From NCBI RefSeq assembly GCF_000378965.1, contig NZ_KB900536.1:1666052-1730051 (forward strand): DNA of 64,000 nt. Reading direction: 5' to 3'. Shown here piece by piece: positions 1 through 64,000 of the stretch. This DNA is from Thioalkalivibrio thiocyanodenitrificans ARhD 1. GTDB lineage: Bacteria; Pseudomonadota; Gammaproteobacteria; Ectothiorhodospirales; Ectothiorhodospiraceae. The notes beneath the pieces were generated by a model. It did not search any database, was not told the DNA's origin, and saw only the letters and a list, made by a program, of their open reading frames with translations. Position numbers and translations under genes: made by a program. Position 1 is the stretch's first letter, and each line of letters opens with the position of its first letter.

Positions 1-174
1 GCCGGACTGGGAGCGGTGCTGCTGAAACTGCTCGCGCTGGCGGCGCTGCTGGCGGTCGCCGAGACGGTGCTGGCCAAGATGCGCCTGTTCCGGGTGCCCG
101 CCTTCCTGAACCTTGCCCTGCTGCTCGGCCTGCTCGGCCTGCTCAGCCACGTGATCCTGGAGGTCGGCACATGA
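1..174 (+). CDS. HyfC/HycD-like membrane subunit, C-terminal end (partial)
   Basis: The window opens inside this gene; only the last 57 codons are present, read in frame from base 1 to the TGA at 172-174. The fragment is hydrophobic, with an ETVLAKMRLFRVPAFL segment followed by one transmembrane helix. This matches the C-terminus of the NuoH-like membrane-arm subunit of group 4 hydrogenases (HyfC/HycD). Its stop overlaps the start of the next gene (ATGA at 171-174), so translation is probably coupled. In this family the subunit connects the peripheral redox arm to the proton-translocating arm. The assignment rests on the short tail plus the clear Hyf-like genes that follow. Confidence 0.7.
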   Translation, partial: AGLGAVLLKLLALAALLAVAETVLAKMRLFRVPAFLNLALLLGLLGLLSHVILEVGT

Positions 175-869
175 TCCTGTCCGATCTTCCACTGCTGCAG
201 CAGCTGGTGCTGGTGCTCGCGGCCCTGATCCTGTTCAGCTCGTTCGTGCTGCTGGAACAGTCGCGGCTGGTGTCCGCCATTCACGTGTTCGCCTGGCAGG
301 GCGCGCTGGTGGCGTTGGTGACCGCCGTGGTGGCCTTCGCCGACCAGCGCCCCCACCTCTATTACTCCGCCCTGCTGACCCTCTCGCTCAAGGCGCTGCT
401 GATCCCGTGGATGCTGCACCGCCTGGCGCGCCGCCTGGAACTGGAGCGCCACGTGGAATCCCTGCGCCGCCCGGCGCTGGTGATCATGGCGGCCGTTGCG
501 CTGGTGATCTTCAGCTACTGGCTGGTCCTGCCGCTGGTGCAGCAGGAGCTGACCTTCACCCGCAACATCGTCGCCATCAGCCTGGCGTGCGTGCTCATCG
601 GGCTGCTGATGATGGCGACCCGGCCCCAGGCCGTCCTGCAGGTGCTCGGCTTCATGGCCATGGAGAACGGGCTGTTCCTGGCCGCCGTGTCGGCCACCGG
701 CGGCATGCCCCTGGTGGTGGAACTGGGCGTGGCCTTCGACGTGCTGGTGGCCATGGTGCTGTTCGGCGTGTTCTTCCTGCACATCCGAGAGAGCATCGAT
801 TCTCTGGACGTGGACCGTCTCAACCGGTTGACGGAAGCAGAGACCGAGGCGGAGGAGGAACTACGGTGA
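171..869 (+). CDS. hyfE: Hydrogenase-4 component E-like membrane protein
   Basis: A 232-residue, almost wholly hydrophobic protein with about six to seven predicted membrane segments and a short acidic C-terminal tail (residues 215-232). Length and pattern fit HyfE, the NuoK-like small membrane subunit of hydrogenase-4-type complexes. The ATG at 171 overlaps the preceding stop by 4 bp and the TGA overlaps the next GTG start (866), so the gene sits in a tightly coupled operon. Its role is structural within the ion-translocating membrane arm. The symbol reflects family similarity; the complex is probably not a true hydrogenase (see the large subunit at 2335). Confidence 0.85.
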   Translation: MILSDLPLLQQLVLVLAALILFSSFVLLEQSRLVSAIHVFAWQGALVALVTAVVAFADQRPHLYYSALLTLSLKALLIPWMLHRLARRLELERHVESLRRPALVIMAAVALVIFSYWLVLPLVQQELTFTRNIVAISLACVLIGLLMMATRPQAVLQVLGFMAMENGLFLAAVSATGGMPLVVELGVAFDVLVAMVLFGVFFLHIRESIDSLDVDRLNRLTEAETEAEEELR

Positions 870-2338
870 CCGCGCTGCTGCTGACCGTGTTCATCCCGCT
901 CGCCGGCGCTGCGATCCTGGCCCTGCTGCGTGCGCTGGCGGTGGCCGGCTGGGTCAACGTGGCCGTCTCCACGCTGAGCTTCGCGGCTTCCGCCTGGCTT
1001 GCCTGGTCGGTGGCGACCGGCGGAGAGATCGCCGGCAACGGCTTCCACGTGGACGCCTTCAACGTCTACCTGGTAACGCTCACCGCCTTCGTCGGCCTGA
1101 CCACGTCGATCTTCTCGCGGCCCTACATGCGCCATGTCTGCGATACCGGCCGCACCGGCGAGCGCGGCATGCGCGTGTATCACGCCATGTACCAGATGTT
1201 CATGTTCACCATGCTGCTGGCGCTCACCACGGACAACCTGGGCATCCTGTGGGTCGCCGTGGAGGGCGCCACCCTGAGCACCGTGCTGCTGGTGTCCCTG
1301 TATCGCACGCCGGAAGCGGTGGAGGCGGCCTGGAAATACTTCATCCTCTGCGGCGTGGGCCTTGCACTGGCGCTGTTCGGCACCGTACTCACCTACTTTG
1401 CCGCGCAGCATGTCCTGCCCGATCCGCACGCGGGACTGACCTGGAGCGTCCTGTATGCCCATGCCGGGGCGCTCGAGCCGGGCGTCATGGGCCTCGCCTT
1501 CGTCTTCATCCTGGTGGGCTACGGCACCAAGGTGGGGCTCGTGCCGCTGCACCAATGGCTGCCGGATGCACACTCCGAGGGCCCCACGCCCATGTCCGCG
1601 GTACTCTCCGGGCTGCTGCTGAACGTGGCCCTGTACGCCGTGATCCGCGTCAAGATGCTGGTGGACGGCTCGCTGGCGGACACCGCCACGCCGCACATGG
1701 CCGGTTACCTGCTCATGGGCTTCGGCATGCTCTCGTTCATGGTGGCCGCCCTGTTTCTGCACCGCCAGCGCGACATCAAGCGCATGTTCAGCTACTCGTC
1801 CATCGAGCACATGGGGCTGATCACCTTCGCCTTCGGCCTGGGCGGTCCGCTGGCCACCTTCGGCGCCCTGTTGCACATGCTGGTGCACTCGCTCACCAAG
1901 TCGGCCATCTTCGTCACCGTGGGCCACGCCGCGCACATCGCCGGCACCCAGAACATCGACCACATCCGCGGCCTGATCCGCACCCAGCCGGCGGTGGGCT
2001 GGTCGCTGCTGATCGGCGTGGCGGCCATCGCCGGCTTCCCGCCGTTCGGCGTGTTCACCAGCGAGTTCCTGCTGCTCACCGCCACCATGCAGTCCCGGCC
2101 CTGGCTGACGGTGGCGCTGCTCACCGGCCTGGTGGTGGCCTTCGCGGGCCTGTTCCGTCACGTGCACCCCATGGTCTACGGAGTCGCGCCCGAGGGGCAG
2201 AAACCGGTTCAGGCCAACATGCTGCCGGTGATGCTGCACCTCGCGCTGGTGCTGTGGCTGGGGCTGTCGATCCCCGGATTCCTGGCCGTCTGGCTGGACC
2301 GGGCCACGGAACTGATCACGGGGGTTCAGTTGCTATGA
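866..2338 (+). CDS. hyfF: Hydrogenase-4 component F / NuoN-Mrp-type proton antiporter subunit
   Basis: I chose the GTG at 866 (490 aa), which overlaps the upstream stop as GTGA; the open frame extends further upstream but only across hyfE. The protein has about 14 hydrophobic segments typical of the NuoL/M/N antiporter family. Recognisable landmarks are a glutamate in WVAVEGATLS, a lysine in AAWKYFILC and the loop PLHQWLPDAHSEGPTPMS, all conserved in proton-pumping antiporter-like subunits. It would translocate protons or sodium when driven by the redox arm. The stop overlaps the next ATG (2335-2338). Confidence 0.9.
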   Translation: MTALLLTVFIPLAGAAILALLRALAVAGWVNVAVSTLSFAASAWLAWSVATGGEIAGNGFHVDAFNVYLVTLTAFVGLTTSIFSRPYMRHVCDTGRTGERGMRVYHAMYQMFMFTMLLALTTDNLGILWVAVEGATLSTVLLVSLYRTPEAVEAAWKYFILCGVGLALALFGTVLTYFAAQHVLPDPHAGLTWSVLYAHAGALEPGVMGLAFVFILVGYGTKVGLVPLHQWLPDAHSEGPTPMSAVLSGLLLNVALYAVIRVKMLVDGSLADTATPHMAGYLLMGFGMLSFMVAALFLHRQRDIKRMFSYSSIEHMGLITFAFGLGGPLATFGALLHMLVHSLTKSAIFVTVGHAAHIAGTQNIDHIRGLIRTQPAVGWSLLIGVAAIAGFPPFGVFTSEFLLLTATMQSRPWLTVALLTGLVVAFAGLFRHVHPMVYGVAPEGQKPVQANMLPVMLHLALVLWLGLSIPGFLAVWLDRATELITGVQLL

Positions 2339-3924
2339 GCCGTCTCGACTGGCTGTCCGGATACCTCGCGCGCCTGGCGGACAGGGGCGCGGCGCCCCGG
2401 CTCGAACCCGTGCAGACGCTGGGGCCGCGGGTGCGGCGGGTGACGCTCCCGCCTTCGGACTGGGGCACGGCCGCCGAGGTCGCCGCCGCCCTCGGCTGGC
2501 GCTGGGCCGGGGTCTGGGGTGATCCCTTCCCCGAAACCTGCGTGGTGCGCGCCTGCCTGCAGGCCCCCGAGGGCTTCGTGGTGCTGGAGACCGAAACCGC
2601 GCTCGAGGACGCATCCCTCGCCTCCCACACGCGCTACTACCAGGGCGCCAACCGGCTGGAACGTCATCTCCGGGATCTGATCGGCGTGGGCTTCCATGGC
2701 CACCCCCAGGATCACCGCTGGACCCGCCACCAGGCCTGGGGCGAGGACGAGCACCCCCTGCGCACGGATTTCCCCGTGGCCGGACGGAACCCGAAACGCG
2801 CCCCGGCCGATACCGGGTATCCCTTCGTCCGGGTCCAGGGCGGCGCCGTGTACGAGATCCCGGTGGGCCCCATTCACGCCGGCATCATTGAGCCCGGCCA
2901 CTTCCGCTTCCAGGCGGTGGGCGAGGAGATCCTGCGCCTGGAGGAACGGCTGGGCTACCTGCACAAGGGCATCGAGAAGATCGCCGTGGGCCGCGCACCG
3001 GAGGATCTGGCACGGCTTGCGGGTCGCGTCTCCGGGGACACCACGGTGGGCCACGCCTGGGCCGCCTGCCAGGCCATGGAGCGGGCGGCGCACTGCGCCG
3101 TGCCGCCGCGCGCCCTGCATCTGCGCGCCCTGCTCGCCGAGCGCGAGCGCATCGCCAATCACCTGGGCGACATCGGCGCCATCTGCAACGACGTCGGCTT
3201 CAGTTTCCCGCACATGCAGTGCAGCGGCCTGCGCGAGCAGTGGCAGCGCCGCAACCGGGCGCTGTTCGGACACCGGCTGCTGATGGACACGGTGACACCG
3301 GGCGGCATCGCGCGCGACCTCCCCGCCGGGGCCGTGTCCACCCTGAGCGGGGATCACCGCACCCTGCGCGAGGCGCTGGCGCCCGTCTTCGACATCGTCG
3401 GGGACCACCCGTCGCTGGACGACCGGCTGCTCTCCGCCGGCATCCTCAGCCAAAGTGATGCCCGCATGCTCGGCTGCACCGGATTCGTGGGCAAGGCCAG
3501 CGGACAGGATCTCGACCTGCGCCGGGACCACCCGTATCCCCCGTACGACCGGCTGGACGTGAACGTGCCCGCGCTGGACCAGGGAGACATCGCCGCCCGG
3601 GTGCAGGTCCGCATGCAGGAGGTGCGCATCAGCCTCGACCTGATGGACCGCCTGCTCGACACCCTGCCGGACGGAGAAGTGTCCGCCGCGCTGCCGGAAC
3701 CGCCCGCCGGGGCCGACGGCCTCGGCCTCGTGGAAGGCTGGCGCGGCGACATCCTCTGCTACCTGCGCTTCGGTGCGGACGGACGCATCGCCCGGTACTT
3801 CCCGCGCGATCCGAGCTGGTTCCAGTGGCCGGCGCTGGAACGGCTCATCCACGGCAACATCGTCCCGGACTTCCCGGTGTGCAACAAATCGGTCAACGGC
3901 TCCTACTCGGGCCACGATCTCTGA
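2335..3924 (+). CDS. Group 4 hydrogenase-related large subunit (NuoCD/HycE-like) lacking [NiFe] ligands
   Basis: The ATG at 2335 overlaps the upstream stop, giving 529 aa. Residues ~1-140 are NuoC-like and ~165-529 are NuoD/HycE-like (YEIPVGPIHAGIIEPGHFRF, then GIEKIA). In true hydrogenases the N-terminal motif RxCGxC follows this point; here residues 231-240 read RVSGDTTVGH, with no cysteine. The C-terminal DPCxxCxxH is also missing: the protein ends NKSVNGSYSGHDL. Both nickel-binding cysteine pairs are therefore absent. That matches the energy-converting hydrogenase-related (Ehr) complexes, which are thought to couple an unknown redox reaction to ion transport. It could be mis-annotated as formate hydrogenlyase subunit 5. 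The physiological electron donor is not evident from the neighbours. Confidence 0.88.
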   Translation: MSRLDWLSGYLARLADRGAAPRLEPVQTLGPRVRRVTLPPSDWGTAAEVAAALGWRWAGVWGDPFPETCVVRACLQAPEGFVVLETETALEDASLASHTRYYQGANRLERHLRDLIGVGFHGHPQDHRWTRHQAWGEDEHPLRTDFPVAGRNPKRAPADTGYPFVRVQGGAVYEIPVGPIHAGIIEPGHFRFQAVGEEILRLEERLGYLHKGIEKIAVGRAPEDLARLAGRVSGDTTVGHAWAACQAMERAAHCAVPPRALHLRALLAERERIANHLGDIGAICNDVGFSFPHMQCSGLREQWQRRNRALFGHRLLMDTVTPGGIARDLPAGAVSTLSGDHRTLREALAPVFDIVGDHPSLDDRLLSAGILSQSDARMLGCTGFVGKASGQDLDLRRDHPYPPYDRLDVNVPALDQGDIAARVQVRMQEVRISLDLMDRLLDTLPDGEVSAALPEPPAGADGLGLVEGWRGDILCYLRFGADGRIARYFPRDPSWFQWPALERLIHGNIVPDFPVCNKSVNGSYSGHDL

Positions 3925-3934
3925 GGGAGGCCCC

Positions 3935-4450
3935 ATGCTGCGCATACTCCGCCAGATCACCCGCACCGGCACGCTCACGGAACCCGCGCCATCGACCGAC
4001 GATGCCGCCCTCGAAGCGGCCGGGATCGAGCTGCGCCGAACCCTGGAGGCCCGCTTTCGCGGCAGCCTGGCCATCCGCCAGGTGGATGCCGGTTCCTGCA
4101 ACGGCTGTGAACTGGAGATCCACGCGCTGGGCAATCCCTACTACGACCTGGAGCGCTTCGGCGTGCACTTCGTGGCCTCGCCGCGCCACGCCGACGTCCT
4201 GCTGGTCACCGGCCCCGTGTCCCGTCACATGGAGACCGCCCTGCGCCGTGCCTGGCGCGCCACGCCCTCCCCCAAGCGGGTGATCGCCGCCGGAGACTGC
4301 GCCTGCACCGGCGGCATCTTCGGCGAGTCCTACGCGAGCTGCGGCGCGGTGGAAAACGTCATCCCCGTGGACCTGCGCATCCCCGGCTGCCCGCCCGCCC
4401 CGCTGGAACTCCTGCGCGGCCTCCTGGCGCTGGCCGGGCGTGAGGCGTGA
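3935..4450 (+). CDS. NuoB/HycG-like [4Fe-4S] subunit of the Hyf-like complex
   Basis: A 171-aa protein starting at the ATG at 3935, 10 bp after the large-subunit stop and preceded by GGGAGG. The iron-sulfur ligands are visible: GSCNGCE (C55, C58), GDCACTGG (C122 or C124) and IPGCPPAP (C152), as in HyfI/HycG/NuoB. It would carry the terminal cluster that passes electrons to or from the large subunit. The proximal-cluster ligands are intact although the large-subunit nickel ligands are not, so electron transfer is probably retained. The last codons (R-E-A-stop) are encoded by the first units of the GTGAGGC array, which looks like a C-terminus rewritten by repeat insertion or expansion. Confidence 0.88.
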   Translation: MLRILRQITRTGTLTEPAPSTDDAALEAAGIELRRTLEARFRGSLAIRQVDAGSCNGCELEIHALGNPYYDLERFGVHFVASPRHADVLLVTGPVSRHMETALRRAWRATPSPKRVIAAGDCACTGGIFGESYASCGAVENVIPVDLRIPGCPPAPLELLRGLLALAGREA

Positions 4451-4502
4451 GGCGTGAGGCGTGAGGCGTGAGGCGTGAGGCGTGAGGCGTGAGGCGTGAG
4501 GC
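4440..4502 (+). repeat. GTGAGGC heptamer array, 9 perfect units, overlapping a stop codon
   Basis: Nine perfect tandem copies of the 7-mer GTGAGGC. The TGA stop of the preceding Fe-S subunit (4448-4450) lies inside the second unit. Because 7 is not a multiple of 3, the TGA in each unit occurs in all three + strand frames. The same unit recurs at 41568, 45796 and 58597, always on the same strand as the upstream gene. Confidence 0.97.
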
Positions 4503-4731
4503 AAGGGAGCATAGCGCCTGATTGGCGAAGGAAACGGGCGCGCGAATCCCGAAGGCGGTTTCGTCCCGGAGAAGAACAGCATCAAGCGCATTGACCACAG
4601 GTGACCGCATCGGGCGGTGTCCACCCGATCAGCCTGCATGTCTCACCCCCCGTTCAGTTCCGGTTCATCGGACAGGCTCATGCTGAACACATCCTGCGGC
4701 GACCCATGCAAGCCGAGCCGATGTGAAAGCC

Positions 4732-5067
4732 ATGAGCAGAGACAACATCCAACCCGTGGCGCAGGCGCCGACACCCCTGCCCCGCGACCTCCCGTTCCGC
4801 CGCAATCCGGCGCTGGAGATCCACCGGATCAAGTGGAGCCTCCTGCTCGTTGATCCCGCCACCGGGGCAACGCGCTTGCTCGACCCGCTCGCGGCCGGCG
4901 TCTGGTACCTGCTGAAGGATCCCACCACGCTGGCGGAGGCAATCACCACGCTGCGGCAGATGGTCCCGGATCAGGATCAAGCCCGAGTGAACGCCGAGAT
5001 CGAGCAACTCTTCCGCGAACTCCAGGCCGAGAACATGATTCTGCCCGAGCACCGGAAGGCCGGTTAA
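4732..5067 (+). CDS. PqqD-like peptide-chaperone family protein
   Basis: 111 aa from the ATG at 4732 (an in-frame GTG lies at 4723). The sequence has the PqqD-type winged-helix pattern: a basic N-terminus, EIHRIKWSLLLVDPATGATRLLDPLAAGVWYLL, then a helix-rich tail with about 55 residues after LKDPTTLAEA. PqqD-family proteins bind precursor peptides and deliver them to radical SAM enzymes; standalone relatives also sit in other peptide-modification loci. No precursor peptide or radical SAM gene is visible nearby, so this copy is an orphan here. No strong Shine-Dalgarno is seen. The family call comes from sequence pattern only. Confidence 0.6.
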   Translation: MSRDNIQPVAQAPTPLPRDLPFRRNPALEIHRIKWSLLLVDPATGATRLLDPLAAGVWYLLKDPTTLAEAITTLRQMVPDQDQARVNAEIEQLFRELQAENMILPEHRKAG

Positions 5068-5204
5068 GGCGCCCCCGGAGCAGTACAAGAGCAACCAGCC
5101 GACCGCCAGGGTACGCTTCCCCGCCCGTCTCCCCGCCCCTCCGGCCATCCCGCCGATCTGTGATACCTTTCTCACCGAAGGGAGATCAGGGCGCCGGGAC
5201 AGAA

Positions 5205-5543
5205 ATGACACCACAACCGGAACAAGACGCACGCAGGGAGATCGACCGGCTGCTCACCGCTGCCGGCTGGGCCGTGCAGGACGCCGACCAGGCCAGCATC
5301 CACGCCGCCCGGGGCGTGGCCATCCGCGAGTTCCCGCTGCCCGGCCACGGCTTCGCCGATTACCTGCTCTACATCGACGGCCAGGCCGCCGGGGTCATCG
5401 AGGCCAAGAGGGCAGGCACGACTCTGAGCGGCGTCGAGATCCAGGCCGAGCGCTACACCAAAGGCCTCGCCTCCCCTGAGACATCTAAATCTTCCTTCAC
5501 CTCCGGATTTCTCCTCGTGCGGCCGGGAGTGATTCCATGCTGA
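5205..5543 (+). pseudogene. Type I restriction enzyme R subunit, N-terminal remnant
   Basis: From the ATG at 5205 the first ~85 codons match the start of type I HsdR proteins. They contain the PD-(D/E)XK nuclease core: FADYLLYIDGQAAGVIEAKR (catalytic D, E and K) followed by GVEIQAERYTKGL. Homology ends near base 5466; the frame then runs through unrelated codons to a stop at 5543. HsdR proteins are roughly 800-1,000 aa, so the helicase and C-terminal parts are gone. The remnant overlaps the start of the helicase gene at 5537 by 7 bp. Deletion or replacement of a type I R-M locus by the following gene is the simplest explanation. Confidence 0.75.
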
Positions 5544-7921
5544 TCTATACCGCCAACAAGGACCAGTTCATCCGGGACGTTCTGCGCAACGAGATCGACG
5601 ATCGCATACTGGCCAACATGCGGGCTCGCGGCCTGGGCGGCGTATCTCCAGCAGAACTCGCCGCATGGCGAAACTCCATGCAGTTCATGAAGAATATTCT
5701 CGACGTCCGGGACGTGCCGGACGATGCGGGGGTGGCCATCGAGTACGTCATTCCGCAAACAGGAAAGCGAATCGACTTCATACTGACCGGGCAGACCACC
5801 GAGGGTCAGGACACGGCCCTCATCGTGGAACTCAAGCAGTGGGAGACCGTTGAGGAAACCCAAAAGGACGGAATCGTAAGGACCTTCCTCGGAGGCAGCC
5901 GAAGGGAGGTGCCACACCCCTCCTATCAGGCCTGGACCTACGCGGCACTCTTGAATGACTTCAACGAGGCGGTAGAGGTCCATCGTATCAACCTGAAAGC
6001 CTGCGCATATCTTCATAACTGCGTCTCGGATGCAGTGAATTCGGACTTCTACCAAGACCACCTCGAGCGCGCCCCGGCCTTCCTGAAGAAGGACGCGGAG
6101 AGATTGCGAAGCTTCATCCGTCATCATGTTAGAAAAGGCGACCACAACCGCATCATCTACACCATCGAGAACGGGCGGATCCGACCTTCGAAGTCCCTTG
6201 CGGATCATCTGGCTTCCCTGCTCAAGGGGGCTCGAGAGTTCCTGATGATCGACGACCAGAAGCTGGTATATGAGAGCGCGCTGGAAGTCGCCGCAATCGG
6301 CCAGTCAGGACGAAAGCAGGTCCTGATCGTGGAAGGGGGACCCGGAACAGGGAAATCCGTCGTGGCGATCAATTTGCTCGTGGAACTGATCCAAAGAGGG
6401 CTAATTGCCCATTACGTCACCAGGAACGCCGCGCCGCGGGCTGTCTATGAGACCAAACTCACAGGACATTTTCGGCGCAGCCACATCGGCAACCTCTTCA
6501 AGGGTTCAGGTGCCTACCACGACGCACCAGCCAATTCCCTTGACGTACTGATCGTCGACGAGGCACACCGGCTCAATGAGCGTTCTGGGATGTTTCAGAA
6601 CCTCGGAATAAACCAGGTCATGGAGATCATCCGGTCATCAAAGACAAGCATCTTCTTCCTCGACGAGGATCAAAGGGTTACCTGGAAAGACATCGGCTCA
6701 CGACAGGAGATCGAGCACTGGGCCCGCTCCGAGGACGCCACCGTACATCGGGCGGTGCTCCGCTCGCAGTTCCGCTGCAATGGTTCAGACGGTTATCTCG
6801 CATGGCTGGATCAGGTGCTGCAAATCCGTGACACAGCCAACCCGGATCTCAACGACCTGGGCTATGCGGTGGAGGTCGTCGACTCCCCCACCGAGTTGCA
6901 CGACCGCATCCGCTCCCTGAACAAGTCACCCAATCGAGCCCGCCTCGTGGCGGGATACTGCTGGGACTGGATCAGCAAGAAGGATCCGAAAAGGCTCGAT
7001 ATCCAATTCCCGGAACACCGCTTCGCAATGCGCTGGAATCTGGACAAGGATGGCCCCCTCTGGATCATGCAACCGAACTCCGTCAATGAGATCGGCTGCA
7101 TTCACACATGCCAGGGTCTGGAACTCGACTACGTGGGTGTCATCGTCGGACCAGACCTGGTCGCAAGGAACGGTCGGCTGATTTCGCAGCCTAAGGAGCG
7201 ATCCCGCATGGATTATTCCATCAAGGGATATAAGACTGCGCGGAAGAAGAACGCTATCGAGGCGGACGCCAAGGCAACGGCAATCATCAAGAACACTTAC
7301 CGCACACTCATGAGCCGGGGCACGAAGGGCTGTCTGATCTGGAGCTGCGACGCGGAAACCAACGAGTACTTCAAGGACCTGCTGAAACGACCTGACCAGC
7401 CGCCGATCAACTTGCAGCAGGAAGCGGCCAACATCCCCTTTCGGATCGTTCCTGAGGGCGAAGTACAGCCGTTCGTCAACGCTGTGCCGCTTTTCGACTT
7501 CCATGCCGCCGCTGGCGACTTCAGCGAACATCAGAGCGTCTCAGACTGGCAGTGGGTTGAGTTGCCGGGCTATATCTCCCCGTCCCCCGGGATGTTCGTG
7601 CTGCAGGTAATAGGGGAATCCATGAACCGGCGCGTGCCGCATGGCTCATGGTGCCTTTTTGAAGCGCCGCACGGAGGCACCCGACAGGGCAAAACCGTCC
7701 TGGTACAGCATCGCGACATCCAGGACCCCGACACCGGAGCGACCTTCACCATAAAGCGTTATGAGAGCAGCAAGCATTCTGACCCCGACACCGAATGGCA
7801 GCACAACCAGATCATCCTGCATCCCGACTCATACGACGCGGGCTATCAACCGATTGTGCTCAAAGGCGATTCCGTCAATGAGCTCCGGGTAGTTGGAGTT
7901 CTTAAGGCGGTGTTGCAATAG
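5537..7921 (+). CDS. DUF2075 helicase with N-terminal nuclease-like domain and C-terminal LexA-like S24 peptidase domain
   Basis: A 794-aa multidomain protein. Residues ~60-105 show a PD-(D/E)XK-like core (RID80F ... IVE98LK100QW). Residues ~230-610 form a DUF2075/Schlafen-type helicase with Walker A GGPGTGKS (267-274), Walker B VLIVDEAH and HTCQGLELDYVGVIVGPD. Residues ~645-794 resemble LexA/UmuD: an Ala-Gly dipeptide in FHAAAGDFS (A659-G660), a serine in VIGESM (S695) and a lysine in TIKRY (K740), in the order and near-spacing used for LexA autocleavage. I infer a nucleic-acid-acting defence protein regulated by self-cleavage. It lies between restriction-modification remnants and beside other nuclease-domain genes. 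Function is untested. Confidence 0.85.
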   Translation: MLIYTANKDQFIRDVLRNEIDDRILANMRARGLGGVSPAELAAWRNSMQFMKNILDVRDVPDDAGVAIEYVIPQTGKRIDFILTGQTTEGQDTALIVELKQWETVEETQKDGIVRTFLGGSRREVPHPSYQAWTYAALLNDFNEAVEVHRINLKACAYLHNCVSDAVNSDFYQDHLERAPAFLKKDAERLRSFIRHHVRKGDHNRIIYTIENGRIRPSKSLADHLASLLKGAREFLMIDDQKLVYESALEVAAIGQSGRKQVLIVEGGPGTGKSVVAINLLVELIQRGLIAHYVTRNAAPRAVYETKLTGHFRRSHIGNLFKGSGAYHDAPANSLDVLIVDEAHRLNERSGMFQNLGINQVMEIIRSSKTSIFFLDEDQRVTWKDIGSRQEIEHWARSEDATVHRAVLRSQFRCNGSDGYLAWLDQVLQIRDTANPDLNDLGYAVEVVDSPTELHDRIRSLNKSPNRARLVAGYCWDWISKKDPKRLDIQFPEHRFAMRWNLDKDGPLWIMQPNSVNEIGCIHTCQGLELDYVGVIVGPDLVARNGRLISQPKERSRMDYSIKGYKTARKKNAIEADAKATAIIKNTYRTLMSRGTKGCLIWSCDAETNEYFKDLLKRPDQPPINLQQEAANIPFRIVPEGEVQPFVNAVPLFDFHAAAGDFSEHQSVSDWQWVELPGYISPSPGMFVLQVIGESMNRRVPHGSWCLFEAPHGGTRQGKTVLVQHRDIQDPDTGATFTIKRYESSKHSDPDTEWQHNQIILHPDSYDAGYQPIVLKGDSVNELRVVGVLKAVLQ

Positions 7922-8073
7922 AACTGGGATCCGCAAGGAGCCACTTAGATGAAGGGATGCATAGGAGGAGCAAGAGGACGGAGGGCTGTCCCAGGCGATC
8001 TCGCCTAGCGCGACAACCAGCCTAGGCATGTTCTTGCTCCGGGACGAATCCCTCTCCGACTCCGACAACCTGC

Positions 8074-8185
8074 CCGCCCGGAGGTCATCGCCCAGGAGAT
8101 CGTGGAGGATCTGGAGGCAGCGCTGGAGCAGTTTCGGGAGATTCCGGGGGATCTGAGTGCGGACAACGAAACAGCCAACGTGTAG
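8074..8185 (+). pseudogene. Probable type I methyltransferase (HsdM) C-terminal remnant
   Basis: An open stretch ending in TAG at 8183-8185 translates to RPEVIAQEIVEDLEAALEQF followed by REIPGDL. This is the characteristic helical tail of type I HsdM subunits. No start, SAM-binding motif or upstream homology is present. Together with the HsdR remnant at 5205 it suggests the helicase gene occupies the site of a former hsd operon. The identification rests on about 35 residues and memory of the family. Confidence 0.5.
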
Positions 8186-8263
8186 GTCGGGCTTCAGCCC
8201 GACGCTCTGGCGGCGGATCGAGCTCCGGTTATCGGCCTGAATGAATCGCCAGGAGCGATTCAT
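8186..8263. repeat. Pair of REP-like hairpins after the HsdM remnant
   Basis: Two short perfect palindromes: GTCGGGCT-tc-AGCCCGAC at 8186-8203, immediately after the TAG stop, and ATGAATCGC-cagga-GCGATTCAT at 8241-8263. They resemble the short palindromic repeats scattered through gammaproteobacterial intergenic DNA. They could act as mRNA 3' ends, but no T-tract follows. Confidence 0.7.
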
Positions 8264-8360
8264 CGCGCAAACCCCAAGGGGGAGGCGCATGGACGCGCCG
8301 AACAAGACCGACCTGCGGACAATGCGACTCCGACAGTGGAATGCCAAAAGGGATGTCAAG

Positions 8361-9149
8361 ATGACTACACCTACAAAATCACCTATTACGGACAAACCTC
8401 TGCGCGTACCCGGGCAGTCGCTTGAAGAGGAACAAAGAAAGCTGTACGAAGACAAGCTCGAGACTCCGTTACTGCTTGCCTCGTGCTTCCTCATGTTCGC
8501 GGGCATGGAATGGCTGCGCTATTACGTGGGGTTTCCCCCACGTCCAATTCTCTTCACGTCTGTCGCCCTTCTGCTAATTGCTTTCTTTGTATGGCGACTA
8601 CTCCGACTACTTCCACAGTATCGTGCCCTGAGGCAGGGCGTCGAGGGGGAGCGAGCCGTCGGACAGTTCCTGGAGAGGTTACGGGAGAAGGGATACCACG
8701 TCTTCCATGATCTGATCGGCAGCGGCTTCAACGTAGACCATGTGCTGATCGGTCCTGCCGGAATCTTCACGGTCGAAACCAAGACCAGGAGCAAGCCGCT
8801 TCGGGGCGAGCCGCTGATCAAGTTCGATGGAAACCAGCTCACCATCATGGGCCGGGAACCCGACCGCAATCCCATCGTTCAAGCTCGCGCGCAGGCAGCC
8901 TGGCTCAAAAGCCTGCTGGTTGAAAGCACCGGGCGTCCTTTGAATGTCTTTCCGGTAGTGGTTTATCCCGGATGGTTCATCGAGCAGAGCGCGGGCAGCC
9001 TACGCAGCATCTGGGTCCTTGAACCGAAGGCCCTGCCGAAGTTTCTCGAGAATGAGCCCAACCGCCTGACACCGGAAGACGTGAGGCTCGCCAGCTATCA
9101 TCTATCCCGCTTTATCCGGGCCAATGAACGCGATCGCAGCGCACGATGA
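8361..9149 (+). CDS. NERD-domain (nuclease-related) membrane protein
   Basis: I chose the ATG at 8361 (262 aa), preceded by AAAAGGGA; the frame is open further upstream but that part crosses the hairpins. Two hydrophobic helices near residues 30-80 are followed by a NERD domain: GVEGERAVGQFLERL, then FNVDHVLIGPAGIFTVETKT. The latter holds the D-(I/V)ETKT nuclease-like residues shared with restriction-endonuclease folds. NERD proteins are common in mobile DNA and defence regions, but their reaction is poorly known. The neighbours (helicase-nuclease upstream, HTH-GIY-YIG downstream) support an accessory role. Confidence 0.85.
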   Translation: MTTPTKSPITDKPLRVPGQSLEEEQRKLYEDKLETPLLLASCFLMFAGMEWLRYYVGFPPRPILFTSVALLLIAFFVWRLLRLLPQYRALRQGVEGERAVGQFLERLREKGYHVFHDLIGSGFNVDHVLIGPAGIFTVETKTRSKPLRGEPLIKFDGNQLTIMGREPDRNPIVQARAQAAWLKSLLVESTGRPLNVFPVVVYPGWFIEQSAGSLRSIWVLEPKALPKFLENEPNRLTPEDVRLASYHLSRFIRANERDRSAR

Positions 9150-9242
9150 TGGGGTGGCATCAATGACCCCCGTTCACTGCGATCTACAGCTCCGGCCGTC
9201 CCATTCTTGGTGCAACGATTGTCTAGAGAGCGTGGAGGATCC

Positions 9243-9941
9243 ATGAAGGCCGACGCATTGATCTCAGAGCTGAAGAGGAAGTTCTCCATTTCAACAGACA
9301 GGGAATTGGCCTCGCGGCTCGGCATGACGGCCATCCAGATCGGCAACTGGAAGCGCAGAAAGAAGGCATTGACACCAAGACAAGTGGCCAATGCCATAGA
9401 AAAGGCCTCCCATGCGGCGGTAACCAAGGCGCATCGGAGCATGATCCGCCCCATCGTCGAGTTCTTTCCTCTAGATGCGACGGAATCAAGAGCTGGCGTA
9501 AAGTATGAACTCTTTCCGACAACGGTGGATGGGAAGCCTTCCTACCAGCAACTTCGTAATGCTCTGGCCGACGCCAACGGGATCTACATCTTCTACGATA
9601 CCCGTGGACGGGCGATTTATGCGGGAAAGGCGAAACAGCAGTCTCTATGGCGAGAGATGAAGAGCGCGTTCAATCGCGCCCGCGACACTCAGACCGTCTA
9701 TCGAGTAAGACACCCCACCTCCGGGAGGAAGTTCGTTGCCGCACATGAGAAACCTCGCCAACCTCTCAGAACCCAGCTCAAGTTGAACGACCTTGCGGCC
9801 TATGTAAGCGCGTACGAGGTCGACCCTGGAATGATCAATGACCTTGAGGCACTGCTTGTAAGGGGCTTCGCGAACGACCTCCTCAACGCCAGGATGGAGC
9901 GGTTCGCCGGGTCACGACCGAGGAAGAAGGGGGGCGCGTAG
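9243..9941 (+). CDS. HTH/GIY-YIG nuclease fusion protein
   Basis: Start ATG at 9243 with GGAGG 5 bp upstream; 232 aa. Residues ~1-60 look like a CI-repressor-type helix-turn-helix (TDRELASRLGMTAIQIGNWK). Residues ~108-220 form a GIY-YIG nuclease-like domain: GIY at 113-115, YAG at 126-128, an arginine near 137, E202 in NDLEALLVR and a late asparagine in NDLLN. The combination suggests a DNA-binding, self-regulated nuclease. It is separated from the upstream NERD gene by ~90 bp. The TAG stop (9939-9941) is part of the left arm of the following inverted repeat. Confidence 0.75.
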   Translation: MKADALISELKRKFSISTDRELASRLGMTAIQIGNWKRRKKALTPRQVANAIEKASHAAVTKAHRSMIRPIVEFFPLDATESRAGVKYELFPTTVDGKPSYQQLRNALADANGIYIFYDTRGRAIYAGKAKQQSLWREMKSAFNRARDTQTVYRVRHPTSGRKFVAAHEKPRQPLRTQLKLNDLAAYVSAYEVDPGMINDLEALLVRGFANDLLNARMERFAGSRPRKKGGA

Positions 9942-10020
9942 GTTGGGGTGAGCATCGCGAACCCCAACAGAAAATTCACTTTACGCGTATTGGGGTTCAC
10001 ATAACTCACCCCAACCTACG
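9937..10020. repeat. Nested inverted repeat sharing the stop codon of the GIY-YIG gene
   Basis: Perfect 16-bp arms CGTAGGTTGGGGTGAG (9937-9952) and its complement (10005-10020) enclose a second perfect pair, GAACCCCAA (9959-9967) and TTGGGGTTC (9990-9998). The TAG stop of the upstream gene lies inside the left arm. Similar TAGGTTGGGGTGAG-type elements are scattered in many proteobacteria. It could fold into a long cruciform or an mRNA hairpin. Confidence 0.95.
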
Positions 10021-10456
10021 TTCACTGACAACCTCTCCGCCCGGGAGCACATGAGCTTCCCCCAATAAAACGGACGGTTTAATTGCTCGCGTATCGTGCT
10101 TCGTATTCTACCGGCGCCAGGTAGCGTAACGAAGCATGCCGTCGTTGCCGGTTGTAGAACACCTCGATGTACTCAAAGAGGCTTTGCTTGGCTTCTGCCC
10201 GGGTCTTGTAGTCCTCGTGGTGCACCAGTTCGTTCTTCAGGGAACCGAAGAAGCTTTCGGCCACCGCGTTGTCGAGGCACTCGCCCTTGCGGCTCATGCT
10301 GCAGCGCAGGCCGTTCTCGCGTAACTGCTGCCGGTACGTCGTCGAGGCATAGGTGCTGCCCTGATCGGAGTGGACGATGAGGTTGTCGACCTTTTTTCGA
10401 CGCCACTGAACCGCCCCGGGTATCGCGGAGGCTCCAACTCTTGAGAGAATGGAGCC

Positions 10457-10780
10457 ATGAACAAGTCAAACAAGTTTTCACCTGAGGTCCGTGAGCGGGC
10501 GGTGCGGATGGTCCAGGAGCACCGTGGGGAGTACCCGTCGCTGTGGGCGGTTGTGGAGTCGATAGCCCCAAAGATCGGCTGCGTGCCACAGACGCTGCTG
10601 GAGTGGGTCAGGCGAGCGGAGATTGATGCGGGTGCGCGGCCAGGCATGACCACGGCCGAGACGCAGCGCATCAAGGACCTGGAGCGCGAGAACAAGGAGT
10701 TACGGCGCGCCAATGAGATCCTGCGTACCGCCAGCGCTTTTTTCGCGCAGGCGGAGCTCGACCGCAAACTGAAGTCGTAA
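10457..10780 (+). CDS. IS3-family transposase orfA (inner element)
   Basis: 107 aa from the ATG at 10457 with GGAGCC upstream. HTH of the IS3 type ([13 protein letters not shown] ... [16 protein letters not shown]) followed by a leucine-zipper helix ([22 protein letters not shown]). The C-terminus [11 protein letters not shown] overlaps the region where a -1 ribosomal frameshift would join it to orfB. Confidence 0.95.
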
Positions 10781-10833
10781 ACGCCTACATCGATCAGCAC
10801 CGGGACGCCTATGGGGTCGAGCCGATCTGCAAA

Positions 10834-11685
10834 GTGTTGCAGGTTGCCCCATCGGCCTACCGGCGCCATGCGGCCCGGCGGCGCAATCCGGATCTGCGCA
10901 GTGCCCGGGCCAAGCGCGATGAGCGGCTGGTTCCACACATTGAGCGTGTCTGGGAGGCCAACCTCCAGGTCTACGGCGCCGACAAGGTCTGGAAGCAACT
11001 CAACCGCGAAGGTGTTTCCGTGGCGCGCTGTAGCGTGGAGCGGCTCATGCGCCGCCTGGGCTTGCAGGGGGCACGCCGTGGCAAGACGGTTCGCACCACC
11101 GTGGCGGACCGATCGGCGCCATGTCCGTTGGATCGGGTTAATCGGCAGTTCCAGGCCGAGCGCCCCAACCAGCTCTGGGTGTCGGACTTCACCTACGTTT
11201 CGACCTGGCAGGGATGGCTGTACGTGGCCTTCGTTGTCGACGTCTTCGCACGGCGCATCGTGGGATGGCGCGTCAGCTGCACCATGACCACGGACTTCGT
11301 GCTCGATGCCCTGGAGCAGGCGCTCTACGCTCGGCAGCCCGAGCATAACGATGCCCTGATCCATCACTCCGACCGCGGGTCGCAATACGTCAGCATTCGC
11401 TACACGGAGCGACTTTCCGAAGCCGGTATCGAGCCGTCGGTCGGCAGCCGTGGCGACAGCTACGACAATGCCTTGGCCGAGACCATCAACGGCCTGTACA
11501 AGGCGGAACTGATCCATCGCCGCGGCCCCTGGAGGTCCAGGGAGTCGGTGGAGCTGGCGACGCTGGAATGGGTGTCCTGGTTCAATCATCAGAGGTTGAT
11601 GGAGCCCTTGGGGTATATTCCGCCGGTGGAAGCTGAGGCAAACTACTATCGGCAACTCGCCAGTCAGGCCGTAATGGCGGCTTGA
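10834..11685 (+). CDS. IS3-family transposase orfB (inner element)
   Basis: 283 aa from the GTG at 10834; the frame stays open back to about 10771 ([19 protein letters not shown]), where it would be entered by frameshifting from orfA. The rve integrase core is complete: QLWVSDFTYVSTWQGWLYVA (first Asp), HHSDRGSQYVS (second Asp) and DSYDNALAETINGLYKAE (catalytic Glu). No frameshift or stop is seen, consistent with a recently inserted copy. Confidence 0.95.
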   Translation: MLQVAPSAYRRHAARRRNPDLRSARAKRDERLVPHIERVWEANLQVYGADKVWKQLNREGVSVARCSVERLMRRLGLQGARRGKTVRTTVADRSAPCPLDRVNRQFQAERPNQLWVSDFTYVSTWQGWLYVAFVVDVFARRIVGWRVSCTMTTDFVLDALEQALYARQPEHNDALIHHSDRGSQYVSIRYTERLSEAGIEPSVGSRGDSYDNALAETINGLYKAELIHRRGPWRSRESVELATLEWVSWFNHQRLMEPLGYIPPVEAEANYYRQLASQAVMAA

Positions 11686-12260
11686 CTTAAACCAACCAGC
11701 CTCCGCAATTCCCGGGGCGGTTCACCACAGCGCCATAGTCAGGGCCTGCTGCACCAGTTCGGTATCGTTGCGGTTGCCCATGGCCCAGCCGATCACCTGA
11801 CGGGAGAAGAGGTCCAGGAGCACGGCGAGGTAGAGCCAGCCCTCGCGGGTGGGGATGAAGGTGGTATCAGAAACCCAGGCAGTGTCCGGCTGGTCGACGG
11901 TAAATCGTCGCTGTAGCAGATCGGGTGCGGGCTGCAGGGTGTTCTTCGAATCCGTGGTGATGACGAACTTGCGGGCCATCCGGGACTTGATGTCCGCCGC
12001 CTTCATCAGGCGAGCCACCCGGTTAACACCACAGGCCGCGCCTTCGGCGACCAGGTCTTTGTGGATCTTCGGCGAGCCGTAGTTTTGCCGGGAACGTTGA
12101 TGATAGTAGGCGATCTTCGCGGTGAGTCGTTTGCTTTCCTGGGTCCGCGGGCTCTCGGGCCGATCCAGCCAGTCGTGGTACCCGCTACGGGAGACCCCCA
12201 GTACCGCGCACAGCCGTGAGAAGGTGTGTTGATGACGGTGTTCCCGGATGAAGGCGTACT

Positions 12261-12569
12261 TCACTTGGACTCCCGAGCAAAGTACGCCGCGGCTTTTTTT
12301 AGGATTTCATTCTCCTCCTTGAGCCGCTTGTTCTCCTGGCGAAGCGTGGCCATCTCGCTCTGGCCTTCTTTCCTGGGCCGGCCCCGTTTGCTTGAAGCCA
12401 CCTTGCCTTTCTGACTCATCTGTTCCTTCCATTTGTAGAGCTGGTTGCGTCGGATGCCGAGCTGCCGGGCTACTTCACTGGCCGGCCTGTCGGATTCCTC
12501 CAGCAAGCGCAGGGCTTCGAGCTTAAAGGCTTCGGGATAGGTTTTATAGGGCTTGCGTTTGACGGTCAT
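12261..12569 (-). CDS. IS3-family transposase orfA (outer element)
   Basis: 102 aa on the minus strand, with an N-terminal helix-turn-helix (YPEAFKLEALRLLEESDRPA ... ARQLGIRRNQLYKWK) and a C-terminal leucine-zipper-like helix (LRQENKRLKEENEILKKAAA). This is the standard orfA organisation. It overlaps orfB by 4 bp. Intact itself, but its partner orfB is interrupted. Confidence 0.93.
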   Translation of the reverse strand: MTVKRKPYKTYPEAFKLEALRLLEESDRPASEVARQLGIRRNQLYKWKEQMSQKGKVASSKRGRPRKEGQSEMATLRQENKRLKEENEILKKAAAYFARESK

Positions 12570-12733
12570 GGGACACTCCTTGGGGAGACGCTCGTCTCCG
12601 ATTAAAAGTGTCCGCTAAACTGGGGGAGGTTCAACATGACCCAAGACGAAGATGTGGATCAGGGAGGAGGGCTGGAGAGATGTCGAAGGATTGCTCGAGG
12701 TCTGACCTTCGGAAATGCTTGGGAGGCATGATT

Positions 12734-13687
12734 ATGGCTACGGAACTGGGACGCTTGGAGAAAGTCGACCTTCGCGAAGTCTGGAGGACTGAGGGTAGTG
12801 ACTTCACGCCCTGGCTGGCTCAGGAGCAGAACATCACCCTTCTGGGAGAGACCATCGGCATCGACCTGGAAGTGGAAGCTCAGGAGAAGAATGTCGGGCC
12901 ATTCCGGGCCGACATTCTCTGCAAGGACACCCTCACAGAAAACTGGGTCTTGATTGAGAATCAACTTGAGCGCACCGACCACTCACATCTCGGACAGCTC
13001 CTGACATACGCAGCCGGGCTGAACGCTGTGACGATCGTCTGGATTGCCGAGCGATTCACAGACGAACATCGGGCAGCGCTGGATTGGCTGAACGAGATTA
13101 CAGACGGTCGATTCAATTTCTTTGGGCTCGAGGTGGAGTTATGGCGCATCGGCGATTCACCCCTGGCCCCGAAATTCAATATCGCCTCTAAGCCAAACGA
13201 CTGGACCAATACAGTTGGCCGAGCGACTGCACAGCTTCAGACCGATGACCTGAGTGACACAAAGCAATTGCAGCTAGAGTACTGGACAGCGTTCCGTGAT
13301 TTTGTGTCCGGGCAGCGGACCACTCTTCGTTCACAGAAACCCTCGCCCCAGCATTGGACGAGTTTCGCGATTGGCAGATCCCATTTTCACTTATCAGCGC
13401 TCACAAATACTTCAGAAAAGAAGATCACGGTTAACCTAGTGCTTTCAGGCCCCAATGCCGGGCCGCACTTTCAGGCGCTTTTTGCGCAACGCGAAGCAGT
13501 CGAAGCAGATATGGGTTGTTCTCTGGATTGGCGTGAAAATCCAGGAAAGAAACAGTGCGGAATCAGACGTCAATCGGACTTTGACCCTGCTGATCGCAGT
13601 TCGTGGTCCGTTCAACACAAGTGGCTTCTCGATACACTTGAACAATTCACGAAGGTGTTTGGGGACCGCATCAAGGCAATCGGATGA
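12734..13687 (+). CDS. DUF4268 domain protein with PD-(D/E)XK-like N-terminal domain
   Basis: I chose the ATG at 12734 (317 aa), 7 bp after GGGAGG; an in-frame ATG at 12728 is too close to that site. Residues ~55-100 show a nuclease-like core: FRADILCKDTLTENWVLIEN, QLERTDHSHLGQLLTYAAGL. The E-x-Q in place of E-x-K is usual for this family. The C-terminal half (~210-310) matches DUF4268, a domain of accessory restriction-like proteins. It lies directly after the right end of the nested IS and may have been part of the same defence cluster before the insertions. Function is not established. Confidence 0.75.
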   Translation: MATELGRLEKVDLREVWRTEGSDFTPWLAQEQNITLLGETIGIDLEVEAQEKNVGPFRADILCKDTLTENWVLIENQLERTDHSHLGQLLTYAAGLNAVTIVWIAERFTDEHRAALDWLNEITDGRFNFFGLEVELWRIGDSPLAPKFNIASKPNDWTNTVGRATAQLQTDDLSDTKQLQLEYWTAFRDFVSGQRTTLRSQKPSPQHWTSFAIGRSHFHLSALTNTSEKKITVNLVLSGPNAGPHFQALFAQREAVEADMGCSLDWRENPGKKQCGIRRQSDFDPADRSSWSVQHKWLLDTLEQFTKVFGDRIKAIG

Positions 13688-13814
13688 GGCGTGTAAGACC
13701 TTGGAATCAGGCCTTGGCTTTTGGCCACCTGCACATGGGACCGTACGGGGGTCGGGGTCAGGTCTCGCATGGCAACAGCCCCACCGGGCCGGCTATGTCG
13801 CGCGCGGCGCACCC

Positions 13815-14942
13815 TCATTCATCCCCGGCCCCCTTGAACCGGAGGCCTTCCTTCAACGCGTTCAACTGTGTGGCATATGGCATGAGACCATCATGCTGCA
13901 ACCGACCCACTACGATGCCGGGATGAACGCCGATCTTCCGGGCAAACGCATTGATGGCCGCCCTACTGGACAAACTGGGCAGATCAGGGGCGTATTCAGG
14001 AGGGATCAGCCAATCCCCGGCCCATACATTGGCCTCGTGCTCGGCGGGATCGTCCGCATGCCCGTCGTTGGGATCGTCCAGAAATACGGACTTCTTTGCT
14101 TCCCTGGTGGATGCGTGCAGGAGGATGTGCGCCGCTTCATGGAAGAAGGTGAACCAGAACCTGTCGTTGGTCTTGCCGTAGAGGGATAGCTGGATCAGTG
14201 GGCGGGTCGGGGCCAGCCAGCGGGCCACACCACTGACATGGGCCCGCGGAATAGCCGGGACGAGCACGAACGCCACTCCGGCCTCCTGCAACAGCGTACG
14301 CATGCGAGGCTCAAATACCTCGGGGGGCTCGCAAGTCAGCTCCCGGATACTCACGAGCGCCTTCTGGAACCTGGACTTGTCGTAACGGGGGCCGTCAAGG
14401 ACTGCCGCCTGCTCCTCCCCCATACGCAGCCAGGCCGAGATGGCGCCGACATCACTTTGTTCCGTGCGGCTTCGCCGGTATGACACATGCATTCCCGCAT
14501 AGATATCGCGCCACTCTTCCGGCGTGGCTACACCGAAGAAGCGAAGACAGGCTTCCACAATGCCGGGTTTGTTCCTGGCATCGACGCGGCGCTTCGGGAT
14601 AGCCCCGGCCGACATCATCTCCTTGACCGGCAGCTCCTCCAGCCACTCCACCCAGCCGGCATGGGACCGTGCGGCCTCCAGGCGGGCGCAATGCTCCCGG
14701 TACTTGGCCTCCCGAGCGAGCCAGAAACCAGCGTTGCCACCGAGCACCCGCTCAAGGCGCATAGCGGCATCCTCACTTAATGGGACCTTGCCCTTGATGA
14801 GCTGGTTGACGTGCTTTGGGCTGTAGCCCAGACGGGCGGACAGTTCGGATTGGGTCCAGCCCCGCTCATCAAGGAGGTCGACGATGGTCTCGCCAGGGGG
14901 GGAGACCCAGTCTGGCGCAAAGGGAGCGCTTGCCTCAGTCAT
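13815..14942 (-). CDS. higA: HigA-type antitoxin fused to an ImmA/IrrE metallopeptidase domain
   Basis: Start ATG at 14942 (375 aa), overlapping the toxin stop by 8 bp. Residues ~10-85 are an XRE helix-turn-helix (GWTQSELSARLGYSPKHVNQLIKG). The C-terminal half has the zinc peptidase motif FTFFHEAAHILLH (HExxH) with a downstream glutamate in AEHEANVWAGDWLIP. HigA-ImmA/IrrE fusions form type II toxin-antitoxin modules whose peptidase domain may help turn over the repressor. Transcribed with the upstream toxin; autoregulation through the palindrome at 15288-15306 is likely. Confidence 0.88.
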   Translation of the reverse strand: MTEASAPFAPDWVSPPGETIVDLLDERGWTQSELSARLGYSPKHVNQLIKGKVPLSEDAAMRLERVLGGNAGFWLAREAKYREHCARLEAARSHAGWVEWLEELPVKEMMSAGAIPKRRVDARNKPGIVEACLRFFGVATPEEWRDIYAGMHVSYRRSRTEQSDVGAISAWLRMGEEQAAVLDGPRYDKSRFQKALVSIRELTCEPPEVFEPRMRTLLQEAGVAFVLVPAIPRAHVSGVARWLAPTRPLIQLSLYGKTNDRFWFTFFHEAAHILLHASTREAKKSVFLDDPNDGHADDPAEHEANVWAGDWLIPPEYAPDLPSLSSRAAINAFARKIGVHPGIVVGRLQHDGLMPYATQLNALKEGLRFKGAGDE

Positions 14943-15264
14943 GATAGTCTCCGATGAATTCGATACAGATGATGGTGACCCGTGACCAATCGATGCCACC
15001 GGCGATATTTTGTGGGCAAGGATTGTGGGCTGGGCGAAACACCAACCGGGATCCTCCGTCCAGATTCAGGGCGAACTGCCCCTTCCTGTCTCCCTTGAGC
15101 GGATGCGGATTGCCCGCAACCAGGTCCGTGACGGCGGCAGCGGCTTCGAGGTCAGCGAGCCTTGCCCGAAGCTTTCGCGCGCAGACCGCCCCGAGCTTCT
15201 TCTCAGCGACGGCCCGCTTTTCACACAAGTCCCGAATCCTCTTGTCCTTGAAGAGGATCTCCAA
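14935..15264 (-). CDS. higB: HigB/RelE-type toxin
   Basis: 109 aa starting at a TTG (15264) preceded by AGGAG at good spacing; there is no ATG alternative upstream. The sequence has the RelE/HigB mRNA-interferase pattern: an N-terminal charged helix, ARLADLEAAAAVTDL, then HPLKGDRKGQFALNLDGGSRL and a C-terminal IICIEFIGDYHD. These toxins cut mRNA on the ribosome. Toxin-before-antitoxin order is typical of hig modules. The weak TTG start may keep toxin levels low. Confidence 0.85.
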   Translation of the reverse strand: MEILFKDKRIRDLCEKRAVAEKKLGAVCARKLRARLADLEAAAAVTDLVAGNPHPLKGDRKGQFALNLDGGSRLVFRPAHNPCPQNIAGGIDWSRVTIICIEFIGDYHD

Positions 15265-15287
15265 AAGCGTCTCCTGATTTTACAAAA

Positions 15288-15306
15288 ATTTACCAAACAG
15301 GTAAAT
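15288..15306. promoter_or_regulatory. Probable operator of the higBA operon
   Basis: Perfect palindrome ATTTACC-aaaca-GGTAAAT, 24-42 bp upstream of the higB start codon in AT-rich DNA. Position and symmetry fit a HigA/HTH binding site that overlaps the promoter. No footprint evidence; inferred from position. Confidence 0.65.
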
Positions 15307-15569
15307 ATTTAATGTCCTGTGGCGCATACTACCTCATCACCATCGTTTCACGAAAGGGCCTTGGGGAGACCGGAGACCGGAGACCGGGGTCGGACAGCGG
15401 TCGCAGAAAGTCGCAGAAAGTGGACATCCATCATCTTTAGCGCCCAGGACGCAGACACTGAGGGGAGCAACTCTCACGGCAAAGAACCAAACCCCTAGGA
15501 AAATCCGGACAAGAATAATTCGCAATATGTGGCGATATAATGCATCATATAGGCATTATCTCGTCACAA
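15307..15569. other. Divergent TA intergenic region with short tandem repeats
   Basis: Between higB (leftward) and hipB (rightward). It holds three tandem copies of GGAGACC (15365-15385), a short duplicated GTCGCAGAAA stretch near 15410, and an AT-rich palindromic segment ATAATGC ... GCATTAT around 15537-15559 just before hipB. That last segment is a plausible hip promoter/operator. No gene was found here. Confidence 0.6.
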
Positions 15570-15950
15570 ATGGCGACCATGAAACTCGACGAAAAGCTCA
15601 CAGACGACGCGGTGCTGGCAGAGCTGGGCGAACGGCTGGCCCGGCTGCGTATCGGGCGCGGGCTCACCCAGGCGCAACTGGCCGATGAGGCCGGGGTGGG
15701 CAAGCGTACGGTGGAGCGGGCGGAAGCGGGTCACTCCGTGCAGCTGGTGACCCTGGTGCGGCTGTTCCGGGTGCTGGGCCTGATGAGCGCCCTGGATCAC
15801 CTCATGCCGGAGCCGGGGCCGACGCCCATGGAACTGCTCAAGGAAAAGACCACGGGCCGCGGCCGCCAGCGCGCATCCGGCCGCCGCCCCCCCTCCGCCC
15901 CCAGGACACGCACCGGCGGCAAGGCATGGACATGGGGTGACGAATCGTGA
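15570..15950 (+). CDS. hipB: HipB-type antitoxin / XRE regulator
   Basis: 126 aa from the ATG at 15570; ATGs at 15540 and 15579 are also in frame. Residues ~18-75 form an XRE helix-turn-helix (RGLTQAQLADEAGVGKRTVE). The tail is basic and Pro/Arg-rich (TTGRGRQRASGRRPPSAPR), longer than in E. coli HipB. It ends with GTGA, its stop overlapping the HipA start, so the two are co-translated. HipB neutralises HipA and represses the operon; the AT-rich palindrome just upstream may be its operator. Confidence 0.88.
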   Translation: MATMKLDEKLTDDAVLAELGERLARLRIGRGLTQAQLADEAGVGKRTVERAEAGHSVQLVTLVRLFRVLGLMSALDHLMPEPGPTPMELLKEKTTGRGRQRASGRRPPSAPRTRTGGKAWTWGDES

Positions 15951-17263
15951 CGTCGGTGGCCGAAGTGAAACTCTGGGGCAGCACCATCGGCGCCATCGCC
16001 CTGGAAGACGGCGCCGAGGTGGCCAGTTTCGAGTACGACCCGGACTTCGCCCGAAGCGGCATCGAGATCGCCCCGCTGACCATGCCGCTCGCCCCGGGCG
16101 TGTACCGCTTCCCCGCCCTGGCGCGGGAGACCTTCCACGGTCTGCCCGGCCTGCTGTCGGATTCGCTGCCCGACAAGTTCGGCAATGCCCTGATCGACGC
16201 CTGGCTGGCCACCCAGGGCAGAACCCCCGATTCCTTCAATTCCGTGGAACGTCTCTGCTACACCGGCAGGCGTGGCATGGGTGCGTTGGAGTTCGAGCCG
16301 GTGACAGGCCCGAAAGCGCGGGGGGCGCAGAAGATCCAGGTGGATCAACTGGTGGCGCTGGCCTCGGACATCCTCACCCACCGCAGCGAACTGGCCACCC
16401 GTTTCGGCGACGAGATGCACAACGGCGACGCCCTGCAGCAGATCCTGCAGGTGGGCACCTCTGCCGGCGGCGCGCGGGCCAAGGCGGTGATCGCCTGGAA
16501 CCCGGAAACCAACGAGGTACGCTCCGGGCAGGTGGACGCGGGCGAGGGGTTCGGCTACTGGCTGCTCAAGTTCGACGGCGTGAGCGGTAACAAGGACAAG
16601 GAGCTTGAAGACCCCAAAGGCTACGGCGTGATCGAGTACGCCTACTCCCTCATGGCGCGCGATGCCGGCATCACCATGAACGAATGCCGCCTGCTGGAGG
16701 AGAACGGCCGCCGGCATTTCATGACAAAGCGCTTCGACCGGCTGGACGGGGGCGAGAAGCTGCACATGCAGTCCTTCGGGGCACTGGCGCATTTCGACTA
16801 CAACATGGCCGGTGCCTACAGCTACGAACAGGCCTTCCAGGTCATCCGGCAATTGCGCCTGCCCATGCGCGACGTGGAGCAGCAGTTTCGCCGCATGGTG
16901 TTCAACATCGTGGCCCGCAACCAGGACGACCACGTGAAGAATATCGCCTTCCTGATGGACCGGACCGGGCGCTGGTCCCTCTCGCCGGCCTTTGACGTGA
17001 CCTACAGCTACCAGCCCGGCGGGCGCTGGACCTCCACCCACCAGATGAGCCTCAACGGCAAGCGCGACGGTTTCGTGCCGGCGGACTTCACCGCCTGCGC
17101 CGAGGTGGCCGGCCTGAAACGGGGCCGCGCCGAAGCGATCCTCAACGAAATACAGCGCATCGTGGCACGCTGGCCCGAGTATGCCGACGAGGCGGGGCTC
17201 GACCCGGACCACCGCGACCGGATCCGCGGCGCCCTGCGCCTGCCGGCGGACAGGTCGGGATGA
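15947..17263 (+). CDS. hipA: HipA-family serine/threonine kinase toxin
   Basis: 438 aa from a GTG at 15947. The HipA fold is clear: an N-terminal subdomain with GLPGLLSDSLPDKFGN, the nucleotide loop GTSAGGARAK (170-179), the catalytic NQDDHVKN (325-332) and a DFG-like FDVTY (349-353). HipA toxins phosphorylate aminoacyl-tRNA synthetases (GltX in E. coli) and induce dormancy. All core motifs are intact, so it is probably functional. Translationally coupled to the HipB gene. Confidence 0.93.
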   Translation: MTSVAEVKLWGSTIGAIALEDGAEVASFEYDPDFARSGIEIAPLTMPLAPGVYRFPALARETFHGLPGLLSDSLPDKFGNALIDAWLATQGRTPDSFNSVERLCYTGRRGMGALEFEPVTGPKARGAQKIQVDQLVALASDILTHRSELATRFGDEMHNGDALQQILQVGTSAGGARAKAVIAWNPETNEVRSGQVDAGEGFGYWLLKFDGVSGNKDKELEDPKGYGVIEYAYSLMARDAGITMNECRLLEENGRRHFMTKRFDRLDGGEKLHMQSFGALAHFDYNMAGAYSYEQAFQVIRQLRLPMRDVEQQFRRMVFNIVARNQDDHVKNIAFLMDRTGRWSLSPAFDVTYSYQPGGRWTSTHQMSLNGKRDGFVPADFTACAEVAGLKRGRAEAILNEIQRIVARWPEYADEAGLDPDHRDRIRGALRLPADRSG

Positions 17264-17502
17264 CCCCCGGCCAAAGGAAGACATGCGGAAAGAACACGCC
17301 CGGCTTCTCGCCCCTACTCCACAGGCTGGCGTCACCCAGCCTTGAGCAAAGGCCCCGCGACAAGCGAAGTCCCGACCCGTTCACAGGGGCAGCCGCATCA
17401 GTGGTCCTGACCGCATGATCCGGCGTAGAGTGGCGAGGGACGATCGCCCCTCCAGGGGACGATCGATGCACAACCCGACCCCAGACCGAACGGCGGCCTT
17501 CC

Positions 17503-18234
17503 ATGATCGAATCCATCCTCCTCACCGCTGCCCGTATCTCGACCTTCAACGGACAGCAGCTGATCACCAACGCCAGCGGCTTTTTCTTCGCCCGCGACGA
17601 GCGGCTGTTTCTGGTGACCAGCCGTCACGTGATGCACGACGAACCCAGCGGCCATGCCCCGGATCGCATCGAGATCGAATTGCACGTCGACGCGGAGAAC
17701 ATGGCGCGTTCCACCGGGTTCTCAATGTTGCTCTACAAGGATGGAAGAAGCATGTGGCGCCAAGGCATCGACGCGTCCGGGGAGATCGATGTGGCAGCCA
17801 TCGAGATCGACCGGACCGCATTGCCCGATTCGGTCATCTACAACGCCTTTACCCCGAATCACCTGCTCGGCGAGTTCGATCAGGTGGAGGTGGGGACGTC
17901 CCTGGTGGTGGTGGGCTTTCCGCTCGGGTTTCACGACACCCTGCACCACATGCCGGTCGTGCGCCAGGCGACGGTGGCGTCGTCCTTCGGGCTGCGTTTC
18001 CAGGGAGAGGGCTATTTCCTCACGGACGCCCGCACCCACCGCGGCACCAGCGGGGCGCCGGTGGTGATGCGCATCACGGATCCGCCCCGCTCCAACGACG
18101 TGCTGCCCTGGATGCTGCTCGGCGTGCACTCGGCGAGGCTGGATGTGGGCACCCGCGACCTGGTGCTGGATGAGGCACTCGGGCTCAATTGTGCCTGGTA
18201 TGCCGATATTCTGATGACGTTGACAGAGAACTGA
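17503..18234 (+). CDS. Trypsin-like serine peptidase domain protein (cytoplasmic)
   Basis: 243 aa without a signal peptide. The chymotrypsin-fold triad can be placed: His in FLVTSRHVMHDE, Asp in EIDVAAIEID, Ser in HRGTSGAPVVM. Only the protease domain is present; there is no PDZ domain, which separates it from DegP/DegS. Stand-alone cytoplasmic trypsin-like proteins are frequent in accessory regions and in some defence systems as effectors. It follows hipA by ~240 bp of non-coding DNA. Substrate unknown. Confidence 0.82.
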   Translation: MIESILLTAARISTFNGQQLITNASGFFFARDERLFLVTSRHVMHDEPSGHAPDRIEIELHVDAENMARSTGFSMLLYKDGRSMWRQGIDASGEIDVAAIEIDRTALPDSVIYNAFTPNHLLGEFDQVEVGTSLVVVGFPLGFHDTLHHMPVVRQATVASSFGLRFQGEGYFLTDARTHRGTSGAPVVMRITDPPRSNDVLPWMLLGVHSARLDVGTRDLVLDEALGLNCAWYADILMTLTEN

Positions 18235-18437
18235 GCACGAACGCCTGGAGCGGGAACGATCTGCCCGTAGAACCGTCTGCCCCCTTGATCCACGTCAACG
18301 CCGTTGCCCGCGGAATGTTTTGTAGTGGTCTCACCGGGGCCAACACGAGCCCCATGAGGCCCGCCCGGCCATCCGGCGCACAGGCATGGTTTTCCGCCCT
18401 GGGTGCCGGATGGTCCGGCGGGCCGGAGGTGAGTCCG

Positions 18438-18635
18438 ATGGATACCCTGCTTATGCTGCTGCTGGTGGTCGCGGTCGTCGCCACCGCCGCCACGCTGATC
18501 ACCGGCGTGGCATCCATGGCCCATGGCGGGCAGTTCGACCGGGAACACAGCCATCACCTGATGGCGGCACGGGTCATCGCGCAGGCGGCCGCACTCCTGC
18601 TCGTCGTGCTGCTGTTGTTGATGCGCCTGGGCTAG
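18438..18635 (+). CDS. Small HIG1-like twin-transmembrane protein
   Basis: 65 aa from the ATG at 18438, with GGAGGTGAG 5-8 bp upstream. Two transmembrane helices flank a polar loop, MAHGGQFDREHSHHLMAARV, matching HIG1-type proteins (SMARGGEF...LMRxRV pattern). In mitochondria HIG1 proteins assist respiratory complex assembly; bacterial roles are inferred. Likely a real gene because of the strong ribosome site and family match. Confidence 0.75.
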   Translation: MDTLLMLLLVVAVVATAATLITGVASMAHGGQFDREHSHHLMAARVIAQAAALLLVVLLLLMRLG

Positions 18636-18821
18636 GAAGAAACGCCCGGCGCTGATGTTCGACGCGCCCCGGCAACCGGGGGGCATGAGTACGTCTGTGC
18701 ATTCCGGGCTGCCGATTCCTCCCTCCCTTTGCCGGGCCCACCGGGGCCGTACTGCAAACGCGAAAACGGCTGACTCCCCGGCCGGCTGTCCGGCCTGCGT
18801 GCCGCGGCGATACAATGCGCC

Positions 18822-20057
18822 ATGCCCGCGACGCCGCACACCGCGCTCAAGCGCAGCCTCAACCTGACCCTGGTCGCGTTCTACGGCATCGGCACAATCC
18901 TCGGCGCGGGCATCTATGTCCTGATCGGCAAGGTGGCCGGCTTCGCCGGCATGTTCACCCCCGTCGCCTTTCTGCTCGCCGCGGGTCTTGCGGTGTTCTC
19001 CGCGCTGGCCTACGCGGAACTGGCGGCGCGTTTCCCCAAGTGCGCCGGCGAGGCGGTCTACGTGCACGAGGCCTTCGGCAGCCGGCGGATCTCGCAACTG
19101 GTGGGACTTGCGATCATCGCCATCGGCGTGGTGTCCAGCGCGACACTGGTGCATGGCGTAATCGGTTATCTGCAGGTGTTCTATCCGCTGCCCGAAGTCC
19201 TGACCATCATCACGCTGGTGGTCGCGCTCGCGCTCATCGCCGCCTGGGGGGTCAACGAATCGGTCATCATCGCCGGGCTGATGACGCTGGCCAGCATGGT
19301 CGGGCTGTGCCTGGTCATCTGGGCGACCGGCCCGCATCTGGCCACCCTGCCGCAACGCTGGCCCGAGCTGCTGCCCGCCGCGCAGGGTGGCATCTGGCTG
19401 GGGATACTGCTGGGTGCCTTCGTCGCCTTCTATGCCTACATCGGCTTCGAGGACATCGTCAATCTTGCCGAAGAGACCCGGATGCCCGAGCGGACCATGC
19501 CGCGCGCCATCGTCATCGCGCTGCTGGTGACCACCGGCTTCTATCTGGTGGTGGCGGTGGCCGTGGTGCTGACCCTGCCCGCCGCCGAACTGGCCGCCAG
19601 CCACGCCCCGCTGGCGCGCGTCTACACCGAACAGACCGGCCACCCGGCGGTGGTGCTGGGGCTGATCGGCGTGGTGTCGGTCCTGAACGGGGCGCTGATC
19701 CAGATCATCAAGGGCAGCCGGGTGCTCTACGGCATGAGCCGCCAGGGTTGGCTGCCGGACGGTCTCAACCGGCTGTCGCCGCGCCGCCGGACGCCGATGC
19801 GCGCCGTGGCCGTGGTGGGCGGCCTGATCCTGGCCTTTGCGCTGGCCCTGCCCCTGCTGTCGCTTGCGATGCTGACCAGCATCATCACCCTGGCGCTGTT
19901 CTCGCTGATCAACTTCGCGCTGCTGCGCGTCAAGCACGTGCAGGGTCCGCGTGCAGACGGGCTGGACCTGCCCGGCTGGGTGCCGTGGTGCGGCGGGTTG
20001 CTGAGCGGAGGCTTTCTCCTGTATCAGCTGCTGTTTGGCCTGCGCCTGGGGTTGTGA
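18822..20057 (+). CDS. APC-family amino acid permease
   Basis: 411 aa with about 11-12 membrane helices. The N-terminal family signature is present: GIGTILGAGIYVLIGKVAG, the glycine-rich unwound TM1 of APC transporters. It is followed by SALAYAELAARFPKCAGEAVY (TM2-3) and a central YIGFEDIVNLAEE typical of the amino acid/polyamine/organocation family. Substrate cannot be read from sequence. It stands alone, with no operon partner. Confidence 0.92.
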   Translation: MPATPHTALKRSLNLTLVAFYGIGTILGAGIYVLIGKVAGFAGMFTPVAFLLAAGLAVFSALAYAELAARFPKCAGEAVYVHEAFGSRRISQLVGLAIIAIGVVSSATLVHGVIGYLQVFYPLPEVLTIITLVVALALIAAWGVNESVIIAGLMTLASMVGLCLVIWATGPHLATLPQRWPELLPAAQGGIWLGILLGAFVAFYAYIGFEDIVNLAEETRMPERTMPRAIVIALLVTTGFYLVVAVAVVLTLPAAELAASHAPLARVYTEQTGHPAVVLGLIGVVSVLNGALIQIIKGSRVLYGMSRQGWLPDGLNRLSPRRRTPMRAVAVVGGLILAFALALPLLSLAMLTSIITLALFSLINFALLRVKHVQGPRADGLDLPGWVPWCGGLLSGGFLLYQLLFGLRLGL

Positions 20058-20290
20058 GCACGGCCCGGGTCGCTCGACCGGCGCTGCCTCTGGCCTTGTT
20101 CCCCGTGCCTGAACTGTGATGTCTCGCCAGCGATCCATGCGCTGCAGGCACGGTCCGGAGGCCGGAACCGCGCGCCCCCATCTCCACTCTGACTATATGC
20201 AGGATGCGACTCTGCCCTGCAAAGCGCCCTGCGGGCTTCCGGAATCAGCGCCCGCCGTTCGCCGCAACCCATCCGAGTGAGGCAACAGCC

Positions 20291-21238
20291 ATGTTCAAGA
20301 CTCCGAAACTGATGCCGTTTCTTGCCGGCACCGCTGCATTGGCCGCCATTGTTGGTTGGTCCCCTTCAGTCCTGTCCGATGACACAACCCTTGCCGAGCT
20401 CGGTGAGCGGACGCATTTTCACGGCGTTGCGGTGGCGGGCGACGATCCTTCGCTGATCTACCTCGCAACCCATCACGGCCTCTATGGCGTTGCTCCGGAT
20501 GGAAGCGCCCGGCTGATCTCCGATCACGAAGACGATCTCATGGGCTTCACGGCCCACCCCGACGACCCGCGTGTACTCTTCGCCAGCGGCCATCCCGCCC
20601 AAGGCGGCAACCTGGGCTTCATCGTCTCGAAGGATCACGGCAGAAGCTGGCAGAAGCGTTCGGACGGTCTCAACGGCCCGGTGGACTTCCACCAGATGGA
20701 TGTGAGCAAGGCCGATCCCGACGTGATCTACGGCGCCTACCGCGGCCTGCAGCGCAGCACGGACGCGGGGCACAGATGGGAGATGATGGGACCCCTGCCG
20801 GATGGGCTCATCGCACTCGCCGGGTCAAGTACGGATGCGGATGCGGTCTACGCGGCCACACAGGGAGGGCTGCTCAGGAGCGCCGACGCCGGCCGGACAT
20901 GGCATCGGATCCACCCGGCCCCGCAGCCCGCCACGAAGGTGCATGTGACCCCGGGAGGTGATGTCTACGCATTCATGGCGGGCATTGGCCTGCTCCGCGC
21001 AAGCGAACCCGAACTGGACTGGCAGTCCGTATCCGGGTTCGACGGCTGGTTCATCCTGCATCTTGCGTCGGATCCGACCGATCCCGATACCCTCTATGCG
21101 GTGACCATGGATCCGCGCACCAGGGCGCAGGCCCTGCGTGAGAGCCGGGATGGGGGAAGGAGCTGGTCACGGTTCGGTGACGGGCAGGCTGAGGCCCCGG
21201 ACGGCCCCGCCGGGTCCACGCTGGCAGGGGAACGATGA
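20291..21238 (+). CDS. Secreted F510_1955-type glycosylhydrolase-like beta-propeller protein
   Basis: 315 aa from the ATG at 20291, preceded by GTGAGG; the frame is open upstream without coding signs. A signal peptide occupies residues 1-30 (LAGTAALAAIVGWSPSVLS). The rest contains repeated BNR/sialidase-like blades such as SKDHGRSWQKRSDG, STDAGHRWEMMG, SADAGRTWHRI and SRDGGRSWSRFG. The family is named glycosylhydrolase but activity is unproven; related proteins include photosystem assembly-like YCF48 folds. Exported, probably periplasmic. Confidence 0.82.
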   Translation: MFKTPKLMPFLAGTAALAAIVGWSPSVLSDDTTLAELGERTHFHGVAVAGDDPSLIYLATHHGLYGVAPDGSARLISDHEDDLMGFTAHPDDPRVLFASGHPAQGGNLGFIVSKDHGRSWQKRSDGLNGPVDFHQMDVSKADPDVIYGAYRGLQRSTDAGHRWEMMGPLPDGLIALAGSSTDADAVYAATQGGLLRSADAGRTWHRIHPAPQPATKVHVTPGGDVYAFMAGIGLLRASEPELDWQSVSGFDGWFILHLASDPTDPDTLYAVTMDPRTRAQALRESRDGGRSWSRFGDGQAEAPDGPAGSTLAGER

Positions 21239-21320
21239 ACGTCCACCCGGCCGGCTGACCTCCGGCACGGGTGGTACGGCCTGTCGGCCTGTGTCAGCCC
21301 CCGCCAGGGCGCAGGCCGGT

Positions 21321-21470
21321 GAAAGCGTCGCCGCGGGCCGCGAGTTCGTGGAGGCGTATGTCCAGTATGTTCACTACCTGGAGGACGTCCACGCGGCCAT
21401 TTCGGCAGCCGGAGGGCACGACCACGGCAGTCCGGCAGCGGCCGGGGCGGGTGTTCAACCCGGCTCGTGG
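21321..21470 (+). pseudogene. DUF6448-like C-terminal remnant
   Basis: Translation of this stretch gives ESVAAGREFVEAYVQYVHYL followed by EDVHAAISAAGGHDHG. It resembles the C-terminal helix and His-rich tail of DUF6448 proteins (VEAGREFVEAYVxFxHYVE). The N-terminal two thirds of the family are missing and no proper start is present. It ends just before the hairpin terminator at 21482. Short, so the call is tentative. Confidence 0.4.
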
Positions 21471-21481
21471 CAAACTCAGAA

Positions 21482-21510
21482 GAAAGGGCGGGGAAGATCC
21501 CCGCCCTTTC
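21482..21510. terminator. Strong hairpin terminator
   Basis: A 12-bp perfect stem GAAAGGGCGGGG / CCCCGCCCTTTC with a 5-nt loop. It lies ~240 bp after the glycosylhydrolase-like gene, immediately after the DUF6448 remnant, whose terminator it may originally have been. Only a weak T-rich tail follows. Confidence 0.75.
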
Positions 21511-21758
21511 CTGTCTTCGCAGGCGAGGCGCCGATCAGTGCAGCACCTCGATGCGCCGCGGCTGCGTCTCGGCCCGCTTGCCGATGGTCACCTCTGCCAT
21601 GGCAGATATTTTTCTGGGGACGCCCACGCGGTTTTCAAGGGTCCGGCGGCCCCGCGAGGCGCCGGTCGGCGACGGCGGCGGATGCGCGACCCGACCCATG
21701 CTGGCAAGATGGCCGGGAACCGCCGGGAACCCGGCGGACCTGACGGAGACGGGTGGCG

Positions 21759-22889
21759 ATGTTCGGTGAAAGCTTCAGGCTGTTCCGGGTGCTCGGCTTC
21801 GAGGTCCGGGCCAATGTCAGCTGGCTGTTCCTGGCGCTGCTGATCACTTGGTCGCTGGCGGCGGCGCTGTTCCCGTTCGCCTTCCCCGGCCTCGCCCCGT
21901 CCACATACTGGCTCATGGGCCTGGTGGGCATGCTGGGGCTGTTCTTCTCGCTGCTGTTCCATGAGCTGAGCCATTCCCTGGTCGCCCGCGCCTACGGTCT
22001 GCCGGTGGGCGGCATCACCCTGTTCCTGTTCGGCGGCATGGCCGAACTGCAGGCCGAGCCCAAACGGCCGGGGGAGGAATTCTGGATGGCCATCGCCGGA
22101 CCCATCGCCAGCGTGATCCTGGCCGGCGTCTTCTATCTGGCCGCGGTGGTCATGATGGCGCTGGGCGTGCCCCAGCACATTGCCGGCGTCGCCGGTTACC
22201 TGGGTTTCATCAACCTGCTGCTGGCCGTGTTCAACATGGTGCCCGGATTTCCCATGGACGGCGGCAGGGTGTTCCGGGCCGCCCTCTGGCGCTGGTCGGG
22301 GGACATGCGCCGGGCGACGCTCTGGGCGTCCCGGCTGGGCCAGGGCTTCGGCCTGCTGCTGGTAGCCCTGGGAATCTACAGCTTCCTCTCCGGCAACTTC
22401 ATCGGCGGGATGTGGTGGTTCCTGATCGGGCTGTTCATCCGCGGCGCCGCCATCGCCAGCTACCAGCATCTCGTGACCCAACTGGCCCTCAAGGGCCAGA
22501 CGGTACGGCGCTTCATGACCACCGACCCGGTCACCGTGCCCTCGGACACGACCCTCCAGGACTTCGTGGACAGATACCTCTACCACCACGCCTTCGACAT
22601 CTTCCCGGTGGTCCGGGACGGGCGTCTGCTGGGATACACCAGCCTCCGCCAGGTGCAAACCGTGCCGCGGGACACATGGGCACGAACCCGGGTCGGGGAC
22701 ACGTGCCGGAAGTTCGGCGAGGCCCACACCGTGGACGCCGACGCGGATGCCAACGAGGCCCTGGAACAGATGCAGCGCAGCGAGAGCAGCCGGCTGGTGG
22801 TGACCGAGGGCGACCGGGTCGTCGGCATGCTCGTGCTCAAGGACCTCCTGCGCTTCCTGCAGATTCGCGCCGAACTGGAGCAGGGCTGA
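21759..22889 (+). CDS. Site-2 protease family (M50) membrane metalloprotease with CBS domains
   Basis: 376 aa from the ATG at 21759 (an in-frame GTG lies at 21753). The zinc motif HELSH sits in a membrane helix ([20 protein letters not shown]), and the third ligand is in [14 protein letters not shown]. The C-terminal ~130 residues are a CBS pair ([18 protein letters not shown] ... [19 protein letters not shown]). This matches the cytosolic-CBS subgroup of intramembrane proteases, where the CBS pair probably senses adenine nucleotides. Substrate unknown; not adjacent to an obvious anti-sigma factor. Confidence 0.93.
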
Positions 22890-22997
22890 AGACCGCCGCT
22901 TGCGCGGGTGTCGACGATCGGGGCCGGCCGGCATGTCATGCGCGAACCGGGAACACGGACCACTTACCATACAACATGAATTTCCGGGAGCAGAACC

Positions 22998-23363
22998 ATG
23001 GACAATGCACTGCACGATCTCAACGAGCGCCTGCGTGAATTCGCCCGGGCCCGGGACTGGGAGCAGTTTCACTCCCCCAAGAATATGGCCATGGCACTCA
23101 TCGGCGAGGCAGGCGAACTCATCGAGCACTTCCAGTGGCTCACCGAAGAGCAGAGCTACCGGCTGCCGCCGGACAAGCTGGAGGAGGTGCGCCTCGAGAT
23201 GGCGGATATCTTCATCTACCTGATTCGCCTCTCCGATCGCCTCGGTGTCGATCTCATGGCCGCCGTGGAGGACAAGATCGCCCTCAACGAAGCCAAGTAC
23301 CCGGCCGACCGGGTGCGGGGCAGTTCGAAGAAGTACAACGAGTATCAGGGGAGTGAGGGGTGA
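22998..23363 (+). CDS. MazG-like nucleotide pyrophosphohydrolase
   Basis: 121 aa with GGGAGC upstream. It contains the all-alpha NTP pyrophosphatase signature: GEAGELIEHFQW (ExxE) and LEMADIFIYLIRL (ExxD), which bind magnesium. Size and the N-terminal FARARDWEQFHSPKN resemble the dCTPase/RS21-C6 subgroup that removes non-canonical nucleotides. Its stop codon lies inside a degenerate heptad-repeat tract (GAGTGAGGGGTGAGG), so the last few residues (QGSEG) may derive from repeat sequence. Confidence 0.9.
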   Translation: MDNALHDLNERLREFARARDWEQFHSPKNMAMALIGEAGELIEHFQWLTEEQSYRLPPDKLEEVRLEMADIFIYLIRLSDRLGVDLMAAVEDKIALNEAKYPADRVRGSSKKYNEYQGSEG

Positions 23364-23420
23364 GGAGCGCAACCCCTCCCTTCTCTTGTCACTTGTCACT
23401 GACCTCCTCACTCCTGATCC
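23350..23420. repeat. Degenerate heptad-repeat tract overlapping the MazG-like stop codon
   Basis: The segment reads in 7-bp steps: GGAGTGA, GGGGTGA, GGAGCGC, then, after a short centre, complementary-type units CTTGTCA, CTTGTCA, CTGACCT, CCTCACT. The TGA stop (23361-23363) falls in the second unit. It resembles the clearer arrays elsewhere in the window but is more diverged. Confidence 0.65.
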
Positions 23421-23530
23421 CGCCCTTCCGCATGGGCACGCTGCGCTTTGCCCATCCTACGGTTCCCGTCACTCCTGATCCCGCCCCTCCGCATGGGCAC
23501 GCTGCGCTTTGCCCATCCTACGGTTCCCGT
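23409..23530. repeat. 61-bp tandem duplication
   Basis: Two nearly identical 61-bp copies (23409-23469 and 23470-23530), followed by the first bases of a third. Each contains CATGGGCACGCTGCGCTTTG CCCATCCTACG-type sequence, a dispersed repeat seen in many gammaproteobacteria. No coding function. Confidence 0.95.
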
Positions 23531-23657
23531 CACTCCTGCCCGCTTCCTTGACCCGCGTCGTCCGCACCCCGGATACTGGGGCTGCATTTCCCCAATACGT
23601 TCGTTCGGGCCCGTACGCCCCCGCGCCGCACCACTGCGGCCTTCCGGTAGGTCAGAC

Positions 23658-24167
23658 ATGCAAAGATTCATCGCCTGCGCGCTCCTCGTACTGCTGATGG
23701 GCACCGCCACCGTGTCCCTGGCCGGCGAATTCGAAACCGCCGTCGACATGCGTTCCAAGGGCGGCGCCACGTTCTACGTGCCGGGGCGGATCACGGGACT
23801 GGGCGAGGTGGACCTGATGGTCGATACCGGGTCCGGTTACATGACCATCAACGAGGACATACTGCATACCCTGAAGGAAGGCGGCCAGGCGACCTTCGTG
23901 AGGGATCTGCGCGGCAGACTGGCCGATGGCAGCGAACTGAACGTACCCGTCTATGCCATCGAATCCGTCAGCATCGGCGAGGCGTGCTGGATGCGCGATG
24001 TCGAAGCGGCGGTCTTTCCCGGCAGCACCCGCCCGATCCTCGGGCTCAACGTGCTGCAGCGCGCGGGGCCGTTCATCTTCTCGTTCGACCCGCCGCGTCT
24101 CGTGCTCAGCCGTTGCGACGCACGGGTCGACCCCGGCACGGCGGGGCTCGCCGCCTGGCAGGATTAA
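23658..24167 (+). CDS. Periplasmic retropepsin-like aspartic protease
   Basis: 169 aa with a signal peptide (residues 1-22, ending SLAGE). It has the single-domain aspartic protease motifs LMVDTGSGYMTI (catalytic Asp) and the downstream ILGLNVLQRAGPF hydrophobic-glycine motif. Size and architecture match TIGR02281-type retropepsin-like proteins of proteobacteria, which would act as dimers. The gene stands alone, and the first hairpin downstream (24172) looks like a shared bidirectional terminator. Confidence 0.87.
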   Translation: MQRFIACALLVLLMGTATVSLAGEFETAVDMRSKGGATFYVPGRITGLGEVDLMVDTGSGYMTINEDILHTLKEGGQATFVRDLRGRLADGSELNVPVYAIESVSIGEACWMRDVEAAVFPGSTRPILGLNVLQRAGPFIFSFDPPRLVLSRCDARVDPGTAGLAAWQD

Positions 24168-24171
24168 AAGG

Positions 24172-24209
24172 AACCGCAGCGCCTGCCTGGGAGACCAGAC
24201 GCTGCGGTT
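24172..24209. terminator. Bidirectional terminator hairpin
   Basis: Ten-bp perfect stem AACCGCAGCG / CGCTGCGGTT with an 18-nt loop, between two convergent genes (the retropepsin at 24167 and the PRC-barrel gene at 24224). An A-run precedes it and a GTTGTT tract follows. Confidence 0.8.
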
Positions 24210-24223
24210 GTTGCACGATCGGA

Positions 24224-24802
24224 TCAGAGCGGCGGCTCGGGCACGGGGCCCGCACCGGGCTCTTCATCCGGCATCGGCTCAAAAGCGGAGAACTCGCTGA
24301 TCGGGCGGTCGGGTTCCAGTTCGACGTATTCCTCCGGCACGTAGCCGGCGCGTTCCATCAGTTCTTCCTTCGTGGTTCTGACCTGCACCTTGTCATCGGA
24401 CAGCCGCATCTCGTCGAAGGAGATGGTGATCTCCCGTGCGCCGAATCCCAGGATCCCTCCGGAGGAGACGACCGCGTGGATGCTTTCGTGATCGGGGTTG
24501 AGCACCACTGTCTTGATGGTGCCGACCTTCTCGCCATCCGCGTCGATCACGTCGCCGCGGCGCAGCTGATTGGGTGTCATCGTATACAGCGGGTTATTGC
24601 TGCCCGCAGCATCAGGCGCCAGGTAGCCGCCGCGGTCCTCCGGCGCGGGCGATACGGGCGGTGCGCCCTCCATGGATTGTCCGGGCGCGGACTCCGGCAC
24701 AGCATCCGGAAGATCCCGCGTGTCGGTCTGCGCCCATGCGGGTGAAGTCATCAGCGCCGCGATCGCGGTGGCCATCAACGTCTTGCGAAATCTCGTGTTC
24801 AT
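24224..24802 (-). CDS. Secreted PRC-barrel domain protein
   Basis: 192 aa with AGGAGG upstream and a cleavable signal peptide (MATAIAALMTSPAWAQ). After a Pro-rich linker, residues ~70-150 form a PRC-barrel: LRRGDVIDADGEKVGTIKTV, NPDHESIHAVVSSGGILGFG, EITISFDEMRL. The C-terminus is acidic and Pro-rich. PRC-barrel proteins often occur in stress-induced envelope proteins of proteobacteria. Convergent with the retropepsin gene. Confidence 0.88.
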   Translation of the reverse strand: MNTRFRKTLMATAIAALMTSPAWAQTDTRDLPDAVPESAPGQSMEGAPPVSPAPEDRGGYLAPDAAGSNNPLYTMTPNQLRRGDVIDADGEKVGTIKTVVLNPDHESIHAVVSSGGILGFGAREITISFDEMRLSDDKVQVRTTKEELMERAGYVPEEYVELEPDRPISEFSAFEPMPDEEPGAGPVPEPPL

Positions 24803-25417
24803 AAAAGCCCTCCTGGGTTTCGGATCTCACCGCGCCGGGCATTCGTTACCGGACAGGTCCGGCGGATGTCGGCGTGTGGTTGACCTGGAGTGTTGCAACC
24901 GGCGTGCCAGTTTGCCGTGAAGCCGCCCGGGAGCCCCTTCGGGCCGGGGGGCATATCGACGCCATGTGCCTGAAATTCCGCCGTTTGACGGCCTTCCGGA
25001 CCGTTTGGCGGGTCCGTCGACGGCGCCGGAATCGGCCATCCCCGACCACCCGCGGAAGGGCCGCGGTTGTCGCATCCGGGCGACACCCGGCCCGGCACAG
25101 GCACCCGCAGCGAAGCCGTACCCGCTGCAGGTCTGTCGCCCCGGTGCGACACGGGTTCCGGCGTGAGACCAAACCCCGGGCGTCCCGGAGGCGGTCGCAG
25201 CGCCGCGCGGCTGGCTTCACGCCGGTTTGCCGGCTCGGAACGCACCGGGGTTTAGTGTCGCCTTCGAGCGACATGCCCCCGACGTCTCAGCCCCGGTGCC
25301 GGGACCGGCCGGCGGCCCGGCAGTCCGCCTGTGATAATCTGCCGACAAAAGAACAGGGCCGCTGTGTCCGCCCTGCCCCGACGATGAAAGCCCTTGGCAT
25401 TCCCTGGACGGTGATCG
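24803..25417. other. 615-bp region with no gene seen
   Basis: GC-rich intergenic DNA upstream of both the PRC-barrel gene (leftward) and the Gcr gene (rightward). Frames are open by chance but show no family resemblance, start signals or codon pattern. It should contain two divergent promoters; none could be placed with confidence. Confidence 0.5.
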
Positions 25418-27436
25418 ATGAACGAACGGACCGCGGAGTCGCTGCTTTCGGCACTGGAGGCCGGCGATGCCCCGGACCTGGCCGACACCCTGCGGCAGAT
25501 CATCGACTGGCTGCGCCCGCCACCTTCCAGACCAACCGTGGCGGCCGTGGTCACACGCATCGAGCAATTGGCCCTGGCGCTGGAGGACCGTCCGTCCGTT
25601 CGCGACCGACTGCGTGAACGTCTGGAATCGGAACTGGAATCGGCGCGCCACCTCACCCTGTATACGGAGATCGGGCTCTACTCCCGCAAGGGTTTCGTGC
25701 GGGAGTTCCGGGAGCGCCTTTACGAACGACTCAACCCGAGGCCGCTGGATCGCAGCAATCTCAGGGACATCCTCGCCTGCGTCTTCCACGATCCGAAGGA
25801 CGTGCAATGGGTCGCGGCACTGCCCAATGATGCCTGGTGGCGCCTGCTGGAGGGACTGGGCTGCCTGTCCGGGGAATCCTCGAAGATCGCGCGCAGGGCC
25901 AGCGAGGAGATCCTCTACTCCCTGGAGATGCTGGCCGTGTGGGTGGCCGCCGAGGAACTGGAACCGGAGTTCCTCCGGCTCGACCCATCCATCGCCAAGC
26001 GGCATTCGGCCTTCGTGGCGCTGCACCGGGAGCTTGCGGATTACGTGGAGGGCTACCGGGCCTGGCTTGCCGATCCGGAGGCAGACTTTCACGACGACCG
26101 CCACGCCCGGGTGCTCCTGGAACAGTGCCGGGAACAGATCGACGTGTTTCGCAAGCGCGCGGTGACCGACGGCAGCAGCATCTCGCTCACCCATCTGCTG
26201 GAACGCCTGACCCAGACCCTGAACCGCATCGCCGGCCTGCTGGACATGCTGGATCCTTCCGACACCGACGCCCGGCGTGCCGCGTCCGTGCAGATGCTCC
26301 GGGAACTGGTGATCGCCAACGCGCGCCGCAACAGCCTCCGCTCCCTCTGGCAGGAGAACATGAGGCTGCTGGCGCGCAGCATCACCCAGCAGGCCAGCGA
26401 AACGGGCGAGCACTACATCACCACCAACCGCGCCGAGTATCTGCAGATGTTTCGAAGCGGCGCGGGTGCGGGCCTGATCATCGCCTTCATGGCGCTGATC
26501 AAGATCGAGATCGAAGCCATGGGCCTGGGTCCCGGCCTCAACACGTTCTGGGTGTGCCTGAACTACGGGCTCGGTTTCGTACTCATTCACATCCTGAATT
26601 TCACCGTGGCCACCAAACAGCCCGCCATGACCGCCGCGCGGCTGGCGGCCGCCATCGAGGAGACGGAAAAGGGCATCGCCAGCCCGGACAGGCTGGCGGA
26701 CCTGCTGATCCAGGTGGGACGCTCACAGCTGGTGGCCGTGCTGGGCAACGTGAGCGTCGCACTGCCCGTGGCCGTGGGGGTGGGCTGGCTGTACGGTGCG
26801 TTCCTGGAGGCGCCGGTGCTGGACGCGGCACAGGCACAGTACCAGCTCCACAAGCTCACACCCTTTGCCGGGCTCGCCCTGTTTCATGCGGCCATCGCGG
26901 GCGTATGGCTGTTCGTGGCCGGACTGATCTCCGGGTTCTTCGACAACCGCTGCGCCTACATGGACCTGCCCGGCCGGCTTCGGGGGCACCCGTTGCTGAC
27001 GCGGTTCCTGTCCGGGGATACCCGCGAGCGTTTCGCCGGCTTCATCGACCACAACTACGGCGCCCTGGCAGGCAACTTCTTCTTCGGCGTCCTGCTGGGG
27101 ATCACGGCCTACCTGGGCTACCTGCTGAGCCTGCCGCTGGACATCCAGCACGTGGCCTTCGGCTCCGCGAACCTGGGCTACGCGGCCACGTCGCATGCGG
27201 GCCATGCGGCGGCGCTGCTGCCTTTCCTGGTGTTCGTGCTGCTGATCGGTGCCGTGAATCTCTGGGTGAGCTTCGCGCTGGCCCTGTACGTTGCGCTCCG
27301 GGCGCGCGGCACGCGCATCGGGGCCGTGGATCGCCTGCTCAGAGCCTACCTGGCACGCATCCGGGAACGACCACGGGAGCTTGTGCTGCCGCCCGCACAG
27401 GTACCCGAAGAAGAAGGCAGCGACGGCAACAACTGA
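25418..27436 (+). CDS. Gcr/COG4389 membrane protein (annotated as site-specific recombinase)
   Basis: 672 aa. Residues 1-340 are helical and soluble; residues ~345-650 hold about seven membrane helices. The region around MFRSGAGAGLIIAFMALIKIEIEAMGLGP, here seen as SGAGAGLIIAFMALIKIEIE, and VATKQPAMTAARLA are typical of the COG4389 family, named from a Neisseria gene. No serine- or tyrosine-recombinase catalytic motif is visible, and the protein is clearly a membrane protein, so the traditional name is doubtful. It forms a compact operon with DUF6394 (12 bp gap) and an NAD-binding potassium channel. That context suggests an ion-transport or envelope role. Confidence 0.82.
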   Translation: MNERTAESLLSALEAGDAPDLADTLRQIIDWLRPPPSRPTVAAVVTRIEQLALALEDRPSVRDRLRERLESELESARHLTLYTEIGLYSRKGFVREFRERLYERLNPRPLDRSNLRDILACVFHDPKDVQWVAALPNDAWWRLLEGLGCLSGESSKIARRASEEILYSLEMLAVWVAAEELEPEFLRLDPSIAKRHSAFVALHRELADYVEGYRAWLADPEADFHDDRHARVLLEQCREQIDVFRKRAVTDGSSISLTHLLERLTQTLNRIAGLLDMLDPSDTDARRAASVQMLRELVIANARRNSLRSLWQENMRLLARSITQQASETGEHYITTNRAEYLQMFRSGAGAGLIIAFMALIKIEIEAMGLGPGLNTFWVCLNYGLGFVLIHILNFTVATKQPAMTAARLAAAIEETEKGIASPDRLADLLIQVGRSQLVAVLGNVSVALPVAVGVGWLYGAFLEAPVLDAAQAQYQLHKLTPFAGLALFHAAIAGVWLFVAGLISGFFDNRCAYMDLPGRLRGHPLLTRFLSGDTRERFAGFIDHNYGALAGNFFFGVLLGITAYLGYLLSLPLDIQHVAFGSANLGYAATSHAGHAAALLPFLVFVLLIGAVNLWVSFALALYVALRARGTRIGAVDRLLRAYLARIRERPRELVLPPAQVPEEEGSDGNN

Positions 27437-27448
27437 AGGGGGATCTCC

Positions 27449-27832
27449 ATGAACCTTGAGAAGGTGGTATTCGGTTTCTTCATCTTTATGGCACTGACGC
27501 TCAACTTCGGATTCGTCCTGGGAGAGATCGACAACCCGGCCCATCACAACACCTACGAGTTGTTCGCCGCCATCGTCGTGAACCTGATCGCCATGGTGCT
27601 CAAGTTCGGTGACCGCACGCAGACCGGGGCGCTGATGCTGGCAAGCTCCCTGGTGGCGGTCCTGCAATTGGGCGCGGCTGCGGTGGTCTGGGCCTACGCC
27701 ACCCATGTCAGCGCATCCGGCCTGGATGCCCTGCTCATGGCCAGCATCGTCTCGCTGGCCGCCGGGGCGGTGATCGCCAACGTGATCTCCGTGGTGCTGC
27801 TGATCACCGACGCAGTCGCCATGCGCCGGTGA
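27449..27832 (+). CDS. DUF6394 membrane protein
   Basis: 127 aa, preceded by GGGGGATCTCC, with four predicted membrane helices. The first half carries HHNTYELFAAIVVNLIAMVL KFGDRT-like sequence characteristic of DUF6394. No enzymatic residues are evident. It lies between the Gcr-like gene and the potassium channel, with gaps of 12 and 7 bp, so the three are co-transcribed. Probably an accessory subunit of that system. Confidence 0.78.
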   Translation: MNLEKVVFGFFIFMALTLNFGFVLGEIDNPAHHNTYELFAAIVVNLIAMVLKFGDRTQTGALMLASSLVAVLQLGAAAVVWAYATHVSASGLDALLMASIVSLAAGAVIANVISVVLLITDAVAMRR

Positions 27833-27839
27833 GCCCGCC

Positions 27840-29540
27840 ATGAGCAAGGTCCTGTTTCTGTTCCTCAGGCGCATGCGCCCGCCGTTGCTGGTGCTGACGG
27901 CGGCATACAGCATCTCGGTCACCGGCCTGGTGCTGATCCCGGGTGTGGACGACCAGGGCGAGCCCTGGCGCATGGATATCTTCCATGCCTTCTATTTCGT
28001 CAGCTACATGGCCACCACCATCGGCTTCGGCGAGATCCCCCATACCTTCAGCGATGCGCAGCGCATGTGGACCACGGCCACCATCTACCTCTCGGTGGTG
28101 GCATGGCTGTACGCGATCGGCAAGACCCTAACCCTGCTCCAGGACCCTGCCTTCAAGCTGGCCGTCAGCCAGCACGCCTTCGATCGCAGCATCCGCCGTC
28201 TGCGGGAACCTTTCCACATCGTGTGCGGCTACGGAGACACGGGCGCCCTGCTGGTGCGCTCGCTGCTCAGGCGCAACCGCTTCGCGGTGATCATCGAGCG
28301 TGACCAGGAGCGCATCAACGAACTGACGCTGGAGGATTACCACATTCACGTGCCGGGCCTGTGCGGCGACGCCAGCGTCTCGGCAAGGCTCATGGAGGCC
28401 GGTCTGCTCAACCCGTTCTGCCGGGGCGTGGTGGCGCTCACCAACCACGACGAGGCGAACCTGAAGATCGCTATCACCGCGAAGCTGCTCAACCCCGAGC
28501 TTCCGGTGATCTGCCGCGCGGAGCGCCAGGACACGGAAAGGAACATGGCCTCGTTCGGCACCGAGCATGTGATCAACCCCTTCGAGATTTTCGGCGACCG
28601 GCTTGCCCTCGCCCTGCGCTCCCCGGCGCACCACCTGCTGCACGAATGGTTGAGCAGCATCCCTGGCAGCCGGCTGCCCATGCCCATCGAGCCGCCCCGT
28701 GGGCGCTGGATTCTGTGCGGCTTCGGACGCTTCGGCAAGGCCGTGCATGCGGGCCTCGCCGGGCAGGGCATCGAGACCACCGTCATCGAGGAGGACCCGG
28801 AGGGCACCGGCTGTCCACCCGGCTGCATCCGAGGCCGGGGCACCGAGGCGGACACCCTGCGCGAGGCGGGCATCGAGTCGGCCGCGGCCATCGTGGCCGG
28901 GACCGCTCGGGACGCCAACAACCTGTCCATCCTGATGACCGCGCGGGAACTCAATCCGGAATTGTTCACGGTGGGGCGTCAGAACAGGCGGGACAACGCA
29001 CTCCTGTTCGACGCCGCGGACCTGGGCCTGGTGATGCGCCACGACGAGATCATCGCCGAAGCCATCCTGTCCCACCTCACCTCGCCGCTGCTTGCGCAGT
29101 TCTTCGGGCTCGGACGCGAGCAGGACACCGGCTGGGCCAACGAGATGGTGGCCCGCATCACGGCCGTGGTGGGCGAGCGGGTGCCCGCGGTGTGGAGCGT
29201 GACCCTGGATGAGGCGACCGCACCCGCGCTGCTGAAGCGGCTGTCCGGCGGGACCGTCACCCTGGGTGAGCTGCTCAAGGCCGATCATCCCGCCCACGAA
29301 CGGCGTCCGTGCGTGGCGCTACTGCTGCAGCGGGCGGAGGACGGGGACCGGGTGCTGGCTCCCGGCGACGAGGTGCCCCTGCACCCCGGGGATCGGATCC
29401 TGTTCTGTGGTCAGTTCACGAGCGCCGCGCCCATCGCCCATGCCCTGCGCGAACCCCACGCACTGGAGTTCGTGCTCACCGGGCGGGACCGTCCCGAGGG
29501 CTGGATCTGGCGTGCGCTGGGCGCGGGAAGGAAGGGCTGA
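27840..29540 (+). CDS. Potassium channel with two TrkA-N/RCK NAD-binding domains
   Basis: 566 aa. Residues 1-115 hold two membrane helices and a pore loop with the selectivity-filter-like TTIGFGE (59-65). Two Rossmann/RCK domains follow, starting at FHIVCGYGDTGALLVRSLL (~125) and RWILCGFGRFGKAVHAGLA (~290), each with a GxGxxG motif, then TrkA-C-like sequence. It probably conducts potassium under control of nucleotides. The variant filter GFG, rather than GYG, still fits potassium channels. The TGA stop (29538-29540) is directly followed by the AGATTCA heptad array. Confidence 0.88.
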   Translation: MSKVLFLFLRRMRPPLLVLTAAYSISVTGLVLIPGVDDQGEPWRMDIFHAFYFVSYMATTIGFGEIPHTFSDAQRMWTTATIYLSVVAWLYAIGKTLTLLQDPAFKLAVSQHAFDRSIRRLREPFHIVCGYGDTGALLVRSLLRRNRFAVIIERDQERINELTLEDYHIHVPGLCGDASVSARLMEAGLLNPFCRGVVALTNHDEANLKIAITAKLLNPELPVICRAERQDTERNMASFGTEHVINPFEIFGDRLALALRSPAHHLLHEWLSSIPGSRLPMPIEPPRGRWILCGFGRFGKAVHAGLAGQGIETTVIEEDPEGTGCPPGCIRGRGTEADTLREAGIESAAAIVAGTARDANNLSILMTARELNPELFTVGRQNRRDNALLFDAADLGLVMRHDEIIAEAILSHLTSPLLAQFFGLGREQDTGWANEMVARITAVVGERVPAVWSVTLDEATAPALLKRLSGGTVTLGELLKADHPAHERRPCVALLLQRAEDGDRVLAPGDEVPLHPGDRILFCGQFTSAAPIAHALREPHALEFVLTGRDRPEGWIWRALGAGRKG

Positions 29541-29670
29541 AGATTCAAGATTCAAGATTCAAAATTCAAAACGCCGGATTCAAAGGGATAGCGCCCCCCG
29601 CTCGCTGCCCGGATCCGACACACGTTGAACTTTGAACTTTGAACTTTGAACCTTGAATCTTGAATCTTCA
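29538..29670. repeat. Heptad inverted-repeat element between convergent genes (AGATTCA / TTCAAAG units)
   Basis: Left arm 29538-29572 begins with the channel gene's stop TGA followed by AGATTCA, AGATTCA, AGATTCA, AAATTCA. Right arm 29624-29670 read on the minus strand begins with the next gene's stop TGA, then AGATTCA, AGATTCA, AGGTTCA and several AAGTTCA-type units. Both convergent genes therefore run straight into matching 7-bp repeats at their stop codons. The arms could pair into a long stem. Confidence 0.93.
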
Positions 29671-30012
29671 CCCCTCGGCCAGGCTCACCCGCACCTCGCC
29701 CGTCTCCCGGTCGATCTCCAGGTCCACCTCGCAATACTCGGTGTTCTCGCCGACGAAGGTGGGATCGTCGGCGCAGGCGCAGCCGGCGATGATGCTGGTA
29801 TAGAAGATGCCCGCCCTCACATGCAGGGTCCGGGGCGTCTCGCTGGTGCGCAGGATCATGGCGCCCAGCCGGTCACCCAGGCCGACGCTCCCCGAGGTGA
29901 GGCCCTGCTGCAGGGGCAGCACCTGCGGACCGAGCGCCACGATCTCCTCCTTGAGCGTGGTCTCGAACCCGGCGGTCCCGTGTGCTTGCAGACTTCGGTT
30001 CAGGCGGGGCAT
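29668..30012 (-). CDS. Conserved hypothetical protein
   Basis: 114 aa from the ATG at 30012. It has a basic N-terminus (MPRLNRSLQA), a helical KEEIVALGPQVLPLQQGLT, then AGIFYTSIIAGCACADDPTF with two close cysteines, and an acidic end (YCEVDLEIDRETGEV). Similar short proteins occur in gammaproteobacteria without assigned function. No membrane segment or signal peptide. Its stop codon abuts a heptad array. The codon pattern and defined ends support a real gene. Confidence 0.7.
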   Translation of the reverse strand: MPRLNRSLQAHGTAGFETTLKEEIVALGPQVLPLQQGLTSGSVGLGDRLGAMILRTSETPRTLHVRAGIFYTSIIAGCACADDPTFVGENTEYCEVDLEIDRETGEVRVSLAEG

Positions 30013-30249
30013 GGCTCCGGTGCGCGCGATGATGGCGAACGACAAGTGTAACCCATCGGTTTGCGCCCGCTCAGGCGCGCTGCCTTTTGTCGACCGCAAT
30101 CACCGCGGTTGCCATGGGCACGGTGATCGCGTGGATCATGGCGGCACACAAGCATTGCCCGGGCAACCCTGGACTGCTACCGTTCCTCAGGACTCCCGGG
30201 TACCAGGGAGACGCGTCTGATCGTGACAGCACAAACAGGGGGATGGGGG

Positions 30250-30849
30250 ATGGCACGCAAGATCACGAGGCGAAGCTTCCTGACCCGCGGGGTCGCCCTG
30301 ACGATCAGCATCGGCGGCCTCGCGAGTGCGATGCGGTCACTGGCGTCAACCGTGCCCATGGTGCTGACCTACCAGGGATTCCTCACGGGCTCGGACGGAG
30401 CGGCACGGACAGGCAACTTCGAGATGGCCTTCCGGATCGTCGACGGGACCGGAAACCCGCTGCCGAGCCTGGATCCGTGGAAGGAGCTCCACCCCTCCGT
30501 GGCAGTCCAGGGAGGCTTCTTCAGTGTTCATCTCGGCAGCGTGACGCCCTTTCCCACCGGCCTGTTCGGCAGCGGCCCCAGCGACACCTTCGGCTACGCG
30601 CATTATCTGGAGGTGACCGTCGAGGGCGAGACCCTGTCACCCAACCTGCGCATCACCGGCTCGGCGTTCGCCGCCCAGGGCACGGTGGGTCCCACCGGAC
30701 CGACGGGCCCCGTCGGAGAACCCGGTCCCACCGGACCCACGGGAGCCATGGGAGAACCCGGACCCACGGGCCCCACGGGGCCCGCCGGCGAGGAGGGTTC
30801 CGAGGGCGAGGAGGGTCCCATCGGACCCACGGGGGATGAAGGTGTCTGA
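30250..30849 (+). CDS. Tat-exported collagen-like protein with GPT triplets
   Basis: 199 aa from the ATG at 30250, preceded by a G-rich stretch. A twin-arginine signal is present ([16 protein letters not shown]). Residues ~40-142 resemble the N-terminal domain of bacterial collagen-like and tail-fibre proteins ([10 protein letters not shown] ... [17 protein letters not shown]). From G144 to the end there are 18 perfect Gly-X-Y triplets, seven of them GPT, then a Gly-Val end. No C-terminal globular domain follows. Bacterial collagen-like proteins with GPT repeats (such as BclA) are often O-glycosylated on Thr, and a glycosyltransferase gene lies downstream. The gene overlaps the next start by 14 bp. 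Surface or extracellular location is inferred. Confidence 0.85.
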
Positions 30850-31315
30850 CGACCCACGCACGCCACGGACTGCACCCTGCGCAAGATTCTCTGCCGGCGC
30901 CGGCCGGAACCGAATCGCCCGATGGCTCGCAACGCCGGTCCTGCCCTTCGTGTTCCTGCTCGCCGCCGTATTCCCGCTGTCAGGTCAGGGACAGGACACG
31001 TTCGTGGTCAATCATGGCCAGATCAGTACCGGGGCGACCCTGGCCGGCTCAACCAGCTTCCAGGCATTCGCGTGCATCGCGGAACCGGTCGGTGGCCTGT
31101 CATCGAGCACGTCATACCAGGTCCTGGCGGGCTGCGGCGCGATGCTCGTCTCCATCGCACAACAGTCGGAGAACGGCGGCAACGGAGGCGGCCGACCCGG
31201 CGCAGCGTCGTCGCCCCATGCGATTCCCGTGTTCGGCACGGCGGGCTGGATCGTGCTCGCCATGCTGCTTGCAGCGACCGCGCTGGTGGCACGGCGACGC
31301 ACGGTCCTGCCCTGA
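30836..31315 (+). CDS. Secreted protein with IPTL/PEP-CTERM-like C-terminal anchor
   Basis: 159 aa from an ATG inside the collagen-like gene. A long basic N-region leads into a signal helix ([17 protein letters not shown]). The mature part is Ser/Thr/Gly-rich. The C-terminus has a sorting-signal layout: [20 protein letters not shown], then ALVARRR (motif, helix, Arg cluster), close to the IPTL-CTERM class. It is probably processed and displayed with the collagen-like protein. No exosortase gene is present in the window. Confidence 0.7.
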
Positions 31316-31339
31316 TCCCCGGCAGCCCGTCTGCCGCCG

Positions 31340-33349
31340 ATGAGCGCCCGCCTGTGCCTCAACATGATCGTCAGGGACGAGGCGCCGGGAATCCTGCGCT
31401 GCCTGGAATCCCTGCTGCCGCTGACAGACTGCTGGGTCATCTGCGACACCGGCTCGACGGACGACACGGCGGCCCTGATCAAGGGCTTCTTCGCGGACCG
31501 CCGGATTGCGGGTGAGTTGCACCGGATCCCGTTCCACGACTTCGAACAGGCCCGCAACGAAGCACTGGACCTGTGCCGCGGGTCGGACCTGACGTTCGAC
31601 TACATCCTGTTCTGCGATGCGGACATGGAACTGCGCCTGGACGAACCGGCCGACGCCCTGCGCCGCCGCCTGATCGCCCCCGCCTACCTGCTGCTGCAAC
31701 GCAACACCCTGAGTTACCACAACCTCCGCATCCTGGGACGTCACGTGCCCGCGCGCTACGCGGGGGTCACGCACGAGGTCCTCCGGACCGAAGCCCGCCG
31801 CGAACGCCTGGAAGGGGCGTGGTTCATGGACCACGCCTCGGGGTCGAGCCGCAAGGACAAGTTCGCGCGCGATCTCCGGCTTCTGGAGGAGGGACTGCGG
31901 CGGGAACCGGACAATGCACGCTACCGGTTCTACCTGGCCCAGACCCTCTACGATGCAGGTGAGTACGCGGGCGCGGCCGAGGCCTACCGGAAGCGGATCG
32001 AGGCCGGTGGCTGGGAGGAGGAGGTCTGGTACGCCCTCCACCGCCTGGCGCTGTGTCATCTCAGGCTGAACGACAGCGCCGCCTTTATCGACCTCTCCTT
32101 CCAGGCGTACCGGCGCCGGCCCCACCGTGCCGAACCCCTTTACGAGCTGGCCCGCGCCCTGCGTCAGGCGGGGGACCACGAGGCGGCCATGTCGGCCTGC
32201 GAAACCGGCATCGCGATCCCCTATCCCCACGACGACATGCTGTTCATCGACAACCGCGCGTACACCTGGGGCTTCCCCCACGAGATGAGCATCTCCGGTT
32301 TCTATTGCGGGGATCCTGCCCGCCGGGAGGCGGGCCGGCGGCATTGCCACGCGCTGTCGGTCTCCCAGGAGGTCCCGGGGGAGATCCGCGACACGGCCCG
32401 GCGCAACGCGCCCCACTACGCCAGGCCGGCAGCCGAGCTGCTGCCCGGGCTGTCGATCCGTGAACTCCGCTTGCCCGCCGACGAGGGCGATCACCCGATG
32501 AACCCCTCGCTCTGCCTGCACGAGGGCGGGATGCTGGCCATGGTGCGCTGTGTCAATTACACCATCGCGGACGACGGCCGCTACGTGATCAACGACCCGG
32601 GAGGGGTCATTCGCTCGCGCAATGTGCTGGTGACGCTCTCCGGGGACCTATCGGTCACCGGGAGTCGCGTCGTCGTGGATGATGCACCGGGTCCGCGGGC
32701 GGCCGGTTCACGGATTCGCGGCTTCGAGGACTGCCGGCTCTTCTCCCTGAACGGCAGGCTCCACGCCACCTGCACGGTCCGCGACCGGGATCCCCGGGCG
32801 CGGTGCGAGATCGCGCTCCTGGACATCGAACCCGACGGACGCGTGACCGCCGTGCATCCCGAACGAAGCTACAACGCCCACCTGCACCAGAAGAACTGGA
32901 TGCCCCTGGTGCGTGACGGGGCGCTTTACTTCGTCTACGGATGCGACCCCACGGTGATCCTGCAATACGACTTCGACACCCGGCAGGCCAGGGAGCTCGA
33001 GCGGCACCACCCGCCGCTGGCTCTCGATCATCTGCGCGGCGGCTCCCAGGCCCTGGCCGTACCGGGCGGCTGGCTCTGTCTGGTCCACGAGGTGACCGTT
33101 CTGCCCGGCGGCAGGCGCGTCTACCTGCACCGTTTCTTACACCTGGACGAGGGCCTGCGCGTGCCCTCCCTGTCGGAGCCTTTCCATTTCATCAGCCGGG
33201 GCATCGAGTTTTGTGCCGGCCTGGCACACGAGCCCGGCACCGACCGCTGTTACGCGAGCTTCGGGGTCGACGATGCCCGGGCCTTCGTGGCGACCTTTTC
33301 ACTGTCCGAGGCGCTCGAATTGTGCCGCCCGGCGAGCGGCCAGTTGTGA
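31340..33349 (+). CDS. Glycosyltransferase-2 / TPR / GH130-like fusion protein
   Basis: 669 aa. Residues 1-~190 are a GT2 domain (LCLNMIVRDEAPGILRCLES, CDTGSTDDT, ILFCDADMEL with the metal-binding DxD). Residues ~195-310 are TPR-like helices (YRFYLAQTLYDAGEYAGAAE). Residues ~340-660 resemble a five-bladed GH130-type propeller: RGFEDCRLFSLNGR, HQKNWMPLVRDGALYFVYGC and GGSQALAVPGG; GH130 enzymes are mannoside phosphorylases. The three modules in one chain are unusual. It follows the collagen-like and CTERM genes by 24 bp, so it is a good candidate for their glycosylation. No membrane segment, so it acts in the cytoplasm or at the inner face. Confidence 0.8.
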   Translation: MSARLCLNMIVRDEAPGILRCLESLLPLTDCWVICDTGSTDDTAALIKGFFADRRIAGELHRIPFHDFEQARNEALDLCRGSDLTFDYILFCDADMELRLDEPADALRRRLIAPAYLLLQRNTLSYHNLRILGRHVPARYAGVTHEVLRTEARRERLEGAWFMDHASGSSRKDKFARDLRLLEEGLRREPDNARYRFYLAQTLYDAGEYAGAAEAYRKRIEAGGWEEEVWYALHRLALCHLRLNDSAAFIDLSFQAYRRRPHRAEPLYELARALRQAGDHEAAMSACETGIAIPYPHDDMLFIDNRAYTWGFPHEMSISGFYCGDPARREAGRRHCHALSVSQEVPGEIRDTARRNAPHYARPAAELLPGLSIRELRLPADEGDHPMNPSLCLHEGGMLAMVRCVNYTIADDGRYVINDPGGVIRSRNVLVTLSGDLSVTGSRVVVDDAPGPRAAGSRIRGFEDCRLFSLNGRLHATCTVRDRDPRARCEIALLDIEPDGRVTAVHPERSYNAHLHQKNWMPLVRDGALYFVYGCDPTVILQYDFDTRQARELERHHPPLALDHLRGGSQALAVPGGWLCLVHEVTVLPGGRRVYLHRFLHLDEGLRVPSLSEPFHFISRGIEFCAGLAHEPGTDRCYASFGVDDARAFVATFSLSEALELCRPASGQL

Positions 33350-33475
33350 TCTGTCAGTAGGTTCTCATCCGGACGAACGGGGTCTGGCCCGGGCTGGTTC
33401 GCCCCGGGGGGGTTGGTGCCCGGCCACGATATCCGGTAGGAGCCCGGTCAATGGCACAAATACACGCGTGCAGGG

Positions 33476-34084
33476 TCAGCGCGCTTCCCGCGCCACGGTG
33501 AACTCGAACTCGTCACGGATCTCCTCGCGGCCGACCTCCACGGGACACGGCCCGCCGCCCACCGTCTGGCAGCGCCGTACCTCGAAGTCACGAATCGTCC
33601 CGGTCACGACCATCTTGTAGCGCAGGTTGCCCCGGTTTCGCGGTACGTATCGCGCCGGCAGGAGCACGCGGTCCTTGTCCGGCGAACATTCGTACGCGTA
33701 TCCGGGTCCGCGATACGGATGCTGGACACGGACGTCGAAGTCCCAGCGCCCATCCTCCCAGAGTTCGAAGGCGGTGTATGTGGAGATGACCTGGTAGGCC
33801 TGGCCGATCACAGGCTGCTCCGGCCTCCCCAGTTCGCGGCAAGGCCCGGTGAACCAGCCCGCGGGATAGGCGCCGCCGTCCTGTGGGTGTATCGGGGCAG
33901 ACGCCCGCGGTGCGGTTTCGGCCAGGTCCGTTTCCAGACCCTCCAGGGCCCGGCCAAGGCCTTCCAGCCGCTCAAGCAGGCTCGGGGCGCCGGCATCCGC
34001 CCACGTGCTGAACGGAAGCCATCCCGAACCCGCCAGCAGCAACCCGAGCGAGAGACGTCGAACGTACGATCCCGCGCTTTTCAT
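33476..34084 (-). CDS. Hypothetical secreted protein
   Basis: 202 aa from the ATG at 34084, with GGGAGGTGAT upstream. A signal peptide is evident (RRLSLGLLLAGSGWLPFSTWA). The mature protein has a short coiled-coil-like helix (LLERLEGLGRALEGLETDL) then a beta-rich domain with four cysteines (GPCREL, YECSPD, RCQTVGGGPC), suggesting disulfides in the periplasm. No family recognised. It may be co-transcribed with the Kelch gene upstream. Confidence 0.72.
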   Translation of the reverse strand: MKSAGSYVRRLSLGLLLAGSGWLPFSTWADAGAPSLLERLEGLGRALEGLETDLAETAPRASAPIHPQDGGAYPAGWFTGPCRELGRPEQPVIGQAYQVISTYTAFELWEDGRWDFDVRVQHPYRGPGYAYECSPDKDRVLLPARYVPRNRGNLRYKMVVTGTIRDFEVRRCQTVGGGPCPVEVGREEIRDEFEFTVAREAR

Positions 34085-34177
34085 GGCATCACCTCCCTCA
34101 CAACCGGACGCGGCGGTCATGGCGCCGTCACGCCTTATGGAAGATCCCGATCGGGGCCCGGCCCTGCGGCACCTCAG

Positions 34178-35167
34178 TCAACGTGCATCTCCGGGCACGA
34201 GCCGCTCATTGCGATCGCTGAAGGCGAAGCCCGCTTCAGGGCCGCCCGAGATGACATGGATGGCGCCGTCCACTGCCGCCGCACCAAGACCGTGCCGCGC
34301 CGTTGGCATGGCCGGCAGGACTTCCCAGGCGTCGGTGCGGGGATCGTAGCGTTCGGCCTCGTCGAAGGTCCTGCGCCGCGGCACGAAGGTCTCGCCGCCG
34401 AACAGATAGACATGGCCATCGAGCACCGCCGCGGCGACGCCGCTTCGCCCCGTGGGAACCGGCGCACCCGTCCGCCATTGATCCGCCTGCGGATCATAGA
34501 TCTCGTTCACGGTCATCTCGAAGCTGTCGTCGTCGCGCCCGGCGAGCACCACGATCGATCCGTCGACAACCGCTCCGGCATGGTGGTTGCGCGGTGTCGG
34601 CAACGGCGCCAGGCTTGCCCATGCATCTGTTGCCGAGTCGTAGGCCTCGTGCGCACCCACATCGGCACGGTCATGGGTGCGTCCGCCGATGGCATGGATA
34701 CGGCCGTCCAGAACCACGGTCGCATGCGCGCCGCGCGCGGTCGGCAACGGCGCGCCCTCGGACCATTGCTCCGCTGTCAGATCGAAGATGCGCAGCGTGT
34801 CGATCGGCTCGAAGGTATTCTCGCGATAGCCGCCGACCACGTATAGCCTGTCGTCCAGATAGACCAGCCCGGCATGGTTGACCCCCTCCGGGAGATCGGT
34901 CAGATGCGACCAGGTATCGGCCGCCGGTTCATAGACATACACGGCGCGCGGCGCGTCGGCGCGCCTCTCCCCGGACTGAACGAACCCGCCCCCGAGAAAG
35001 ATGCGCTTGCCGTCCGTGGCGACACTGACCTCCGTGCGGGCATCCGGGAGCGGTGCCCGCTGGGTCCACTCGCCGCCGACCTTGACAACACCCCCTGCGG
35101 CGCCGAAACCCGTCAGGCACAGGACGCTGCCGATCAGCAGGGAGAAAAAGGTTGTTCGCAGAGGCAT
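34178..35167 (-). CDS. Secreted Kelch-repeat beta-propeller protein
   Basis: 329 aa with a signal peptide (FFSLLIGSVLCLTGFGAAGG). About six Kelch motifs follow, each with VxxLDGxIxxxGG plus xxxYDPxxDxW: for example LYVVGGYRENTFEPIDTL, IHAIGGRTHD, VYLFGGETFVPRRRTFDEAE and YDPRTDAWEVL. The fold is a propeller for binding, with no catalytic residues. Exported to the periplasm or surface. It lies upstream of the hypothetical gene at 33476 on the same strand. Confidence 0.9.
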   Translation of the reverse strand: MPLRTTFFSLLIGSVLCLTGFGAAGGVVKVGGEWTQRAPLPDARTEVSVATDGKRIFLGGGFVQSGERRADAPRAVYVYEPAADTWSHLTDLPEGVNHAGLVYLDDRLYVVGGYRENTFEPIDTLRIFDLTAEQWSEGAPLPTARGAHATVVLDGRIHAIGGRTHDRADVGAHEAYDSATDAWASLAPLPTPRNHHAGAVVDGSIVVLAGRDDDSFEMTVNEIYDPQADQWRTGAPVPTGRSGVAAAVLDGHVYLFGGETFVPRRRTFDEAERYDPRTDAWEVLPAMPTARHGLGAAAVDGAIHVISGGPEAGFAFSDRNERLVPGDAR

Positions 35168-35422
35168 GGGGTGCCCCCCCGGCGCGACGATGCGGATTCA
35201 GGGCATCGGGGACACGGCGGCCGCATACCGGCGTCCGCGCTGTATCACCGGATCAGGCACGCTGCGCCCCATCCATCAAGGTACCCCGGAGTATAGGAAA
35301 GATTGCCGTGCCGCAGCGCGACCCCCGGCCGTACCCTGGATCATCGCATCGAAACCCCCGGTGGCCGGGAATTCCGGCCACCGGCTTGGGCCGAATCCCG
35401 GCAGCAGGGTGATCGATGGCGC

Positions 35423-35977
35423 TCAACGGGGCTGCTGGACAATGTCCCCCTCCAGGGGAAGCAGCATTGTCGCCAGTTCCTCCTGCTCCTGCGCCGGCAC
35501 ATCGAAGTCGCCCATGACCTCGCCGAACACCCCGACGAACGCCTCCCAGTCCACGGGCGTGATGCCGAGGCCCGCGTGCGCGGTATGGATGTCACGCCCC
35601 GCATAGAAGCAGGGCCCGCCGGTGGCACTGCACATGAAATCGACGATGAGCTGACGGGTCCGCATGCGGCTGTGCTCGGAATAGCCCTCGAACTTGCCTT
35701 CCATGCGGGCGAGCAGTTCGTCGACCACGGCGGCGATGGCATCGTAGCCGCCCAGCCGCTTGTACAACACGGGCTCTTCCGGCGCTGCGGACGGCTCCGC
35801 ATGGGCCGTGGCGAACGGCACTGACACCGCAAGCATCGCCATCAGTAGCGCCGCAGCCGGCGTTGGAAATCCGCGGCACTGACTGACCTGCAGTTGACGC
35901 TCACCGGGTCGCGGGGGCTGATGCGGCGAAACCGGCTCAGGTCCCCCCGGGTTCGACTGGTTCGTGATTCTGGTCAT
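35423..35977 (-). CDS. Exported group 1 truncated haemoglobin
   Basis: 184 aa from the ATG at 35977 with GGAGGTGAG upstream. Residues ~70-175 are a group 1 truncated haemoglobin (VLYKRLGGYDAIAAVVDELL, later GRDIHTAHAGLGIT with the likely haem-ligand His). An internal hydrophobic segment (AALLMAMLAVSVPFATAHAE, residues ~42-61) looks like a signal peptide preceded by an unusually long polar N-terminus. A later start is possible, but the strong ribosome site favours this one. Oxygen or NO handling in the periplasm is inferred. Confidence 0.8.
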   Translation of the reverse strand: MTRITNQSNPGGPEPVSPHQPPRPGERQLQVSQCRGFPTPAAALLMAMLAVSVPFATAHAEPSAAPEEPVLYKRLGGYDAIAAVVDELLARMEGKFEGYSEHSRMRTRQLIVDFMCSATGGPCFYAGRDIHTAHAGLGITPVDWEAFVGVFGEVMGDFDVPAQEQEELATMLLPLEGDIVQQPR

Positions 35978-36508
35978 GGCTCACCTCCTCTCACGTATCG
36001 TGGCGCCCGCCTTTACCGCACCGGCATGGTCGATTGCAGGGTGCGACAAGGCATCCGGCAAAACCGAAGGTGCATCCGGCCGAGACAATCGACGGCGGAG
36101 TTCACATCCGGTCCTGCAGGCGTATCACTCTGGCGAGGCAGCGTGTGACGGCGCGTGTGACACGCATTCCGGAACGGGAAAAAGGAGGCTCTTCGACGTT
36201 ATCGGTGGATTCGATCAGCACGGAGGGTCCGTGGACACCCGCACGACAATCTCCCCCCGTAGGAGCCCGGTCCTCCGGGCGATCCTGCACAAACCAAACC
36301 CCATTCGCCCGGAGGACCGGGCTCCTACGGGCGTGCCCTGATCCCTCGCAGGGGCTCAGCCTCCGGGCGATCCTGCCGTCACCGGCAATGGCTTTCCATG
36401 CCAAACGTCGACGAACCGAAAGGGACGGACAGACCGCCGTCATGGGGAATGGGGAAACGGGCGAATACCCGATGACTGATTCACAAGGCCACGATGGGCA
36501 GTCCCCGA
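35978..36508. other. 531-bp intergenic region with a long inverted repeat
   Basis: Between the haemoglobin gene's upstream end and the end of the antiporter gene. The only strong feature is the perfect 27-bp inverted repeat at 36256-36331, with a third partial copy of its arm (CTCCGGGCGATCCTGC) near 36367. No credible open frame was found. Confidence 0.6.
36256..36331. repeat. Perfect 27-bp inverted repeat (GTAGGAGCCCGG type)
   Basis: Arms at 36256-36282 and 36305-36331 are exact complements, CCCGTAGGAGCCCGGTCC and onward, with a 22-nt spacer. The arms themselves contain the palindrome CCCGGTCCTCCGGG. It belongs to the GTAGGAGCC class of dispersed repeats known in gammaproteobacteria. Confidence 0.97.
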
Positions 36509-38227
36509 TTAATGTGAAAGCTTAAGGCCCACCCGGGTGATGCGCGCGCCCTGCATCTCGCGCACCACGAACTCCACGCCGGCAAGTGACAGCCGGTCGC
36601 CCACGACCGGCGCGGTGGGCAGCCTGCCGCGGATGTAATCCTCGACCGTCAGTTCCGCGACGCCCTCGGGCAGCACAAGGCCGTAAGCGAGTGAAAGGTC
36701 GCCCAGGTTTGCATCACCGTTGAGCACGAACTCACCGAAGAACGCCTGTTCGGAGAGCCGCTTGGGGGCTGCACGGGGGACGAACAGGCGATCCAGATCC
36801 GGCAGGTCATCGGGCGCGGCCATGAGATACAGGTAATCCCCGGCGCGCAGATCCAGGAGTTCCAGGGAATCGAGCAGCTTCTTGTCGCGCAGATGGGCCA
36901 CCACGCGCACGCTGCTGGGCAGCACGAAACTGGTCCACCTCTCCTCCACCACGGGGGTGTTTTTCGCCAGCCGGTAACCCACGAGTTCCATCTCCTGCTG
37001 CCCCGGAATATCCAGTTCCACGCGCTGCACCACGTGGGTCGTCGGGGGCACTTCCAGGCGCAGCAGGCGCGCCGCGGGCGCGACGGTCCAGCCCTGCACC
37101 AGCAGCGAGATCAGCACCACGAAGAATACAATGTTAAAGAAGTCGCCCGCCTGTTCCAGGCCGGCAAGCAGGGGGAACAGGGCGAGGATGATGGGCACCG
37201 CGCCGCGCAGGCCCACCCATGCGATGAAGCCCTGTTCACGCCACGGAAAGTGGAACGGCAACAGGGACAGCCAGACGGCGACCGGTCGTGCCAGCAGGAT
37301 CAGCACGCCGGCAATGAGCAGGGCATCCACGGCCACTGGCATCAACTGCGACGGCGTCACCAGCATGCCGAGCATGAGAAACATGCCGATCTGGGCGAGC
37401 CGCGCGATACCGTCGTGAAAGCGGTTGATGTTCTGGCTGGCCTGCAGCGGCCGGTTGCCCAGCACCAGTCCCGCCAGGTAGATGGCCAGGAAACCGGAAC
37501 CGTTGACCTGGCTCGCCACGCCGAACACCGTGAGGCCGGCGGCCAGCGCGGCCAGGGGATACAGGCCGGGGGCAAGGTCCAGCCGGTTGATCACCCAGAC
37601 GAAGGCGAAGCCGCCGGCAATGCCGATCATCGCGCCCAGACCCATCTGCTGGATGAACTCCCAGAGCACCACCAGCCCCATGTTCTGCGGGCCCGTGACC
37701 AGCAGTTCGATGAACACGATGGTGAGGAAGATGGCCATCGGGTCGTTGCTGCCGGACTCGATCTCCAGCGTCGCCCCCACGCGCTGCTTGAGCTCCAGGC
37801 CCCGGCTGTGCAGCAGTGAAAACACGGCCGCCGCGTCGGTGGAGCCCACGATGGCGCCGAGCAGAAGGCCTTCCATCCAGTGCAGGCCCAGCCACCAGGC
37901 CGCGAAGGCGCCGGTGATGGCGGCAGTGATCACCACACCGAAGGTGGCCAGCACCACCGCGGGTCTGAGACCCACGCGGAAGTTCTTCACCGGCGTGCGC
38001 AGGCCGCCGTCGAACAGGATGATGGCCAGCGCCAGGCTGCCGAACAGATGGGCCAACTGAACGTCGTGGAAGATCACCCCGCCCGGGCCTTCCTCGCCCA
38101 GCAGCATGCCGATGATTAGGAAGACCAGCAGAATGGGCGCGCCGACGCGCGCGGTCACCACACTGGACAGTACGCTCAGAAGCAGCACCAGGCTGCCCAG
38201 CAGGATGATCTGGTTGGTCAGTTCCAC
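36509..38227 (-). CDS. nhaP2: Potassium/proton antiporter CvrA/NhaP2
   Basis: I chose the GTG at 38227 (572 aa), matching the family N-terminus (LTNQIILLGSLVLLLSVL); the frame is open 36 bp further. Twelve or so membrane helices carry the CPA1 transport core (GGLRTPVKNFRVGLRPAV, GSTDAAAVFSLL, ESGSNDPMAIFL with the ND motif). The C-terminus has a TrkA-C-like domain (MELVGYRLAKNTPVVEERW) and a CorC-HlyC-like tail. It exchanges potassium for protons and may serve pH and osmotic balance. Monocistronic here. Confidence 0.92.
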   Translation of the reverse strand: MELTNQIILLGSLVLLLSVLSSVVTARVGAPILLVFLIIGMLLGEEGPGGVIFHDVQLAHLFGSLALAIILFDGGLRTPVKNFRVGLRPAVVLATFGVVITAAITGAFAAWWLGLHWMEGLLLGAIVGSTDAAAVFSLLHSRGLELKQRVGATLEIESGSNDPMAIFLTIVFIELLVTGPQNMGLVVLWEFIQQMGLGAMIGIAGGFAFVWVINRLDLAPGLYPLAALAAGLTVFGVASQVNGSGFLAIYLAGLVLGNRPLQASQNINRFHDGIARLAQIGMFLMLGMLVTPSQLMPVAVDALLIAGVLILLARPVAVWLSLLPFHFPWREQGFIAWVGLRGAVPIILALFPLLAGLEQAGDFFNIVFFVVLISLLVQGWTVAPAARLLRLEVPPTTHVVQRVELDIPGQQEMELVGYRLAKNTPVVEERWTSFVLPSSVRVVAHLRDKKLLDSLELLDLRAGDYLYLMAAPDDLPDLDRLFVPRAAPKRLSEQAFFGEFVLNGDANLGDLSLAYGLVLPEGVAELTVEDYIRGRLPTAPVVGDRLSLAGVEFVVREMQGARITRVGLKLSH

Positions 38228-38432
38228 GCGGCGCTTCGTTCCCGGCTTGCATGGCCACCACAAGGGTGACGAGGATGGATCAACGATACCGCAGCCGCCA
38301 TGCGCGCCGGGGCCGGGTCCGGCCGTGCATCATCCGGCCCGCGCGTTCCGATGCCCCGGCGGCGGGATGCCTGGGGCCATTATGCCAGACGCAGGGCGAT
38401 GGACGGACAGGCGCCTGGTTGAGATAGCACAG

Positions 38433-39380
38433 CTAGAAGACCGAGTCCTCGACTTCCGTATACATGTGGGCCACCGAACGGTTGACCTTGTCTTCGAAGC
38501 CCGGATAGTCGACGACGATATCGGCCATGCGCTCGCGCACGATGGGCACGGTCTCGAAATCGGGCAGGCCCTGAAGCACGCCTTCCTCGACGGCCGCCCA
38601 GAGCGCGGTGAGGTAGCCCTTCAACCGGGGCAGGGTCTCGGGACCCTCGACGCGGCCGTGACCGGGAATGACCACACGCGGTCCCAGCCCGATGAGGGTG
38701 TCCATGAACCCGATCCACTGCGCCACCCGGCCATCCCATACGGAGGGCGCGCGGTCGGTGTACACCACATCGCCCGTGATCAGTACGCGGCTTTCGGGCA
38801 GCCAGACCACCAGGTCACCGGGAGAATGGCTGTCTCCCGAAGGCAGCAGCACCACGCGCGTGCCGCCCAGGTCGCGTTCCACCCGTTCGTCCACGGCCCG
38901 GTCGGGAAACAGGGTCCGGGATTGCCCGGTGGCACCGCCGGTCATGTCATTGAAGCTGTCGATCCAGCCGTCCGCCTGCTGTTTCATGCGCGCGATCGAC
39001 GCGCTGCCCGCCATGATCTCCGGGCCGTCCCCGGCAAATCCGTGATTGCCCAGCCAGTGATCCCCGTGGCTGTGGGTGTTGACGATCCAGCGCACGGGTT
39101 GATCTGTGACCGAGCGGATGGCATTGCGCAGGGCCACGCCCATGGTCTCCGAGGAGCCCGTGTCCACCACCAGCACGCCGTCACCCGTCACCACGAAGGC
39201 CATGTTGGCGTTCCATCCCAGGTTCTCCGGGTTGGGAAAATCCCGCGCGGGGCTGAGCACCGCGTACACGCCCGGCGCCACCCTTTCGGGGGCCATCGGG
39301 TAATCTTCGGGGCTCGCGGCACCCAGGGCCTGCGCGGACCAGACAAGAGCGACGGCCAACCACGGAATCGATCGGATCAT
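38433..39380 (-). CDS. Periplasmic metallo-beta-lactamase-fold hydrolase (SoxH/quinoprotein-relay type)
   Basis: 315 aa with AGGAG upstream and a signal peptide (MIRSIPWLAVALVWSAQALG). The MBL zinc motifs are present: NTHSHGDHWLGN, SGDSHSPGDLVVW, GDVVYTDR and VVIPGHG. The closest named groups are SoxH-like and quinoprotein relay system metallohydrolases of proteobacteria. Substrate unknown. Its promoter region (39381-39550) is shared divergently with the LpxR genes. Confidence 0.88.
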   Translation of the reverse strand: MIRSIPWLAVALVWSAQALGAASPEDYPMAPERVAPGVYAVLSPARDFPNPENLGWNANMAFVVTGDGVLVVDTGSSETMGVALRNAIRSVTDQPVRWIVNTHSHGDHWLGNHGFAGDGPEIMAGSASIARMKQQADGWIDSFNDMTGGATGQSRTLFPDRAVDERVERDLGGTRVVLLPSGDSHSPGDLVVWLPESRVLITGDVVYTDRAPSVWDGRVAQWIGFMDTLIGLGPRVVIPGHGRVEGPETLPRLKGYLTALWAAVEEGVLQGLPDFETVPIVRERMADIVVDYPGFEDKVNRSVAHMYTEVEDSVF

Positions 39381-39550
39381 GTGTTCTTTCTCCTGGATAC
39401 TGGATGGGCCCCGGCGGATCGGATGCGCGCGCCCGGCACGCAGGCATCAGACACCGGGAAACGCCCCGGAATTCCCCGGGACGGGACGGCCGTTCGATCA
39501 ACCCGGGCGGCGGGGGATAGAATGAGCAGGCCCCGACCCAAGGATCGCAC

Positions 39551-40546
39551 ATGTCCCGCCCCGGTTCCCTGATCACGGCCCTGATTCTTGCCGCCTGGAC
39601 GGCGGTGCAGGCCGGGGAACCCCCCGCCGAGCCCGACATGGGCATCCTGGTGCTGGAACTCGAGAACGACCTGTTTGCGGGCCAGGACCGCCACTACACC
39701 AACGGCGTACGCGCCAGTTGGATCACGCCCGACGGAGGCGTGCCCGGCCTGCTGCGTGACGTAGGCGGCCTGATCCCGTTCTTTCCGGGCGACGGGGAAT
39801 TGAAGAATTCATGGTCCATCGGCCAGAACATGTATACGCCCAGGGACCTGCGCGCCACGGACCCGGTCCCGGACGACCGGCCCTACGCGGGCTGGCTCTA
39901 CGTCAGCGGGGGACTGGCGGAAGTGACGAAGCGGCGAATGGATCGCCTGCAACTGACCCTGGGCGTGATCGGCCCGGCCTCGCTGGCGGACAAGACCCAG
40001 CAGGAGATCCACCGGATCGTGGGCGCACCCATGCCCCGCGGCTGGGATCACCAGCTCGGCAATGAACCGACCCTGATGGTGAGTTACGAGCGTCAGGTGC
40101 ATGCCCTGGAGCGCGGCACCAGCACGGGCTGGCAGATGGACGTGATTCGCCACTGGGGCGCGACATTGGGCACCCCCTTCACGCTGATCAACTCGGGGCT
40201 GACCCTGCGTGCGGGCCGCAACCTGCCCCATGACTTCGGTCCGTCCCGCATCCAGCCGGCCCTTCCCGGCTCGGGCCTGTTCGTGCCCAGGGCCCGCCGG
40301 GGCTGGTACGTCTTCGCCGGCGTGGACGTCCGGGCGGTGGCCTGGAACGTCTTCCTGGACGGCAGCACCTTCCGCGACAGCCCCGGCGTGGACCGCAACC
40401 CGCTGGTGGGTGACGCCCAGGCGGGTGCCGTATTGAGCCTGGGGCGGGCACGGCTGACATACACCCATGTCTTCCGCAGCCAGGAATTCACGGATCAGCC
40501 GGAGCGGGAGGACTTCGGTGCGGTGAGTCTCTCATGGCTGTTCTGA
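39551..40546 (+). CDS. LpxR-family lipid A deacylase (copy 1)
   Basis: 331 aa with a signal peptide (LITALILAAWTAVQAGE). LpxR signatures are clear: ELENDLFAGQDRHYTNGVRAS (active-site Asn/Asp and the Ser/Thr region, here cited in two parts), DDRPYAGWLY, QQEIHRIVGAP with the catalytic His, and an outer-membrane C-terminal Phe (SWLF). LpxR removes the 3'-acyloxyacyl chain of lipid A, calcium-dependent, from the outer leaflet. It overlaps the second copy by 13 bp. Confidence 0.88.
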   Translation: MSRPGSLITALILAAWTAVQAGEPPAEPDMGILVLELENDLFAGQDRHYTNGVRASWITPDGGVPGLLRDVGGLIPFFPGDGELKNSWSIGQNMYTPRDLRATDPVPDDRPYAGWLYVSGGLAEVTKRRMDRLQLTLGVIGPASLADKTQQEIHRIVGAPMPRGWDHQLGNEPTLMVSYERQVHALERGTSTGWQMDVIRHWGATLGTPFTLINSGLTLRAGRNLPHDFGPSRIQPALPGSGLFVPRARRGWYVFAGVDVRAVAWNVFLDGSTFRDSPGVDRNPLVGDAQAGAVLSLGRARLTYTHVFRSQEFTDQPEREDFGAVSLSWLF

Positions 40547-41571
40547 GCCCCGGACGTCTGCAGCACCGAGGATCCGGGACGGGGCCCGCGGGACGCGTGC
40601 ACGCCCTGCCCCTGCTGATCGCGCTGGCGGCATTCCACGTGGAGGCGGCTCACGCTGAACAGCACATCTTCGTGCTGGACATCGACAACGACTGGTTCGC
40701 CGGCACCGACCGCTACTACACCAGCGGCCTGCGCCTGACCCGGATCCGCCCGGCGGACGGCGCATCTGAACGGGCGGTCCGGCTGGCCGAAGCAGTCCCC
40801 CTGTTTCCCGACCATGGCCGGGTGGGTGTCGCCTGTTCCCTGGGTCAGAACGTCTACACACCCAGGGACCAGAAGCTGGAGACTCCGAACCCGGATGACC
40901 GGCCCTATGCCGGCTGGTTGTACGCCAGCGCCGGCATCGGGCAGGAGACCGGACAGCGCCTGGATCGCCTGCAGATGACCCTCGGCGTTGTCGGCCCCGC
41001 TTCCCTGGCGTCCCGCACGCAGCGGATGATTCACCGGGTGACAGGCCCCGCCTGGCCGCGGGGCTGGGACAGCCAGCTGGGCAACGAACCCACCCTCATG
41101 CTGAGCTACGAACGGCAGTGGCGCGCCCGGGTGCGCGCCTTCGGCAACGACGGCTGGGGCGCCGACTGGACACCCCACGTCGGCGGCAGCCTGGGCACGC
41201 CGTTCACCTACCTCAACACGGGATTCATGGTGCGCGTGGGCCGCAATCTCCCCATGGACTACGGTCCGCCGCGCATTCAGCCGGGACTGTCGGGGTCGGG
41301 CCTGTTCGAGTCACGACAGGGGCTGCAGTGGTACGGTTTCGCCGGCGTGGACCTGCGCCTGGTGGGACACGACCTGTTCCTGGACGGCAACACCTGGCGC
41401 GAGAGTGCCGGGGTGAAGAAGGACCGCTACGTAGGGGACCTGCAGATGGGTGTTGCCTTGAGTTTCAAGCGGATGCGCGTGGCCTACACCCATGTGCTGA
41501 GGACCCGGGAATTCCGCACCCAGGCACGCCGCCAGAACTTCGGGGCACTGTCGGTTTCCTGGCTCCGGTGA
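40534..41571 (+). CDS. LpxR-family lipid A deacylase (copy 2)
   Basis: 345 aa, a paralogue of the gene just upstream with all the same motifs (IDNDWFAGTDRYYTSG, DDRPYAGWLY, TQRMIHRVTGP, PRGWDSQLGNEP). The N-terminus is longer (~40 residues before the mature part, signal ending AAHAE). The two copies overlap by 13 bp, so they are a tandem duplication, translationally coupled. They have diverged enough to differ in specificity. The TGA stop (41569-41571) lies in the first GTGAGGC unit of the next array. Confidence 0.88.
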   Translation: MAVLSPGRLQHRGSGTGPAGRVHALPLLIALAAFHVEAAHAEQHIFVLDIDNDWFAGTDRYYTSGLRLTRIRPADGASERAVRLAEAVPLFPDHGRVGVACSLGQNVYTPRDQKLETPNPDDRPYAGWLYASAGIGQETGQRLDRLQMTLGVVGPASLASRTQRMIHRVTGPAWPRGWDSQLGNEPTLMLSYERQWRARVRAFGNDGWGADWTPHVGGSLGTPFTYLNTGFMVRVGRNLPMDYGPPRIQPGLSGSGLFESRQGLQWYGFAGVDLRLVGHDLFLDGNTWRESAGVKKDRYVGDLQMGVALSFKRMRVAYTHVLRTREFRTQARRQNFGALSVSWLR

Positions 41572-41640
41572 GGCGGCGTGAGGCGTGAGGCGTGAGGCGT
41601 GAGGCGTGAGGCGTGAGGCGTGAGGCGTGAGGCGTGAGGC
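41568..41640 (+). repeat. GTGAGGC heptamer array, 1+9 units, starting at a stop codon
   Basis: One unit (41568-41574), a 3-bp interruption, then nine perfect units (41578-41640). The stop TGA of the LpxR gene is in the first unit. A degenerate partner TTTCACGCCTATCCCCTA follows about 35 bp later, matching the CGCCTAT units seen at 58742. Confidence 0.97.
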
Positions 41641-41702
41641 GAAAGTGTAACCGCCACCGAAGCCTCAACCTGGGTTTCACGCCTATCCCCTACGTTCTAT
41701 CT

Positions 41703-41852
41703 GTAGGATGGGTCAAGCGAAGCGGACCCATGCGGAAGGGTCCGTGACAGGTCACGAAAGGACGTGACGAATGACCTCTCAGCCCGTCACCTGTCACTTG
41801 GTGCCGGTCACCGTAAGTGCAGCATGGGTCCGCTTCGCTTGACCCATCCTAC
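41703..41852. repeat. Perfect 31-bp inverted repeat (GTAGGATGGGTCAAGCG type)
   Basis: Arms 41703-41733 and 41822-41852 are exact complements with an 88-bp spacer. The spacer holds a smaller GTGACAGGT / ACCTGTCAC pair. The arms belong to the well-known GGATGGGTCAAGCGAAGCGG repeat family of gammaproteobacteria. Located between convergent genes, so a terminator role is possible. Confidence 0.97.
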
Positions 41853-41916
41853 GGGTGGTCTCCTCGCCCAGTCACCTGCACCCTGTCCCCACCAATTGAC
41901 CGGGCATCAGCGCGAC

Positions 41917-43773
41917 CTATCGTTTCAGCACCACCTGAGAGATGTCCCGCACCGCGCCGCGCGCCGCCGAGGTGGCCATCAGCGCGTAGGCCCTGAGGGC
42001 CTGGCTCACCGCCCGCGCCCGGTTGACCGGATTCCAGGCGGCCTCGCCCCGGGCCTCCATGGCCGAGCGGCGCCGGGTCCGCTCCGCGTCGTCCACGGCA
42101 AGGCGAATGCTGCGGTGGGGAATGTCGATCTCGATGATATCGCCCTCCTCCACCAGGCCGATCTCGCCGCCCTCGGCAGCCTCGGGAGAGACGTGGCCGA
42201 TGGACAATCCCGACGTGCCGCCGGAGAAGCGCCCGTCGGTGATGAGCGCGCAGGCCTTGCCGAGACCCTTGGACTTCAGATAGCTGGTGGGATAGAGCAT
42301 CTCCTGCATCCCGGGGCCGCCCTTGGGCCCCTCGTAGCGGATTACCACCACGTCGCCTTCCCGGATGCGATCGCCCAGGATCGCCTCCACGGCAGCGTCC
42401 TGGCTCTCGAACACGCGGGCGGGGCCGGAGAAGATCAGGTTGCTCTCATCCACGCCGGCGGTCTTGACGATGCAGCCGTCCACGGCCAGGTTGCCGTAGA
42501 GCACGGCCAGCCCGCCATCCCGGGAATACGCATGGGCGATGTCCCGGATGCAGCCGCGTTCCCGGTCCAGGTCGAGATCGTCCCAGCGCCGGTCCTGGCT
42601 GAACGCCGTCTGGGTGGGCACGCCGCCGGGGGCGGCCATGTAACGCATGCGCGCACCCTCCGCCTCGGAACGCATCACGTCCCATCGGTCCAGGGCCTCG
42701 CCCAGGGTGGCGCTGTGCACGGTCTTCGCCTCGCGGTGGATCAGGCCGCCCCGGTCGAGCTCGCCGAGGATGCCGAGCACGCCGCCGGCGCGATGCACGT
42801 CCTCCATGTGATAGAGCTGGGTGGCCGGGGCCACCTTGCACAGGTTCGGGATCCTGCGGGACATGCGATCGATGTCGGCCATGGTGAAGTCCACCTCGGC
42901 CTCGTGCGCGGCAGCCAGCAGGTGCAGTACGGTGTTGGTGGACCCGCCCATGGCGATGTCCAGGGCGATGGCGTTCTCGAAGGCCTGGAAGGTGGCGATG
43001 TTACGCGGCAGGGCGGAGGCATCGTCCTGTTCGTAGTAACGCCGGGCCAGTTCCACCACGAGCCGGCCCGCCTCCAGGAACAGTTCCTTCCTGTCCGCAT
43101 GGGTGGCCAGCAGCGAGCCGTTGCCGGGCAGAGAAAGCCCCAGGGCCTCGGTGAGGCAGTTCATGGAATTGGCCGTGAACATGCCGGAGCAGGAGCCGCA
43201 GGTGGGGCAGGCGGAACGCTCGTACTCGGCCACGTCCTCGTCGCTCGCCCCGGGGTCGGCCGCCGTCACCATGGCGTCCACCAGGTCCAGGTGGATGACC
43301 TTGTCCCTGATCACCACCTTGCCCGCCTCCATGGGTCCGCCGGAGACGAACACCACGGGGATGTTGAGGCGCAGCGCCGCCATGAGCATGCCGGGGGTGA
43401 TCTTGTCACAGTTGGAGATGCACACCAGGGCATCGGCACAGTGGGCGTTGACCATGTACTCCACGGAATCGGCGATCAGGTCCCTGGAGGGCAGGGAGTA
43501 AAGCATCCCGCCATGACCCATGGCAATACCGTCGTCCACGGCAATGGTGTTAAATTCCTTGGCCACCCCGCCGGCGCGCTCGATCTCCCGGGCCACCATC
43601 TGGCCCAGGTCCTTGAGATGCACATGGCCGGGCACGAACTGCGTGAAGGAGTTGGCGATGGCGATGATGGGCTTGTCGAAATCGCCGTCCTTCATGCCGG
43701 TGGCACGCCACAGGGCCCGGGCGCCGGCCATGTTGCGGCCGTGGGTGGTGGTGCGGGAACGGTACTGGGGCAT
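41917..43773 (-). CDS. ilvD: Dihydroxy-acid dehydratase
   Basis: 618 aa from the ATG at 43773 ([20 protein letters not shown]), the length of E. coli IlvD; an upstream in-frame start would add 13 residues. Iron-sulfur ligands are visible in [11 protein letters not shown] and [16 protein letters not shown]. It dehydrates dihydroxyisovalerate and dihydroxymethylvalerate in branched-chain amino acid synthesis. Monocistronic and on the opposite strand to its neighbours. Confidence 0.98.
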
Positions 43774-43976
43774 GGATGACTCCGGTTTGCGATCCTGGAA
43801 CAGACCGGACATTTTACACGGGCGCGACCCGGGTCACAGCACGCCCTCGCAAGCCACCGGGGATCGCCCTAACATAGGGGCATACTGCCGAAAGCCCCAA
43901 AGGGCGGCCCGTGGGCGCCTGACCGGGCGCGTTCCGGCGCATGGCAGGACACAGACACCGAAACCGGAGTGAAACC

Positions 43977-44183
43977 ATGAATCTCACCTTCGATGTACAG
44001 AACATACAGTGCGGCGGTTGCGCCGCGAGCATTCGCAAGGGCCTGACCGAAGATCCGCGTGTACAGGGCGTGGACGTGGATGTCGACCAGGGCCGCGTCA
44101 GCGTGGAGACCAGCGAGGACATCCGCGCCGAACTGCTCGCCCGCCTTGAGCAACTGGGCTTCCCGGAGAAGTCCGGGGCCTAG
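43977..44183 (+). CDS. Heavy-metal-associated (HMA) domain protein
   Basis: 68 aa from the ATG at 43977, preceded by GGAGTG. A single HMA fold with the metal-binding loop NIQCGGCAASI (two Cys separated by two residues). This is the pattern of copper chaperones (CopZ-like) and small HMA proteins. No copper ATPase is nearby. Its TAG stop is the first three bases of the MITE-like element that follows, so the C-terminus was probably altered by insertion. Confidence 0.88.
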   Translation: MNLTFDVQNIQCGGCAASIRKGLTEDPRVQGVDVDVDQGRVSVETSEDIRAELLARLEQLGFPEKSGA

Positions 44184-44326
44184 CAGGCTGTTGAGAAAGT
44201 CTCCGGCGGATGCCAGGCAAGGCGGAAAGTGGCGAAAAAGCGCAGTGTACACGGGAGTACATGAGCATTTTGAGCCGCTTTCCAACGCAGCATGGCGCCG
44301 CCCGAGGGTTTTTCAACAGCCTGCTA
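44181..44326. mobile_element. MITE-like element, 146 bp, supplying the upstream stop codon
   Basis: Terminal inverted repeats TAGCAGGCTGTTGA (44181-44194) and TCAACAGCCTGCTA (44313-44326). The ends are both TA, which fits an IS630/Tc1-type TA target duplication. No open frame. The TAGCAGGCTGTTGA end is a recurring short-element terminus in proteobacteria. The TAG of the left end is the stop of the HMA gene. Confidence 0.85.
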
Positions 44327-44446
44327 GAACGGGAGCACGGCCGGACACCGCGTGGACGGCCCCGGCATCCGGACACAGGGAGACACCACCGAACAGGCCG
44401 GCCGCACACCGGCCACGCGACACCAAAAAAGGGGAATCACACCACC

Positions 44447-45799
44447 ATGAACCAGACCAAGATCCTGCTGGAAGAGAACGAGATCCCGACCCACTGGTAC
44501 AACGTCATGGCCGACATGCCCAGCCCGCCGGCGCCGCCACTGGGCCCGGACGGCAAGCCGGTCAGCCCGGAGATGCTCGGCGCGATCTTCCCGCCCGGCA
44601 TCCTGGAACAGGAGATGAGCGCCGAGCGCTGGATCCCCATCCCCGACGAGATACGCCAGATCCTCTGCCTGTGGCGCCCCTCTCCCCTGTACCGGGCCCA
44701 CCGTCTGGAGGCCGCGCTGGGCACCCCGGCCAGGATCTACTACAAGAACGAGGGCGTGAGCCCCGCCGGTTCCCACAAGCCCAACAGTGCCGTGGCGCAG
44801 GCCTACTACAACCGCGAAGCGGGGATCCGCCGGCTGACCACCGAGACCGGCGCCGGTCAGTGGGGTTCCTCCATTGCGCTCGCGGGACAGATGTTCGGTC
44901 TCGAAGTGCGGGTCTACATGGTCAGGGTGAGCTACGAGCAGAAACCGTTCCGCCGCTCCATGATGGAAACCTGGGGCGCCGAGGTGCTGGCGAGCCCCAC
45001 CGACACCACCCGGTCGGGACGCCAGATCCTGGCCCAGGATCCGGATTCCCCCGGATCGCTCGGCATCGCCATCTCCGAGGCGGTGGAAGAGGCCGCGTCG
45101 CGTCCCGACACCAACTACGCACTGGGTTCCGTGCTCAACCACGTGGTGCTGCACCAGACCATCATCGGCCAGGAGGTGAAGAAACAGTTCGAGAAGGCGG
45201 GCGACTACCCGGACGCCGTGTTCGCCCCCTGCGGCGGCGGTTCCAACTTCGGCGGCGTGGCCTTCCCCTTCCTGGCGGACAAGGCGGCGGGCCGGGAGGT
45301 GCGCCTGGTGGCGGTGGAGCCCACCTCCTGCCCCACGCTGACCCGCGGCCATTACGCCTACGATTTCGGCGACAGCGTGGGCCTCACTCCGCTGATGCTC
45401 ATGTACACGCTCGGCCATGACTTCGTGCCGCCGGGCATCCACGCCGGCGGCCTGCGCTATCACGGCGACAGCCCGCTGGTCTCGCAACTGCACAAGGAGG
45501 GGCTCATCGAGGCCGTGGCCGTACCCCAGATCGCCACCTTCGATGCCGGCGTGCAGTTCGCCCGGGCCGAGGGCATCATCCCCGCACCCGAGTCCTGCCA
45601 CGCCATCCGCGCCTGCATCGACGAGGCCCTGCAATGCAAGGAGACCGGCGAAACGAAGACCCTGTTCTTCAACCTCTCCGGCCACGGCCACTTCGACATG
45701 GCCTCCTTCGACAAGTACTTCCGCGGTGAACTGGAGGACTACGAGTATCCCGAGGAGGCCATCAACGCCGCCCTGGACCGGCTGCCGAAGGTAGGTTGA
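44447..45799 (+). CDS. trpB2: TrpB-like PLP enzyme (TrpB2)
   Basis: 450 aa from the ATG at 44447. The PLP lysine is in [12 protein letters not shown] (K111) and the phosphate-binding loop in [10 protein letters not shown]. Length and motifs ([33 protein letters not shown]) fit the TrpB2 subgroup, longer than canonical TrpB. No trpA is adjacent, as expected for this subgroup, which can work alone with indole. Its TGA stop (45797-45799) is in the first unit of a heptamer array. Confidence 0.93.
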
Positions 45800-45858
45800 G
45801 GCGTGAGGCGTGAGGCGTGAGGCGTGAGGCGTGAGGCGTGAGGCGTGAGGCGTGAGGC
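45796..45858 (+). repeat. GTGAGGC heptamer array, 8 perfect units plus a degenerate first unit with the stop codon
   Basis: TTGAGGC at 45796-45802, carrying the TrpB2 stop TGA, followed by eight perfect GTGAGGC units (45803-45858). Same orientation and same relation to a stop as the arrays at 4440, 41568 and 58597. The next gene starts 18 bp later. Confidence 0.97.
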
Positions 45859-45876
45859 GGAGAGGATAGCGGCGGC

Positions 45877-46365
45877 ATGACACTCACGGGATCCCCGCTC
45901 GGTAACCGTACCTTCCCCGCATGCCGGGGCAGCCGACCCGTTGCCGGCCTCGTGCTGCTGATTGTGTTCCTGCTATCCATTCCGGCACAGTTCGCCCTCG
46001 CCGATGCACGGGTCATCGACCTGCGCATCGGCGAGCAGCGACTCACCGCCGAGGTGGCCGACACCGACGAGACCCGGCGGCACGGGCTGATGTTCCGGGA
46101 ATCCCTGCCCGAGGACCACGGCATGCTGTTCGTCTGGGAGGAACCGGCGCGCTATGCCATGTGGATGCAGAACACGCCCCTGCCCCTGTCGGTGGCCTTC
46201 ATCGACGCCGACGGGCGCATCATAAATATCGAGGACATGCAACCCGACACCACCCGAACCCATCAGGCCGCCGCCCCGGTCATCTACGCGCTGGAGATGG
46301 AACAGGGCTGGTTCGCGGCCCGCGGTATTCGTGCCGGGGATCGGGTGAGTGGGCTACCGGAATGA
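45877..46365 (+). CDS. Secreted DUF192 protein
   Basis: 162 aa with a basic N-terminus and signal helix (VAGLVLLIVFLLSIPAQFALA). The DUF192 pattern is clear: TDETRRHGLMFRESLPEDHG, MLFVWEEPARYAMWMQNTPLP, then a C-terminal MEQGWFAARGIRAGDRV. Function of the family is unknown; it is common beside envelope genes. The stop TGA begins the 20-bp arm of the next inverted repeat. Confidence 0.9.
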   Translation: MTLTGSPLGNRTFPACRGSRPVAGLVLLIVFLLSIPAQFALADARVIDLRIGEQRLTAEVADTDETRRHGLMFRESLPEDHGMLFVWEEPARYAMWMQNTPLPLSVAFIDADGRIINIEDMQPDTTRTHQAAAPVIYALEMEQGWFAARGIRAGDRVSGLPE

Positions 46366-46441
46366 AGTGCGAAGTGTGAATTGGGAAGTTGGAGGTGATA
46401 GTCCTTGACTTCGCACCTCCAAATTCACACTTCGCACTTCA
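46363..46441. repeat. Inverted repeat with 7-bp periodicity between convergent genes
   Basis: Perfect 20-bp arms TGAAGTGCGAAGTGTGAATT (46363-46382) and the complement (46422-46441). The left arm begins with the DUF192 stop codon. In 7-bp steps the left arm reads AAGTGCG, AAGTGTG, AATTGGG, AAGTTGG, AGGTGAT; the right arm reads similarly on the other strand and ends 2 bp from the RimK-like stop. A long stem-loop could terminate both transcripts. Confidence 0.95.
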
Positions 46442-46442
46442 G

Positions 46443-47915
46443 CTACCGCTTGCGCATGCGGTCCAGGCGGCGCACGAAGTCCTCCAGGATGCGCCGGTAC
46501 AGCTCGTCCCTGATTACCGCGTCCTCGATGCCTGCATCCAGGTTGGGATTGTCGTTCACCTCGATGACCACCACGCCCTTGTTCGTCTGTTTCAGGTCCA
46601 CGCCGTAGAGCCCGTCGCCGATCAGGTTGGCGGCGCGCAGTGCGGTCTTCACCACCCGCGGCGGCGCGTCGTCGACCGCCAGGGTACGAAAGCCTCCCTG
46701 GCGCGGATTGCCCTTGGCCTGATGGTTGACGATCTGCCAGTGCTTGCGGGACATGAAATACTGACACACGTACATGGGCTGCCTGTTCATGATACCCACG
46801 CGCCAGTCGAACTCCGTGTAGGCGAATTCCTGGGCGAGGATCAGGTCCGAATCCCTGAACAGGCGCCTGGCGGTCTCTTCCAGCTCCTGGCGATCATCGG
46901 CCTTGAACACACCCCGGGAGAACGAACCGTCCGGAATCTTGAGCACCACCGGATAGCCGATGGTCTCCTCGGCGGCGAGCAGATTGTCTTTGCTCAGAAT
47001 CAGGGTGCGGGGCGTGGCCACCCTGTGCGCGGCCAGCAGCTCGGCCAGGTACACCTTGTTGGTGCACTTGAGGATGGAGTCCGGATCGTCGATCACGACC
47101 ATCCCCTCGCTGTCCGCCTTGCGGGCAAAACGATAGGTGTAGTGATCGATGCGCGTGGTCTCGCGAATGAACAGGGCATCGTATTCCGCCAGGCGCGAGA
47201 AGTCCTTGCGGTCGATGAGGTCCACCTCCAGCCCCAGTGATCGGCCGATGCGCACGAAGTGGTTCAGTGCCGTGCGGTTCGACGGCGGCAGGTCCTCGTC
47301 CGGGTTCTGCAGGATGGCCAGGTCGTACCTGTAACCGCGCGCACCCCGGGGCTTGCGCCACGGACGCTTGAGGTAGATGTCCAGGGCGGCGAAGAAGTCA
47401 TCCTCCTGCTCCGGGGTGAGGGCCTGCAGGGAGAGGGGCTTCAGTGCATCGATGCGCCACTGCCCGGACAACTTGAACTCCACCTTGAACAGCGGCGCCC
47501 GGAAGATGGAGAACAGCTGCTGCGCGATCTCCTGCATCTCCCTGGGGGCACACTGGCCGAAGAACACCGTCATCTCGAAGGCAGTGGGCTGAAGTCCGGA
47601 ACGCTTGCGCCCGAGCACTTTCGCCACCTTGCGGTCAATGTCCTCGGTGTCCAGGCTGTAGATGGACTTGCGCGAGAGATCCTGCAGGGTGCGCACCGTG
47701 GGTACCACCCTGTGATTGCGCGCCTCGGCCAGCAGGGAACAGTAATAGCCCACGCTCAGATACCGGTGGCTGCGGCACAGGTTGATCACCCGGAGCTGCC
47801 CGCCCCTGCTCTCCGGCGCCCGGGTGAGATAGTCGCGGGCCAGCATGACCGGGTACTCGGGAAAATGGGGTTTCCAGTCCGCAGGCTGTTCGATCAGAAG
47901 CACGTGATCAGACAT
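46443..47915 (-). CDS. RimK-family ATP-grasp ligase with N-terminal extension
   Basis: 490 aa. Residues 1-~190 are an N-terminal domain typical of the RimK-family protein subgroup (VLLIEQPADWKPHFPEYPVM). Residues ~200-490 are an ATP-grasp ligase: FIRETTRIDHYTYRFARKAD, VVLKIPDGSFSRGVF, GLYGVDLKQTNKGVVVIEVN, DNPNLDAGIEDAV (metal-binding Glu/Asn). Such ligases attach amino acids to peptide termini. It lies 7 bp downstream of the GNAT-C39 gene, a recurrent pairing whose substrate is not known. Confidence 0.88.
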   Translation of the reverse strand: MSDHVLLIEQPADWKPHFPEYPVMLARDYLTRAPESRGGQLRVINLCRSHRYLSVGYYCSLLAEARNHRVVPTVRTLQDLSRKSIYSLDTEDIDRKVAKVLGRKRSGLQPTAFEMTVFFGQCAPREMQEIAQQLFSIFRAPLFKVEFKLSGQWRIDALKPLSLQALTPEQEDDFFAALDIYLKRPWRKPRGARGYRYDLAILQNPDEDLPPSNRTALNHFVRIGRSLGLEVDLIDRKDFSRLAEYDALFIRETTRIDHYTYRFARKADSEGMVVIDDPDSILKCTNKVYLAELLAAHRVATPRTLILSKDNLLAAEETIGYPVVLKIPDGSFSRGVFKADDRQELEETARRLFRDSDLILAQEFAYTEFDWRVGIMNRQPMYVCQYFMSRKHWQIVNHQAKGNPRQGGFRTLAVDDAPPRVVKTALRAANLIGDGLYGVDLKQTNKGVVVIEVNDNPNLDAGIEDAVIRDELYRRILEDFVRRLDRMRKR

Positions 47916-47922
47916 GGCTCCC

Positions 47923-49029
47923 TCAGGGCAGGGTATCGGGTTTGGGATAGATCACCAGGACGGCCTTGAGGCCGGCCTTGCCGTATCGCGCCATGCGTTC
48001 GAAGTCGCGCCTGGGTATCGGCATGTTGATGGAGTCCAGCGGCGCCTCGCCCGCTTCGTAATCCACGAACGGGTCGTGCACGTAGATGAAGTGATCATCG
48101 AAGCCGGTGACCACCACCCAGTGGGGAAACTTCTCGCCGTAGATCCGGTAGGAACTGATGAGCACCACCGGCACCCCGCCGGCATCGCACCGCTGCTTGA
48201 GATCATCGACCTTCAGCACACCGTAGTGCAGGGGAATGCCCAGGGAATGGATCTCGTCCAGCATGTCCTGCTGCACCAGGCGCATGACCTCCTTCTTCTC
48301 TTCGCTGCGCACGGAATCCAGCAGGGGCATGCGCTCGTCGTTGATCACCAGCTCCACGCCGAACCCCCGGTGGGCCGCCGACAGGGCGAGGCCGTAGGGC
48401 CCGCATCCACCGTGGCCGGATGTCATGAAGATCGTGGTCGCCTCCCGCCAGATGCGCAGCTCCAGTGTCCGGTTGAGTTCCTCCCGCGGGTCCAGTGCCT
48501 TCATGGCCATCATGACCGCCGACGGGCCGCAGGTGAAATCCAGGGTCTGCTCGTAGAAAGGCACCCTGACCAGATCCGGGCTCAGGTGAGGCGCCAGCGA
48601 CTTCTCGTACCGCCACGCATCCATGTGGTCCTCGTAGTAATCGCCATACTCGCCGAAGGGCTTGTAGCCCAGCCGGGAGAACAAGGCGATGGACGCGGTG
48701 TTGTCCTTGCGGATCTCAAGCCGGAGATAGGCGCAGTCCCGGTCCCGGGCGGCCTCCTCGGCCGCTTCCACCAGGGCCTGGCCGATGCCCTGCCCCCGGG
48801 TGTCCCGCTCCACCGCGATGGAATACAGCCGCGCCATGGAGGTACCCCGGCTGAACAGGAGCAGTACATAGCCATTGAGCGCACCCGCCCGGTCGCTCAC
48901 CAGCACATGGGCATTGGCCTTGGTCAGCATGTAGCGGAACTGCCGCCGTGAAAGGCGGTCGATCTCGAAACACCGCTCCTCCAGCGCAACGAGTGCCGGG
49001 ATGTCCGAGACCTGGGCGGGGCGTATCAT
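47923..49029 (-). CDS. GNAT acetyltransferase fused to a C39 peptidase-like domain
   Basis: I chose the ATG at 49029 (368 aa); a TTG at 49050 is inside a repeat and less likely. Residues 1-~155 are a GNAT domain (RGTSMARLYSIAVERDTRGQGIGQALVE, shown here by the pattern RDTRGQGIGQ). Residues ~165-360 are C39-like, with Cys in FTCGPSAVMMAM and His in HWVVVTGFDDHFIYVHDPF. The pair GNAT-C39 and RimK-like is a conserved operon that probably modifies or cleaves a peptide. No precursor peptide is obvious here. Confidence 0.87.
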   Translation of the reverse strand: MIRPAQVSDIPALVALEERCFEIDRLSRRQFRYMLTKANAHVLVSDRAGALNGYVLLLFSRGTSMARLYSIAVERDTRGQGIGQALVEAAEEAARDRDCAYLRLEIRKDNTASIALFSRLGYKPFGEYGDYYEDHMDAWRYEKSLAPHLSPDLVRVPFYEQTLDFTCGPSAVMMAMKALDPREELNRTLELRIWREATTIFMTSGHGGCGPYGLALSAAHRGFGVELVINDERMPLLDSVRSEEKKEVMRLVQQDMLDEIHSLGIPLHYGVLKVDDLKQRCDAGGVPVVLISSYRIYGEKFPHWVVVTGFDDHFIYVHDPFVDYEAGEAPLDSINMPIPRRDFERMARYGKAGLKAVLVIYPKPDTLP

Positions 49030-49053
49030 CAATGAAGTATCGAGAGGCAAGGG

Positions 49054-49112
49054 ACAAGATACAAGGGGCGGGATGTAACCGTTTCAGGCATTGTCCTTCT
49101 CTTGTATCTTGT
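49054..49112. repeat. Inverted heptad-type repeat between divergent genes
   Basis: Arms ACAAGATACAAG (49054-49065) and CTTGTATCTTGT (49101-49112). The surrounding bases run in 7-bp steps (AGTATCG, AGAGGCA, AGGGACA, AGATACA, AGGGGCG). Unlike the others this element is at the 5' ends of two divergent genes, so it may affect initiation rather than termination. Confidence 0.85.
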
Positions 49113-49143
49113 ACTTTATCTCCCGCTTTCCGGCCACCGATTC

Positions 49144-50304
49144 ATGAAGCGACTCCCGAGTCTCAACCAGATGCTCGCCCGGCTCATCGCACTGCCGTCG
49201 GTGAGCAGCGTGTCCCCCGAGTTCGACATGAGCAACCGGGCCGTCATCGACGAACTGGCCGGCTGGTGCGAGGCGGCGGGCTTCGACGTGGCGATCACGC
49301 CCATCGACGGCAAACCGGGAAAGGCCAACCTGGTGGCCACCATGGGGCGGGGCCCCGGGGGTCTCGTGCTCGCCGGTCATACCGATACCGTGCCCTGCAA
49401 TCCGGAACTCTGGCGCCAGGACCCGTTCAGGCTCACGGAACGCGACGGGCGGCTCTACGGGCTGGGCACCTCGGACATGAAGAGCTTCCTGGCACTGGCC
49501 CTGGAGGCGGCCCGTGATCTCACCCCCGAGCAGTTCCACCAACCGCTGGTGATCCTCGCCACGGCGGATGAGGAGAGCTCCATGGCCGGGGCCAAGGCCA
49601 TCCGTGCCGCGGGCCGCCCGCTGGGCCGTCATGCCGTCATCGGAGAACCCACGGGGCTGCGGCCCGTGCGCATGCACAAGGGCATCCTCATGGAAGGGAT
49701 TCGCCTCACCGGCCGCTCCGGGCATTCCAGCGACCCGCGGCTCGGCAACAATGCCCTGGAAGGCATGCACCGTGCCATCACGGAGATCATCGCCTGGCGG
49801 GCTGAGCTTCAGGCGCGCTACAACAATCCCCTGTTCAGGGTATCGGGGCCCACGCTCAACCTCGGTCACATCCACGGCGGAGACAATCCCAACCGGATCT
49901 GCGGGCGCTGCGAACTGCATATCGACCTGCGGCCGCTGCCGGGCATGGATCTGGACGAACTGCGTCAGGCGCTGGCATCACGGCTCGAACGCAGTCTCGC
50001 GGACACCGGACTCGAACTGGAAGTCTTTCGCCTTTTTGATGGCACGCCGGCCATGGAAACGCCCGCGGACGCACCGGTGGTGCGTGCCGCCGAATCGCTC
50101 ACCGGACATGCAGCCGAGGCGGTGGCCTTCGGCACCGAGGGCCCCTACCTGCGCGATCTGGACATGGACGTGGTGGTGCTCGGACCCGGCGACATCGACC
50201 AGGCCCACCAGCCGGACGAATACCTTTCCATGGATCGCATCGAACCGACCCTCAACCTGCTGCGTTCGCTGATCAGGGGGTTCTGCATCGATCCTGTTCG
50301 CTGA
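49144..50304 (+). CDS. argE: Acetylornithine deacetylase
   Basis: 386 aa from the ATG at 49144. M20 metallopeptidase motifs: VLAGHTDTVPCNPELW, GLGTSDMKSFLALAL (zinc ligands), ADEESSMAG (catalytic Glu) and the dimerisation segment. It hydrolyses N-acetylornithine in arginine synthesis. Followed after ~240 bp by argA, so two arginine genes are linked. Confidence 0.95.
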   Translation: MKRLPSLNQMLARLIALPSVSSVSPEFDMSNRAVIDELAGWCEAAGFDVAITPIDGKPGKANLVATMGRGPGGLVLAGHTDTVPCNPELWRQDPFRLTERDGRLYGLGTSDMKSFLALALEAARDLTPEQFHQPLVILATADEESSMAGAKAIRAAGRPLGRHAVIGEPTGLRPVRMHKGILMEGIRLTGRSGHSSDPRLGNNALEGMHRAITEIIAWRAELQARYNNPLFRVSGPTLNLGHIHGGDNPNRICGRCELHIDLRPLPGMDLDELRQALASRLERSLADTGLELEVFRLFDGTPAMETPADAPVVRAAESLTGHAAEAVAFGTEGPYLRDLDMDVVVLGPGDIDQAHQPDEYLSMDRIEPTLNLLRSLIRGFCIDPVR

Positions 50305-50338
50305 GGCTGCGGCGGGCGGCTCGGTCGTCGGCCAGATG

Positions 50339-50453
50339 ATTTTCAGCCACAGAGGTCACAGAGGACACAGAGGACACAGAGAAAAGATGTACGGGAGATC
50401 TGTCAGACAGGTGGTTCGACCTCTGTGACCTCTGCGACCTCTGTGGCTGAAAA
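50339..50453. repeat. Inverted CACAGAGGT-type repeat (9-bp period)
   Basis: Left arm near 50339-50381 has CACAGAGGT, CACAGAGGA, CACAGAGGA units; the right arm near 50418-50453 is the complement (CCTCTGTGACCTCTGCGACC). Both arms share TTTTCAGCC at their outer ends. The period is 9, not 7, but the layout matches the heptad elements. Confidence 0.9.
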
Positions 50454-50541
50454 TGCGAGCCCTCCTCGGCGGCCCAATGACGCGCCGGACCCGCTTCCGG
50501 TATGCTCCGCTCTTGAACGCAGGCACCGGGACAGCATCCAG

Positions 50542-51870
50542 ATGAAGAAGAACAACCGGCCCGAACTCTCGCAGATCAACTGGTTCCGCAATGCCGCCCC
50601 CTATATCAATGCGCACCGGGGGCGGACCTTCGTGATCGCCTTTGGCGGCGAAGCCGTCCAGGATACGGGCTTCGCACGGCTGATCCACGACATCGCCATG
50701 CTGCAGAGCCTCGGCGTGCGTCTGGTACTGGTGCATGGTGCCCGGCCGCAGATCGAACAGCGCCTGCGCGCCCGGGGTCAGGCGTTCCATTATGCGGCCG
50801 GGCTGCGGATCACCGATGCCGACGCCCTCCAGGAGGTGAAGGAGGCCGCCGGCTGCCTGCGCGTGGAGATCGAGGCCCAGTTGTCCATGGGGCTGGCCAA
50901 CACGCCCATGAGCGGTGCGCGCATACGTGTCGCCTCCGGCAATCATGTGATGGCCAAACCGCTCGGGGTGCGCGACGGGGTGGACTACCAGCATACCGGT
51001 GAGGTGCGCCGCATTGATGCGGAGGGCATCCGCCGGCACCTGGAGAACGGTGAAGTCGTACTGCTCTCGCCCCTGGGTTATTCGCCCACTGGAGAGGTGT
51101 TCAACCTGAGCGCGGAGGATGTAGCCACGGCCACCGCCATTTCGCTCAAGGCGGACAAGCTGATCTTTCTCACCGAAGAGCCACGGCTGCGCGACGGGCG
51201 CCGCCGCCCGATCAGCCAGATGACCGCCGAGCAGGCCCGCACCTGGCTGAACAGGCGCCGCGGACCGGCATCGGAAACGGCCCGGCACCTCACCAGCGCC
51301 ATTCATGCCTGCCGCCACGCGGTGGAACGCGTGCACCTGGTTGAACGTGCCGTGGACGGCGCGCTGCTGCTCGAACTCTACACCAGGGACGGCGTCGGCA
51401 CGCTGATCACCGGCGAGACCTACGAGCGGCTGCGCCGCGCCACCATCGATGACGTGGGCGGCATTCTCGAACTGATTCAGCCCCTGGAGGCGGAAGGGGT
51501 GCTGGTGCGCCGCTCGCGGGAACAACTGGAATTGGAGATCGACCGGTTCAGCGTCATCGAGCGTGACGGCGTGGTACTCGGCTGCACGGCCTTCTATCCC
51601 TTCCCGGAGGAGTCGGTGGGCGAGCTGGCGTGTCTCGCTATCCATCCCCAGTACCGCACCGCCAGCCGGGGCGACCGCCTGCTGGACTTCGTGGAAGCGG
51701 AGGCCAGGACGCTGGGCATCGCCCGGTTGTTCGTACTCACCACCCGCACCGCCCACTGGTTCCGGGAGAGAGGCTTCGAGCCAGGTGACATCAAGGCGCT
51801 GCCGCTGCGCCGCCGCGAGCTGTACAACTACCAGCGCAACTCGAAGGTCTTTATCAAGGGATTGGCCTGA
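50542..51870 (+). CDS. argA: Amino-acid N-acetyltransferase (N-acetylglutamate synthase)
   Basis: 442 aa from the ATG at 50542 (MKKNNRPELSQINWFRNAAP). The N-terminal amino acid kinase domain (FVIAFGGEAVQD, LVLVHGARPQIEQRL) joins a C-terminal GNAT domain (LACLAIHPQYRTASRGDRLL), the classic ArgA layout. It makes N-acetylglutamate, the first step of arginine synthesis, and is normally feedback-inhibited by arginine. Codon use and length fit the E. coli enzyme. Confidence 0.96.
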   Translation: MKKNNRPELSQINWFRNAAPYINAHRGRTFVIAFGGEAVQDTGFARLIHDIAMLQSLGVRLVLVHGARPQIEQRLRARGQAFHYAAGLRITDADALQEVKEAAGCLRVEIEAQLSMGLANTPMSGARIRVASGNHVMAKPLGVRDGVDYQHTGEVRRIDAEGIRRHLENGEVVLLSPLGYSPTGEVFNLSAEDVATATAISLKADKLIFLTEEPRLRDGRRRPISQMTAEQARTWLNRRRGPASETARHLTSAIHACRHAVERVHLVERAVDGALLLELYTRDGVGTLITGETYERLRRATIDDVGGILELIQPLEAEGVLVRRSREQLELEIDRFSVIERDGVVLGCTAFYPFPEESVGELACLAIHPQYRTASRGDRLLDFVEAEARTLGIARLFVLTTRTAHWFRERGFEPGDIKALPLRRRELYNYQRNSKVFIKGLA

Positions 51871-51877
51871 GGGCGGT

Positions 51878-51939
51878 AATTGGTCAGTTGTCAAAGACGC
51901 CCCCGCAACGGACCACTGACAACGGACAACTGACCAATT
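51878..51939. repeat. Inverted repeat, 7-bp period, between convergent argA and the DksA-like gene
   Basis: Perfect 15-bp arms AATTGGTCAGTTGTC (51878-51892) and complement (51925-51939). The right arm continues as GTTGTCC, GTTGTCA, GTGGTCC, GTTG on the minus strand, again 7-bp steps, and its outer end touches the stop codon of the DksA-like gene. Confidence 0.95.
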
Positions 51940-52343
51940 CACCTCCTCTCATCCCGCTCGTGCCGTTCCTGGGCTTCGAGGCTCAGGGTGGCGATCGGGC
52001 GGGCTTCCAGTCGTGCGAGCCCGATGGGCTCGCCGGTCTCCTCACAGTATCCGTAGCTGCCGTCATCGATGCGCCTGAGGGCCGCATCGATCTTGCCGAT
52101 GAGTTTTCGGTATCGATCCCGGGTGCGCAGTTCCAGGCTCGCGTCACTCTCCCGGCTGGCCCGATCGTTGGGGTCCGGCTCGCGCCATTGTTCGCTGCGC
52201 AGGTTTCTGATGGTCTCGTCGGACTCGGTGAGCAGCATCTCCCGCCATTCCAGCAGCTTGCGCCGAAAGTACGCCAGCTGTGGCGGGCTCATGTACGGCT
52301 CGTCCTCCGAGGGTCGATACTCCGTGGAAATCTTGTCTTGCAT
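51939..52343 (-). CDS. DksA/TraR-family regulator lacking the zinc cysteines
   Basis: 134 aa from the ATG at 52343; the longer open frame upstream is not coding. The coiled-coil tip DxxDxA is present (DPNDRAS; D57, D60, A62). The zinc-finger region reads YGYCEETGEPIGLARLEARP then TLSLEAQERHERDERR, with only C100 of the four usual cysteines. It therefore belongs to the zinc-independent DksA class. DksA proteins bind RNA polymerase and work with ppGpp. Confidence 0.9.
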   Translation of the reverse strand: MQDKISTEYRPSEDEPYMSPPQLAYFRRKLLEWREMLLTESDETIRNLRSEQWREPDPNDRASRESDASLELRTRDRYRKLIGKIDAALRRIDDGSYGYCEETGEPIGLARLEARPIATLSLEAQERHERDERR

Positions 52344-52638
52344 GGCAACCGGAGCCTCTCTGGCACGGGGTCGTCGGGCGACCCAAGGTTGAAGTATAAC
52401 CCCGAGGTCACGAAAGACCACGCTAAGTGACTGCTGCGCAGCATGGTCAACATGAACCGGTGGCGGTGCATCCGTCAACGCCCTGAAATGATGCGCATGC
52501 GAACATGCCGGCCGCAGGAAAAGAGGCACAGGATATGCAAGAGAAATCCGCGATGAACGGACAACCGCCTGAACACGGACATGTGTTGTACGCGTTCGCC
52601 TGCGCACCGCGCCGGCCCGGCAACGCGTCAGGCAATGA

Positions 52639-53520
52639 TCATCCGGGCCCGGCGGTACCGTCCCCTTCTTGCGATGTCCGACTGTCTCCGTCGGACTTCA
52701 CCACACGCACGGGAAACGGATCCGTGATGCTGCCCGCGTACAGGCTCATGTGCGGGAAGGGGATCTCCACACCCTCCGCGTCAAAGGCACGCTTGATCTC
52801 CGTTTGCAGACTGTTTCTCAATTCCAGGAAATTTTCCCGCTTTGCCCACACCGAGAACTGAATCTCCAGGGCGGAGTCGCCGAAACCGTTGAAGATGAAC
52901 AGGGGCTTGGGCTCGTCCATGCAGAGGGCATTCTGATCGGCCACACGCATGAGGATCTTGCGCACCCGTTCGATATCCTCCTTGTAGGCCACGCCCAGTT
53001 GCAGATCGAAGCGGCGGATGGGGAAACGGGTCAGCGTGGTGACCTGGCTCTTGATCAGTGTCTCGTTGGGGATGCGCACGAACAGGTTGTCAAAGGTGCG
53101 CAGCTTTACCGACAGCAGGTCCACGGACAGCACCTCGCCGGTGGTATCACCCACCTTGATGACGTCCCCGGTACCGAAAGGCCGCTCACCGATGAGAAAG
53201 AGTCCGCTGATCAGGTTGGAGGCGGACGTCTGCGAGGCAAACCCGAGGGCCACCGAGAGCACGCCGGCCGCGCCGAGCAGAACCCCCAGGCTGAAACCCA
53301 GTTCGTTCAGGGCCGACGCCAGAAACAGCGCCAGGATCAGGTAGAAGGCCAGGCGCCGCAGGACCATGGCGTGATGCGCACTGAAACGCCGTGCCATGAA
53401 CCGCTGCATGAGACGGGCCACCAGGCGCGCCAGCACGACACCCGCCAGCAGAAAAAGCACCGCGCGCAAGACGCCCATGACCTGGTCGCTGGCAAGGAAG
53501 TTGAGTGTCGATTCCAGCAT
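52639..53520 (-). CDS. MscS-family mechanosensitive channel
   Basis: 293 aa with three N-terminal membrane helices. The pore helix and beta domain are recognisable: LLGAAGVLSVALGFASQTSA, NLISGLFLIGERPFGTGDVI, VDLLSVKLRTFDNLFVRIPN. It is a standard small-conductance channel that opens under osmotic stress. It lies downstream of the DUF432 gene on the same strand, separated by a heptad element. Confidence 0.95.
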   Translation of the reverse strand: MLESTLNFLASDQVMGVLRAVLFLLAGVVLARLVARLMQRFMARRFSAHHAMVLRRLAFYLILALFLASALNELGFSLGVLLGAAGVLSVALGFASQTSASNLISGLFLIGERPFGTGDVIKVGDTTGEVLSVDLLSVKLRTFDNLFVRIPNETLIKSQVTTLTRFPIRRFDLQLGVAYKEDIERVRKILMRVADQNALCMDEPKPLFIFNGFGDSALEIQFSVWAKRENFLELRNSLQTEIKRAFDAEGVEIPFPHMSLYAGSITDPFPVRVVKSDGDSRTSQEGDGTAGPG

Positions 53521-53536
53521 GGGACTCTCCGGGACA

Positions 53537-53686
53537 GGGGCGGTTCAAGGTTCAAAGTTCAAAGTTCAAAGTTCAAAGTTCAAGGTTCAAAGTGTGGCTG
53601 CTTTGGCACCGTAGCCAACCCATGGGCACCGGTTTTCCTTTGAACTTTGAACTTTGAACTTTGAACTTTGAACTTTGAACCGCCCC
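53537..53686. repeat. TTCAAAG heptad inverted repeat between DUF432 and mscS
   Basis: Left arm 53537-53592 begins GGGGCGG and continues with TTCAAGG/TTCAAAG units; right arm 53638-53686 is the complement (CTTTGAA units ending in CCGCCCC). The outer end of the right arm touches the DUF432 stop codon. Five to seven heptads per arm are perfect or nearly so. Here it lies between two co-directional genes, so it could attenuate mscS expression. Confidence 0.95.
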
Positions 53687-54486
53687 TAACCAAACAGATC
53701 ACTGAAGGCACGCACCAGTCCGCCCCGTCCCACTTCGGTACGCGGGGCACTCAGGCGTTCGGCGCGGGGGGCCTGCGCCGGTCTGCCGGGAATCACCTGC
53801 AGGTTCGCCATGTCGCTGTCGACACTGCGAGTGAGATTCACTGCCTCCGTCCACAATCCGGTCTCCGCATCACCGTACACCGACAGCAGGGGCACGGGCA
53901 GACTGAGCCTCTCGATCGGCAGCAGGCTCGCCGCCTCGTTTCGCACCTTCACGGGTGTGACGGCCCGATGGGGCCGCCTCGGCACCTCCTCCAGGTGACT
54001 GCGGGCATGGGTTCGCGCCGCGTAACACAGCTCCCCCTCCCGGGTGGACGGGCCGAACCAGGTATCCGAGAGCGGCAGCACCGGGATCTCCTTGAGCGCG
54101 CGCGCCGGTTCACCCAGGTCTATGGACACCCACACGGGCGTACTGAGGTAGAGCATGGCCTCTTCGCCGGGCGGGATGAACACCGCCTGACGCGCGCGCA
54201 CCACCACCGGGCGGTCCGCCAGCATGGGCCGCAGGCAGAGCTGTTCGGGGCTGCGGCCGAACACGAAGCGCTCGATATCATCGCCCTCCGGCATCTGCGT
54301 GATCCACTCCACGCGGGCCTCGGCCGCACCCCGTTCCTCCGCCGCGTCCCGGGCCAGCCCGAGATGCCAGGCATCGGCGCTTCGGAAGAGCTTCAGGGTG
54401 AGGGGCCCCAGGACGCAGCACAGGCCCTGCCCCGGAGCCACGTCCCGGCGGGACCACCAAGGCATCGATGTCTGTTCGTCGTTCAC
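53686..54486 (-). CDS. DUF432 domain protein
   Basis: 266 aa from a GTG at 54486, preceded by GGGAG. Sequence features of DUF432 include LCLRPMLADRPVVVRARQAV, DTWFGPSTREGELCYAARTH and VPLLSVYGDAETGLWTEAV. The family often neighbours mechanosensitive channels, as here with mscS downstream, so a regulatory or accessory role for the channel is inferred. No membrane segment or signal peptide. Confidence 0.75.
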   Translation of the reverse strand: MNDEQTSMPWWSRRDVAPGQGLCCVLGPLTLKLFRSADAWHLGLARDAAEERGAAEARVEWITQMPEGDDIERFVFGRSPEQLCLRPMLADRPVVVRARQAVFIPPGEEAMLYLSTPVWVSIDLGEPARALKEIPVLPLSDTWFGPSTREGELCYAARTHARSHLEEVPRRPHRAVTPVKVRNEAASLLPIERLSLPVPLLSVYGDAETGLWTEAVNLTRSVDSDMANLQVIPGRPAQAPRAERLSAPRTEVGRGGLVRAFSDLFG

Positions 54487-54529
54487 TTCATGCTCCCTGG
54501 ACTCACGGCCGCCGGGAAAACCCAGGCGC

Positions 54530-56728
54530 TCAGATGAGCCCGTCAGCCTCCCGCACCATGGGCACCACGCGGCTGGTATTGACCAGCACCGCCACGGAAC
54601 GGCCCTGCAGGGGATAATACTCGTGACTGTGGAAGTTTCGCCTGTCCGGGCGTTCCCCGTCGTCGTAATGGGTGTCGATGAGCACGGCCCACCGCGTACG
54701 GGCAGGCTCGTCGGGCAGGCGGAATTCGACGGCCGCATGGTGGGCGTTGAACAGCAGGATCAGGTCGGAGTCCTGGATCTTCCGGCCCCGTTCGTCGTAC
54801 TCCTCGAACGCATCACCCGCCACGAACATGCCCAGCACGCGCCCGAACGGCTGGTGCCAGTCCACCTCGGTCATCTCCTCTCCGTCGGGCCGCAGCCATG
54901 TTAGGTCCTTAGTGCGGCCGCCATTCACATGATGCCCCCGGAAGAACTGCCTGCGGCGCAGGGCCGGGTGTTTGCGTCTCAACCGGATGAGCCGGCACAC
55001 GAAGTTGAGCAGGCCCTGGCGCTCCTCGTCCAGCGACCAGTCCAGCCAACTCAATGCATTGTCCTGGCAGTAGGCGTTGTTGTTGCCCTGCTGGCTGCGC
55101 CCGCGCTCGTCACCGGCCGCGAGCATGGGAATGCCCTGGGACAGGAACAGGGTGGCCAGCAGGTTGCGCTTCTGCCGTGCGCGCAGGGCCTGGATATGGC
55201 CGTTGTCCGTGGGGCCCTCCTGGCCGCAGTTCCACGACAGGTTGTGGTCCTCGCCGTCGCGGTTGTCCTCGCAGTTGGCTTCGTTGTGCTTGTGGTTGTA
55301 GCTCACCAGGTCATGCAGCGTGAAGCCGTCGTGGCAGGTGATGAAATTGATGCTGGCATAGGGGCGCCGGCCGCTGGACTCGTAGAGATCCGAAGAGCCG
55401 GTGAGACGATAGGCCATATCACCCAGCATGGCCTCGTCGCCCTTCCAGTATGCGCGGGCGGAATCCCGGTAGCGGCCGTTCCATTCCGTCCAGCCCACCG
55501 GGAAATTGCCCACCTGGTAACCGCCTTCCCCCAGGTCCCAGGGCTCGGCGATGAGCTTCACCTGGGAAAGCACCGGGTCCTGGTGGATGATGTCGAAAAA
55601 GGCGCCAAGGCGATCCACCGCGTGCAGCTCCCGGGCCAGCGCCGACGCCAGATCGAAGCGGAACCCGTCCACGTGCATTTCCTGCACCCAGTAGCGCAGG
55701 GAGTCCATGATCAGCTGCAACACCCGGGGGTGGCGCATGTTCAGGGTGTTTCCGCAGCCAGTGTAATCCATGTAGTGGCGGCGATCGTCATGGAGCAGCC
55801 GGTAGTAGGCGGCATTGTCGATCCCCCGGAAACACAGGGTCGGCCCGAGCTGATTGCCCTCGGCGGTATGGTTGTAGACCACATCCAGGATCACCTCGAT
55901 GCCGGCGCTGTGCAGCACCTTCACCATGGTCTTGAACTCGTCCACCTGGCCGGTGGATGAGTAGCGCATGTCGGGCGCGAAATAGCCGATGGAGTTGTAT
56001 CCCCAGTAGTTGCGCAGGCCTTGGGCCACCAGGTTGCGGTCATCCACGAATGCGTGCACCGGCATCAGCTCCACGGCGGTCACACCCAGGCGCTTGAGGT
56101 AAGCCACCACCGGAGCCGTTGCGAGCCCCGCATAGGTACCCCGCAGGGCCGGCGGCACCCGCTCGTTCAGGGCGGTGAAACCCTTGACGTGGAGTTCGTA
56201 GATCACCGTGTCATGCCAGGGGGTGCGCGGATGGCGGTCCTCGCCCCAGGTGAAGGCGGTGTCGATCACCTGGCAGCGGGGCATGCCCGCGGCGGAGTCG
56301 CGCCGGTCGATCTGCAGGTCGGCCTTCGGTGAGCCGATGCGATAGCCGAACAGGGCGTCACTCCAGCGTATCTGCCCCACCACATGCCTGGCATAGGGAT
56401 CCAGGAGCAGCTTGTGGGCATTGAAGCGATGCCCGCGCTCGGGATCGTACGGCCCGTGGACCCGATAGGCGTACAACAGCCCCGGGCGCGCCTCGGGCAG
56501 ATAGGCGTGAAAGACCTGGTCGGTCTGCCATTTCAGCTCCACCCGGGACAGTTCACGTTTGCCTCCGGAGTCAAACAGGCACAGATCCACCCGCTCGGCA
56601 TGCTCCGAGAAGAGGGCGAAATTGACGCCCTCACCGTCCCAGGTGGCGCCCAGGGGATAGGGCGCGCCGGGCCACAGGGTCCAATGGGGTCGGCTCACAG
56701 GCACACCCGGTCTTTGGCGGTCAGGCAC
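54530..56728 (-). CDS. glgX: Glycogen debranching enzyme GlgX
   Basis: 732 aa (GTG start at 56728; later GTGs in frame are possible). Isoamylase-type domains: N-terminal TLWPGAPYPLGATWDGEGVN, catalytic MHVDGFRFDLASAL (nucleophile Asp), LIAEPWDLG (acid Glu) and ITCHDGFTLHDLVS. It removes alpha-1,6 branches of limit dextrins during glycogen breakdown. No other glycogen gene is in the window. Confidence 0.95.
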   Translation of the reverse strand: MPDRQRPGVPVSRPHWTLWPGAPYPLGATWDGEGVNFALFSEHAERVDLCLFDSGGKRELSRVELKWQTDQVFHAYLPEARPGLLYAYRVHGPYDPERGHRFNAHKLLLDPYARHVVGQIRWSDALFGYRIGSPKADLQIDRRDSAAGMPRCQVIDTAFTWGEDRHPRTPWHDTVIYELHVKGFTALNERVPPALRGTYAGLATAPVVAYLKRLGVTAVELMPVHAFVDDRNLVAQGLRNYWGYNSIGYFAPDMRYSSTGQVDEFKTMVKVLHSAGIEVILDVVYNHTAEGNQLGPTLCFRGIDNAAYYRLLHDDRRHYMDYTGCGNTLNMRHPRVLQLIMDSLRYWVQEMHVDGFRFDLASALARELHAVDRLGAFFDIIHQDPVLSQVKLIAEPWDLGEGGYQVGNFPVGWTEWNGRYRDSARAYWKGDEAMLGDMAYRLTGSSDLYESSGRRPYASINFITCHDGFTLHDLVSYNHKHNEANCEDNRDGEDHNLSWNCGQEGPTDNGHIQALRARQKRNLLATLFLSQGIPMLAAGDERGRSQQGNNNAYCQDNALSWLDWSLDEERQGLLNFVCRLIRLRRKHPALRRRQFFRGHHVNGGRTKDLTWLRPDGEEMTEVDWHQPFGRVLGMFVAGDAFEEYDERGRKIQDSDLILLFNAHHAAVEFRLPDEPARTRWAVLIDTHYDDGERPDRRNFHSHEYYPLQGRSVAVLVNTSRVVPMVREADGLI

Positions 56729-56902
56729 ATGAAGGACAATACTCCGGGTATCGGGGAACCGACGGGGTGATGCGCGTTCGACGCGCCAGTATAGAAGCCG
56801 CCTCTTGCGGGGCGCAATCCGGCCCGGTCGGCCCCGCGACAGGACAGCACAATTGCTTCAGAATCGGCCATTCCCATCCGTGGTGGATCCGTATACGGCC
56901 TC

Positions 56903-57934
56903 ATGACCCGACAAAAGGACAACAGGCGGGACGACCCGCGCCTGAACGCGCTTAACCAATGGCTCGCAGGCGTGCTGGGTGCCCACGTGCGCGCGTCGCG
57001 CCCGCTCTCCTCGGACGCGAGCTTTCGCCGCTATTTCCGGATCAGGGATGCCGGCCACAGCTGGATTGTCATGGACGCACCGCCGGAGCAGGAGCACCCG
57101 GCGGATTTCGTGCGCATCGCCGGCTGCCTGGAGCGCCTGGGCCTGACCGTGCCCCGGGTGCTGGCCGCCGACCCCGGCGCGGGATTCCTGCTGCTGGAGG
57201 ATCTCGGCGATCGCACCTTCAGCCGCGCCCTGGCCGCGGGGGATCCGGAACAGGACCTGTACACCCTGGCGGTGGACACCCTGGCCACGGTCCAGAACCG
57301 TTGGACGGGCACCTGCACACTGGAACCCCCCGCGCCCTACGACGAAGTGGAACTGCTGCGCGAGGCGCGGCTGCTGGTGGACTGGTACTGGCCCCGGGTG
57401 ACGGGCGGACCCTGCCCCGAAGACGTCTGCGAGGCCTTCGAGCAGGCATGGCGCCAGGCACTGGCGCCCGTGTACCAACTCGCGCCCGTCCTGGTGCTGC
57501 GGGACTTTCACGTGGACAACCTGATGGTGATCCCCGGCCGGCACGGCATCACCGCCTGCGGACTGCTGGATTTCCAGGACGCGCGCCTGGGCTGCCCCGC
57601 CTATGACCTGGTTTCCCTGCTGCGCGATGCGCGCCGGGATGTGCCCGAACCCCTCGCCCGAAACATGCTGGCGCGTTTTCTCAGGGCCCGCCCGGACCTC
57701 GATCACAGGGATTTCGAAACCGCCTACTGGATACTGGGCGCCCAGCGCAATACCAAGATCATCGGCATCTTCACCCGCTTGTGGCAGCGGGACGGCAAGC
57801 CCGGTTACCTGCGTTATCTGCCCAGGTTGTGGCGGTTGCTGGAGGAGGAACTCGCCCATCCCGCGCTCGCACCCGTGCGGCGCTGGTACGACACCCACCT
57901 GCCGCCCGGGCTGCGGCGCGCATTGCAGGCCTGA
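56903..57934 (+). CDS. amgK: N-acetylmuramate/N-acetylglucosamine kinase
   Basis: 343 aa. Phosphotransferase (APH) fold with LRDFHVDNLMVIPGR (catalytic Asp and Asn) and LLDFQDARLGCPAYDLVSLL. The N-terminal DASFRRYFRIRD is typical of AmgK. It phosphorylates N-acetylmuramate at C1 for direct peptidoglycan recycling. It is 3 bp from murU, the next enzyme, forming the known amgK-murU operon that bypasses fosfomycin-sensitive synthesis. Confidence 0.92.
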   Translation: MTRQKDNRRDDPRLNALNQWLAGVLGAHVRASRPLSSDASFRRYFRIRDAGHSWIVMDAPPEQEHPADFVRIAGCLERLGLTVPRVLAADPGAGFLLLEDLGDRTFSRALAAGDPEQDLYTLAVDTLATVQNRWTGTCTLEPPAPYDEVELLREARLLVDWYWPRVTGGPCPEDVCEAFEQAWRQALAPVYQLAPVLVLRDFHVDNLMVIPGRHGITACGLLDFQDARLGCPAYDLVSLLRDARRDVPEPLARNMLARFLRARPDLDHRDFETAYWILGAQRNTKIIGIFTRLWQRDGKPGYLRYLPRLWRLLEEELAHPALAPVRRWYDTHLPPGLRRALQA

Positions 57935-58687
<753 letters not shown>

Positions 58688-58741
58688 GTCCAGAGCATAA
58701 ACCCCTTGCCCCTCATGGGGGCCAGGGAGAAGGTGGTTTCA

Positions 58742-58763
58742 CGCCTATCGCCTATCGCCTATC
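58742..58763. repeat. CGCCTAT heptad array, left segment
   Basis: Three CGCCTAT units, the last extended by C to form CGCCTATC (58756-58763), the target duplication of the IS256-family element that follows. The array continues beyond that element at 60076. Confidence 0.95.
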
Positions 58764-60075
58764 GAGTCTGTAATTCTTTTTGTGTAACTGCCTATCCCTG
58801 AGTGGCCCGGATTCGCTCGCCATGTTCGATTTCGAATCGATGCATGGCGGCCTTCCAGTTCTGGATGGGCCGGGTCCAGCGCTTTGAGGCGCTCTGCACG
58901 GCCAAGAATACCACCTTCATCGCCGAGGCATCGCTGGGGAAGACACGCCGGTTCTTGGTGGCCTTGCGGATGACGCTGTTGAGCGATTCGATGGCGTTGG
59001 TGGTGTAGGTCACCTTGCGGATCTCGGGCGGATAATCAAACAGCGGGATCACCTGTGCCCAGTGCCGGCGCCAGATCGGCCCAATGCTGGGATAGCGCTC
59101 GCCCCAGACGGCCTCAAAGGCAGCAAGCTGCGCCTCGGCCTGCTCGGCGCTCGCGCTGTGGTAGATCTGGCGCAGGTCCCGGCACACCGCCTTGCGCTCC
59201 TTCCAGGAGACGTAGCGCACGCTGTTTCTCACCATGTGCACCATGCACAGCTGCACCCGCGCATGGGGGAAGGCCGCCTCGATGGCATCGGGGAAGCCGC
59301 TCAGCCCGTCCACGCAGGCGATGAAGATCTCCTTGACCCCCCGGTTCTGAAGCTCGGTGAGCACCGAGAGCCAGAACTTCGCCCCCTCGGTTTCGGCCAG
59401 CCACAGCCCCAGCAACTCCTTCTCGCCCTCGGTGTTGATGCCCAGCGCCAGGTACATCGATTTATTCACCATGCGCCGGTCCTGGCGCACCTTGAGCACC
59501 ACACAATCCAGAAAAACAATGGGATAGACCTCGTCGAGCACCCGGTTCTGCCAGGCCTCAACCTCTCGATCACCGCCTCGGTGACCCGCGAGACCAGGTT
59601 CGCAGACACTTGCGCCCCGTACATCTGCTCAAAGGCCGAGACAATGTCGCGCGTGCTCATGCCCCGGGCATAGAGCGCCAGGATCTGATCATCAAACTGT
59701 GTCAGCCGCGTCTGGCCCTTGCCCACCAGCCGCGGCTCGAAGCTGCCGTTGCGATCCCGGGGCGTGGCAATCTCGACCTCCCCGTGACTGCCCTTGAGCG
59801 TCTTGCGGCTGAATCCGTTGCGACTGTTGCCGCTGTGGTGCCCAGCCGGGTCGTGCTTGGCATAGCCCAGGTGCGCCTCCATCTCCGCGCCCAGCGCGGT
59901 TTCCACCACCAGCTTCATCAGCTCAGCGCTGAAATCACTGAGATCCTTCTCCGTCTTGATCCCCTTGGCCAGGCGCGCCGCCAACTCCTTCTTCTCTTGT
60001 TCTTGCATCTGCTTGCCTCCCGTTTCAGCTACCATAAACAGAAACAAGCAGTTACACAGATTTAATTACAGTCCC
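58764..60075 (-). mobile_element. IS256-family insertion with 8-bp target duplication
   Basis: Ends GAGTCTGTAATT (58764) and, inverted, GGGACTGTAATT at 60075, both continuing to GTGTAACTGC. An exact 8-bp direct duplication CGCCTATC flanks it (58756-58763 and 60076-60083), the size expected for IS256. The 1,312-bp element carries one minus-strand transposase gene with a frameshift. It landed inside a CGCCTAT heptad array. Confidence 0.96.
58792..60008 (-). pseudogene. IS256-family (mutator-type) transposase, frameshifted
   Basis: N-terminal part from 60008 (MQEQEKKELAARLAKGIKTE) runs to about 59560. There VTEAVIER should continue VEAWQNRVLDEVYPIVFLDC but reads out of frame, consistent with loss of one base. 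The second part is then open to 58792 with FLDCVVLKVRQD (first catalytic Asp), FIACVDGLSGFPDAIEAAF (second Asp) and TNAIESLNSVIRKATKNR (Glu). Likely inactive unless complemented in trans. Confidence 0.93.
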
Positions 60076-60159
60076 CGCCTATCGCCTATCTCCTCTCCCC
60101 TATCCCTTATCGCCTATCGCCTATCGCCTATCGCCTGTCGCCTGTCGCCTGTCGCCTTT
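60076..60159. repeat. CGCCTAT/CGCCTGT heptad array, right segment
   Basis: Twelve consecutive 7-bp units: CGCCTAT twice, three degenerate pyrimidine-rich units, CGCCTAT three times, CGCCTGT three times, CGCCTTT. Part of the same array as 58742-58763 before the IS256 insertion. The gradual change of unit along the array suggests expansion by local duplication with mutation. Confidence 0.96.
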
Positions 60160-60197
60160 CCCCCAACCCCCTCACACCTCACCCCCCAAGACAAAAA

Positions 60198-60217
60198 AAC
60201 CCGGGCAGGACCCGGGT
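60198..60217 (-). terminator. Rho-independent terminator of the DsrE gene
   Basis: Hairpin AACCCGGG-cagg-ACCCGGGTT. Read on the minus strand it is followed by a T-run (complement of the A-run at 60192-60199), 30 bp after the stop of the gene at 60249. A classic intrinsic terminator for the sigma/anti-sigma/DsrE operon. Confidence 0.9.
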
Positions 60218-60248
60218 TCAAGACTGCTCTCGGTGGTTCGTGCGTGTT

Positions 60249-60692
60249 TCAGGGCTTGACGTAGGTGTAGCCCTGGGCCTGCAGGTAGGACAGGTGCGCG
60301 ACACCGCTGGGGATGATGTCCGCCTCGGTGGCATCGTACAGGTCCTTGGAGATATCCAGGTTGCGGCCCACGACCGTGTTCCTGCAGACCTGGAACGACA
60401 CGTTCTGCATCTTCAGGTTGTCCACGCCGGCGCGCAGGTCCGCGTCGTCCTTGGCGTTGACCAGCAGATTCAGGCCGGCGCCGTGCATCACCACCTTGAT
60501 GTCCATGTTGTCGGCGCCCACGGCGTTGATGTGGTTCTGGATGTTGCGCAGGGCCCCCTTGTTCTGCTGGGGATCACCGCCGTTGATGTGATACACGACC
60601 TTCTGGGTGCCGTACTCGGTGGCGAGGGCGGCGCCTGGCAGGGCCAGCAACAGGCCGGCCAGGGCCATCAGGGACACAATGATTTTTCTCAT
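60249..60692 (-). CDS. Periplasmic DsrE-family protein
   Basis: 147 aa from the ATG at 60692 with a signal peptide (IIVSLMALAGLLLALPGAAL). The DsrE/YchN-like domain has KVVYHINGGDPQQNKGALRN, KVVMHGAGLNLLV and the single Cys in FQVCRNTVV (C103), followed by IPSGVAHLSYLQAQGYTYVK. DsrE-family cysteines can carry sulfur in trafficking reactions. It lies 72 bp downstream of an anti-sigma factor whose C-terminal domain is homologous to it, so it may be the regulon's sensor partner or target. Confidence 0.87.
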   Translation of the reverse strand: MRKIIVSLMALAGLLLALPGAALATEYGTQKVVYHINGGDPQQNKGALRNIQNHINAVGADNMDIKVVMHGAGLNLLVNAKDDADLRAGVDNLKMQNVSFQVCRNTVVGRNLDISKDLYDATEADIIPSGVAHLSYLQAQGYTYVKP

Positions 60693-60764
60693 GACTGCTC
60701 CACTCCTTCCGGTTTGGGTCTGACGGTTCTGGTTATTGCTCACTGCTTCGCTAACAACAACGGG

Positions 60765-61496
60765 CTAGACCTGAATGTAGGCCCAGCCCTGGGACTGGCG
60801 GCGGATCACCTCCGCCACACCAGAATTGATCACCTGCACGGCAGGCAGCAGGCGCACGTGAAGGTTCTCCTCACGCTTGAGCCGCTCGATGGTATTGAGG
60901 CAGGCGGTAAAACTGAGCCCGGGGCCGTAACGCGCCGACAGCAGGGCCACCCGTTGCGGGAATGGCGAGATGTCCTCGCGCATCAGGGCCAGCCCTTCAC
61001 CGTTGGCGACCACCTGCACCTGCAGGGGAACACCCTGCCGGATCGCGGCCTCCATGAGCATCTCCACTTCGTCGAGCATGTTGGTGATGCGTTCCTCGTC
61101 GGTGGTGGTGAGATGCAGCACGATCCGGTTGGCGAAGCGTTCCGATCCGTGCAGCGGCTGGCCCGGATCCGCGCTCGACAGATGGCGCGCGGGTTCCTGG
61201 GTGCCGATCCCCACCCCCACGATGCCCACGATGGCCAGCATCATCACCACGGCGGCGGCCACCGGCCCCAGCCATCCCCCGCTCACGGCGCGGGCACGGG
61301 CGGACGCCCTCGGCGGTCGGGGCACGTGCTCGTAGGCCAGGTTCACCATTTCCTTGACCTGGCAGAGATCACAGACCTCCCGGCTCAGGGCCTCGTCGCT
61401 CGAGATCCGTCTCAGACAGGCCAGACGCTCCTCGGGACAGAACTCACCGTCCACGAAGGCATTGAGGACCTCCTCGCTGGGCTTATCGGTTCTCAT
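60765..61496 (-). CDS. Anti-sigma factor with a periplasmic DsrE-like domain
   Basis: 243 aa, starting 14 bp inside the sigma gene. The N-terminal ~60 residues resemble anti-sigma domains with cysteines at 20, 27, 42 and 45 (REVCDLC). One membrane helix spans ~75-97 (GPVAAAVVMMLAIVGIVGVG). Residues ~120-243 are DsrE-like, matching the neighbouring secreted protein in LSFTACLNTIERL (C199 followed by x-N-T) and SGVAEVIRRQSQGWAYIQV. This gives a transmembrane regulator with an outside sulfur-carrier-type domain. Family fusion is unusual; function is inferred from order and topology. Confidence 0.8.
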   Translation of the reverse strand: MRTDKPSEEVLNAFVDGEFCPEERLACLRRISSDEALSREVCDLCQVKEMVNLAYEHVPRPPRASARARAVSGGWLGPVAAAVVMMLAIVGIVGVGIGTQEPARHLSSADPGQPLHGSERFANRIVLHLTTTDEERITNMLDEVEMLMEAAIRQGVPLQVQVVANGEGLALMREDISPFPQRVALLSARYGPGLSFTACLNTIERLKREENLHVRLLPAVQVINSGVAEVIRRQSQGWAYIQV

Positions 61497-62043
61497 GGCG
61501 GCTTCTCACCACGCTCAGATGTTGGGGTTGGTTCTCGGGCTCCCGGCGCAGGAGCAATCGCTTCAACTGCTGCCGGGCCCGGCTCAGGCGGCTCATCACG
61601 GTGCCGATGGGTATCTCCAGGATCCCGGCCACCTCGCCGTAGGTGAACCCCTCCAGGTCCACCAGTGTGATGACCTTGCGCTGGTCGTCGCTCAACCGGT
61701 GAACGGCCTCGCGCACGCCCCGCACGATGGCGGCACGCTCAGCGTTCATTTCCGGGCAGTCCTCGCAGGCCAGTTCCACGTCGTCGGGATCCACCGTATC
61801 ACGCTGGCGGCGCAGCCAGTCCCGGTGGCAATTGGTCATAATCCGGTACAGCCAGGGGCGAAGCGCGTCCTCGTCCTGCAGGGTGCGCAGCCGCGAGATG
61901 GCCTTGAGCAGAGTCTCCTGCACCAGGTCATCCGCCCGCGCCGGTTCATGACACCAGGCGTAGGCGGTCCGATATAATTGGGGCCGGTAGGTTGCGATTC
62001 GCGCCTTCAGCCGCCGCTGCAGGAACCAGTTCATCACTGCCAT
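61483..62043 (-). CDS. ECF-type RNA polymerase sigma factor
   Basis: 186 aa from the ATG at 62043 (MAVMNWFLQRRLKARIATYR); a start 42 bp upstream is also in frame. Region 2 has RTAYAWCHEPARADDLVQET and LRPWLYRIMTNCHRDWLRRQ; region 4 has DDQRKVITLVDLEGFTYGEV and the HTH IPIGTVMSRLSRARQQL. It would direct a small regulon, with the downstream anti-sigma holding it at the membrane. The overlap of the two genes is typical of sigma/anti-sigma pairs. Confidence 0.94.
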   Translation of the reverse strand: MAVMNWFLQRRLKARIATYRPQLYRTAYAWCHEPARADDLVQETLLKAISRLRTLQDEDALRPWLYRIMTNCHRDWLRRQRDTVDPDDVELACEDCPEMNAERAAIVRGVREAVHRLSDDQRKVITLVDLEGFTYGEVAGILEIPIGTVMSRLSRARQQLKRLLLRREPENQPQHLSVVRSRHENR

Positions 62044-62203
62044 GACATTTCCGCCGCCTCTGTCTTGAACCCTAGGACGCAACATGCCGGATGCTTATTC
62101 CGACAATTTTCAGATCCGCCCCCGGAGGCAGCCGATCTTGCGGTCTGATCACCCGATCAACGACGAAGACGAACACTGACGGAACACCCGTCGAGGATGC
62201 CTC

Positions 62204-63652
62204 TTGGGCCAGGAAATACACCATACACGCTTTACCGACAGGGACTTCCAGGCATTCCGGGAACGCCTGGAGGAGGAAACCCGTCTGTGCCGGGACCTGG
62301 AAGCCGCCGGTCGCTTTGACGACCGCCACCCCGTGGCGGGCTTCGAGATCGAGGCATGGCTGGTGGACGCCCACCGGCAGCCCGCACCGGTCAACGAGGC
62401 CTTTCTGCGGGCCTTCGACAACCCGTTGGCCACACCGGAACTGGCCCGCTTCAACGTGGAACTCAACACCGAGGCCCACGGGCTGAGCGGCAGGACGCTG
62501 TCGAACCTGCACCGGGAGATGAAGGAAACCTGGACCCGGGCCCGGGTCGCGGCAGGCCAGGCCGGGGCGGAACTGCTGCTCACGGGCATTCTACCCACCC
62601 TGCGCCCCGAGCACCTGTGCCTGGAAAACATGTCGAACATGAAGCGTTACCGAGCCCTGAACGAGCAGGTGCTGCGTTCGCGCGAGGGTCGCGCCCTGAA
62701 ACTGGACATCGTCGGCCGGGAACACCTGCATCACGAACATCGTGACGTGATGCTGGAAGCGGCCACCACGTCATTCCAGATCCACCTCCAGACACCGATT
62801 TCCGTGGCCCACAAGGTCTACAACGCTTCCATACTGGCCAGCGCGCCGGTGGTGGCACTATCGGGCAACTCGCCCTACCTGTTCGGCCGGGACCTGTGGG
62901 ACGAAACCCGCATCCCCGTGTTCGAACAGTCGGTGGAGGTGGGCGGTTACCATGGTGCCGCCCGGGGGCCCCTGCGCCGGGTCAGTTTCGGATCGGGATT
63001 CGCGCGAGAGTCCATCCTGGAATGTTTCCAGGAGAACCTGGAACACTTTCCCCCGCTGCTGCCCATCCGCTTCGACGATCCCCCCGAGCGTTTCAGCCAC
63101 CTGCGCCTGCACAACGGCACCATCTGGCGCTGGAACCGCCCGCTGATCGGCTTCGACGACCACGGCCGCCCCCATGTCCGCATCGAACACCGCGTGGTGC
63201 CGGCCGGCCCCACCCTGGCGGACAGCATCGCCACCGCCGCCTTCTACTACGGACTGGTGGAGGAACTGGTGAAAATCCCGGGTGGGCCGGACGGATTGAT
63301 GGATTTCCCCCGGGCGAAGGACAATTTCTACGAGGCGGCACGCCTGGGACTGGATGCCCAGGTGGAATGGCCCGCCGGGGAACGCCGGGCAGTGCGGGAT
63401 CTGGTCCTGGACACACTGCTGCCCGCGGCCGGGGCGGGACTGCTCCGGCTGGGACTGGACGAGACCGATGTGAGCCATTATCTGGGCATCATCGAGGCGC
63501 GGGTCAGGCTGGCGCGGACGGGCGCCGCGTGGGCGCGGCGATTCATGGCGGCACATGATCGGGATGAACGGGCGCTGGTGGATGCCTATCTGTCACACCA
63601 ACTCACCGACCGCCCGGTGCATGAATGGCCAGTGGAGGACGCTTCATGCTGA
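62204..63652 (+). CDS. Glutamate-cysteine-ligase-like (GCS2-type) carboxylate-amine ligase
   Basis: 482 aa starting at a TTG (62204) with GAGG upstream; no in-frame ATG fits the beginning. The GCS fold is seen in GFEIEAWLVDAHRQPAPVNE, FNVELNTEAHGLSGRTLSNL, and SFQIHLQTPISVAHKVYNA, with Glu and His metal-binding positions. Such proteins join gamma-glutamyl to an amine, and some make ergothioneine or other thiol precursors. The stop overlaps the next start by 7 bp, so it is linked to a deacylase-type gene. Confidence 0.83.
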   Translation: MGQEIHHTRFTDRDFQAFRERLEEETRLCRDLEAAGRFDDRHPVAGFEIEAWLVDAHRQPAPVNEAFLRAFDNPLATPELARFNVELNTEAHGLSGRTLSNLHREMKETWTRARVAAGQAGAELLLTGILPTLRPEHLCLENMSNMKRYRALNEQVLRSREGRALKLDIVGREHLHHEHRDVMLEAATTSFQIHLQTPISVAHKVYNASILASAPVVALSGNSPYLFGRDLWDETRIPVFEQSVEVGGYHGAARGPLRRVSFGSGFARESILECFQENLEHFPPLLPIRFDDPPERFSHLRLHNGTIWRWNRPLIGFDDHGRPHVRIEHRVVPAGPTLADSIATAAFYYGLVEELVKIPGGPDGLMDFPRAKDNFYEAARLGLDAQVEWPAGERRAVRDLVLDTLLPAAGAGLLRLGLDETDVSHYLGIIEARVRLARTGAAWARRFMAAHDRDERALVDAYLSHQLTDRPVHEWPVEDASC

Positions 63653-64000
63653 GGGAATGGGATCACTTGCCCGAGGGCTTTCTCTCCGCACGCCCAGGGG
63701 ATCTGGAGGGGCTGCTGGGCGGCCCGGGCCTGATCCATCTGCCCGGCCGGCGGCCGGAACCTCTGTTTGTCTCGGTCCTGCTGCACGGCAACGAACCCGC
63801 CGGTCTCGAGGCGATACAGGCAGTCCTGCGGGACCCCCCGCCCGGCGGCCTGCCCCGCAGCCTGTCCCTGTTCGTGGGCAACGTCAGCGCCGCCCGGGCG
63901 GGCGCGCGCCGCCTGGACGGTCAGCCCGACTACAACCGGGTCTGGCCGGGCGGCGACGGCGACGACTCTCCGGAGCACCGGCTCATGGCTCGCGTGACGG
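63646..64000 (+). CDS. Succinylglutamate desuccinylase/aspartoacylase-type M14 enzyme (partial)
   Basis: The first 118 codons; the gene runs off the window. Zinc-binding LLHGNEPAGLEAIQ (His and Glu) and the conserved PDYNRVWPGG are visible, as in the succinylglutamate desuccinylase/aspartoacylase family. Overlap with the GCS2-like gene implies co-translation. The pair may build and trim, or salvage, an amide-linked compound; the substrate is unknown. Confidence 0.82.
   Translation, partial: MLREWDHLPEGFLSARPGDLEGLLGGPGLIHLPGRRPEPLFVSVLLHGNEPAGLEAIQAVLRDPPPGGLPRSLSLFVGNVSAARAGARRLDGQPDYNRVWPGGDGDDSPEHRLMARVT

Follow-up and report, generated by a model that had tools for sequence, protein, structure and literature searches.

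A LexA-type S24 domain at the C-terminus of a nuclease-helicase recurs as a portable tail on restriction-type proteins and may act as a damage-triggered switch

The locus

The window, by which we mean the whole stretch of 64,000 nucleotides of Thioalkalivibrio thiocyanodenitrificans ARhD 1 that was analysed, carries an intact open reading frame for a protein of 794 amino acids, in which a nuclease-type N-terminus and an SF1 helicase precede an S24 tail of the LexA type. The features of the locus, in window coordinates and all on the forward strand, are as follows.

5160..5543, forward: HsdR N-terminal remnant (HSDR_N, 25.6 bits against a cut-off of 25.1)
5525..5529, forward: GGGAG, read in the sequence as a likely ribosome-binding site, ending seven bases before the ATG
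5537..7921, forward: coding sequence of the 794-residue protein, intact
5537..6271, forward: candidate PD-(D/E)XK-type nuclease, residues 1-245, with motifs D80, E98-x-K100 and Q131-xxx-Y135
6314..7351, forward: SLFN-g3/DUF2075 SF1 helicase, residues 260-605 (PF09848, E 2.1e-99)
7382..7471, forward: variable linker, residues 616-645 (pLDDT below 50 at 618-632; dN/dS 0.35)
7472..7918, forward: S24 LexA-type tail, residues 646-794, assigned by profile, fold and conservation
7511..7516, forward: A659-G660, predicted scissile bond, aligned with LexA A84-G85 and UmuD C24-G25
7619..7621, forward: S695, predicted nucleophile, aligned with LexA S119 and UmuD S60
7754..7756, forward: K740, predicted general base, aligned with LexA K156 and UmuD K97
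22998..23363, forward: MazG-like pyrophosphohydrolase; a search of this genome with its sequence finds no second match

The start of the coding sequence overlaps the HsdR remnant by 7 bases. The initial annotation had placed the gene between restriction-modification remnants; what stands of these is the one HSDR_N fragment just upstream. A comparable short open reading frame lies upstream of the copy in Thioalkalivibrio denitrificans.

The upstream remnant and the transposase genes nearby might be taken as signs that the fusion is an artefact of annotation or assembly, or a decaying passenger. We give this reading hardly any weight, as it is already contradicted by conservation: the T. denitrificans copy is full-length and 92% identical, dN/dS between the two proteins is 0.15 overall and 0.21 in the S24 part, and the tail is found in 57 of the best 80 of 119 relatives.

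Results

The DUF2075 helicase with intact Walker motifs named in the initial annotation is borne out by the PF09848 match, with Walker A at residues 267-274 and Walker B at D341-E342, and Foldseek run with the full-length model places helicases on top, listing DSH9, RecD2, SLFN11, Dna2 and RecD. The PD-(D/E)XK-like core proposed for the N-terminus stands in part. The three motifs, which we take to be those of a RecB/Cas4-like PD-(D/E)XK fold, are invariant in an alignment of 49 rows, and the order of strands and helices in the predicted structure is compatible with such a core; on the other side, residues 1-245 gave no convincing match to Pfam family models or PDB sequences, the PDB sequence profile returning a single chance-like match at E 1.3. 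By its motifs this segment is a candidate PD-(D/E)XK nuclease, and the gene product is likely a DNA-cutting helicase.

The Pfam S24 model scores 18.8 bits against the whole protein, under its cut-off of 23.3, and 23.9 bits against the domain alone, over it; in all 37 of 37 aligned domains, that of the window included, S24 is matched at E <= 0.01 (best 8.7e-13). The proposal that A659-G660, S695 and K740 are arranged as in LexA and UmuD is upheld by residue-for-residue alignment with both, and the predicted structure points the same way, for the first 33 PDB rows returned by Foldseek with the tail model are LexA, CI or UmuD, several of them bound to RecA filaments, and VIA Z-scores reach 11.9 (LexA 3k2z, rmsd 3.0, 123 aligned) against at most 5.9 for signal peptidases. 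At or just past the scissile bond pLDDT falls below 50 in both models, so that the docking of this stretch at the dyad draws no support from them. By sequence, fold and conservation, the assignment of the C-terminal domain as a LexA/UmuD-type cleavage module, with cleavage as the predicted activity, is strongly supported. The initial annotation had gone on to infer that autoproteolysis switches the activity of the protein, perhaps on DNA damage or phage infection; as a whole its interpretation is supported in part, and the trigger and direction of such a switch are taken up below as hypotheses.

Conservation of the tail was followed in the best 80 of 119 relatives, a set found with patterns from the tailed query that favours tailed relatives, and in it 57 proteins have the tail and 21 end without it at a clean stop. 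Among 56 full-length proteins (that of the window and 55 others) S695 is present in 56, K740 in 55, G660 and A658 in 54 each, and A659 in 50, with Cys, as in UmuD, in 4 more. The wider collection of 91 tails, near-copies among them, combines 56 genome-scan tails, one of them that of the window, with 35 from the surveys described below, L090 and L091 being left out; here the [A/C]-G site, the Ser and the Lys are all intact in 85, divergent carriers included. Of the 88 tails with an aligned site, 85 have Ala at P2, as in LexA (VAA before the G) and differently from UmuD (VQC before the G), and the fragment predicted to arise from cleavage would end in '-AAA' in the window protein and in '-IAA' or '-VAA' in many relatives. 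The A-to-C changes at P1 in some tails give the Cys-Gly of UmuD, which PMC8565304 gives as the known alternative cleavage site.

A few degraded tails persist: L019 has lost site and Lys, L052 the site, L129 the site, Ser and Lys, and the L102 fragment the Ser. L129, L019 and L052, surviving with broken machinery, would suit a tail that acts without cutting, by docking the enzyme on RecA filaments or by dimerising, with cleavage rare or a relic. LexA-type domains do dimerise, and structures show them bound to RecA filaments; yet a tail that only binds or dimerises could do without the scissile bond and the dyad, and both are retained in those 85 of 91 tails. On this balance we judge the uncut tail to be rather improbable.

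Near-copies, broken rows and L067, whose contig ends there, were left out of the tree of tailed and tail-free relatives. The tail profile detected no separate S24 partner beside tail-free relatives in the flanks searched; its sole match outside a main gene is L066, where a stop interrupts the main gene ahead of its tail. As tail-free relatives are common, the switch, if it is one, must be dispensable.

A profile built from the tails of PD-helicases was used to survey five genome samples, each of which includes its positive centre genome, the second being a class within the phylum of the first. It gave 41 matches, in 35 of which the tail is C-terminal on a DNA-cutting or restriction-type protein (one more is weakly assigned and five are without class). 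The carriers comprise PD-(D/E)XK-, GIY-YIG- and PLD-helicases, HsdR (four proteins), HsdS (one), Res-like and HNH proteins, and there is no repressor among those classified. The profile finds the genome's own LexA at 2e-4 only. In a tree of the tails, calculated without 11 near-identical Halomonas tails, L102 and L151, LexA and UmuD fall on one side (97/87), with a warning of long branches from the tool, and the divergent HNH tail of L158 stands weakly beside them (78/64). This type of S24 domain is, then, a portable tail which recurs on several unrelated restriction-type proteins. Among open-access papers and a minority of preprints, taken by title or by the start of the abstract, we found none on an S24 domain attached to restriction enzymes or to DUF2075 helicases.

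The neighbour genes of carriers match far more PADLOC defence models than control genes do, in random samples with 20 test loci, 110 of 128 neighbour and 109 of 177 control genes and one 2.6-kaa control protein left out, where the counts are of models that match, often several to a single gene, the matches listed are the first 25 of 136, genes are longest-ORF calls, L123 and L124 are near-copies, and the restriction-modification partners of HsdR and HsdS carriers inflate the test side. A defence setting of the tailed proteins is supported by these contexts of relatives, as expected in the initial annotation, which had suggested looking for the same fusion in defence islands. A MazG-like gene is adjacent to PF09848 members in 68 of 80 relatives and does not accompany other carriers; MazG appears as an unvalidated predicted defence domain of DefensePredictor in PMC13092281. 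The MazG-like gene of the window lies 15 kb away, and we do not propose it as the partner of our gene in a two-gene unit; around the T. denitrificans copy, the 5.5 kb upstream and the 8 kb downstream have no such gene. A phage origin of the tail was likewise set aside, the tail profile having no match in viral_contigs and the four phage records that match the protein not covering the tail, as was a plasmid origin: 25 plasmid records match the protein and one, a 1.8 Mb Halomonas replicon, covers the tail, the same replicon being the sole match when two tails alone were the queries.

Such surroundings may also speak for an on-switch, in which the tail would hold the nuclease-helicase inactive and RecA-triggered self-cleavage, upon phage infection or damage, would free an abortive-infection effector that destroys DNA. 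The anatomy and conservation of site and dyad serve this reading just as well, and in prophage repressors cleavage does release a programme. Against it, the 21 tail-free relatives with a clean stop indicate that inhibition by the tail is unnecessary for a tolerable enzyme, and host damage, if it activated the four HsdR carriers, would turn them against the unmodified DNA of the host; since the HsdS carrier is not a nuclease, an activation of a nuclease is also hard to fit. We regard an on-switch as unlikely.

Transcriptional control by the SOS response was considered as well and rejected. The regions of 500-700 bases upstream were scanned for CTGT-N8-ACAG, the proteobacterial LexA-box consensus, which may not fit other phyla, and the positive controls, lexA and umuD of E. 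coli, were found with zero mismatches. The best candidate upstream of our gene has two mismatches; a perfect box occurs at none of 53 tailed loci, and one with at most one mismatch at 5 of 53 against 22% of shuffles, which is no enrichment by this proteobacterial consensus. The absence of a box could be called upon for a self-cleavage switch with a trigger other than RecA (redox, a phage protein or stalled translocation), though such boxes govern the transcription of a gene and not cleavage of its product. A precedent is IrvR, which is LexA-like and is reported in PMC7101444 to depart from RecA control. Against such a trigger stands no more than a resemblance, the closest folds of the tail including RecA-bound LexA, CI and UmuD; it seems to us distinctly improbable.

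Discussion

From the above we are inclined to suggest, with slightly less than even confidence, that this defence-type nuclease-helicase carries in its portable S24 tail a switch by self-cleavage that responds to damage and, in the likeliest case, turns the enzyme off, leaving an "-AA" end like that of LexA. If the DNA of the cell itself is damaged, a RecA-ssDNA filament would act on the tail, whose Ser-Lys dyad would then cut the protein's own A659-G660 bond. The cut would release a 659-residue nuclease-helicase ending in '-AAA', like the cleaved fragment of LexA. ClpXP recognises that fragment of LexA and might clear the freed nuclease-helicase in the same manner, so that a dangerous DNA cutter would be gone while the host repairs unprotected DNA, as a built-in, cis-encoded restriction alleviation. 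The '-AA' end may also have another meaning, that of substrate fit only. Against the reading as a whole count the low pLDDT around the scissile bond, the want of LexA-box enrichment, the tails that survive with lost machinery, the IrvR precedent and the frequency of tail-free relatives. Counted for an off-switch is the trait common to the classified carriers, which is DNA cutting or restriction. The recurrence of the tail suggests a built-in switch by which DNA cutters are shut down, or unleashed, when their own cell's DNA is damaged.

The wider proposal, which we put forward a little more tentatively, is that restriction and defence enzymes of many unrelated kinds (nuclease-helicases, HsdR, HsdS, Res-like, HNH and PLD proteins) have received a mobile LexA-type self-cleaving tail as a general cis-acting restriction alleviation, in which RecA filaments on damaged host DNA would provoke the self-cut, expose a latent degron and lead to removal of the enzyme. 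To our knowledge, how DNA-cutting defences are restrained under damage to self-DNA has been worked out in just a few systems of type I. If the proposal is true, immunity in several enzyme families would be coupled directly to the SOS machinery through a shared self-cleaving tail, and mutants of S695 to Ala or of A659-G660 are predicted to be toxic under damage, or defence-dead; should the direction be opposite, a suicide nuclease armed by RecA would be equally new.

Compared with known systems, the tail has in common with LexA, UmuD and CI the fold, the Ala-Gly (in some Cys-Gly) site, the Ser-Lys dyad and the C-terminal position. Those proteins are repressors or a polymerase subunit, whereas the classified tail carriers are DNA-cutting or restriction-type proteins, and in the window protein a nuclease-helicase stands ahead of the tail in place of the repressor HTH of LexA or the small stand-alone pol V subunit that is UmuD. 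With SLFN-g3/DUF2075 helicases it shares the helicase core, to which it adds the candidate PD-(D/E)XK N-terminus and the S24 tail; no Pfam match to an AlbA_2-type Schlafen RNase core was obtained at E <= 1. The PADLOC matches to PDC-S41 (56 bits, residues 19-288), AbiO (41 bits, 236-415) and Nhi (38 bits, 252-415) are low-scoring, come from models without a cut-off and cover part of the chain, with the S24 tail outside. In the main text of the DefensePredictor paper (PMC13092281), S24, LexA, DUF2075, Schlafen and helicase are all absent.

The nearest likeness in outcome is the alleviation of type I restriction, where damage-induced proteolysis of the enzymes is established (PMC12707154, PMC4231737), and PMC4231737 describes the degron of EcoKI as not identified. 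There, as we propose here, a translocating nuclease is removed when host DNA is at risk, in that case by ClpXP acting on HsdR; the difference is that type I alleviation relies on a protease in trans, whereas in the window enzyme the switch would be built in.

The predicted nuclease-helicase and its tail

The gene and the domain considered here are as follows.
5537-7921, + strand: intact ORF, CDS of 794 aa
Residues 646-794 of its product, + strand: LexA-type S24 domain (Pfam, alignment and model)

A GGGAG motif ends seven bases before the ATG, and the first 7 bases of the CDS are shared with the end of an upstream ORF of 127 aa, whose Pfam score for an HsdR N-terminus is just over the cut-off. 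The middle of the protein is an SF1 helicase (PF09848; DUF2075, SLFN-g3; Pfam E 2.1e-99), and its full-length model (pLDDT 82.6, pTM 0.71) has DSH9, RecD2, SLFN11, Dna2 and RecD among the first Foldseek rows. In residues 1-245, D80, E98-x-K100 and Q131-xxx-Y135 are invariant over 49 aligned rows, a pattern which we take to be that of RecB/Cas4-like PD-(D/E)XK nucleases, and the strands and helices predicted for this region agree with it. Profile searches gave no supporting Pfam model and no supporting PDB sequence, so that residues 1-245 are a candidate PD-(D/E)XK-type nuclease.

The tail scores 18.8 bits against Pfam S24 within the whole chain, below the cut-off, and 23.9 bits, over it, as a domain alone; S24 is matched at E <= 0.01 by 37 of 37 aligned tail domains, and a PDB-sequence profile search with the tail found LexA only (E 0.05-0.09). 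A659 and G660, the predicted scissile bond, and S695 and K740, the predicted Ser-Lys dyad, align with A84/G85/S119/K156 of E. coli LexA and with C24/G25/S60/K97 of UmuD, both taken from the K-12 record. For the model of residues 634-794 alone (pLDDT 78.5, pTM 0.75) the first 33 Foldseek rows are LexA, CI and UmuD, RecA-bound forms among them, and VIA-align gives Z 11.9 with LexA 3k2z (rmsd 3.0, 123 aligned) against Z <= 5.9 with signal peptidases. At 659-667, the scissile bond and the residues that follow it, pLDDT is below 50, and docking of this stretch at the dyad is therefore not seen in the model.

A genome scan found 119 relatives, the best 80 loci of which were analysed. The full-length tailed protein is present in 55 of these 80, and 21 stop at 617-648 aa without the tail; in L066 the tail lies behind a stop, in L049 the contig ends inside it, L067 is cut by a contig end and L074 is broken. 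Among the window protein and the 55 full-length tailed ones Ser is kept in 56/56, Lys in 55/56 and Gly in 54/56, and at P1 (residue 659) 50 of the 56 have Ala and 4 have Cys. The nuclease-helicase tree (61 rows) requires 8 events in which the tail was gained or lost, at least 6 of them on branches with good support. Between the window protein and the T. denitrificans copy, dN/dS is 0.15 for the whole protein and 0.21 for the tail.

The tail on other enzymes

A profile of the tail alone (E <= 1e-8) was run on five samples, each including its positive centre genome. Of 299 genomes from the window's phylum 5 had a match, as had 9 of 369 from its class, a sample that overlaps the first; in the phyla of the tailed relatives L051 (Bacteroidota), L018 (Geobacter) and L015 (Verrucomicrobia) it was 12 of 296, 5 of 247 and 10 of 194. 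Together these give 41 distinct matches. Their carriers are PD-(D/E)XK-type helicases (12), GIY-YIG-PF09848 helicases (9; in the six that were Pfam-scanned GIY-YIG is over the cut-off in 3, below in 2 and absent in 1, the remainder being assigned by likeness), PLD-helicases (5; DUF3427 in 3 of 4 scanned), HsdR (4), HNH proteins (3), HsdS (1), ResIII, type III-like (1), and a 1,211-aa, weakly ResIII-like protein (L129, 4549-8181, + strand; 20.1 bits against a cut-off of 22.5). The remaining five are counted apart from these classes: two are cut by the end of their contig, one is next to a broken HsdR-like gene, one follows immediately on the stop of a ResIII ORF and in frame with it, and one is a fragment without the Ser. 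No repressor or UmuD-type protein was found among the 36 classified carriers.

At L152 (1579-4740, + strand) an SF2 helicase ORF is followed by a stop and then immediately, in the same frame, by an intact S24 tail, which may be a split gene, readthrough or a sequence error. At L158 (4501-10619, - strand) two unlike S24-tailed proteins, a PD-helicase and a methyltransferase-HNH protein, stand side by side.

The genome's own LexA matches the tail profile at only 2e-4. In the tail tree, built on few columns and with long branches, LexA and UmuD form their own side (97/87), next to which the divergent HNH tail of L158 is placed with weak support (78/64). Carrier types interleave, and four PD-helicase tails from Bacteroidota and Omnitrophota group with those of HsdR, HsdS, Res and PLD carriers (90/89).

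The [A/C]-G site, Ser and Lys are kept in 85 of 91 tails, near-copies being among the rows. The site is lost in L019 (together with Lys), L052 and L129, whose degenerate tail has no scissile bond, Ser replaced by Ala and Lys by Arg; it is not aligned in L102, L151 and the HNH tail of L158, although AAG is visible by eye in the last. The genome of L129 also has an intact tailed helicase. P3-P1' reads IAAG in 35, AAAG in 21, VAAG in 13, FAAG in 6, LAAG and TAAG in 1 each and xACG in 8, and P2 is Ala at 85 of 88 aligned sites.

Companion gene and genomic setting

The features around the gene are as follows.
About 4420-4510, - strand: short repeats, RLTPHAS repeated in translation, beside hydrogenase-type genes
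8241-9149, + strand: NERD-domain protein, downstream of the window protein's gene
9207-9941, + strand: HTH-like start (YdaS below cut-off), then a weak UvrC/GIY-YIG-like stretch, an unusual pairing
12608-13687, + strand: DUF4268 protein, strong match (428 bits) to PADLOC candidate PDC-S11, near transposase genes
22998-23363, + strand: MazG-like pyrophosphohydrolase, 15 kb downstream of the window protein's gene

A MazG-like gene adjoins 68 of the best 80 relatives, 48 of 56 tailed loci (including L066, where it is 723 bases off) and 20 of 24 others, and PF12643 was found in 4 of 4 scanned. It stands next to all nine GIY-YIG-helicase loci, in one of which it is split into two ORFs, and next to 9 of 12 PD-helicase survey matches. 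The MazG-like profile matched nothing in the sequence examined around other carriers except at L158, where the gene belongs to a PD-helicase located in front of the HNH carrier; MazG therefore accompanies the helicase, not the tail. The pairing does not depend on the S24 tail, occurs whether the N-terminus is of the PD-(D/E)XK or of the GIY-YIG type, and looks like a conserved two-gene unit of MazG-like protein and PF09848 nuclease-helicase across phyla (L002-L081, L088-L127). The only genome match of the window's own MazG-like gene is itself.

When 110 neighbour genes of 20 tailed loci were compared with PADLOC at E <= 1e-15, 136 models matched, against 9 for 109 control genes of the same 20 genomes. 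The contrast gives a direction and not a rate, because several models match one gene and restriction-modification carriers have partners of their own nearby. Septu, Thoeris, type I, type IIG, AbiEi and SoFic are among the 25 models listed of the 136.

In T. denitrificans (L002) the helicase gene is followed after a few hundred bases by a HipA-like stretch, whose window counterpart, at 15422-17258, has 94% DNA identity. Therefore the approximately 7 kb at 8202-15422 between helicase gene and HipA-like stretch, with transposase genes and defence candidates, are found only in the window.

Proposed function and relation to known systems

The tail is a complete and conserved LexA-type cleavage site with its dyad, placed on DNA cutters in defence settings. 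We propose that, stimulated by RecA, it would cut itself at the scissile bond and leave an '-AA' end, and that this self-cleavage may switch the DNA cutter off. The LexA fragment is a ClpXP substrate through its cleaved '-AA' end, and the like end predicted after cleavage here is one reason why we favour an off-switch. The others are that the carriers are enzymes endangering unmodified host DNA after damage, that HsdS, which cuts nothing, also carries the tail (one case), and that for type I enzymes alleviation by damage-induced proteolysis is established (PMC12707154). The EcoKI degron used in this alleviation has not been found (PMC4231737). Against the off-switch stand the upstream scan, which found no LexA box, the persistence of degenerate tails, a LexA-like protein reported to lie outside RecA control (PMC7101444), and the plausible rival in which cleavage would release nuclease activity.

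In full-text literature, open-licence papers only, we found no description of an S24 tail on restriction enzymes. LexA, with its VAA/G site, has the P2 Ala of the tails, unlike UmuD with VQC/G. Published already are S24 self-cleavage (PMC8565304), type I alleviation (PMC4231737) and the prediction that MazG is a defence domain (PMC13092281).
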